Shown here in pieces: positions 1 to 32,614 of a DNA stretch of 32,614 nt. The stretch's first letter is position 1. Every line of letters starts with the position of its first letter. Both the position numbers and the translations under genes were made by a program. The stretch is from positions 1 through 32,614 of the forward strand of contig JAFZZW010000063.1 in NCBI GenBank assembly GCA_017615615.1. The letters run 5' to 3'. Under the pieces are notes generated by a model. That model made no database searches. It saw only the letters and a list, made by a program, of their open reading frames with translations, and was not told the DNA's origin. Source of the DNA: Bacteroidales bacterium. GTDB lineage: Bacteria > Bacteroidota > Bacteroidia > Bacteroidales > UBA932.

Positions 1-24
1 CCCGACTGACGAGAGTCAGCCGGG
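1..24. other. Short hairpin at window edge
   Basis: A 10-nt arm, a 4-nt loop and a second 10-nt arm. Read on the minus strand every position pairs if one G-U wobble is allowed. Read on the plus strand there is one A-C mismatch, which hints that the minus-strand RNA is the relevant one. No T-run follows on either side, so terminator function is not shown. It could be the end signal of a gene outside the window. Confidence 0.35.
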
Positions 25-79
25 CATTCTTCGTTGCTGCACAACCTTTCTTAATGCGCTGACATCCAGCCACATGCAA

Positions 80-112
80 ATCGACCTCTGGGAGAATTTC
101 CCAGAGGTCGAT
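80..112 (-). terminator. Perfect 14-bp hairpin downstream of baiN
   Basis: Positions 80-93 are exactly complementary to 99-112, with a 5-nt loop (94-98). It starts 15 bp after the baiN stop in the direction of that gene's transcription. A T-run is lacking, so it may be a weak terminator or an RNA 3'-end stabiliser. The remaining bases of 25-79 show nothing recognisable. Confidence 0.5.
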
Positions 113-127
113 CAGTAAGTGCTTGAT

Positions 128-1351
128 TTACTGGAGATTCTGTGAAATTGCATGTGCGACTGTCCAGGCGGTGGACCAAGCGGCCTGGAGGTTGAAGCCG
201 CCGGTGACGGCGTCGACGTCAAGGACTTCTCCGGCAAAATAGAGGCCGGGAATACGGCGGGATTCGAGAGTGTCCGGCCGTATTTCGTTTAATGAAACCC
301 CGCCGCAGGTCACGAATTCTTCCTTGAAGCGAGCCCGGCCAATAATTTCGTAAGTATCAGAAATCAAGACATTTATAAGTCTTGCCATTCCTTTGCTCCC
401 AAGCTCTGCCCAACGGCAGTCCGGCCGGATGCCTGAGCGGCTGACCAGCAGGCGCCAAAGCCTGTCGCTCAGCATGGACGGGTGGCAATTGGCTATCATT
501 TTGTCCTTGTTGCTTTTCGACTGTCCGTCCAACAGTGCGCGGGCACCGGCTTCTCCGACGCCAATCCAGTTGACCAGAAGCGTCCCGCGATAACCGTTCT
601 CTGCAAGGTATCTTGCGGCGTACGATGATAGCCGCAAAGTTGCCGGGCCACTGACGCCCCAGTCGGTCAGAAGCAGAGTGCCGCGACTGCGGAACCGAGT
701 GCCGGCGAGGCCAAGGGTGACATTATCCACCACCGTACCCATGAGGGAGCGGAGGCCGGCATCGGCGACCTTGAGGGTAAATAAGGACGGGACGTCGGGG
801 ATCAGCTCGATGCCGGTGCCGGCAAGGAGGGATGCGGTGCCTCCGCCTGTGGTAAGGACGATGGCGGAGGGCCTTATCAGCGGGGAGATTTCTCCACTCC
901 GCTTCGCTCCGGTCGAAATGACAGAAAGGTCTGCTCCGACAGCCTCTACCTTGCTGTTGCACAGCACTTTAACGCCGCCGTCGCGCATCGCGCGTTCGAG
1001 CGTGCGGACTATCTGCATGGCGTCCTGGCTGGATGGGAAGACGCAATGGTCCGGCTGGACTGTAAACTTTACTCCGCGGGCCTCGAACCATCGCAGGCAA
1101 TCCTCCCATCCGAAACGCCCCAGGGCTTTGCGCATAAGCTTGTCCCCCCGGGGATAAACTTCTGCCAGAGACTGCACCCCCTCGAAGGTGTTGGTGATGT
1201 TGCAACGCCCGCCGCCGGTGACGGCGAGCTTGGCCATAAGCCGCGGCCCGGCCTCCAGGACGGTAATGGACCAATCCGGATGCAGAGAGGACAATTCAGC
1301 CGCGCAGAAACAGCCCGCGGCGCCTCCGCCTATTATGACGACGCTGCGCAC
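128..1351 (-). CDS. BaiN/HI0933-family NAD(P)/FAD-dependent oxidoreductase
   Basis: 407 aa flavoprotein of the HI0933/YhiN/BaiN family; the substrate cannot be told from sequence. The N-terminal dinucleotide-binding motif is GGGAAG (residues 8-13), followed by the family signature GGGRCNITN (46-54). A second FAD-binding stretch, GLYFAGEVLDVDAVTGG, lies near the C terminus (about 366-382). The start is a GTG at 1351, because the Rossmann motif begins within eight residues of it and no ATG fits better. Length is normal for the family. Oddity: residues about 142-157, just before the conserved VLTTGG strand, are encoded by a dispersed repeat (881-929), giving VISTGAKRSGEIS in place of the usual variable segment. 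The gene is divergent from the EF-hand protein operon, with about 56 bp between starts holding back-to-back TAnnTTTG boxes. Confidence 0.9.
   Translation of the reverse strand: MRSVVIIGGGAAGCFCAAELSSLHPDWSITVLEAGPRLMAKLAVTGGGRCNITNTFEGVQSLAEVYPRGDKLMRKALGRFGWEDCLRWFEARGVKFTVQPDHCVFPSSQDAMQIVRTLERAMRDGGVKVLCNSKVEAVGADLSVISTGAKRSGEISPLIRPSAIVLTTGGGTASLLAGTGIELIPDVPSLFTLKVADAGLRSLMGTVVDNVTLGLAGTRFRSRGTLLLTDWGVSGPATLRLSSYAARYLAENGYRGTLLVNWIGVGEAGARALLDGQSKSNKDKMIANCHPSMLSDRLWRLLVSRSGIRPDCRWAELGSKGMARLINVLISDTYEIIGRARFKEEFVTCGGVSLNEIRPDTLESRRIPGLYFAGEVLDVDAVTGGFNLQAAWSTAWTVAHAISQNLQ
881..929 (-). repeat. Dispersed repeat inserted in frame in baiN
   Basis: In gene sense it reads CTGTCATTTCGACC, then GGAGCGAAGCGGAG, then a self-complementary GGAGA-AA-TCTCC end (884-895 on the plus strand). 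It is translated as VISTGAKRSGEIS. A shorter relative with the same first 12 nt and a following GCGAAG lies in dnaX from 32577, in the same gene-sense orientation and the same VIS reading frame. Repeats beginning GTCATTTCGA are, from general knowledge, dispersed in several Bacteroidetes genomes. Confidence 0.7.
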
Positions 1352-1364
1352 GGCGTAAATATAT

Positions 1365-1385
1365 CAAAAATAATTCGTAAGTTTG
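1365..1385. promoter_or_regulatory. Divergent -7 boxes of baiN and EF-hand operon
   Basis: Minus strand TATTTTTG at 1365-1372 faces baiN. Plus strand TAAGTTTG at 1378-1385 faces the gene starting at 1408. Both fit the Bacteroidetes TAnnTTTG consensus. Neither has a clear TTG at the usual distance, so these are moderate calls based on the -7 element and position. Confidence 0.45.
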
Positions 1386-1407
1386 TAGGACTAACTGAAT
1401 AATTCCT

Positions 1408-3630
1408 ATGGCCAAAAAAGCAAAGAAAAATCCCGGCTACGAGTGGACCTACTGTTCCCTTGGCGGCGTAGTGCGCGTGAACATCAAGAACGGCGAGGAT
1501 ATCGCCCATCTGCGCGAACTGGACAAGAAGCTCTGGACCGTTCTCAGCTGCCCCACCGAGGGCCTCGAATTCCCCACGGAAACCCTCAAGATGATAGACA
1601 CCGACGGCGACGGCAAGATCCGCGTCGACGAAATCATCGCTGCAGCCGACTGGCTCTGCACCGTCCTCAAAGACAAAGACCTGCTGGTCAAAGGCCTTGA
1701 CACCCTCAAACTGGACCAGATCAACACCGGCTGCGAGGCCGGAGCCAAGCTCCTCAAATCGGCAAAGCAGATTCTCTCCAACCTCAAGCTCCAGAAGGAC
1801 GAAATCTCCATAGCCGACACCTCCGACAGCGTAGCCATCTTTGCAGAAACTACCGCCAACGGAGACGGCGTCATCACCGAGGCCGCCGCCCAGTCGGACC
1901 ACCTGAAGGATGTCATCCGCACCATTATGGACAAGGCCGGTTCCGCCATGGACCGCAGCGGCCAACCCGGTATCACCCAGGAACATATAGAGTCGTTCTA
2001 CTCCGCTCTGGCCGACTACAAGGCCTGGCAGGAGGCGGCCACAAAGGACATTTTCCCCTTCGGTGACGATACCCAGGCCGCCCTGGATGCCGCGAACGTC
2101 CTCAAGGACAAGGTGGCCGATTACTTCATGCGCTGCAAGCTCATCGCATTCACGGAACTCGCAGCCCCCGCAGTCGACGTATCCGCCGAGAAGATCAGCG
2201 CCATATCGGACCACAATCTCTCCGCCGAGGCCGAGGAAATCGCCAAGTATCCCATCGCACGTCCATCCAAAGAGGGCGTAATCGTTTTCGACGCCGTCAA
2301 CCCCGCATGGAAGGCACGTTTCAACGCCCTTGCCGCCATCGTATTCAAGGGCAAGGACAGCGTCAATGAGGCCGAATGGAACGCCATGCTCGCATCCTTC
2401 GCCCCTTACGTTGCATGGAAAGACTCCAAGAAGGGCGAATCAGTAGAGAGCCTCGGGCTCGACGCCGTCAAGGCACTTCTGAAGGCAGACGACAAGCAGG
2501 TCCTCCTCGACCTCATAGTGGCCGATAAAGCCCTGGAGGAAGAAGCCAACTCCATAGACGAGGTCAACAAGCTGATGCACCTCTACCGCGACTTCTACAA
2601 GCTCCTCAAGAACTACGTAATACTGAGCGACTTCTATTCCCCCAAGCCGGAGGAAATGGCGATATTCGAGGCCGGCAAGCTGTACATAGACCAGCGCTGC
2701 TGCCGCGTCTGCGTACGCGTCGCCGACATGGGCAAGCACGCCGACATGTCCGGCCTCAGCGGGATGTTCCTCCTCTATTGCGTCTGCACTTCCAAGACGA
2801 CGGGAAAGACCATGGATATCGTAGCCGTCATGACCGACGGCCCCACCAGGAACCTCCGCCCCGGCACCAACGGCGTGTTCTACGACAGGGAAGGCCTCGA
2901 TTACGACGCAACCATCGTCCGCATAGTAGAGAATCCCCTGAGCATCAAGCAGGCCTTCTGGGCGCCGTACGTCAAGTTCTGGAACTGGATTACCGGCCTG
3001 GTCAACAAATCGGCCGCAGAGAAGGACGCCAAGGCCATGGAGAGCCTCCAGGCTGGCGCCGAGGCCGCCCCGGCAGACGCCGCGGCCAAGAAGCAGCCGT
3101 TCGACATCGGCAAATTCGCCGGCATCTTCGCCGCCGTTGGCATGGCCCTCGGCCTTCTGGGTGCCGCCATCGCGGGTATCGTGGCCGGCATCGCCAAACT
3201 GCCCTGGTGGGGCTTCATCCTCATCATTCTCGGCATAATGCTGATTATTTCCGGCCCTTCCTGCTTCATCGCCTGGGGCAAGCTGCGCCGCCGCAACCTA
3301 GGCCCCGTCCTCAATGCCAACGGCTGGGCCGTCAACTCCGGCGCCGTGGTCAATATCCCGTTCGGCCGCACCCTCACCAGCGTCGCCAAGTATCCCAAGC
3401 TCAAGCTGGACGACCCGTATAAGCCCAAGGTGCCTCTGTGGCGCAGGATCCTCTGCTGGTTCCTCGCGATTGCCCTGGTGGCCTTCGGAGTCCTGTTCTT
3501 CACCGACAACCTCAAGTGCATCGGCCTTCCTTTCCATAAGGACAAGCCCGCCGAAGAGCAGGTTGAGCAGGCTGCGCCTGAGGTTGAACCGCAAGCTGAA
3601 GTCGAACTGTCAGACGCCGTCCAGGAATAA
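1408..3630 (+). CDS. EF-hand multi-pass membrane protein, unknown function
   Basis: 740 aa. I do not recognise a named family. The large N-terminal soluble part holds a canonical EF-hand loop, DTDGDGKIRVDE (residues 64-75; D64, D66, D68 and E75 in the ligand positions). A degenerate loop, TANGDGVITEAA (149-160), lacks the first acidic ligand. The two could form an EF-hand pair with one Ca site. Residues about 571-592, 597-618 and 682-703 are hydrophobic and form three likely membrane segments near the C terminus. The tail is acidic (E/Q/P rich). There is no signal peptide, so the N-terminal domain is probably cytoplasmic. The start ATG lies about 22 bp after a TAAGTTTG box. Its TAA shares one base with the ATG of the glycosyltransferase gene, suggesting translational coupling and a joint envelope role. 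Function remains open. Confidence 0.85.
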   Translation: MAKKAKKNPGYEWTYCSLGGVVRVNIKNGEDIAHLRELDKKLWTVLSCPTEGLEFPTETLKMIDTDGDGKIRVDEIIAAADWLCTVLKDKDLLVKGLDTLKLDQINTGCEAGAKLLKSAKQILSNLKLQKDEISIADTSDSVAIFAETTANGDGVITEAAAQSDHLKDVIRTIMDKAGSAMDRSGQPGITQEHIESFYSALADYKAWQEAATKDIFPFGDDTQAALDAANVLKDKVADYFMRCKLIAFTELAAPAVDVSAEKISAISDHNLSAEAEEIAKYPIARPSKEGVIVFDAVNPAWKARFNALAAIVFKGKDSVNEAEWNAMLASFAPYVAWKDSKKGESVESLGLDAVKALLKADDKQVLLDLIVADKALEEEANSIDEVNKLMHLYRDFYKLLKNYVILSDFYSPKPEEMAIFEAGKLYIDQRCCRVCVRVADMGKHADMSGLSGMFLLYCVCTSKTTGKTMDIVAVMTDGPTRNLRPGTNGVFYDREGLDYDATIVRIVENPLSIKQAFWAPYVKFWNWITGLVNKSAAEKDAKAMESLQAGAEAAPADAAAKKQPFDIGKFAGIFAAVGMALGLLGAAIAGIVAGIAKLPWWGFILIILGIMLIISGPSCFIAWGKLRRRNLGPVLNANGWAVNSGAVVNIPFGRTLTSVAKYPKLKLDDPYKPKVPLWRRILCWFLAIALVAFGVLFFTDNLKCIGLPFHKDKPAEEQVEQAAPEVEPQAEVELSDAVQE

Positions 3631-4838
3631 TGGAATTCTCCGATAAACTTAACCTGATCAAGCCCAAACAGGCCAACGTAGGTCTTTTCAACGACTGTTT
3701 TCCTCCGGTTATGGACGGCGTATCCGTCTGCATGGAGAATTATGCCTTCTGGCTTCAGAAAATGGTCGGAAAAGTCAATGTGATTACGCCGAAGGTACCA
3801 GGTACCGATTATGACAAGCTTCCTTATGAGGTGCTGAGTTACTTCAGCTTCCCGGTGCCCAAGCGCCCTCCTTATGTTACCGGCATAGCGGAGGTGGACC
3901 CTGTCTTTGTGGCCAGCATTCTCAAGACCCGCTTCAAGATAGTCCACGCCCATTGCCCGTTCGGGAGCGGGAGCCTGGCCCAGAGAATCGCCAAGTTCCA
4001 GGGCATCCCCATGATAGCCACGTTCCACTCCAAGTACCGTGACGATTTCTCCCGCGTGTTCGTCAAGCCGGTGGTCGACGTAATCATCAAATACATAATC
4101 GATTTCTACGAGAAGGCCGACCTCGTGTGGGTACCTCAGGAATCCGTGATAGAAGTCATGCGCGAGTATGGCTTCAAGGGCAACGTGGAGGTTATGGACA
4201 ACGGCTCCGACCTCGTAGCCGATTATTCCGAAGAATTCTTCGCCGATGCCCGTAAGGAATTGGGTATCAAGCCGGGAGAATTGGTCTTGCTGTTCGTCGG
4301 ACAGCATATATGGGAGAAGAATCCCCGCCTCGTCATAGAGTCTCTGGCCCGTATGAAGGATGTCCCCTTCAAGATGTTCTTCGTGGGCAGGGGATATGCC
4401 GAAAACGAGATGCGCGAACTCGTGGAAGCCAGGGGCCTGTCGGACAAAGTCACGTTTACGGGCAATATCGGCGAGCGTGATGTCATCACCCGCTATTATG
4501 CAGCGGCAGACCTGTTCCTGTTCCCTTCGCTGTACGACAACGCTCCACTGGTGGTGCGTGAAGCGGCAGCACTTCATACCGCTTCCGTAATGGCCGAGGG
4601 CTCTACCGCATCCACCATTATCAGGGACGGCGTCAACGGCTTCCTGGTGGAGAATACGGTCGAGTCCATGGAATCCAGGCTCCGGGCTCTCGCCGCCGAC
4701 CGCGACCTCCTCCGCCGCGCCGGCCTGGAGGCCTCCCGCACTATCGTCCGCAGCTGGGAAGACTGTGTGGGCGAGGCCCTCGACCGCTATAATATGCTTC
4801 TGAAAATCAGGAACTTGCCAACAATAGACAGAATATGA
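3630..4838 (+). CDS. GT4-family glycosyltransferase, diacylglycerol glucosyltransferase-like
   Basis: 402 aa, two Rossmann-like halves typical of GT-B enzymes. The N-terminal half has GLFNDCFPPVMDGVSV (acceptor side) and VHAHCPFGSGSLAQRIAK followed by ATFHSKYRDDF (about 105-135). The C-terminal half has the retaining-GT4 nucleotide-sugar region DNAPLVVREAAAL (about 302-314) and the following GSTASTIIRDGVNGFLVEN. The combination resembles bacterial 1,2-diacylglycerol 3-glucosyltransferases, so a membrane glycolipid product is plausible; the real acceptor and donor are inferred. It is cytoplasmic or peripheral on the inner membrane. It overlaps the upstream gene by 1 nt and the downstream nitroreductase by 4 nt (ATGA), so all three are probably made from one mRNA. 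Confidence 0.85.
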   Translation: MEFSDKLNLIKPKQANVGLFNDCFPPVMDGVSVCMENYAFWLQKMVGKVNVITPKVPGTDYDKLPYEVLSYFSFPVPKRPPYVTGIAEVDPVFVASILKTRFKIVHAHCPFGSGSLAQRIAKFQGIPMIATFHSKYRDDFSRVFVKPVVDVIIKYIIDFYEKADLVWVPQESVIEVMREYGFKGNVEVMDNGSDLVADYSEEFFADARKELGIKPGELVLLFVGQHIWEKNPRLVIESLARMKDVPFKMFFVGRGYAENEMRELVEARGLSDKVTFTGNIGERDVITRYYAAADLFLFPSLYDNAPLVVREAAALHTASVMAEGSTASTIIRDGVNGFLVENTVESMESRLRALAADRDLLRRAGLEASRTIVRSWEDCVGEALDRYNMLLKIRNLPTIDRI

Positions 4839-5437
4839 AACGTTTTCTCCCCGCATTTGCACTTCTGCTTATGATCACAGCATGCAACAACACCCCGGCG
4901 GCCGATCCCGCCAAGGCAGTACTCGACAATATCGCAACCCGTACAAGCATCCGTGCCTTTACTGACGAGCCTGTGAGCGACGCCGATATAGAGACCCTCC
5001 TCCGTGCCGCCATGGCGGCTCCTTCGGCCATGAACCGCCAGCCCTGGGAGTTCATCGTCCTCAGCGACCGCGACTCCCTGAATGCCCTCGCAGGCAAACT
5101 CCGTCACGCAAGGATGCTCGAGCAGGCGCCTCTCGCCATTGTGGTGTGCGCCGAGACGATGCTTACGCTTCGCGACGGCACCGTGGTGGAGAATATGTTC
5201 TGGGAGCATGACGCCTCAGCCGCTACCGAGAACCTTTTGCTTGCCGCCCACGCCATAGGTCTGGGCGCAGTCTGGACCGCAGCCTCCGATCCTGAGCGTT
5301 CCGCCATCATCAAGGAAGCCCTCGGTATAACCGGAACAGTAATGCCTCTTTGCGTCGTTCCCATAGGCCATCCCGCCGAGAATCCGGAACCCAAGGATAA
5401 ATGGAAACTGGAAAAAATCCATTATAACTGCTGGTAG
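4835..5437 (+). CDS. Nitroreductase-family lipoprotein
   Basis: 200 aa. The nitroreductase fold is shown by RTSIRAFTDEPV (about 36-47, FMN-phosphate region), APSAMNRQPWEFIVL (about 62-76), the helix with NLLLAAHAIGLGAVW and the C-terminal PIGHPAENPEPKDKWK. It is likely an FMN-dependent reductase using NAD(P)H. The N terminus MKRFLPAFALLLMITAC is a classical lipoprotein signal with Cys17 in the lipobox, so the enzyme would sit outside the cytoplasm. That is odd for an NAD(P)H-linked flavoprotein. The ATG overlaps the stop of the glycosyltransferase by 4 nt. It is the last gene of the operon and converges on pbpC 8 bp away; only a short 5-bp hairpin lies there. Confidence 0.88.
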   Translation: MKRFLPAFALLLMITACNNTPAADPAKAVLDNIATRTSIRAFTDEPVSDADIETLLRAAMAAPSAMNRQPWEFIVLSDRDSLNALAGKLRHARMLEQAPLAIVVCAETMLTLRDGTVVENMFWEHDASAATENLLLAAHAIGLGAVWTAASDPERSAIIKEALGITGTVMPLCVVPIGHPAENPEPKDKWKLEKIHYNCW

Positions 5438-5445
5438 CAGGACAA

Positions 5446-7698
5446 CTACTTTACCGTAAAGATAACGGCTCTGGAAGCCCCGCCGGCGTCCATCACCGTA
5501 AGCATGTGCCGTCCGGGCTCGGGGTGCAGCAGCAGGTCGTGTTCGCCGACGGTCTGGCCTGCGAATTCGTCGTCAAGGTGCCAGAACAGCACTGCGGTGG
5601 GGTCGCGGTGAGCGGCCCGCACCACGAAGCCCTGCTCCTTCCCGCTGAGCGAGCGTGTAGTCACTACTGTTATCCCGTTTTGCGGGTAGATGATTTCTAT
5701 TGGATTACCCTGGTCGGAGTAGGCGTCGAAGTCGGGATGCTTGGGAGGTAACGGCCTGTAATCCAGGTGGTTCTTCATGTAGTACCATTCCATGGCGGGG
5801 GGCAGAACGAACCATACTGCCTCCACCATTTTCTCTACAGGATAGCAGCTGCTGTTGACCAGGTAATTGCGGTCGGCATCCAGATGTACCAGCCGGTGAT
5901 ACTTGCACTCGTCGGGCCTTTCCTTTATGTCCGGTACCCAAACCGTATCGACCTGCGGGCAGATGCGGCTTGCAGGCAGGCCGCTCTGATGGCAGACCTC
6001 CAGGGGGACCATGTCGTCCAACGGCTTGCTGAACCAGCGTGTGGAGGGGAGTGCGGTTATCACGTCGAAAAGTACAGGCGCTGCGTATTGCACTCCCGTC
6101 ATGCCCGAGCGGCCCTCGCCGTCGCTGTTGCCTACCCAGACGCCAGCCACGTAGTCGTGCGTGACCCCTACGCTCCAGGCGTCGCGGTTGCCCCAGCTGG
6201 TTCCGGTTTTCCATGCCACCTTGCGCCCGGAGCTGAACTCTCTCCAGGACGACTCTTCCTCGGGCCTTCCGGCCTTGCTCAACGCCTCGAATGTCAGCCA
6301 TATGGATGCCCTGCCCAGGGGCGTTGAATCCTCCTCGCACGCCAGTTCTCGCGCCATCATCAGATATGCGTTCACGAGGCTTCCGAGCGTGATTTCCGCG
6401 CCTCCGAGAATCAGCGAGAGGCCGTAATGGTCGGCGTCGCGGTTAATCGTGGAGAATCCCATTTCCTGCAGCAGCTCAAGGAATTCCGGTACGCCGTACC
6501 GCTCCAGCATACGTACCGAGGGGACGTTCAGCGAGCGCTCGATGACCTCGTCTGCCGGGACGGCGCCGTCGAACTCCCGGGAGTAGTTGTGAGGCGAGAA
6601 GTTGTTGTAATTGTACGGTGTATCCTTGATGAGCGTTCCGGGCAGGATGAGGCCTTTGTCGAGCATGGCGGCGTAGAGCAGGGGCTTGAGGGTACTGCCG
6701 CTGGAACGGGCGGCGGGAATCATGTCTACGTCGGCCCCCCGCAGACCGCTTGCAAGCCCCTTGGTGTTGCCGTAATAGGCTACGGTCTCCCCGGTCTGCA
6801 CGCTGCGGACGAGGATGCCCATGTTGTCCACCAGATTGTTGTGGTAATCGGCGAAATAGGACTTGGCGACCGCGTTAACCCTGTCCTGCAGTACGGGGTC
6901 GAGCGAGCATACGTACGCCTTGTCGCCGCCCTCGGCCCGCAGCCTTTCCAGCAGGTGGTAGGCCTTGTCCGGCATAGGCAGGGGCTTGTCCGGAAGCGGC
7001 TCGTCCTTGGCCAGCTCGCACTCCACTTCGTCTATGACACCCCTGGCCTGCAGCTTGTCCAGCAGGAAGTTGCGCTTTTCCAGCAGGTGTTCGCGCCCGC
7101 GCCCCGGGTGAATCAGGGCGGGGGAGTTGGGCAGTACCGCAAGCATGGCGCTTTCCGCCCAGGACAGTTCGTCGGCGGGGCGTCCGAAGTACCTCCATGC
7201 CGCGGCCTCTATCCCCACGACGTTGCCTCCGAAAGGGGCGTTGGATGCATAAAGCAGAAGTATCTCTTTTTTTGAACAGCGCAGTTCCAGGCGGGTCGCC
7301 AGCACGGCCTCCAGCAGTTTCTCCGGAATGGAACGCGGGGCGTCCGGACGGCTCAGGCGAATTACCTGCATGGTGATGGTGCTGGCGCCGGAGACTACCT
7401 CGCGGCGGCTCAGGTTCTGCCGCACGGCACGCCCTATGGAAAGGAAATCGATGCCCGGATGCCACCAGAAACGCTTGTCCTCGTATGCAACGATGCATTT
7501 GGCGAATTTCTCGGGGACGGCTTCCGCAGGCTCGAAGTACCACTGTCCCTCATCGGAGATGCGAGCGCCCATGAGCGTGCCGTCGGCGGTGGTGAGCGTT
7601 GCGCTGAGCGGCTGGTGGAAAAGATGCCTCGGCAGGCAGAACAGATAAAGCAGCGCGAAAGGTGCTATTATCAAAATTATTTTCTTAAATTTGGACAT
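5446..7698 (-). CDS. pbpC: Penicillin-binding protein 1C
   Basis: Bifunctional class A penicillin-binding protein: polymerises lipid II glycan chains and carries a transpeptidase domain in the periplasm. 750 aa from the ATG at 7698. There is an N-terminal membrane anchor (about 6-21), a GT51 transglycosylase with catalytic Glu in YEDKRFWWHPGID (about 72-84), and the ITMQVIRL and RSIPEKLLEAVLATRLE motifs. The transpeptidase has SGSTLKP (SxxK, about 329), SLN and KTGTSWG (about 495). A C-terminal BiPBP_C-like domain follows. A TTG start at 7707 would fall inside the -7 promoter box, so ATG 7698 is preferred. It is divergent from the alpha-2-macroglobulin, its usual partner gene in bacteria, with which it is thought to cooperate in wall repair and defence. 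Confidence 0.95.
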   Translation of the reverse strand: MSKFKKIILIIAPFALLYLFCLPRHLFHQPLSATLTTADGTLMGARISDEGQWYFEPAEAVPEKFAKCIVAYEDKRFWWHPGIDFLSIGRAVRQNLSRREVVSGASTITMQVIRLSRPDAPRSIPEKLLEAVLATRLELRCSKKEILLLYASNAPFGGNVVGIEAAAWRYFGRPADELSWAESAMLAVLPNSPALIHPGRGREHLLEKRNFLLDKLQARGVIDEVECELAKDEPLPDKPLPMPDKAYHLLERLRAEGGDKAYVCSLDPVLQDRVNAVAKSYFADYHNNLVDNMGILVRSVQTGETVAYYGNTKGLASGLRGADVDMIPAARSSGSTLKPLLYAAMLDKGLILPGTLIKDTPYNYNNFSPHNYSREFDGAVPADEVIERSLNVPSVRMLERYGVPEFLELLQEMGFSTINRDADHYGLSLILGGAEITLGSLVNAYLMMARELACEEDSTPLGRASIWLTFEALSKAGRPEEESSWREFSSGRKVAWKTGTSWGNRDAWSVGVTHDYVAGVWVGNSDGEGRSGMTGVQYAAPVLFDVITALPSTRWFSKPLDDMVPLEVCHQSGLPASRICPQVDTVWVPDIKERPDECKYHRLVHLDADRNYLVNSSCYPVEKMVEAVWFVLPPAMEWYYMKNHLDYRPLPPKHPDFDAYSDQGNPIEIIYPQNGITVVTTRSLSGKEQGFVVRAAHRDPTAVLFWHLDDEFAGQTVGEHDLLLHPEPGRHMLTVMDAGGASRAVIFTVK
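7686..7693 (+). promoter_or_regulatory. Possible -7 box for the macroglobulin gene
   Basis: TAAATTTG on the plus strand, about 28 bp before the ATG at 7722. It fits TAnnTTTG, but no TTG lies at the usual -33 distance. It sits inside the first codons of pbpC. Confidence 0.3.
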
Positions 7699-7704
7699 CT
7701 GTAA

Positions 7705-7735
7705 CAAAAGTACGCATTTCTATGAAACTTGCCAA
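7705..7735 (-). promoter_or_regulatory. pbpC promoter, nearly leaderless
   Basis: On the minus strand TTG (7735-7733), 20-bp spacer, TACTTTTG (7712-7705). Only six bases separate the box from ATG 7698, so transcription would begin at or next to the start codon. The -33 element lies inside the first codons of the divergent macroglobulin gene. Confidence 0.6.
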
Positions 7736-10700
7736 ATTACTCCCCGCAGCCATCATTGCCGCAGCGCTCGTCGCCGCGTGCGACAATTCAACCCCTTCCC
7801 CGGGTGAAAACCAGCCGGTCGAAGTCTCCACGGACAATACCCCCCAGGCGGCTCCGCAGCAGGATTCTCCCTATCCTTCGTATGAGGGCGTGGAAGATTC
7901 GTCCGAGGCACCCGAAACCCCGGAGATCAAGCTCGTCAGCAACGGCTCCATCCTTCCGTCCACCGGCAACATGGACCTGCTGTTCTCCTCCTCGGGATAT
8001 GCGGGAGCCCGCGTCAGGGTACGCAAGATATTCACCAGCAACATTCTGCAGTTCCTCCAGTTCGATACGTACGAGGCCCGCTACAACCTCTACAAGGTTG
8101 CCAAGATAGTGGCGGACACCACCCTCGTGCTCGGCTCCACCAGCGCGCCCCATATCCGTGCCGTACGCAATTACGCCGTCAGCCTGGACGAACTCATCAA
8201 GCCCGAGCCCGGAGCCATCTATCACGTGGAAATCCGCGGTACGGAGCCCCTCGTTGAAGAGGACTACTGGGACAGCGACACCTACTTCGGCGACTACGAC
8301 ACATACGATGTCCGCAACACCTACCTCCTTGCCACGGACGTCTCCCTCATCGCCAAGCAGGGTGACAACCAGTGGGAGATATTCGCCACCGACATCCTCT
8401 CCGGAGCCCCTCTCCGCGGCGTCAAGGTCAAACTGTACGATTCCGTCCTCCAGGAGCTCGGCAAGGGCACCACTGACAAGGACGGCCGCGTCACCTTCCC
8501 GGCCGACGGCGACGGCAGCTATGTCCTCGCCTCCTCCGACCGCGGCAGCGCATATCTTGCCCTCAAGTATGGCAACGCCCTTTCCACCAGTGAGTTCGAT
8601 GTGAGCGGCACCACCAGCTACGGCGGGCTCAAGGCATACATCTTCGGCGAGCGCGGCGTATGGCGTCCCGGCGACACCCTGCACGTCAGCGCCATCACCA
8701 TGGCCGAGGGCAGCGACCTTCCCATCGGCCATCCCGTCACCGCCGAGCTCCTCAACCCCGACGGCCAGGTCACCCGCACCGTCACCGTCAAGAACGACGG
8801 CAGCCACATCTTCCACTTCCCCCTGGTAACAGATCCCGACGCCCCTACAGGCCGCTGGTCCGTCAACGTAAAGATCGGCTCACGCAGCTTCTCCAAGGGC
8901 CTCAAGATAGAAACCGTCAAGCCCAACAAGCTGGATGTCAAGATAGCTTTCGAGCAGCCCATCCTGGTTCCCAAGACCAGCTGCGTCGGTACCATCAGCG
9001 TCGATTGGCTTTACGGCGCGCCCGGCAGCAACCTCAAGGTCAACGGCGACATAGAACTGAGCGCGGCGCGTACGGCGTTCAAGGGCTATGAGAGCTACGA
9101 CTTCAAGGACGACACCCGCTCCTTCTCCAGCCAGAGCCGCTATTACAGCGACATGCGCACCGACGCCGAGGGCAAGTGCTACGTCAATACCAACATGAAC
9201 CTCAACCTCGCCACCATCCCCGGCATGCTGGATATGGCATTCTCGCTCCGCGCCTTCGAGCCTTCCGGAGAGTTCTCCACCGGTTGGTCCACCTGGAAGA
9301 TGTCCCCGTTCGACACATACGTCGGCATGCGCACCACCCAGAACCAGACCCGCTGGGGCGAGGAATTCCTCAAGTCCGGCGAGATGCATCAGTTTGACGT
9401 CGTCACGGTCGATCCCGAGGGACACCCCGTCTCCGTATCAGACCTCCACGTGGAAGTGTTCCATGTCGACTGGAGCTGGTGGTGGAACTCCTCCTCCCAG
9501 ATTGCCAGTTACATGTCCGGCAAGAGCAAGGAACTCCTGCTCGACAAGCATATCTTTACCCGCGGCGGCGTGGGCAGCTTCGTCTACGACTGGTCCGACG
9601 CCCCCGACGGCCTGTATTTCATACGCGTAAGCGACGAGAAGGGCGGACACGCCACCTCCATGCTCTGCGAGGTCTATGAGAACTACTCGTCCCGCGACAA
9701 CGACAATTCCGGCGCCGCCAAACGCCTGTCCATGAGCGTCAACAAAGACAAGTTCAAGGTGGGCGAGACGGCAAAGATCGTCATTCCTTCCGCCGCCGGC
9801 AGCCGCGCGCTGCTGTCGCTCGAGAAGGCCGGCAGGCTCCTCGGCACCCGCTGGATCGACTGCTCCGAGGGCAGCACGGAGATCACCGTTCCCGTAACGG
9901 CCGACATGCTACCCAACGTCTATGCCTTCGTAACGCTGGTGCAGCCTCACAAGAATACGCTCAACGACGCCCCCATCCGCATGTACGGCATCCAGAACAT
10001 CAACGTCGAGGATGAATCCTCTCATCTGGTGCCCGTGCTGGATATCCCTTCCGACGTCAAGCCGGAAACCACCGTCAACTTCAAGGTCAAGGAGAAGAAC
10101 GGCAAGGCCATGAGCTACGTGGTGGCCCTGGTCGATGAAGGCCTCCTCGGACTTACCTCTTACAAGACACCGGACGCCTGGAAGGCATTCTATGCAAAGG
10201 AAGCCCTCCGCGTCCGCACCTGGGACCTCTACGACGACGTCATCGGTGCCTACGGCGGCCGCATCGAGCAGCTGTTCGCAATCGGCGGTGACGAGGAGGC
10301 CGAAGGCGCCACCAAGCCCCAGAAGGCCAACCGCTTCAAGCCGGTCGTTTCCTACCTGGGTCCCTTCACGCTCAAGGCCGGCAAGACTGCAAGCCACAGC
10401 GTGGCTATTCCCCAGTACATCGGTGCTCTCCGCGCCATGGTCATCGCCACCGACGGCCACGCCCAGGGCAGCCTGGAGAAGGATATCACCGTCACCAAGC
10501 CGGTAATGGTCCAGGCAAGCCTCCCGAGGGCCCTCAATATCAACGAGACCATCAAGGTTCCCGTCACCCTCATGACGCTCAAGAACGGCGTAGGAAAGGT
10601 CAAACTGTCCCTGTCCACCGATGACAAGCTTGCCGTAGTGGGCAGCAGCACCATCGAGGTCGCATCCGACAAAGAGGGCCAGGAGGTCTATGACTTCGCC

Positions 10701-12287
10701 GTCAAGGTGCTCGACAAGACCGGCATCGGCCACGTCAAGGCAGTTGCCGAGGCCGCGGGCGACAAGTCCGTCAGCGACATCGAGATCGACATCAACAACC
10801 CCAACCCCGAGGTTACCCGCACCAGGAGCATTCTCCTTGCGGCAGGGGAGACCAAGGAACTGCCGGTCGAGCTCTTCGGTACCCCCGGCACCAACACCGC
10901 CACCCTTGAGCTTTCCACCATCCCCGCCATCGACCTTGGCAACCGTCTCAAATACCTCCTCACCTATCCTTACGGATGCGTCGAGCAGACTGTATCCTCC
11001 GCGTTCCCCCAGCTGTATCTGGACAAGGTCATGACATGTGACGAGAAGGTCCGCGCCCGCAGCCGCTTCAATGTGGAGGCCACGCTGCGCCGCCTGCAGA
11101 GCTTCCGCCGTCCCAACGGCTCGCTCTCGTACTGGCCCGGCAGCAACGTCTCCTCCCTCTTCGGCAGCGCGTACGCCCTCCACTTCATGCAGGAGGCCGA
11201 GGCCCAGGGTTATGCGGTTCCCGCAGACCTCAAGAAGGAGCTGATCTCCTGGCTCACCAGGGAAGTCTCCGACCAGAAGACCGAGCAGGTCGCCAGGGCT
11301 TACGGACTCTATGCCCTCGCTTCCGCCGGCAAGCCCAACCGCAGCGCCATGAACCTCATGCGCGAGAAGGCCAAGAAGCTGTCTCCGAGCGCGGTATGGC
11401 TGCTTTCCGCCGCCTATGCCGTTGACGGCAAGAAGTCCGTCAGCAAGGAGCTCTATGCCCCTCTCAAGTACGCAGACGAGACCTACGAGGCCTACGGCAG
11501 CATGGACCGCAACCTTGCGGTGGCCCTCAAGACCATGCTCCTCACTGGTGCCAAGGAAGACGCTTTCCGCGTTGCGGAAGAGGTTGCGTCCCACCTGAAC
11601 AACCGCGACTACTACATGAGCACCCAGTCCACCGCCTGGAGCCTCTATGCCATCTGTGATTATGCCCGTGCCAACGCAGGCGGCATCAAGGCGGGCTACT
11701 CCGCCGGCGGCAAGAACGGGAAGGTCTCCACGGACCGCTGCATCGAGAGCCGCGACATCCCTGTGCCCGACGGCAAGAACCTCAGCGTGAAGGTGACCAA
11801 CAACGGTACCGGCAACCTCTACGCAGTGGCTTCCGTCACAGGTATTCCCGCCGCTTCCGAGGAGAAGGCCATGGCCAACAAGCTCAAGATGATGGTCGTT
11901 TACACCGACGAGAACAACAATCCCATAAAGATTGACACCCTTTCCCGCGGCCGTACCGTCGTGGCGCGTGTAAGCATCACCAATACCACCAAGAAGGCCC
12001 TTCTCGACCTGGCACTCAACCAGAAGTTCCCTTCCGGCTGGGAAATCCAGAACGAACGTCTCAATTCCAATTCGTTCAGCTATCCTGCGGGCATCACCTA
12101 TCAGGATTTCCGTGACGACAGGGTATATAGCTTCTTCCACCTCGGTGCCGGCGCAAGCGTCAACGTAAACATCAGGCTCATTGCCACTTATCCCGGCAAG
12201 TTCTATCTGCCCGCGGTGAGTTGTTCAGCCATGTACGACGACACCGTCCAGGCCCTCGTACCCGGCCGCTGGATTGAAGTCAAGTAG
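7722..12287 (+). CDS. Bacterial alpha-2-macroglobulin lipoprotein (YfhM-like)
   Basis: 1521 aa protease-trapping protein of the periplasm or outer surface. Lipoprotein signal MKLAKLLPAAIIAAALVAAC, Cys20 lipidated. A row of MG domains follows, including the macroglobulin signatures GLKAYIFGERGVWRPGDTLH (about 304-323) and VALVDEGLLGLTSYKTPD (bait-side region). The complement-type thioester motif is CVEQ at residues 1086-1089 in YPYGCVEQTVSSAFP, with a helical TED domain after it, so a covalent trap is expected. The length is near that of E. coli YfhM. The start is fixed by the lipoprotein signal. It is divergent from pbpC, whereas in E. coli the two are in one operon. The DMT transporter gene begins 3 bp after the stop and may be co-transcribed. 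Confidence 0.95.
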   Translation: MKLAKLLPAAIIAAALVAACDNSTPSPGENQPVEVSTDNTPQAAPQQDSPYPSYEGVEDSSEAPETPEIKLVSNGSILPSTGNMDLLFSSSGYAGARVRVRKIFTSNILQFLQFDTYEARYNLYKVAKIVADTTLVLGSTSAPHIRAVRNYAVSLDELIKPEPGAIYHVEIRGTEPLVEEDYWDSDTYFGDYDTYDVRNTYLLATDVSLIAKQGDNQWEIFATDILSGAPLRGVKVKLYDSVLQELGKGTTDKDGRVTFPADGDGSYVLASSDRGSAYLALKYGNALSTSEFDVSGTTSYGGLKAYIFGERGVWRPGDTLHVSAITMAEGSDLPIGHPVTAELLNPDGQVTRTVTVKNDGSHIFHFPLVTDPDAPTGRWSVNVKIGSRSFSKGLKIETVKPNKLDVKIAFEQPILVPKTSCVGTISVDWLYGAPGSNLKVNGDIELSAARTAFKGYESYDFKDDTRSFSSQSRYYSDMRTDAEGKCYVNTNMNLNLATIPGMLDMAFSLRAFEPSGEFSTGWSTWKMSPFDTYVGMRTTQNQTRWGEEFLKSGEMHQFDVVTVDPEGHPVSVSDLHVEVFHVDWSWWWNSSSQIASYMSGKSKELLLDKHIFTRGGVGSFVYDWSDAPDGLYFIRVSDEKGGHATSMLCEVYENYSSRDNDNSGAAKRLSMSVNKDKFKVGETAKIVIPSAAGSRALLSLEKAGRLLGTRWIDCSEGSTEITVPVTADMLPNVYAFVTLVQPHKNTLNDAPIRMYGIQNINVEDESSHLVPVLDIPSDVKPETTVNFKVKEKNGKAMSYVVALVDEGLLGLTSYKTPDAWKAFYAKEALRVRTWDLYDDVIGAYGGRIEQLFAIGGDEEAEGATKPQKANRFKPVVSYLGPFTLKAGKTASHSVAIPQYIGALRAMVIATDGHAQGSLEKDITVTKPVMVQASLPRALNINETIKVPVTLMTLKNGVGKVKLSLSTDDKLAVVGSSTIEVASDKEGQEVYDFAVKVLDKTGIGHVKAVAEAAGDKSVSDIEIDINNPNPEVTRTRSILLAAGETKELPVELFGTPGTNTATLELSTIPAIDLGNRLKYLLTYPYGCVEQTVSSAFPQLYLDKVMTCDEKVRARSRFNVEATLRRLQSFRRPNGSLSYWPGSNVSSLFGSAYALHFMQEAEAQGYAVPADLKKELISWLTREVSDQKTEQVARAYGLYALASAGKPNRSAMNLMREKAKKLSPSAVWLLSAAYAVDGKKSVSKELYAPLKYADETYEAYGSMDRNLAVALKTMLLTGAKEDAFRVAEEVASHLNNRDYYMSTQSTAWSLYAICDYARANAGGIKAGYSAGGKNGKVSTDRCIESRDIPVPDGKNLSVKVTNNGTGNLYAVASVTGIPAASEEKAMANKLKMMVVYTDENNNPIKIDTLSRGRTVVARVSITNTTKKALLDLALNQKFPSGWEIQNERLNSNSFSYPAGITYQDFRDDRVYSFFHLGAGASVNVNIRLIATYPGKFYLPAVSCSAMYDDTVQALVPGRWIEVK

Positions 12288-12290
12288 TAG

Positions 12291-13328
12291 ATGTGGTCTA
12301 TTCTGGCGGTCTTTTCCGCCATACTTCTCGGGCTATATGATGTAGCCAAAAAGACAGCGCTTAAGAAGAACGGTGTTCTCACCGTTCTTCTTGTCGCGAC
12401 TGCCCTTTCCACTCTGTTCCTGGCGCCTTTTTTCCGGCTTGGTCCGGCTTCCGGATTCCTCCGTCTTGGGCTCAAGGCGGTGCTGGTGACAGCTTCGTGG
12501 ATAAGCGGTATGATCGGCCTCAAGATGCTGCCGCTGACTACCGTGAGTACCATCAAGGGGTCGCGCCCCGTGTTCGTCGTGCTGTTTTCCATCATCCTTT
12601 TCGGGGAGCATCTCAACTGGATGCAGTGGAGCGGTATAGCGCTGGCGCTGGTCGCCTTGTGGCTCCTCGGACGCACCAGCAGGGCCGACGGCACCGTGAA
12701 GGCGCGCCGTACGGGGTTCATCTGGATGGGGGTGTCGGTGGTCACCGGCGTCGCCAGCGCCCTTTACGACAAGCATATAATCGCCGGCCTCGATCCTCTC
12801 TTCGTCCAGTGCTGGACGAATCTGTTCATAACGGTCATCCTGGCGTTATGCGTTTGTGTTGAGCGGCTGTTTTCCGGAGCCTCTGTCTCAGGAACCTTCC
12901 GCTTCGCTTCATCCCTCCCATCTGCGATGGGCCCCTCCCGTTCACATGGCCACGGGCGGCCATGTTTTCCTGAGACAGAGGCTCCGGAAAACAGCCTGAC
13001 GACTGAGTTGGACAGTACTGCCACATTTTCCAGCAGCAATACTGGCGAAGACGCTAGCCAGGATGGGCGGGTAAAGCCGGTAAAGTTTCAATGGGACTGG
13101 ACTCTGGTTGTGGTGGCGGTGCTGATTACGGCGGCGGATATGCTGTATTTCTTTGCGCTGAAGCAGCCGGATGCGTTGCTTAGCGTGATTTCGGTCATCA
13201 GGCGAGGTTCCGTGCTTGTGACGTTCATATGCGGGGCGATCATTTTCAAGGAGGGCAACCTCCGCGCCAAGGGCCTCAACATGCTCCTCATGGCTGCTGG
13301 TATAGCGCTGCTGCTGATCGGGAGCTGA
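12291..13328 (+). CDS. EamA/DMT-family transporter carrying a palindromic insert
   Basis: 345 aa inner-membrane protein of the drug/metabolite transporter superfamily, longer than the usual about 300. N-terminal half: hydrophobic helices with LYDVAKKTALKKNG, the KMLPLTTVSTIKGSRPVFVV repeat motif and EHLNWMQWSGIALALVALWLL, typical of EamA repeat 1. Second half: ASALYDKHIIAGLDP, then helices ending in SVISVIRRGSVLVTFICGAIIFKEGN, typical of repeat 2. Residues about 192-236 are encoded by a 132-bp palindromic element (12865-12996), followed by a polar low-complexity stretch up to about residue 263. The insert lies between predicted membrane helices, so the fold may survive. Substrate unknown. It starts 3 bp after the macroglobulin stop. 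Confidence 0.88.
   Translation: MWSILAVFSAILLGLYDVAKKTALKKNGVLTVLLVATALSTLFLAPFFRLGPASGFLRLGLKAVLVTASWISGMIGLKMLPLTTVSTIKGSRPVFVVLFSIILFGEHLNWMQWSGIALALVALWLLGRTSRADGTVKARRTGFIWMGVSVVTGVASALYDKHIIAGLDPLFVQCWTNLFITVILALCVCVERLFSGASVSGTFRFASSLPSAMGPSRSHGHGRPCFPETEAPENSLTTELDSTATFSSSNTGEDASQDGRVKPVKFQWDWTLVVVAVLITAADMLYFFALKQPDALLSVISVIRRGSVLVTFICGAIIFKEGNLRAKGLNMLLMAAGIALLLIGS
12865..12996 (+). repeat. 132-bp palindromic element inside the DMT gene
   Basis: Two perfect 30-nt inverted arms (12865-12894 and 12967-12996) enclose a 72-nt core. The core carries CTTCCGCTTCGCT, CATCCCTCCCA, GGGCCCCTCCC and GGGCGGCCA, all shared with the copy at 32408-32527. The arms do not match the other copy's arms. 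Length is 44 codons exactly; no stop appears in the host frame, and the opposite strand is also open. This recalls the in-frame palindromic elements known from Rickettsia, but I know of no link. Confidence 0.9.
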
Positions 13329-13366
13329 TTGCTCACCCCTCTCGCGAAGACAACGTTGGGGCTCCT
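13328..13366. repeat. 39-bp direct repeat, left copy
   Basis: 38 of 39 bases match 14053-14091; the only difference is T13357 versus G14082. This copy begins at the last base of the DMT stop codon and ends inside the stop codon of the convergent DUF2442 gene. It contains a TCT-CGCGA-AGA mini-hairpin and a CCCC/GGGG pairing, but no T-run, so it is not an obvious terminator. Confidence 0.88.
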
Positions 13367-13769
13367 ACCAGACTATATACTCCTCTCCCAATTGATGAAT
13401 GAAGGAGAGGATTTCTTGTTCTCTTTCTGCGGATGGTACTTTAAAACCATTGATGTAGCCGCGCAGCAGAGAAGCATTCAAGCCGAACTTCTTTGCAAAA
13501 CCGCTTACGTTGATCTCCGGATGCGAGAGGAAGAAACGCTGCAGCCTTGATGGCTCGGCATCCGGGTACAAAAAACTCTCAAAACTGACTTGTACATCGA
13601 GTTTGTCCCAAAAGATACCCTCCACTCCCAATACGTAATCATTACGCTCTTCTTCAGAGGCAGATGATAACGTCGGATACCATAACAAGGACTGTTTGAA
13701 TACCTTGTTGTCTTCGGATATTCCGATGAGATAATCATCAGAAAAAATAATCTTCACTATCTTGATCAT
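13365..13769 (-). CDS. DUF2442-like protein with C-terminal helix-turn-helix
   Basis: 134 aa from ATG 13769 (137 aa from 13778). The N-terminal half, KIIFSDDYLIGISEDNKVF...W, has the small beta fold pattern of DUF2442. The C-terminal half, INVSGFAKKFGLNASLLRGY followed by INGFKVPSAEREQEILSFIH, is a helix-turn-helix as in DNA-binding antitoxins. The 5' end overlaps the DUF4160 gene by about 32 bp, so the two are translated together. DUF4160 plus DUF2442 pairs occur widely side by side in bacteria and have been suggested to be toxin-antitoxin-like; activity is unproven. By its HTH this partner would be the autoregulator. The pair lies between two 39-bp direct repeats. Confidence 0.75.
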   Translation of the reverse strand: MIKIVKIIFSDDYLIGISEDNKVFKQSLLWYPTLSSASEEERNDYVLGVEGIFWDKLDVQVSFESFLYPDAEPSRLQRFFLSHPEINVSGFAKKFGLNASLLRGYINGFKVPSAEREQEILSFIHQLGEEYIVW

Positions 13770-13977
13770 CGACTCCAAAGTACCTGTTCCAGGCTGCTAT
13801 GATGATGTCTGCATTCTCATTGATTATCTCTTCTATGCGTTTCTGGTCGGCTGTTGTAATACCTTTTGTATAGTTCTTGAAGAATCGGTTCGACAGATCA
13901 TCATAATCATACTTGGCGATTCCGCCTTTACCTTCTACGTGAATGTGAAGCGGGTCATGCTCCCTGACTTCTGGCAT
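13738..13977 (-). CDS. DUF4160-family small protein
   Basis: 79 aa. EHDPLHIHVEGKGGIAKYD (about 6-24) is the DUF4160 hallmark (EH-P-HxHV). A helix TADQKRIEEIINENADIIIAAWNRYF and an acidic tail follow. The N terminus is short: the strand normally preceding EHDP is missing, and the frame is closed by a TGA just upstream, so the gene either starts at MPEVREHDP or has lost its first 10-15 residues. It precedes and overlaps the DUF2442-HTH gene and has its own promoter (14007-14037). It is the possible effector of a two-gene toxin-antitoxin-like unit; function is not established. Confidence 0.75.
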   Translation of the reverse strand: MPEVREHDPLHIHVEGKGGIAKYDYDDLSNRFFKNYTKGITTADQKRIEEIINENADIIIAAWNRYFGVDDQDSEDYFF

Positions 13978-14006
13978 AGTTCTTCATCGTTTAATGAATG
14001 GTTTCG

Positions 14007-14037
14007 CAAATATAGGTAACGTTTTTGATACCTGCAA
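14007..14037 (-). promoter_or_regulatory. Promoter of the DUF4160/DUF2442 pair
   Basis: Minus strand TTG (14037-14035), 20-bp spacer, TATATTTG (14014-14007), an excellent match to the Bacteroidetes consensus. It is 29 bp upstream of ATG 13977. The promoter lies inside the two direct repeats, so the unit carries its own expression signal. Confidence 0.75.
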
Positions 14038-14052
14038 TAGCAAGGCTTATTA

Positions 14053-14091
14053 ATTGCTCACCCCTCTCGCGAAGACAACGTGGGGGCTCCT
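14053..14091. repeat. 39-bp direct repeat, right copy
   Basis: Same orientation as 13328-13366, one mismatch, 725 bp away. It lies 9 bp past the stop of the TPR-HTH gene and upstream of the DUF4160 promoter. Together the copies enclose exactly the two-gene unit and its promoter. Confidence 0.88.
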
Positions 14092-14099
14092 CGATAGTG

Positions 14100-15716
14100 C
14101 TATGATTCTTTGGCTACGGAGTTAAGCGACTCGCGAATCCAGGCGGGAAGGGTTCTCCCTTTGAGATTATCGCTGAGTTTTTCCCTGATGCTCCTGTTAA
14201 TATGGTAGATACTACCACTCTCCAGAACACTGGACAGCTCTTTGGAAATAAACCCTGATGCATACAGGGCGCATAGACCTATCTCTTCGGAATTCAACCC
14301 GTGCTGGACAAGGACTGATACAAAAGAGGGGTAAGACAACGAGAAAACAATTCCGATGTTTCTCAACATTTCTTTATTGTCACTCTTTATCCTCGATAAA
14401 TCATTCCGTCCGATTGTTTTAGCCGGGGTGTCTTGAAAAAAAGGAATAAGTGCTTGTTGACGATCGCGTAGCAGTTGTCTGATGTCTTGATTGGACTCTC
14501 CGGAATTGGCAATTGCCTCGCGTATAATAGAATACTCTCCTCTTGCCTCAATCAGTTCGCGCTTAATTGCTCTGTGCTTGATAATGCTTAAGACTGTTAC
14601 GGTAGAAAGTGACACAAACAATACAAGCGCCAGAATCATCAGGCCTCTTTTTTCTCTCTCTTGTTTTTCCCTGGTTATCTGGTTTTGGTAACGCTCTTCT
14701 AAATACCGAACATCATTCTTGAACACATTCAGATGCATTTCCTCAATCAGGCGCCTGTTCTGGGATACTGAATAAGCGTAGTTGTCAAAATCTTTTAACC
14801 CTTCGAATACTTTGCTTGCGGCATAATAATACTTGATAGAATCTATGGCGCCAGATCCCGGATTCGGTGCTATTCTTTGGAGCACCGATAGCGCTTTTTC
14901 GTATTCTTTGGAGGCAAGCAGTACACTGGCCCAAAGCAAATCGTCAGGTTTCTTGGACTCTTTCTCACAAGATTCCAGATATAGATTATGATATCGTATT
15001 AGCGAATCAGGCTCCATATCCTCTCCGAGAGTCATTTGATACAATAATAGTCTATAGTAATTAGATGGAACTGATGCACTACTCTTTTTAATCCAAAGAC
15101 CGAGTGAATCAAATTCGACCGAGGCTTCGTTGAAATGGTTCTCCACATGCAGAATCCTGATGATATCCAGGCTACTGGAAATATAAAAAGATGGATTGTC
15201 AAGTTCGGATGAATAATGCTTTGCCTTCTTTGCTTCGTCTATGGCTTTATCCATGGCAAATTGCCAATAATACACCCGGCACTTTGCCAGATATAGCCTT
15301 GCTGCATAGTCTGACGGGACCGTTGGGCTCAGATATGCCTCTGCGTTGATAAATGAAGCCAAAGCATTTTCATAGTCCCTGGCGTTTTCATATACCCGGC
15401 CAAGATAATAATAGGCCAGAAAGGAGTGATATGAATCATTGTGTTTTGGGTAATAGGATACTGCAGGACGGATTATGGAATCAGTACATACGTCAATATA
15501 GTTCTTGTCCAAAGCCATCGAATACAACAAAGAGTAAAGGCTTTTGTCCTGCCGTGAGAAACCGTCGTGTGAAAGCCCGGACAGTTCATTCAGAGCCTTT
15601 CCGGGCTCCGACTGGATGTGATTTTCTATGCGGATCAATTCTGTATTGACCCTGTGTACAGGAAGGCAGGAGGCAAGAATAGCGATGGGCAGACAAAGCT
15701 TGACAAAGACTCTCAT
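14100..15716 (-). CDS. TPR-containing membrane regulator with C-terminal HTH
   Basis: 538 aa from ATG 15716. The N terminus MRVFVKLCLPIAILASC is a signal with a possible lipobox (Cys17). About 300 residues of helical TPR-like repeats follow (for example YYLGRVYENARDYENALASF). A membrane segment is GLMILALVLFVSLSTVTVLS (about 355-374), then a coiled coil. The C-terminal domain GLNSEEIGLCALYASGFISK...IYHINRSIREKL (about 469-512) is the degenerate LuxR-like HTH common in Bacteroidetes TPR regulators. The layout suggests a periplasmic sensor with cytoplasmic DNA-binding part. Starting at 15764 would place the promoter inside the gene, so 15716 is preferred. It is divergent from the DUF3244 gene and is the best candidate regulator of the peptidase locus. 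Base composition is AT-richer than that of the surrounding core genes. Confidence 0.8.
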   Translation of the reverse strand: MRVFVKLCLPIAILASCLPVHRVNTELIRIENHIQSEPGKALNELSGLSHDGFSRQDKSLYSLLYSMALDKNYIDVCTDSIIRPAVSYYPKHNDSYHSFLAYYYLGRVYENARDYENALASFINAEAYLSPTVPSDYAARLYLAKCRVYYWQFAMDKAIDEAKKAKHYSSELDNPSFYISSSLDIIRILHVENHFNEASVEFDSLGLWIKKSSASVPSNYYRLLLYQMTLGEDMEPDSLIRYHNLYLESCEKESKKPDDLLWASVLLASKEYEKALSVLQRIAPNPGSGAIDSIKYYYAASKVFEGLKDFDNYAYSVSQNRRLIEEMHLNVFKNDVRYLEERYQNQITREKQEREKRGLMILALVLFVSLSTVTVLSIIKHRAIKRELIEARGEYSIIREAIANSGESNQDIRQLLRDRQQALIPFFQDTPAKTIGRNDLSRIKSDNKEMLRNIGIVFSLSYPSFVSVLVQHGLNSEEIGLCALYASGFISKELSSVLESGSIYHINRSIREKLSDNLKGRTLPAWIRESLNSVAKES

Positions 15717-15734
15717 TTCAGTTCTATTTCCTGA

Positions 15735-15764
15735 CAAATATAGCCGATAAAACCATCCCTTCAA
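15735..15764 (-). promoter_or_regulatory. Promoter of the TPR-HTH regulator
   Basis: Minus strand TTG (15764-15762), 19-bp spacer, TATATTTG (15742-15735), 18 bp before ATG 15716. It is nearly identical in form to the promoter at 14007-14037. It decides the start codon against the longer reading frame. Confidence 0.75.
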
Positions 15765-15836
15765 CAGCCTGTAAAACTTTTATTTTTCAATGGGCTGATA
15801 ATCAATGCTTTGCACCCCAGCAAATCAAACTTTTTT

Positions 15837-15869
15837 TTGCGATGAATCGAATCCGAATCTCTAACTTTG
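15837..15869 (+). promoter_or_regulatory. Promoter of the DUF3244 gene
   Basis: TTG at 15837-15839 after a T-run, 22-bp spacer, TAACTTTG at 15862-15869. A possible TTG start codon at 15867 is part of this box and is therefore rejected in favour of ATG 15891. The 5' untranslated leader would be only about 15 nt. Confidence 0.65.
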
Positions 15870-15890
15870 CAAAAACAACGCTGCTTTATT

Positions 15891-16256
15891 ATGATTCTTT
15901 TTTCTCTTCTTGCTGCCGCAATGATGTTCACGACACCGACGCCCACCCAAATCTCTCAACTTCCCACTGAAATCATTATCATAGAAGGTCCGTATGGTGA
16001 AGATGATCCTCGCCAGCAAGGTCCTGTCCCTATTATCGCCTCGGTAATGGGAGAGACGATAATGGTGTCTTTTATTTCCGACCTTGGAAATGTAAGTGTT
16101 GTCTTGTCTGAAGCTTCCGAGGGGACTATTTACCAAGCAATCGTGGACAGCTCGGATATCCTTGCCGCAATCCCTTTTAGTGGTAATGCCGGGAACTACA
16201 CTATCACATTCAACCTGTCATCCGGAGTCAGATACTCTGGTGTTTTAGTCATTTAA
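15891..16256 (+). CDS. Small secreted DUF3244-family protein
   Basis: 121 aa. Signal peptide MILFSLLAAAMMFT is followed by a beta-rich domain. The pattern PIIASVMGETIMVSFISDLG, then VSVVLSEASEGTIYQAIVDS and a closing NYTITFNLSSGVRYSGVLVI matches the DUF3244 immunoglobulin-like fold seen in Bacteroidales. No lipobox is seen, so it is probably free in the periplasm or exported. DUF3244 genes tend to lie near C10 peptidases and TPR-HTH regulators in Bacteroidales, and this locus follows that pattern. A role as peptidase inhibitor or accessory chaperone is only an inference. The gene faces away from the regulator and lies upstream of the peptidase, separated by 366 bp. Confidence 0.75.
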   Translation: MILFSLLAAAMMFTTPTPTQISQLPTEIIIIEGPYGEDDPRQQGPVPIIASVMGETIMVSFISDLGNVSVVLSEASEGTIYQAIVDSSDILAAIPFSGNAGNYTITFNLSSGVRYSGVLVI

Positions 16257-16394
16257 TCATTAAGGTATGCTCATTTATTAAGCTTCATAGGAAAGAGTGC
16301 TGCGTAGATCATCTCGAGTTTTTGGATGGCATACATGGTCACGTTGAGGCAAAGGATAACTGGTAAATTGTTTTCGAGAAAGAAAAAGTATGAC

Positions 16395-16402
16395 TATCTT
16401 TG
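16395..16402 (+). promoter_or_regulatory. -7 box upstream of the peptidase
   Basis: TATCTTTG, an exact TAnnTTTG match. The nearest TTG (16368-16370) is 24 bp upstream, longer than usual. It would give a leader of about 210 nt before ATG 16623, holding the 53-codon frame at 16420. Confidence 0.5.
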
Positions 16403-16419
16403 CACCATCCTAAGAGACA

Positions 16420-16581
16420 ATGTGTAGCGCTTTACCAAGAATCCCTCAATTAGAGTATGATTTAAACTCCACCGTCATTGCAAAGCGAATTAGCCGACAA
16501 GTACCGAAATTGTTAGCCTGCGCTCAATTACATGACGTTAACAATAGAAATGTGCTTATTAACAAAACCAGGGAACGATAA
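16420..16581 (+). CDS. 53-codon open frame upstream of the peptidase
   Basis: It starts MCSALPRIPQLEYDLNS and ends NVLINKTRER, stop TAA at 16579-16581. It begins 18 bp after the TATCTTTG box. The spacing of LPxIPxLE with a later N-x-VLIN resembles the N-terminal region of Fic proteins (Fic_N), but no Fic core follows. It is therefore either a remnant of a fic gene or a short leader peptide. Low certainty; not needed to explain the peptidase gene. Confidence 0.25.
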   Translation: MCSALPRIPQLEYDLNSTVIAKRISRQVPKLLACAQLHDVNNRNVLINKTRER

Positions 16582-16622
16582 TAATGGCATTCCGTGAATT
16601 CCGTAATGAAAAACTGTCTCTT

Positions 16623-18032
16623 ATGAAAATTGAACTGTTAATATTTCTGTCTTTATTTGTTTTCTTTCTTTCTTGCTCGAGAGATCAATTAGAGCCTCAA
16701 CGCCCCTATATCAACATTTACGCTAACTATACGGGCATAGAGAGTAAAGAAACTGTTGTATCCATCAAGGATATTTGCTACTTGCTTGAACAAGAAGCGT
16801 TATTGACTAAAAGCAGTGCCACTGACCAGTACATTATTCAGCCGTACATTGGAGAGCAATCAGATACGCTTATGTATATTGTAAATACAAGGGGAAGAAA
16901 TGGGTGGAAGATTTTTGCGTCTGATAAAAGAGTGCCGGCGATATTGGCAGAGGGTTATTCGGGATATTTCTCAGTTGAAGATGGTAATCCCGGTGTTGCT
17001 TATTGGCTTAAACGCTTGGCTGATGATATGAAACGGGTTCGCACAGCATCGGATAGTCAGCTTGCTTTTAGTGAGATGGAGATTCAGCTAAATAAGTCTT
17101 TTTGGGGCGAACGGCCGCCGCACTACAAAGATTCTCTAAATAACCCTCGTTTCGTTGCTTATGGCCATTGGGAAGAAACTATTACTTCAGAAACAGTAGT
17201 ATATGATAGTTTGTCTCACATAGTTGCTAAATGGGATCAGGGTTATCCTTATAACACATATTGCCCTCATTCCGTTATAAATCCTACTCAGAGGGTTAGC
17301 GCTGGATGTGTTGCGGTTGCTGGAGCTCAAGTTATTCACTATCTTCATGATAAAATAGGGCTCCCTTCAAGTATGTGTAGTGATGGGTATTGCATTGGAA
17401 ATATTGATTCTTTTGAGAGTGATTTTTACGACTGGACAACTACAGTATGGTCTGGTATGAGTTATAATTACAAATCCTTTGGAGAATCCATTCCGGAAGC
17501 TTTATTGTTAGGTTATGTCGGAAAGCAAGTTAACATGCATTACCATGAAAATTATTCATGGGCGTTTCCTAGCCGAATTCGCAACCTTTTGGATTCTTTA
17601 GGTATATCAAGTCTGGGTGGCCCTTATGATGAAGTTGCTGTACGAAGCAGTATCGCTGAGCAGATGCCAATAATAGTTACAGCTACCAATTCTGATTTTC
17701 CTTTAGGTGGGTGGCATATACATACGTTTGTCATTGATGGATATCTAAGGAGTCGGATTAAATACACGCATCATCATTATTACGTATTAGATATCACTCC
17801 ACCAAATCCAGTCCCTATTCCAGTGGACTACGATACTTACACATACTCAGAACCATATATATCTAAGATAAAAATCAATTGGGGGTGGAGTTCCCAATGG
17901 GGTAGTACTCCTGTTAATGATGGGTGGTACACTTTGACTGGTAGTTGGGTTGTTACTAATGGAACCACGTACGACTATTACAGCGATAGCGGTGGAATAA
18001 TATACGGCTTTGCCGAAGAAAATGGTGATTGA
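16623..18032 (+). CDS. C10-family (streptopain-type) cysteine peptidase, lipoprotein
   Basis: 469 aa secreted peptidase. MKIELLIFLSLFVFFLSC is a lipoprotein signal (Cys18), which is why ATG 16623 is chosen over 16584. A pro-domain of about 170 residues follows, with the inhibitory-fold pattern YIVNTRGRNGWKIFASDKRVPAIL. The catalytic domain has the Cys in AGCVAVAGAQVIHYL (Cys229), the His in HTFVIDGYL (His367) and the Trp/Gly patch KINWGWSSQWG before NDGWYTL. These are the C10 signature positions, so the enzyme should be active after pro-domain removal. C10 peptidases in Bacteroides (Bfp, Btp) are encoded near small inhibitors or pro-domain-like lipoproteins. Composition is about 40% GC by eye, well below neighbouring core genes, suggesting transfer. 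The lipoprotein gene follows directly. Confidence 0.88.
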   Translation: MKIELLIFLSLFVFFLSCSRDQLEPQRPYINIYANYTGIESKETVVSIKDICYLLEQEALLTKSSATDQYIIQPYIGEQSDTLMYIVNTRGRNGWKIFASDKRVPAILAEGYSGYFSVEDGNPGVAYWLKRLADDMKRVRTASDSQLAFSEMEIQLNKSFWGERPPHYKDSLNNPRFVAYGHWEETITSETVVYDSLSHIVAKWDQGYPYNTYCPHSVINPTQRVSAGCVAVAGAQVIHYLHDKIGLPSSMCSDGYCIGNIDSFESDFYDWTTTVWSGMSYNYKSFGESIPEALLLGYVGKQVNMHYHENYSWAFPSRIRNLLDSLGISSLGGPYDEVAVRSSIAEQMPIIVTATNSDFPLGGWHIHTFVIDGYLRSRIKYTHHHYYVLDITPPNPVPIPVDYDTYTYSEPYISKIKINWGWSSQWGSTPVNDGWYTLTGSWVVTNGTTYDYYSDSGGIIYGFAEENGD

Positions 18033-18033
18033 A

Positions 18034-18861
18034 ATGATTAAAAAAAGGTTATTCATACACGCCGTATTGGCCTTATTGACCATTACGGCAGTGTCTTGTC
18101 ATCCTGAGGATCTATGGGATGATGCCGGCGTAACTACGATGCATTTCTTGCCGGGGGAGTGTTTGGGGTCTTATGAATTGAAGTGTTTTTACCCGCAAGG
18201 GAAAAACTACCGGACAGAAGCAGACTGTTTTACGTTTGTATTCCAGATGAATGCGAATTCCACCAGCGTTGAAAAGAGCGTTTCGTCTTATTCTGATCCT
18301 CGCCATTTATGGACCGAAATGCCGGATTCGGATTTGTTCCAAAGATATGGGGCCAACAGCAATGCCGTAAACAGAAGATTTGAGAAGGTATATGCCGATA
18401 TGCGCAATTATTGGACAACGAAGTCTAATACAAGCGATGCCCTCTTTGATTTCATTACGGTCTTTTACTCTGGCGGTATGTCCCTCAAGGCCGACAAGGC
18501 CTTTGCCGGACAACCGGCCGGCACGGAACTGACCGGTTATCTGGAATGTCGACCTGATTGCAGCGGGGCGTCAACAGACGACCCGTTGTTAATCAAGCCA
18601 TTTACAAAGTCGGAATCCGGAAGTGTATATGGCCTGCCGATAGAATACAAAGGCGTTCTGGGGACGATAATCGCTTTCTGCATTCCCCTCAAAGAACACA
18701 CACTCACAAAGGATCCCGTTACGTTCCATCTGGAGATCCCGGTGAAGAAGGTTTTATATTTGTCCTGGCTGAATGACACAATCGATAATCCCAATGCACC
18801 CGTGCCATATGAGGACGCAATCCTGACTTGTGATTTCAAGTCGGATTATAATCTTAAATAG
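18034..18861 (+). CDS. Lipoprotein of unknown function next to the C10 peptidase
   Basis: 275 aa from ATG 18034, one base after the peptidase stop. MIKKRLFIHAVLALLTITAVSC is a lipoprotein signal (Cys22). I do not recognise the family. The mature part is polar and likely beta-rich. It includes YELKCFYPQGKNYRTEAD early and a C-terminal stretch VTFHLEIPVKKVLYLSWLND ending AILTCDFKSDYN. An alternative start at 18022 would overlap the peptidase gene but weakens the signal peptide. Tight coupling suggests it works with the peptidase: inhibitor, surface partner or substrate-binding protein are all possible. Composition is intermediate between the island and the core genes. It converges on uvrA with only 7 bp between stops. 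Confidence 0.65.
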   Translation: MIKKRLFIHAVLALLTITAVSCHPEDLWDDAGVTTMHFLPGECLGSYELKCFYPQGKNYRTEADCFTFVFQMNANSTSVEKSVSSYSDPRHLWTEMPDSDLFQRYGANSNAVNRRFEKVYADMRNYWTTKSNTSDALFDFITVFYSGGMSLKADKAFAGQPAGTELTGYLECRPDCSGASTDDPLLIKPFTKSESGSVYGLPIEYKGVLGTIIAFCIPLKEHTLTKDPVTFHLEIPVKKVLYLSWLNDTIDNPNAPVPYEDAILTCDFKSDYNLK

Positions 18862-18868
18862 AAGCCGT

Positions 18869-21649
18869 TCAAAGGGTAAGATACGGGCCCGTGACGGAGT
18901 TGCTGTCGCGGGCTATCTGTTCCGGGGTGCCTTCGGCGACGATCAGTCCGCCGCGGCGGCCGCCCTCGGGGCCCATGTCGATTATCCAGTCGACGGACTT
19001 TAGGATATCGGGGTTGTGCTCGATGATAATCACCGTGTTGCCCTGGTCCACAAGTCTCTGGAGGACGCCCAGTAGCGTTTTGATGTCTTCGAAATGCAGG
19101 CCAGTGGTGGGCTCGTCGAGCATGTACAGGGTGTTGCCGGTGGCTTTGCGGAAGAGCTCGGCGGCAAGCTTCATGCGCTGGCTTTCTCCGCCGGAAAGCG
19201 AGACGCTTGACTGCCCGAGGTGAATGTATCCGAGGCCTACGTCCAGCAAAGCCTTGAGCTTGGGCGCTATCCTTGGATGGGACTTGAAGAATTCGTACGC
19301 CTCTTCCACGGACATTTCCAGCACTTCGTTGATGTTTTTTCCCTTATAGCGTACCGCTAGGGTGTCTTCCTTGTACCGATGCCCTCCGCAGGCCTCGCAG
19401 ACCACGCTTACCGAGGGCAGGAAGTTCATCTCCACCAGCTTGAGACCTGCGCCCTTGCACTCCTCGCAGCGCCCTCCGGCTACGTTGAAGGAGAAGCGTC
19501 CGGACTTGAAGCCGCGGACTTTGGCGTCGGGGGTGTCCTCGAAGAGCTTGCGGATGTCGTCGAAGACTCCCGTGAAGGTGGCGGGATTGGACCTGGGGGT
19601 GCGCCCGATGGGACTCTGGTCTATTTCTATTACCTTGTCTATGAATTCGACGCCTTCGATGGCCCTGTAGGGGAGAGGCTTCTGTTTGAGGTGGTAGAAC
19701 TTGCCCTTGAGGATCGGCATCAGCGTTTCGTTCACCAGAGACGACTTGCCGCTGCCGGACACGCCTGCTACGCCGATGAAGCATCCGAGGGGGAAGCTGA
19801 CGTCGATGTTCTTGAGGTTGTTGCCGGACGCTCCGCGCACCGTCAGCATCCTGCCGCTGCCTTTCCTCCGCACCGACGGCACCTCTATCTTCCTCCGTCC
19901 CAGCAAATACTCGGCGGTAACGGATGACAGGTCCGGTTGAACGGATGCAGGGATTGTCTCCGGGGACAATTCCTGCGGAGTGGACGCCGGACCGTTGTAG
20001 CAGACGTAGCCTCCCTGGGCGCCGGCGCCGGGGCCGACGTCGACGAGCCAGTCGGCGCTGCGCATGGTCTCTTCGTCGTGCTCCACGACAATCACCGTAT
20101 TGCCCTCGTCGCGCAGCTTCTTGAGGGATGCGATGAGCTTGCGGTTGTCCCTCTGGTGCAGGCCGATGGACGGCTCGTCCAGAATATAGATGACGCCGAC
20201 CAGCTTGGAACCTATCTGGGTGGCGAGCCTGATTCGCTGGCTCTCGCCGCCGGAGAGCGAACCCGTGGGCCTGTCCAGCGACAGGTAATCGAGCCCGACG
20301 TCCACGAGGAACTGCAGGCGGTCCCTGAGCTCACGCAGGACGTCCCTGGCGACGGCCTTGCCGCGCCCGGACAGCTTGCCGTCCAGCGAACTTACCCACT
20401 CCAGCAGCTGCGAAATCTCCATTGAGGACACCTCGGTGATGGTTTTGCCGTCGATGCGGAAGCAGGACGTCTCTTCCCGCAGGCGCGTGCCGTGGCAGAC
20501 GGGGCAGACGATGCGGTCCTCCACGTCGCCTACCACGCCTTCCCACAGGGCCATCTGCGTACTGCTGCCGTCGCCGACCCGGTAGAGTTCCTCTGAGCCG
20601 TTGACAATCAGGTCGATATATTCCTGCGGAATGTCTTCGATGGGCTCGTACAGGGAGAAATTGTGCTTGCGGGCCATCGCTCGGACAATCTCGAACTTGT
20701 GATTCTCCCGATGCTTGCCCAAAGGGACAATGCCACCTTCCGCAATGGACAGCCTGGGATCGGGTATGAGAGCCTCGGGGCTGATGTCGGCTACCGTGCC
20801 GAGTCCTTTGCAGTGGGGACAGTAGCCCTCGGGTGAATTGAACGAGAACGTATGCGGCTGGGGCTCCTGGAGCGACACGCCGGTCTGCGGGTCCACCAGA
20901 TGCTTGGAAAAATGCCTCAGGGAACCGTCGTCAGCGGCAAGAACGGCCACGGAGCCTTTGCCTGCGCTCAGGGCGCTTGCCACAGACCTCCGGATGCGGG
21001 CCTCGTCGCCATCTCCGGGCTTGAGCTTGTCCACCACCAGCTCGATGAAATGGGGCTTGTAGCGGTCTACGGCGTCCATGGTGGACAGCTCGAAGATTTC
21101 CCCGTCAACCCGGATCTCCGAATACCCGCGCTTGCGACACTGCTCGAATAGCTCGCGGTAGTGTCCCTTGCGGCCCCGTACGAGGGGCGCGAGCAGGATG
21201 CAGCGGCGTCCGGCGAACTCCCTCATGATGAGGTCTACGATCTGGGCGTCCGTATAACGCACCATTTCCACTCCGCTGACGGGGGAGTAGGCGGTGGAGG
21301 CCTTGGCGTACAGGAGTCTCAGGAAGTCGTAAATCTCCGTAATGGTACCCACGGTGGAACGGGGATTGGCGCTGGTGGTCTTCTGCTCGATGGCGATTAT
21401 GGGACTGAGCCCGGTGATGCTCTCCACGTCGGGCTTCTCCAGCACCCCCATGAAATGGCGGGCGTATGGCGAAAGCGTGCCCAGATAGCGCCTCTGGCCC
21501 TCGGCATAAATGGTGTCGAAGGCCAGGGAGCTCTTGCCGCTGCCGCTCAGGCCGGTGATGACTACGAACTTGCCACGCGGGATCGTGAGGCTGATGTCCT
21601 TGAGGTTGTGCGCCCGGGCGCCGTGTATGACTATGCTGTCGTCTGCCAT
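18869..21649 (-). CDS. uvrA: Excinuclease ABC subunit UvrA
   Basis: 926 aa damage-recognition ATPase of nucleotide excision repair, working with UvrB and UvrC. Two ABC modules are present: Walker [15 protein letters not shown] (about 33-46) and [15 protein letters not shown] in the second half; signature [16 protein letters not shown] and [16 protein letters not shown]; Walker B-like [13 protein letters not shown] and [13 protein letters not shown]. Zinc-binding CPHCKGLG / CPVCHGTRL and CEECKGAG / CEACGGHRY are intact. The length is normal. It is the last gene of a four-gene minus-strand operon, starting 3 bp after recO. Confidence 0.98.
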
Positions 21650-21652
21650 GAG

Positions 21653-22303
21653 TTATCTGTATAATTCCCGCAGTACCTGCAGCGAGCGGACGTTGAGGCG
21701 GGTGTCCGTATGATAGCCGATATAGTCCAGCAGCAGGGTCGCGACCGCATTCCTCTGCGCCCCGTTCATGGGGATGAGAAGAGACGAGGCAGCATCGGCC
21801 TCCAGCAGCCTGCCCAGTACGGACAGATTCTCTCCGGCGAAGGGCGCAAGATCCTCCAGCGAAGGGGAGAATCCGAGCGCTCCGGCGAATTCCAGCAGGA
21901 ACCGGAGGTGATAGTTGGAGAAATCGGCCTGCAGCGCGTCCAGCGTGAGGATGCTCCGGCGGCACCATTCGAACAGGCCGTCTTCCCGGGAACCGTCCCG
22001 CAGGGTCCGGAGCAGCACCTCGCTCATGAAGAGGGTCATGGTGTTCTTGCGCAGGTCGCTCCTGATGCCTCCGAGGGGTTCGGACGCGCAGGCGCTCCGG
22101 AGTCTCCAAAGGTCCGATTTGGGATTCTCCACCACTTCCGCATCAAGGAGCGAAAGGGGCTGATACAAGGCCATGCCGCCCTTTTTGCCTACGCTCGTGA
22201 TGAAGCTGCGCCGGCCCCATCCGGGACTCAGCGTGCTCACCACCAGCGAGCCTTCGCCCACCTTGACGGACGACAGCACTATGAGCGGGGTGGCATGTAC
22301 CAT
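21653..22303 (-). CDS. recO: DNA repair protein RecO
   Basis: 216 aa RecFOR-pathway mediator that helps load RecA on SSB-covered DNA. N-terminal OB-fold pattern [31 protein letters not shown], then [12 protein letters not shown], then a helical domain with [18 protein letters not shown] and [16 protein letters not shown]. The zinc-finger cysteines of some RecO proteins are absent, as is usual in Bacteroidetes. The start is 2 bp after the kinase stop, and uvrA follows after 3 bp, so it is co-transcribed with another repair gene. Confidence 0.88.
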
Positions 22304-22305
22304 GG

Positions 22306-23301
22306 TTAAAGCGTCTGGCCTCCGATGAATTCACGCATGATGGAGGTCGGAGGGACGGCGGCTATCTCCGAAGGCTTGAGCGCCTGGACTTTCGTGAGGA
22401 AAGACAGCAGCGACTGCGCCTTTTCGTAAGCGGGGGAGGATTCGCTGATGCCGTACAGAAGGGGCTCCGCGTAATATTTGAGCAGAGGAACGTCGTACAG
22501 GGTGGATGTGTTGAGGACAACCTCGGCATTCTCCTCGAAGGGGAAGATGTTGCGGGTTTCGCCGCGGCGTACCGAGGGCCAGCGGAGGATGTTTTCCTCG
22601 GGGCTGATGCCGCGGACGCGGTTGTCGCGCACTATGCGGCGAAGGAGGCGCTTGTCGGTGGTGCTGTTGTGCACCTTTTCGCCGCCGGGGAGGGCGGACA
22701 GGGACGAAATGTAGATGTGGAAGATCCTGTCCTGGTCCACTGCGTAGGTTAAAGCCGGGTTGAGGGCGTGGATGCCCTCCATGAACAGGATGTCGTTCTC
22801 CTTGAGCTGCATGCGGCGGCTTTCGTCGAATATGGTGGCTCCTGTCTTGAAATCGAACTTGGGAATGATGACCTCCTTGCCGGCCAGCAGGTCGTTGAGG
22901 TTGGTGTTGAGGAGCTCCAGGTTCATGGCGCCCAGCGCCTCGAAATCGTAATCGCCGTTTTCGTCAAGGGGCGTCTGCTCGCGGGGGAGGAAGTAATTGT
23001 CGAGCTCGATAACCTTGGGGGAGATGCCGAGCACGCGGCACTGCTGAGCGATGCGGAGGCTGCTGCTGGTCTTGCCGCTGGAACTGGGGCCGGACATCAT
23101 GACGATGTTGGAATGCCGCCTGCGCCAGAATATCTGGTCCGCGGCCTCGGCGTATTTGCGCTCCTGACGGGCCTCGCAAAGGTTTATCAGGCTCACGGCC
23201 TGTCCCGACATAACGACTTCGTTTACTTTTTCCAGCGTGTCTATCTCCACTGCGGAGCACCAGTCCTTGTACTCCTGCCGTGCGGCTTCAATCTTGGTCA
23301 T
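22306..23301 (-). CDS. Uridine kinase-like nucleoside kinase, short form
   Basis: 331 aa from ATG 23301, which overlaps the upstream hydrolase gene by 14 nt; the longer frame from 23334 would overlap more. P-loop GPSSSGKT at 71-78, then KVIELDNYFLPREQTPLDE (phosphoribulokinase/uridine kinase region), DFKTG, ILFMEGIHALNP and RRIVRDNRVRGISPEENILR. These mark the uridine-kinase family used in Bacteroidetes. The usual protein there is about 550 aa with an N-terminal TGS/tRNA-synthetase-like domain; here only about 60 residues precede the kinase. Nucleoside salvage is the expected role, with UTP or ATP as phosphate donor unproven. Second gene of the operon with recO and uvrA. Confidence 0.85.
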   Translation of the reverse strand: MTKIEAARQEYKDWCSAVEIDTLEKVNEVVMSGQAVSLINLCEARQERKYAEAADQIFWRRRHSNIVMMSGPSSSGKTSSSLRIAQQCRVLGISPKVIELDNYFLPREQTPLDENGDYDFEALGAMNLELLNTNLNDLLAGKEVIIPKFDFKTGATIFDESRRMQLKENDILFMEGIHALNPALTYAVDQDRIFHIYISSLSALPGGEKVHNSTTDKRLLRRIVRDNRVRGISPEENILRWPSVRRGETRNIFPFEENAEVVLNTSTLYDVPLLKYYAEPLLYGISESSPAYEKAQSLLSFLTKVQALKPSEIAAVPPTSIMREFIGGQTL

Positions 23302-23959
23302 AAATGGTCTCTTGTGGTTCGTTGAAAGGCTCAAGGAAGGGATTGGTCATCCTCTCGTGGCCTATTGTGGTAGGGGCGCCGTGCCCCGGATATACTGTGA
23401 TGTCGCCCGGAAGCGTCATCAGTTTCTCCATTACGTTCCTTATGAGGGAGTCGTAGTCGCCGAGATACAGGTCCGTGCGGCCGATGGCCCCGGCGAACAG
23501 GGTGTCGCCGGTGAACATGGTCCCGTCGGATTCCTCAAGGTAGCACACGCATCCGGGGGAGTGGCCCGGAGTGGCTATCACTTTGAACTCGAGGCCTCCG
23601 GCGCCGATCGTCTGTCCGTCGGATATGTCTGTGGTCCGGAAATCGAGGTCGGGCACCGGAATGCCGAATTTGGCCGCCTTCTGGAAGTAATTGAGGACCG
23701 GCCAGTCTGCGCCGGACATATATACCGGCATGCCGTACAGGCGCTGCAGCGCGGCGACTCCGTACACGTGGTCCATGTGACCGTGGGTGAGAAGCACCGC
23801 CTCCGGAACAAGGCCGTTCCCCTTCAGGTAGTCCAACAGGGAGTCGCGCTCGGAAGAATCGAGGAATCCGGGGTCCACTACAACGCACTTTCCGAGAACT
23901 CCGCTGACAATCAGCGTGTTCTCCGACAGGGGGTTGAAAATAAATCTCCGGATATCCAT
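23288..23959 (-). CDS. Metallo-beta-lactamase-fold hydrolase, glyoxalase II-like
   Basis: 223 aa. The metal motif THGHMDH lies at residues 58-64 (H59, H61, D63, H64), with GHSPGCVCYL, FTGDTLFAGAIGRTDL and VYPGHGAPTTIGHERMTNPF supplying the other metal ligands. The short single-domain form matches YcbL-like hydrolases of the glyoxalase II group, acting on S-acyl glutathione or similar thioesters in the cytoplasm; the true substrate is unknown. First gene of the minus-strand operon. TATTTTTG on the minus strand (23987-23980) may be its -7 box but lacks a well-placed -33. Confidence 0.9.
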   Translation of the reverse strand: MDIRRFIFNPLSENTLIVSGVLGKCVVVDPGFLDSSERDSLLDYLKGNGLVPEAVLLTHGHMDHVYGVAALQRLYGMPVYMSGADWPVLNYFQKAAKFGIPVPDLDFRTTDISDGQTIGAGGLEFKVIATPGHSPGCVCYLEESDGTMFTGDTLFAGAIGRTDLYLGDYDSLIRNVMEKLMTLPGDITVYPGHGAPTTIGHERMTNPFLEPFNEPQETIYDQD

Positions 23960-23975
23960 TTCTTGTGAAGATTAT

Positions 23976-24007
23976 TTGGCAAAAATACGAAATTCTGATT
24001 ATTTTTG
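23976..24007 (+). promoter_or_regulatory. Promoter of the first deoxynucleoside kinase
   Basis: TTG at 23976-23978, 21-bp spacer, TATTTTTG at 24000-24007, 19 bp before ATG 24027. Good consensus match. It excludes the longer reading frame that starts at 23916. Confidence 0.7.
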
Positions 24008-24026
24008 TAAGACAAGAGTTAAACAA

Positions 24027-24641
24027 ATGCATATAGGTATCGCAGGCAATATCGGTTGCGGCAAAACGACGCTCACGCGCATGCTCTCCGAACATTACGG
24101 CTGGACTCCCAAGTACGAAGCCGTGACGTACAACCCCTATCTGGAAGACTACTACAAAGACATTCCCCGCTGGTCGTACAACCTGGAGACTTATTTCCTA
24201 GCCCAGCGTTTCAGGGACGTGCTCGAGATCGCTTCTTCCAAGGACGTGATAATCCAGGACCGCACCCTGCTGGAGGGAGTCCACATCTTCGTGGCCAACA
24301 ATTACGAGCAGGGCAACCTTTCCGCCCGCGACTACGACACCTACATGCAGCTCTTCCGCCTCATGATGAGCATGGTCAATCCGCCGGACCTCCTTATCTA
24401 CCTCAAGTCCAGCGTACCCCATCTCGTCTCCCAGATCCAGAAACGCGGCCGCGATTACGAGCAGAGCATAAGCCTGGAGTACCTTTCCGGCCTCAACCGC
24501 CATTATGAGGAATGGATAGGCTCCTACGAAGGCCGCCTGCTGGTCATAGACGCAGACTCCCTCGATTTCGAGCACAGGCCGGAGGATTTCTCCCTCATAA
24601 CGGATAAAATCGACGCCGAACTCTTCGGACTTTTCGAATAA
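24027..24641 (+). CDS. Deoxynucleoside kinase, copy 1
   Basis: 204 aa of the dNK/dGK/dAK family, phosphorylating deoxynucleosides for dNTP salvage. P-loop GNIGCGKTT near residue 7, the IIQDRTLLEG segment (catalytic DR), and the lid-type arginines in QIQKRGRDYEQSISLEYL. The start is set by MHIGIAGNIG, where the core fold begins, and by the promoter. The next gene is a paralogue with the same layout, about half identical by eye. Substitutions in the central helices (LEGVHIFVANNYEQGN versus YEDARIFARNLHEMGL) suggest different nucleoside preference, as in the dAK/dGK pairs of Lactobacillus; this is inference. Confidence 0.92.
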   Translation: MHIGIAGNIGCGKTTLTRMLSEHYGWTPKYEAVTYNPYLEDYYKDIPRWSYNLETYFLAQRFRDVLEIASSKDVIIQDRTLLEGVHIFVANNYEQGNLSARDYDTYMQLFRLMMSMVNPPDLLIYLKSSVPHLVSQIQKRGRDYEQSISLEYLSGLNRHYEEWIGSYEGRLLVIDADSLDFEHRPEDFSLITDKIDAELFGLFE

Positions 24642-24645
24642 TTAC

Positions 24646-24653
24646 TATCTTTG
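24646..24653 (+). promoter_or_regulatory. -7 box before the second deoxynucleoside kinase
   Basis: TATCTTTG, 22 bp before ATG 24675, only 5 bp after the stop of copy 1. The -33 position holds TTC rather than TTG (24624-24626). It suggests copy 2 and the genes after it can be expressed independently of copy 1. Confidence 0.55.
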
Positions 24654-24674
24654 TAAGTTGTAACAAAACAAGAT

Positions 24675-25298
24675 ATGCATATAGCGATTGCAGGAAACAT
24701 CGGAAGCGGCAAGACGACGCTCACAAAGATGCTCGCGGCCCACTACGGGTGGACTCCCAAGTTCGAGCCGGTTGATTTCAACCCATACCTGGCTGATTAC
24801 TACGAAGACATGGAGCGCTGGTCTTTCAACCTCCAGATCTATTTCCTTAACAAGCGCTTCAAGGATATCCTGGAAATCAACAAGTCCGACAAAGTCATCA
24901 TCCAGGACCGCACCATCTACGAAGACGCCCGCATCTTCGCCCGCAATCTCCACGAAATGGGCCTCATGAGCACCCGTGACTTCGAGAACTACACGGACCT
25001 CTTCGACCTCATGATGTCCCTCGTCGGCACCCCCGACCTCCTGATCTACCTGCGATCCACCATCCCCAACCTCATCGCCCAGATCCAGAAGCGTGGGCGT
25101 GAATACGAAAAGAGCATCCGCATCGACTACCTCACCGGCCTCAACGACAAGTATGAGGACTGGATCGCCACCTATCCCGGCAACCTTCTCATAGTCGATG
25201 CCGACAACATAAAATTCGGCAACAAGCCGGAAGACTTCGAGCTCATTACCAACATGATCGACGCCAAGCTCAACCCCTTGTTCCCGGAGGACAAATAA
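24675..25298 (+). CDS. Deoxynucleoside kinase, copy 2
   Basis: 207 aa paralogue of the preceding kinase. P-loop GNIGSGKTT, IIQDRTIYEDARIFA, QIQKRGREYEKSIRIDYL and the C-terminal LIVDADNIKFGNKPEDF are all retained, so it should be active. The tandem arrangement points to an old duplication followed by specialisation. Its stop overlaps the start of the acyl-CoA synthetase gene by one base (TAATG), so the two are probably translationally coupled even though their pathways seem unrelated. Confidence 0.92.
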   Translation: MHIAIAGNIGSGKTTLTKMLAAHYGWTPKFEPVDFNPYLADYYEDMERWSFNLQIYFLNKRFKDILEINKSDKVIIQDRTIYEDARIFARNLHEMGLMSTRDFENYTDLFDLMMSLVGTPDLLIYLRSTIPNLIAQIQKRGREYEKSIRIDYLTGLNDKYEDWIATYPGNLLIVDADNIKFGNKPEDFELITNMIDAKLNPLFPEDK

Positions 25299-27217
25299 TG
25301 AAAGATTCAGCAAGACCAACAATAATCGATTTCGTCCGCAAGTACACCTCCCGGTACGAAAACCTCACCTACCTTCGCGAGAAGGTCGACGGCGTGTGGA
25401 CGGAAACCACTTTCGGAACCACATGGCACGAGGCTTTGCTCTATGCCGCGGGTTTCATGTCCATGGGCCTTGAAAAGGGCGACAAGGTATCCCTTCTGTC
25501 CGAGGGGCGCAACGCCTGGATATTCTGCGAGCTCGGCATCCTGTTCGCCGGCGGCGTGAATGTCCCCATGTCCTTCAAGCTCGAGTCCGACTATGACCTC
25601 ACCTTCCGCATCAACCACTCCGATTCCCGCTTCGTCGTGGTGTCCGAGGGCCAGTTGCCCAAGGTTCGCCGGGTTCTCGCCCAGTGCCCCGCAGTAGAGA
25701 AGGTCATAGTCCTGGACGACATCCCCCTGCAGGCCGGAGAGATGCATTTCAGCGAACTGCGCCGCATGGGAGAGGAATTCCTTTCCGCCCGTCCCGGCGA
25801 GCTCGAGACCCGCATGGACTCCATCGGCCCAGACGATTACGCCAACATTTCCTATACTTCCGGCACTACGGCAGACCCCAAGGGAATCCTGCTCACCCAC
25901 CGCAATTACACGGCCAACGTAGAGCAGGCAGGCTCCGTCGTCAGCATAGACGTCGGCGACGTGATGCTCATCATCACCCCCCTGGACCATTGTTTCGCCC
26001 ACGTCTGCGGAATGTACTTCATGATGTGCCACGGCGGCAGCGTCGCCACCGTCCCCGGCGGCAGGAACGCAGTCACCATGCTCAAGAACATTCCGGTCGC
26101 CATCCGCGAGACCAGGCCCCACCTCATGCTCTCCGTACCCGCGATTTCCCGCAACTTCCGCAAGAGCATCGAGTCCGGGATCCGCAAGAAAGGCAAGACC
26201 GTGGAGCGCCTGTACGAATTCGCCCTGTCCAACGCCGTCAAATACAACCGCGAATACTACAACATGGGCAAGCCCTGCTGGAAACAGTGGTGGCGCGCTC
26301 CCATCAAGGCCTTGATGGACAAACTGGTTTTCAGCGGCGTACGCGAGGGCTTCGGCGGACGCCTCAAGTTCTTCGTGGGCGGAGGCGCCCTGCTCGACAT
26401 CGAGCTCCAGCGCTATTTCTGCGCCGTGGGAATGCCCATTTTCCAGGGCTACGGCCTGTCGGAGGCCACTCCGGTCATCTGCTCCAACTCCATGGGGCAC
26501 GCCAGGTTCGGTTCATCCGGCCGTACCGTCCAGCCCATGGACATCAAGATCTGCGGTGAAGACGGAGAGGAACTTCCCGTCGGCACCACCGGAGAGATAG
26601 TCATCCGCGGAGAGAACGTAATGGCCGGATACTGGAAGAATCCCGAGGCCACCGCGTCCACCATAATCGACGGCTGGCTTCACACGGGCGACCGCGGCTA
26701 CCTCTGCAGGGAAGACCCCAGGTACCTTTATGTCACCGGTCGTTTCAAGAGCCTGCTTATCTCCTCCGACGGGGAAAAGTATTCCCCCGAGGGCTTCGAG
26801 GACAGCCTCGCCGACGGCTCCAGGTACATAGACGCCTCCATGCTGTACAACAACCAGAGCCCCTGGACGGCGGTGCTCGTAATTCCCGCCAAGGCCGCGC
26901 TGGCCGAGGCCGTCAAGGCCAAAGGGCTCGATCCGGAGTCTCCGGAGGGCCTCAAGGCTCAGCTGGGTATCATACAGTCCGAGGTGGATTCCTACCGTCC
27001 CGGTGGCCGCCACGCAGGCATGTTCCCCGAGAAATGGCTTCCCGCCGCCATCGTAGTGGGAGACACCCCGTTCACCGAACAGAACGGTATGCTCAACACC
27101 ACTTCCAAGATGGTCCGCGGCAAGGTGGAGAAGTTCTATGCGGACCGCATAGCCTTTGCCATGACCGCCGAGGGCAAGGACCTCTTCAATTCAAAGAATA
27201 TCGAATCACTCAAATAA
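25298..27217 (+). CDS. AMP-forming long-chain acyl-CoA synthetase family protein
   Basis: 639 aa adenylate-forming enzyme, activating a carboxylic acid as acyl-AMP and then acyl-CoA. Phosphate-binding loop YTSGTTADPKGILLTH (about 186-201), A5-type motif GYGLSEATPVICSNS (about 385-400), the TGDRGYL aspartate and hinge YLYVTGRFKSLLISSDGEKY, the expected core order for long-chain synthetases. The hinge lysine region is changed (SSDGEKYSPEGFEDSL in place of the usual NGENIxPxxIE), so the exact acid is uncertain. It is cytoplasmic or membrane-associated. It starts on the stop of the second deoxynucleoside kinase and is followed after 9 bp by the MFS gene. Confidence 0.9.
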   Translation: MKDSARPTIIDFVRKYTSRYENLTYLREKVDGVWTETTFGTTWHEALLYAAGFMSMGLEKGDKVSLLSEGRNAWIFCELGILFAGGVNVPMSFKLESDYDLTFRINHSDSRFVVVSEGQLPKVRRVLAQCPAVEKVIVLDDIPLQAGEMHFSELRRMGEEFLSARPGELETRMDSIGPDDYANISYTSGTTADPKGILLTHRNYTANVEQAGSVVSIDVGDVMLIITPLDHCFAHVCGMYFMMCHGGSVATVPGGRNAVTMLKNIPVAIRETRPHLMLSVPAISRNFRKSIESGIRKKGKTVERLYEFALSNAVKYNREYYNMGKPCWKQWWRAPIKALMDKLVFSGVREGFGGRLKFFVGGGALLDIELQRYFCAVGMPIFQGYGLSEATPVICSNSMGHARFGSSGRTVQPMDIKICGEDGEELPVGTTGEIVIRGENVMAGYWKNPEATASTIIDGWLHTGDRGYLCREDPRYLYVTGRFKSLLISSDGEKYSPEGFEDSLADGSRYIDASMLYNNQSPWTAVLVIPAKAALAEAVKAKGLDPESPEGLKAQLGIIQSEVDSYRPGGRHAGMFPEKWLPAAIVVGDTPFTEQNGMLNTTSKMVRGKVEKFYADRIAFAMTAEGKDLFNSKNIESLK

Positions 27218-27226
27218 CAATCAATT

Positions 27227-28495
27227 ATGACCAAGACCGCTACCAGCAAGAGTTATGCACCCGCCATCGCGGTGTGTTTCGCACTCTTCTTCATGATTGC
27301 CTTCGTCACCAACCTCGCAGGTTCGATGGGCGTCATCGTCACCAACCAGTTCGGTGCATCCAAGGCACTTTCCCAGCTCGGCTCCCTCGCCAACTTCATC
27401 GCCTATGCATGCATGGGTATCCCCGCAGGCCTCATCCTCAAGCGTAAGGGTTACAAATTCACATCCCTGCTCGCAGTCATCATCGGCCTCGTAGGAGTCG
27501 GCATCCAGTTCCTTTCCGGATACGTAGAGTCCTTCGGCGTATATGTGGCCGGCGCATTCGTGGCAGGTTTCTCGATGTGCATGCTCAACATCGTCGTCAA
27601 CCCCATGCTCAACACCCTCGGCGGCGGCGGCAACAAGGGCAACCAGCTCATCCAGTGGGGCGGCTCCTGCAACTCCATCGGCGGTACCATCGCCCCCGTT
27701 TTCGTGGGCTGGCTGGTGGGCGGCAGCATAGCTGACGCTTCCGTCGCCAAGGCCGCTCCCGTCATGATCATCGCGATGGCCATCTTCGCCCTCGCCTTCG
27801 TGATCATCATGCTCACCAACATCCCCGAGCCCCATATGGAGACCCCTGAGGAGAAGGCCGCACGCCTCGCCGGCAACGCCGTCAAGGATCCTCACAGCCC
27901 CCTGTCCTTCCGTCACTTCGTGCTCGGCGCCGTGGCTATCTTCTTCTACGTGGGCATCGAGGTCGCCATCCCCAACACCGCCAACGTCTATTTCTCCGGA
28001 ACTTCCGTCGGTCCTGCGCTTACAGGTACGATGATCGGCGCCTACTGGTTCTGCATGCTTATCGGACGTCTTGTCGGTGCTTCCATAGGCGGCAAGGTCA
28101 GCAGCAAGGCCATGCTTTCCTTCACCTCCGCCCTGGCCATCGCCTTCCTCATCTGCGTCCTGTTCATCCCCGAGAGCGTCAGCGTCAGGATCGGTGAGAA
28201 CAGCATCCCCCTGATCCTCGGATTCGTAGTGCTCTGCGGCCTCTGCACCTCCGTCATGTGGGGAGCCATCTTCAACCTCTCCGCCGAGGGCCTCGGCAAA
28301 TACACCGCTGCGGCTTCCGGTATCTTCATGACTCTCGTATGCGGCGGCGGCATCATCCCGTTCCTGCAGAACCTTCTCGCAGACAAGGTCGGTTCCATTC
28401 CCAGCTACTGGCTCATCGTCGCCTGCCTGTGCTACCTTATTTTCTACGCCTTCTGGGGCAGCAAGAACGTCAACAAGGACATCCCTACAGAGTAG
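27227..28495 (+). CDS. MFS sugar transporter, FHS (GluP/FucP-like) type
   Basis: 422 aa, 12 predicted membrane helices. N-terminal AVCFALFFMIAFVTNLAGSM, the loop-2/3 signature with RKGYKFTSLLAVIIG, and QWGGSCNSIGGTIAPVFVGWL are typical of the fucose:H+ symporter branch. It probably carries glucose/galactose or another hexose across the inner membrane with protons. A charged cytoplasmic loop (EPHMETPEEKAARLAG) separates the two six-helix halves. The ROK kinase gene follows after 6 bp, making an uptake-plus-phosphorylation pair. Confidence 0.9.
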   Translation: MTKTATSKSYAPAIAVCFALFFMIAFVTNLAGSMGVIVTNQFGASKALSQLGSLANFIAYACMGIPAGLILKRKGYKFTSLLAVIIGLVGVGIQFLSGYVESFGVYVAGAFVAGFSMCMLNIVVNPMLNTLGGGGNKGNQLIQWGGSCNSIGGTIAPVFVGWLVGGSIADASVAKAAPVMIIAMAIFALAFVIIMLTNIPEPHMETPEEKAARLAGNAVKDPHSPLSFRHFVLGAVAIFFYVGIEVAIPNTANVYFSGTSVGPALTGTMIGAYWFCMLIGRLVGASIGGKVSSKAMLSFTSALAIAFLICVLFIPESVSVRIGENSIPLILGFVVLCGLCTSVMWGAIFNLSAEGLGKYTAAASGIFMTLVCGGGIIPFLQNLLADKVGSIPSYWLIVACLCYLIFYAFWGSKNVNKDIPTE

Positions 28496-28501
28496 CAGAT
28501 T

Positions 28502-29461
28502 ATGGATAAGCCTTACGTACTCGGTATAGACATCGGCGGCCAGACCGCCAAGTGCGGCATAGTGAACGCCCGCGGCGAGGTCCTCGCCCAGAGCATCATG
28601 GTATCCAACAAGCACGACGACGCCGAAGGCTTCGTCGCAGCCCTGGCCGCAACCCTCCGAAAACTCATCTCCGACGCCGACCTCAACGACCAGATCCGCG
28701 GTATCGGCGTAGGCGCCCCCAACGGCAACTACTACACCGGAGAAATCAAGCAGGCCCCCAACCTGTCGTGGGCGCACGAGGGCAACGTCCCCTTCGCCTC
28801 CATGCTCTCGGAGGCCATGGGCGGCATGCCCGTGGCCCTTACCAACGACGCCAACGCCGCAGCTGTCGGTGAGATGACCTACGGCGCCGCCAAGGGCCTC
28901 AAGAACTTCATCATGATCACCCTCGGCACCGGCGTCGGCAGCGGCATCGTAATCGACGGCAAGGTGCTTTACGGTCACGACGGTTTCGCCGGCGAGCTCG
29001 GGCATACCTGCGCCGTTCGCGGCGGCCGCCGCTGCGGTTGCGGCAAGCTCGGCTGCCTGGAGGCTTACTGCTCCGCAGTCGGCGTAGCCCGTACCGCCGT
29101 GGAGTGGCTTGACCAGCACCCCGAGGAGTCTTCCCTCCTGAGCCTCCGCGAGAACATCACTTCCAAGGATGTCTACGAGGCAGCCAAGTCCGGCGACAAG
29201 ATGGCCAGGGAAATCTTCGAATACACCGGAACCATCCTGGGCCGCAGTTTTGCCGATTTCATAGCTTTCTCCGCCCCCGAGGCCATAGTGCTCTTCGGTG
29301 GCCTGGCCCGCGCCAAGGAGTTCCTCACCGGACCCATCGAGGAAGCCATGAACGACAACGTCCTCCCTCTGTGGAAAGACAAAGTGAAGCTTATGTACTC
29401 AAGCCTGTCGGAGTCTGACGCCGCAATCCTCGGCGCCTCCGCACTCGCCTGGAATTTCTAA
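28502..29461 (+). CDS. ROK-family sugar kinase (glucokinase-like)
   Basis: 319 aa cytoplasmic kinase. ATP phosphate-binding GIDIGGQTAKCG at the N terminus, substrate motif NDANAAAVGE, LGTGVGSGIVIDG, ELGHTC (zinc His, about residue 168), and the zinc-binding CGCGKLGCLEAYC (about 178-190). These are the ROK signature in order. It is expected to make hexose-6-phosphate from the sugar brought in by the adjacent MFS protein. Glucose is the likeliest substrate, but fructose, mannose or N-acetylhexosamines cannot be excluded. Confidence 0.92.
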   Translation: MDKPYVLGIDIGGQTAKCGIVNARGEVLAQSIMVSNKHDDAEGFVAALAATLRKLISDADLNDQIRGIGVGAPNGNYYTGEIKQAPNLSWAHEGNVPFASMLSEAMGGMPVALTNDANAAAVGEMTYGAAKGLKNFIMITLGTGVGSGIVIDGKVLYGHDGFAGELGHTCAVRGGRRCGCGKLGCLEAYCSAVGVARTAVEWLDQHPEESSLLSLRENITSKDVYEAAKSGDKMAREIFEYTGTILGRSFADFIAFSAPEAIVLFGGLARAKEFLTGPIEEAMNDNVLPLWKDKVKLMYSSLSESDAAILGASALAWNF

Positions 29462-29480
29462 TGTTTAACTTTATAATTTA

Positions 29481-30272
29481 ATGAAAACCTACAAATTCTT
29501 CTTCGCACTCGCACTTGGCGCTGCAGTCGTCGCCTGCACCCCCAAGCCCGCCGAGCCTGCCGTTGACGGCGATGAGGCCGCAACCGAAGCAGTCAAGACC
29601 CTCAAAGATTTTACCCCCAGCAAAGCAGAGATAGATACCGTCAGCTATCTGATCGGCGTCAATTTCGGAAGTTTCCTCAAGGGATACGACTTCGGTGACA
29701 TCAACTACGGCAAAATGATCGCCGGTATCAAGGACTTCGTCGCCTCCAAGGGCGACTTCCGCGATCCCGACTTCGACAAGCAGTTCAAGATCAGCCCCAA
29801 CCGCATCAACGACGTGTTCAATTCATATCTTGAGAAGAGGCACAACTACAAGCTCCTCGCCAACAAGGAGAAAGGTGAGAAGTGGCTTGCCGCCAACCTC
29901 AAGAAGGCCGGCGTAGAGCAGACCGAAAGCGGCCTCCAGTACAAGATCATCGAGCCCGGCAACGAGGAGCTTAAGCCCACCGCAGCCGACACCGTAGTCG
30001 TCCGCTACAAGGGCACCCACCTCGACGGAACCGTCTTTGACGAGACCGCCGAAGGCGCAGATCCCGCACGTTTCACCCTTGGCGGCGTCATCCCCGGCTG
30101 GACCGAGGGTATGCAGCTTATCGGCGAGGGCGGCCACATCGAGCTCTATGTTCCCGCAGACCTTGCATACGGCGAGAACGGCCGTCCCGGCATCGAGCCC
30201 AACTCCACCCTCATCTTCGACATCGAGCTTGTCCATGTCGGCAAGACCGTGCCTTCACCCGAGGCTGAGTAA
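29481..30272 (+). CDS. FKBP-type peptidyl-prolyl isomerase lipoprotein
   Basis: 263 aa periplasmic folding catalyst. MKTYKFFFALALGAAVVAC is a lipoprotein signal (Cys19). The FKBP_N-type dimerisation region spans about 45-140 (TVSYLIGVNFGSFLKGYD...), then the FKBP core: GLQYKIIEPG, VVVRYKGTHLDGTVFDET, VIPGWTEGMQLIGEGGHIEL, YVPADLAYGENG and TLIFDIELVHV. Active-site residues (Y, D, W, Y) are kept. Mip/FkpA-like architecture. A strong hairpin terminator follows at 30291-30328. Confidence 0.95.
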   Translation: MKTYKFFFALALGAAVVACTPKPAEPAVDGDEAATEAVKTLKDFTPSKAEIDTVSYLIGVNFGSFLKGYDFGDINYGKMIAGIKDFVASKGDFRDPDFDKQFKISPNRINDVFNSYLEKRHNYKLLANKEKGEKWLAANLKKAGVEQTESGLQYKIIEPGNEELKPTAADTVVVRYKGTHLDGTVFDETAEGADPARFTLGGVIPGWTEGMQLIGEGGHIELYVPADLAYGENGRPGIEPNSTLIFDIELVHVGKTVPSPEAE

Positions 30273-30290
30273 TATTTGATCCCGATAATT

Positions 30291-30328
30291 ATCGAAGGCG
30301 GCCTTCAGAGGTCGCCTTCGATTGTTTT
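30291..30328 (+). terminator. Rho-independent terminator after the FKBP gene
   Basis: Outer arms 30291-30300 and 30313-30322 are perfectly complementary. The pairing continues inward with one G-U to a 4-nt loop, giving a 14-bp stem, followed by TGTTTT. It works on the plus strand only. The 3' end of the convergent hypothetical gene (stop at 30305-30307) lies in this hairpin, so the DNA is shared between a terminator and a coding end. Confidence 0.85.
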
Positions 30329-30586
30329 GCAGTGGGCGGAAATGATCCGCCGGCAGTCGGGATTGTCCATCGTCCCGGGACAGGGAAGTATCCGCACAGG
30401 GGTGCCTCCGACCTCGGCCATGACCACCAGGTCCCTGAGGGCCTCGGCCTCGATGACGAGGAAACGCTCGTGGCTGTCGGCGTCGATCTGCTCCAGGGGG
30501 CTGCCGATCTTATGCTCGATGTAGGCCTGCAGATCCGTGACGGGGGCATTCGTGCCGTCCGGGTCGACCGTGCATATGGTGGTCAT
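30305..30586 (-). CDS. Hypothetical 93-aa protein
   Basis: Starts MTTICTVDPDGTNAPV; a helical middle part (LQAYIEHKIGSPLEQIDADS) and a compact hydrophobic part, FLVIEAEALRDLVVMAEVGG, then TPVRILPCPG. Two Cys near the end. I do not recognise it. It overlaps the upstream gene by 4 nt (ATGA), which is the main support for it being real, along with no stop over 93 codons in a position where the operon continues. No signal peptide; probably cytoplasmic. Confidence 0.6.
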   Translation of the reverse strand: MTTICTVDPDGTNAPVTDLQAYIEHKIGSPLEQIDADSHERFLVIEAEALRDLVVMAEVGGTPVRILPCPGTMDNPDCRRIISAHCKTIEGDL

Positions 30587-31242
30587 AGCTTGACGAATGA
30601 ATAGAGCTTGTAGTTGCCTGCGTTGACGCGGTACCTGTATCGCGGGCGGGTGTTCGCGGTGCCGTCGGGGGAGATGAATATCTCTACGGCGGCGGTTTCG
30701 TCGCCTGCCCGGAATGCCGCCAGGGCCTCCTGAGGGTCACGGACGAGTCGAGTGCCGGCGGGACGGCATTTCCGTACGCCCGGTACTCCGGCGTAAGCGA
30801 CGCGCTCGGAGCTGATGGCCGATTCGGCGTAATCCTGGACTATGCTCAGGAATGCTGCCATATATTGCAGGCTGTCGAAACAATTGTCTCCGGCGACGGG
30901 TACCGAGAGCAGCTCGTGGTCCCGTCCGCCCTTGGTGAGGACCAGGCTGATTATGCCTTTGGAACTGACCGGACGGAGGAAATAGGAGAACGGGTCGCCC
31001 TTGAGCTTTTCGTATTGGGCGGGGGTGCAGAATTCGTAAGGGGAAACCGTCCAGATGGATGTCGCGTCTTCCCTCAGGGAGGATATCAGGCTCTGCGGAC
31101 CGTCCAGCACAATCCTTGTGGTACGGCTCTTGAAATCCTGCAGTATGTAGCTTTTGGTGTATATCTTCATTTGGGCCCCGGCCGATAGCGGAAGCATCAG
31201 CAGGGCCAGTGGCAACAGTATTTTTCCTATCGCACTTTTCAT
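30583..31242 (-). CDS. Secreted hypothetical protein
   Basis: 219 aa from ATG 31242 with signal peptide LLPLALLMLPLSAGAQ. The mature N terminus MKIYTKSYILQDFKSRTTRI, then ISPYEFCT-like VSPYEFCTPAQYEKLKGDPF, resembles a conserved uncharacterised Bacteroidales exported protein I cannot name. The C-terminal half is less distinctive. The upstream in-frame extension to 31293 runs through the promoter and is rejected. It is divergent from dnaX; the 93-aa gene follows with a 4-nt overlap. Confidence 0.7.
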   Translation of the reverse strand: MKSAIGKILLPLALLMLPLSAGAQMKIYTKSYILQDFKSRTTRIVLDGPQSLISSLREDATSIWTVSPYEFCTPAQYEKLKGDPFSYFLRPVSSKGIISLVLTKGGRDHELLSVPVAGDNCFDSLQYMAAFLSIVQDYAESAISSERVAYAGVPGVRKCRPAGTRLVRDPQEALAAFRAGDETAAVEIFISPDGTANTRPRYRYRVNAGNYKLYSFVKL

Positions 31243-31247
31243 GTCGG

Positions 31248-31274
31248 CAAAGTTAAGAATTTTCACTACATTTG
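31248..31274. promoter_or_regulatory. Divergent -7 boxes between dnaX and the secreted hypothetical
   Basis: Minus strand TAACTTTG (31255-31248), only 5 bp before ATG 31242, which implies a nearly leaderless message. Plus strand TACATTTG (31267-31274), 12 bp before dnaX ATG 31287. Neither has a consensus TTG at -33. Confidence 0.5.
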
Positions 31275-31286
31275 TAAAAAATATAT

Positions 31287-32614
31287 ATGGCACAGTACAT
31301 AGTCTCCGCCCGCAAATACCGTCCCGACTCCTTCGAAAGCCTCATCGGCCAGGACAACATAGCCCGCACCCTCAAGAATTCCATCCTTCGCGGGCAGCTT
31401 GCGCACGCATACCTGTTCTGCGGCCCCAGGGGGGTAGGCAAAACCAGTGCCGCCCGCATCTTCGCCAAAACCATCAACTGTGCCAACCCGGGTCCCGATA
31501 TGGAGCCCTGCGGCGAATGCGAGTCCTGCGTTTCTTTCCGCGAGGGCCGCTCCTACTGCATCCATGAACTGGACGCAGCGTCCAACAACGGCGTCGAGGA
31601 TATCAAGGCCCTGATGGAACAGGTCCAGATTCCCCCGCAGGTGGGCAAGTACAGCGTGTACATAATAGACGAGGTCCACATGCTCACGCAGTCGGCCTTC
31701 AACGCCTTCCTCAAAACGCTCGAGGAGCCGCCCGCACACGCCATATTCATCCTCGCCACCACCGAGAAGCACAAGATAATCCCCACCATCCTCAGCCGGT
31801 GCCAGACCTACGACTTCAATCGCATCAGCATACCCGACATAGTCCGCAATCTGCGCAGCATAGCGGGCAAGGAAGGCGTCAGCGTGGATGACGAATCGCT
31901 TCACGTAATTGCCCACAAGGCCGACGGCGCCATGCGCGACGCCCTCACCATATTCGACCAGACCGTCGCTTTCTGCGGCACGGACATCAAATACGAAGAC
32001 GTCATCCGCAACCTCGGCGTCCTTGATTACGAATACAGTTTCCGCCTTGTCGACGCGTTCCTCGGGAAGGATTACGGCACTGCGCTGCTGATTTTCGACG
32101 ATATCCTCTCCAAGGGGTTCAACGCCCTGCATTTCATTTCCTCCCTCGGAAGCCACCTGCGCGACCTGCTCGTCAGCCGCACGGGCGGTCTGGACGCCTT
32201 GCTGGACCTTCCCGCCTCTCTGCGGGAAAGATACCGCGAACAGGCCTCCCGCTGCAGCGTGAAGTTCCTCTACGATGCCCTGGGGATCGTTTCCCAGTGC
32301 GAGGCCGGTTACCGCGCCTCCACCAACCAGCGGCTCCACATCGAGTACGCCTTGATGAAGATCGCGTTCCTCGGCGGAGTGCCGGATACCGCTTCCGTCT
32401 CCACTTCGCAAGAGGCAGTTCCCGGATCTTCCGCTTCGCTCCATCCCTCCCACAGCCTCTCCGAGTCTGCGGGCCCCTCCCTTTCACGCGGCCAAGGGCG
32501 GCCACGGATCCAGGAACCGCCTCTTGCATCCGTTCCGCCGGAAGCTCCTTCCACTGCCGCCCCGAGTCCTTCTGCCCCTGTCATTTCGAGCGAAGGCCGA
32601 CAGGCCGGAGCCGG
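31287..32614 (+). CDS. dnaX: DNA polymerase III subunit gamma/tau, 3' end beyond window
   Basis: 442 complete codons visible, open at the edge. Clamp-loader ATPase that opens and loads the sliding clamp. Walker A GPRGVGKTSAA (about 45-55), zinc motif with C-x8-C-x2-C-x2-C (CANPGPDMEPCGECESC), Walker B IIDEVHML, sensor 1 ATTEKHKIIPTILSRC. Domain III extends to about residue 365 (YALMKIAFLGG). The following linker is Ser/Pro/Ala rich and holds two different repeats, 32408-32527 and 32577 onward, both in frame. The start is MAQYIVSARKYRPDSF, the family's normal N terminus. Confidence 0.95.
   Translation, partial: MAQYIVSARKYRPDSFESLIGQDNIARTLKNSILRGQLAHAYLFCGPRGVGKTSAARIFAKTINCANPGPDMEPCGECESCVSFREGRSYCIHELDAASNNGVEDIKALMEQVQIPPQVGKYSVYIIDEVHMLTQSAFNAFLKTLEEPPAHAIFILATTEKHKIIPTILSRCQTYDFNRISIPDIVRNLRSIAGKEGVSVDDESLHVIAHKADGAMRDALTIFDQTVAFCGTDIKYEDVIRNLGVLDYEYSFRLVDAFLGKDYGTALLIFDDILSKGFNALHFISSLGSHLRDLLVSRTGGLDALLDLPASLRERYREQASRCSVKFLYDALGIVSQCEAGYRASTNQRLHIEYALMKIAFLGGVPDTASVSTSQEAVPGSSASLHPSHSLSESAGPSLSRGQGRPRIQEPPLASVPPEAPSTAAPSPSAPVISSEGRQAGA
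32408..32527 (+). repeat. 120-bp palindromic element inside dnaX
   Basis: Arms 32408-32428 and 32507-32527 are complementary over 21 nt with two mismatches; the core is 78 nt. Core blocks CTTCCGCTTCGCT, CATCCCTCCCA, GGGCCCCTCCC and GGGCGGCCA match the DMT copy. Total length is 40 codons, no stop in frame. The spacer between CCCTCCCA and GGGCCCC is longer here, so the first core half is read in a different frame than in the DMT gene, while the second half is read in the same frame. Confidence 0.88.
32577..32614 (+). repeat. Second repeat family in the dnaX linker, cut by window end
   Basis: CTGTCATTTCGA followed by GCGAAG, matching the gene-sense start of the baiN repeat (881-929) but lacking the intervening CCGGA. 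Translated as PVISSEGRQAGA, the same VIS frame as in baiN. Its end is not visible. Confidence 0.5.

Follow-up and report, generated by a model that had tools for sequence, protein, structure and literature searches.

Dispersed palindromic elements such as REP, ERIC and RPE have been known for decades, and the movement of most of them is unexplained. In RPE the sequence, including that of the arms, is common to the whole family. MITEs are short, non-autonomous elements of many copies, with terminal inverted repeats common to the family. The attC sites of integrons are recognised by shape as folded single strands, and have variable sequence and self-complementary arms.

RPE measure about 150 bp and are dispersed in a genome, with close to half of the copies located in frame within genes (PMC10969869). 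They reportedly bear a CGTC tag, and a dedicated transposase is apparently lacking for CGTC repeats (PMC3733652). RPE are also described as losing repeat identity with time (PMC6649704). REPs are palindromes of 20-40 bp with GTAG, often near RAYT genes; the palindromes lie mostly between genes and in some cases within replication and repair genes. In nematomorph mitochondria, perfect inverted repeats lie in coding genes, both arms encode conserved protein sequence, and their identity is thought to be actively maintained (PMC6649704).

The window analysed here, 32,614 nt of Bacteroidales DNA, is one whole contig from the genome of a gut bacterium (1.93 Mb, 72% complete, 92 contigs). A preliminary description of it had claimed a palindromic element shared by two unrelated genes, a DMT transporter gene and dnaX. 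This was confirmed. The DMT copy is an inverted repeat of 30+72+30 nt at 12865-12996 within an EamA/DMT transporter gene, and the arms, described as perfect over 30 nt, were 100% complementary with 72 nt between them. Its parts were assigned as follows.

12291..13328, + strand: host gene, EamA/DMT transporter (PF00892, by family search)
12865..12894, + strand: left arm, 5' strand of helix P1, 30 of 30 nt complementary to 12967-12996
12897..12910, + strand: P2 motif TTCCGCTTCGCTTC, read from the sequence and alignments; in other copies the hairpin is variable or missing
12917..12931, + strand: P3 hairpin CCCAT...ATGGG, from alignments and covariation
12937..12941, + strand: pseudoknot strand 1, CCCGT, from the covariation test
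12945..12964, + strand: P4 hairpin CATGGCC-ACGGGC-GGCCATG, from folding and covariation
12952..12956, + strand: pseudoknot strand 2, ACGGG, inside the P4 loop, from the covariation test
12967..12996, + strand: right arm, 3' strand of P1, pairing with 12865-12894

The insert occupies about codons 192-235, between FITVILALCV and the WDWT segment that is conserved in element-free orthologues. A chance palindrome was rejected on the perfect 30-nt arms and on the folding energy (z = -9.60 as DNA and -9.55 as RNA), since 0 of 200 shuffled sequences was equally stable. A 39-nt direct repeat of 97% identity was also noticed, at 13328-13366 (the DMT stop codon) and 14053-14091, 725 bp apart.

The second copy in the window lies in dnaX.

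31287..32612, + strand: host gene dnaX (TIGR02397, by family search), running off the contig
32408..32428, + strand: left arm, pairing with 32507-32527 with two mismatches, by reading
32429..32506, + strand: core, from a blast match and a covariance-model match
32479..32483, + strand: pseudoknot strand 1, CCCTT, covaried, from reading and the covariation test
32494..32498, + strand: pseudoknot strand 2, AAGGG, covaried, from reading and the covariation test
32507..32527, + strand: right arm, by reading

The arms of 21 nt with two mismatches that had been claimed for this copy were seen on reading. Both copies were of whole codon numbers and stop-free, as had been stated, with 132 nt or 44 codons in the DMT gene and 120 nt or 40 codons in dnaX, and the frames were open. 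The two copies differed exactly at the pseudoknot, which is CCCGT/ACGGG in the DMT copy and CCCTT/AAGGG in the dnaX copy.

The element behaved like RPE but fitted the full definition of no family tested, and we class it as a variant of the dispersed palindromic elements. As in RPE, a dispersed palindrome was inserted in frame in unrelated genes: 25 of 119 copies were in long open frames and 94 between genes (ORFs were called mechanically, and duplicates and copies less than 700 nt from a locus end were left out). The DMT and dnaX hosts were confirmed by family search and the other intragenic hosts by reading. On the other hand, RPE belong to another phylum, and the present element had arms that are copy-specific and covary, along with a covarying pseudoknot, and it used both orientations and more than one reading frame on each strand. 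Among the 30 columns to the right of the core in 104 arms there was no conserved CGTC tag, and columns 7-29 carried at most 0.52 bit, in contrast to the family-wide arm sequence of RPE.

Like REP and BIME elements, it was also found in replication and repair genes, namely dnaX and a UvrD/PcrA-like helicase gene (the latter by reading). However, the two copies measured 132 and 120 nt instead of 20-40 bp, and no GTAG columns appeared in the tabulated part. The neighbourhood of RAYT genes was not seen either, with 0 matches in 30 Y1_Tnp loci and four carriers without a Y1_Tnp match. MITEs are likewise short, non-autonomous and of many copies, with terminal inverted repeats; in contrast to their conserved repeats, the arms here were mostly copy-specific in the main genus, and shared within lineages like G426 and G374 (G and L numbers denote genomes and loci). 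Compared with attC, the present element had a strongly conserved core and variable arms. It also differed from the coding palindromes of nematomorphs in having a mobile core in linkers and between genes. In the literature searched, the element was found under no name.

The core was met again in dnaX and turned up in about 35 positions across the genome. Blastn gave 44 rows in the element's own genome, two of which were the element's own arms matching each other, and the covariance model gave 35 matches. Many copies were located at contig ends, as repeats are in short-read assemblies; the assemblies look metagenomic, and the named relatives are MAGs. Among 163 copies collected from loci, the arm score was at least 20 in 68, and perfect arms of at least 20 nt were present in 34.

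With the covariance model at E<=0.001 and at most 100 candidates scored per genome, the element was matched in 20 of the 25 genomes sampled from the genus, was not matched in the other 5, and gave no matches in 16 genomes of other families. A wider model search over 295 genomes, with 13 candidates scored in each, added four genomes from other genera. The exact pattern was found in at least 116 stretches, of which three were labelled Candidatus Cryptobacteroides and the rest were gut or rumen MAGs of Bacteroidales, Bacteroidia or Bacteroidaceae. Over 393 genomes of the order an exact pattern matched five, namely the genome of the window and G374, G276, G426 and G456 of other genera, the four that the wider model search had added, and the reversed pattern used as a control matched none. 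It was present in 1 of 5 genomes of one genus (g30), and gave no match in G245 and G616 of the window's own genus. Such a patchy distribution resembles that of mobile DNA. Carriage by viruses was not supported, one pattern having 0 exact matches in viral_contigs.

The comparison with element-free orthologues was made at the DMT locus. A search of 250 genomes of the genus gave 130 with a match, and 30 loci of these were read. The covariance model was run on 8 of the 30 sites and confirmed seven carriers; the other 22 were judged by reading. The seven carried the element in the same linker, in the + orientation in three (G000, G010, G210) and reversed in four (G022, G126, G062, G120). In 21 of the 30 loci, a short element-free linker led from the helix to WDW, which showed that the DMT element is an insertion. 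One locus (L181) had a longer linker in which the covariance model found no match. In another (L178, of G168) the linker was occupied by a different repeat, made of two copies of TGTCATTCTGAGCGCAGCGAAGAATCT, which has the string GAGCGNAGCGAAG in common with the P2 motif of the element.

The preliminary description had named two outcomes that would speak against it, a lack of further copies in the genome and arms of ordinary conserved host sequence. Neither holds, since further genomic copies and element-free DMT orthologues were found, the latter ruling out ordinary host sequence.

Other genes were hit in several species as well, with differing frames or orientations: the dnaX tail (L050, L078) and the C-terminal linker of a UvrD/PcrA-like protein, named by reading (L027, L104, L137). 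Together, the intragenic copies used three frames of the + strand and two of the - strand. No target duplication was resolved, the empty sites compared being too diverged. At one locus (L149), GTTCCACGTGGAAC, which we take to resemble a parS site, adjoins the element on the right, and the aligned element-free region of L058 has the similar GTTCCATGTGGAAC.

It had been argued that a long stem is what is kept in the element. This was supported by the covariance model, in which all 14 arm pairs were changed on both sides, and related copies had paired changes. All four Watson-Crick pairs were present at 11 of the 14 arm positions. In one of two alignments (A4, 101 distinct copies aligned by the model), 91.7% of the pairs were standard against 66.5% after shuffling, 686 cells were changed on both sides against 183, and the covariation score of 0.529 fell to 0.122 on shuffling and did not exceed 0.081 on sliding; the alignment, being fitted to the model, leans towards it, and the slid and shuffled controls were far lower. 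In P3 the outer pairs were fixed, and the inner stem was variable and covaried among copies.

The loop-to-strand pseudoknot CCCNN:NNGGG, which was not part of the covariance model, was complementary in 168 of 175 parsed copies (from 185 distinct sequences, 10 being unparsable), whereas 10,000 permutations gave a mean of 118.8 and a maximum of 131. The paired dinucleotides were of six kinds (GT/AC 143, TC/GA 9, AT/AT 8, GC/GC 4, AC/GT 3 and TT/AA 1). Of the seven misses, six look like a wrong hairpin chosen and one is a real mismatch. The covarying pseudoknot is new relative to the preliminary description, and so are the spread beyond the genus and the nearness to gene ends.

We interpreted the family as a Bacteroidales dispersed palindromic element, a non-autonomous mobile hairpin that is probably selected as a folded single strand. 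Seen in the data are dispersal and insertion, covariation in the fold, common arms at unrelated loci of one genome and paired arm changes. The moving form, of roughly 130-190 bp, would be a folded single strand of RNA or DNA. In it, P1, made of both arms, would close a junction from which the P2, P3 and P4 hairpins branch, while the loop of P4 would pair back to the CTCCC strand to give the pseudoknot. Selection would act on this fold when the element moves. The arms of a new copy would be complementary at the start, either through fold-back synthesis of one on the other or because movement is restricted to copies that fold well, and they would decay neutrally after insertion. Insertions would survive in protein linkers and in short gaps between genes. 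The core is much the same in every copy, and the arms differ from copy to copy yet match each other, which suggests inheritance of the folded shape more than of the sequence.

Among 188 gene ends facing the element, 111 were 3' ends, at a median of 32 nt from the core, and 77 were 5' starts, at a median of 40 nt; with a median of 32 nt, the arm often begins beside the stop codon. Convergent sites numbered 29 and divergent sites 12. The + strand was the sense strand in 55 of 78 co-directional or intragenic copies (55 vs 23, p=0.0004), a bias that the mobile hairpin does not predict. The replication-strand test was not decisive (mean GC skew 0.0073 in the core orientation, t = 1.89, 146 loci). 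In three comparisons of orthologous flanks (L162 vs L099, L154 vs L051 and L104 vs L027) the core was inverted, which suggests either inversion between the arms or a separate insertion.

Nearness to 3' ends and the sense bias are both expected of a structured RNA in 3' UTRs, such as a terminator, an mRNA stabiliser or a protein-binding site, spread and kept for helping the upstream gene. Such a benefit has been proposed for REP elements. A covarying pseudoknot is also typical of RNA, and in four species copies have persisted at one orthologous site, which follows a gene that reads as rnfC-like. This explanation nevertheless appeared unlikely. The 25 intragenic copies, in frames of both strands, speak against it, and so do the arms, which mostly differed among the G000 copies. 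A selected RNA helix should also favour G.U. Instead, P1 had 2191 Watson-Crick cells of 2389, with 38 G.T and 62 A.C, and the helices outside one P3 pair had 71 G.T and 78 A.C, so that G.U was not favoured over A.C. Seven stretches searched against Rfam 15 gave nothing above the gathering score at the element, with sub-threshold matches only, which spoke against a known Rfam RNA.

P1 alone leans towards the G-rich strand (62 vs 38, p=0.02). The G-rich strand was dropped as a candidate for the folded strand, the bias coming mainly from one P3 pair.

The arms were then compared between copies. Among the 119 copies, 63 pairs were alike at 17 or more of 25 positions, some of these pairs being orthologous. 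Near-identical arms occurred at unrelated loci of one genome, with identity at 24 of 25 positions in L161/L167 and 22 of 25 in L109/L144; the flanks of these two pairs, and of L065/L151, scored no better than random flanks. In G374 and G426, arms were common to several loci, and in the four-species orthologous set after the rnfC-like gene the arms were kept with some mismatches. In G000, the arms were mostly unlike one another, with few similar pairs, the closest being L002/L003 (21 of 25). Unrelated loci of one genome can share arms that differ by paired changes, which indicated that the arms usually travel with the element.

Paired positions were counted in three groups of related copies; the pairs were picked by similarity and have members in common, so that the changes are not independent events. 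In eight same-genome (paralogue) pairs, 181 positions held 20 doubly compensated changes, 12 one-sided changes and 2 further double changes. Chance would give roughly 1.4 compensated doubles in this group, as judged from the rate of change per side. The 20 consisted of 11 transitions and 9 transversions. In five pairs of similar arms with unrelated flanks from different genomes, 102 positions had 3 compensated, 5 one-sided and 2 other double changes. The ten orthologue pairs had 21 compensated, 27 one-sided and 6 other double changes in 228 positions. The 27 one-sided against 21 compensated changes suggested that arm copying is not continuous in place. Single pair-breaking changes in the three groups led to G.T in 8 cases and to A.C in 10, and therefore G.U steps were not favoured. 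A first count of the arm pairs as a whole had given 43 compensated, 46 one-sided and 9 other double changes; the later count omits L168/L141 (no change in 20 positions), L115/L113 and L053/L044, and adds two G374 pairs.

Paired changes without a wobble preference would also be expected of old palindromic relics. In such relics, hairpin-templated repair (quasipalindrome correction) would keep the two arms identical where they stand, with neither present mobility nor selection on the fold. Such conversion is suggested as one possibility for the nematomorph mitochondrial repeats by the authors of that report (PMC6649704). For the present family we regard it as quite improbable, given that the pseudoknot partners covaried though they are not an inverted-repeat arm pair, that orthologous copies gathered one-sided changes, and that recent spread is indicated in G276, where near-identical copies have the same upstream unit.

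The proposal that the arms are made afresh at each insertion did not stand as a rule, unrelated loci having arms in common. In one copy (L031, the same as L176, of G010), the stem does run outward for 21 nt that encode GVCILVR, a segment conserved in element-free orthologues, and 20 of the 21 nt are mirrored on the opposite side. This showed that palindromes can grow into host DNA. It was the sole mid-contig case tied to conserved host codons.

A general origin of the arms from host DNA, in which a template switch at each insertion copies the flank into an inverted repeat round a fixed core, would account for this copy and for the dissimilar arms of most G000 copies, but is very unlikely in view of the common arms at unrelated loci of one genome, the weak consensus of the 104 aligned arms, and the possibly artefactual nature of the longest case (L143), which runs to the end of a contig.

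The arms of L143 are 124 nt long with one mismatch; on the left they are formed by the end of an ORF resembling an aldose epimerase (by reading), and the far arm stops where the contig does. It was rejected as proof of host copying as a possible fold-back assembly artefact. L153 (136 nt) was likewise not used; it consists of the ends of genes for two related proteins, one of them at the end of a contig.

For the mobile hairpin, arm-from-arm copying during movement may explain arms that are perfect yet divergent, and selection alone may do so as well. A tentative and rather doubtful extension is that the element rewrites its own arms at each move by fold-back synthesis, comparable to rolling-hairpin replication, with the pseudoknotted core as the conserved recognition unit and a type of mobilising activity that has so far no known link to palindromic repeats. 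If so, the stem would be inherited as self-complementarity and not as sequence. The internal loops of the long stems in G000 remain non-complementary (by reading), which speaks against unlimited arm-to-arm copying. A similar asymmetric internal loop was seen in the long stems of L002, L003, L012 and L013 (G000) and L050 (G010), with approximately CTCCACTGCG on the left and GCATCCGTTCC on the right, between the inner and outer variable arms.

The family offers many copies with covarying arms, a testable pseudoknot and both orientations at orthologous sites, which lets one ask directly whether selection can act on a bacterial element in the form of a folded single strand. It also provides a Bacteroidales case in which a transporter and a replication protein are each lengthened by 40-odd codons through such elements.

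The enzyme that moves the element would be encoded elsewhere or supplied by host repair. The preliminary description had expected a protein encoded elsewhere. This agreed with the lack of any recurring mobile-type ORF recognised beside the copies; the enzyme itself did not turn up in the searches. No transposase was recognised by reading in the 22 largest ORF clusters near the copies, the largest of which (9 loci) reads as ABC transporters, and a transposase nearby was rejected on these grounds.

Some carriers had no match to the two enzyme types that come to mind first. The element model gave 0 matches in 30 Y1_Tnp loci, 13 of them from the genus. Of nine carriers searched, four that are 96-99% complete (G276, G374, G426, G456) had no Y1_Tnp match even at E<=0.01, and five of the genus (G000, G010, G015, G018, G022) had weak matches. 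RAYT was rejected as the mobiliser on these two results. A divergent protein family (L249-L252, L258, L259), with members about 300 aa long that match Y1_Tnp weakly, occurred in carriers and non-carriers of the genus alike. Reverse transcriptase (RVT_1) was matched in 2 of the 9 carriers searched. It was rejected as the mobiliser on the lack of a match in the other seven, of which G000 is 72% complete and six are at least 96% complete.

No enlarged copy with an ORF was seen in a search with split halves of the pattern, which gave 136 whole, 23 right-only and 12 left-only hits; the right-only hits were on reading mostly whole copies with variant left parts. In G276, five copies had a common upstream unit that reads as an intrinsic-terminator hairpin, and therefore the moving unit can exceed the hairpin. 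Several loci of G426 (L265, L269, L274, L278, L282) had two elements inverted to each other and separated by no more than about 110 nt. The arms of these paired elements were common to several loci, like those of a dimer moving together.
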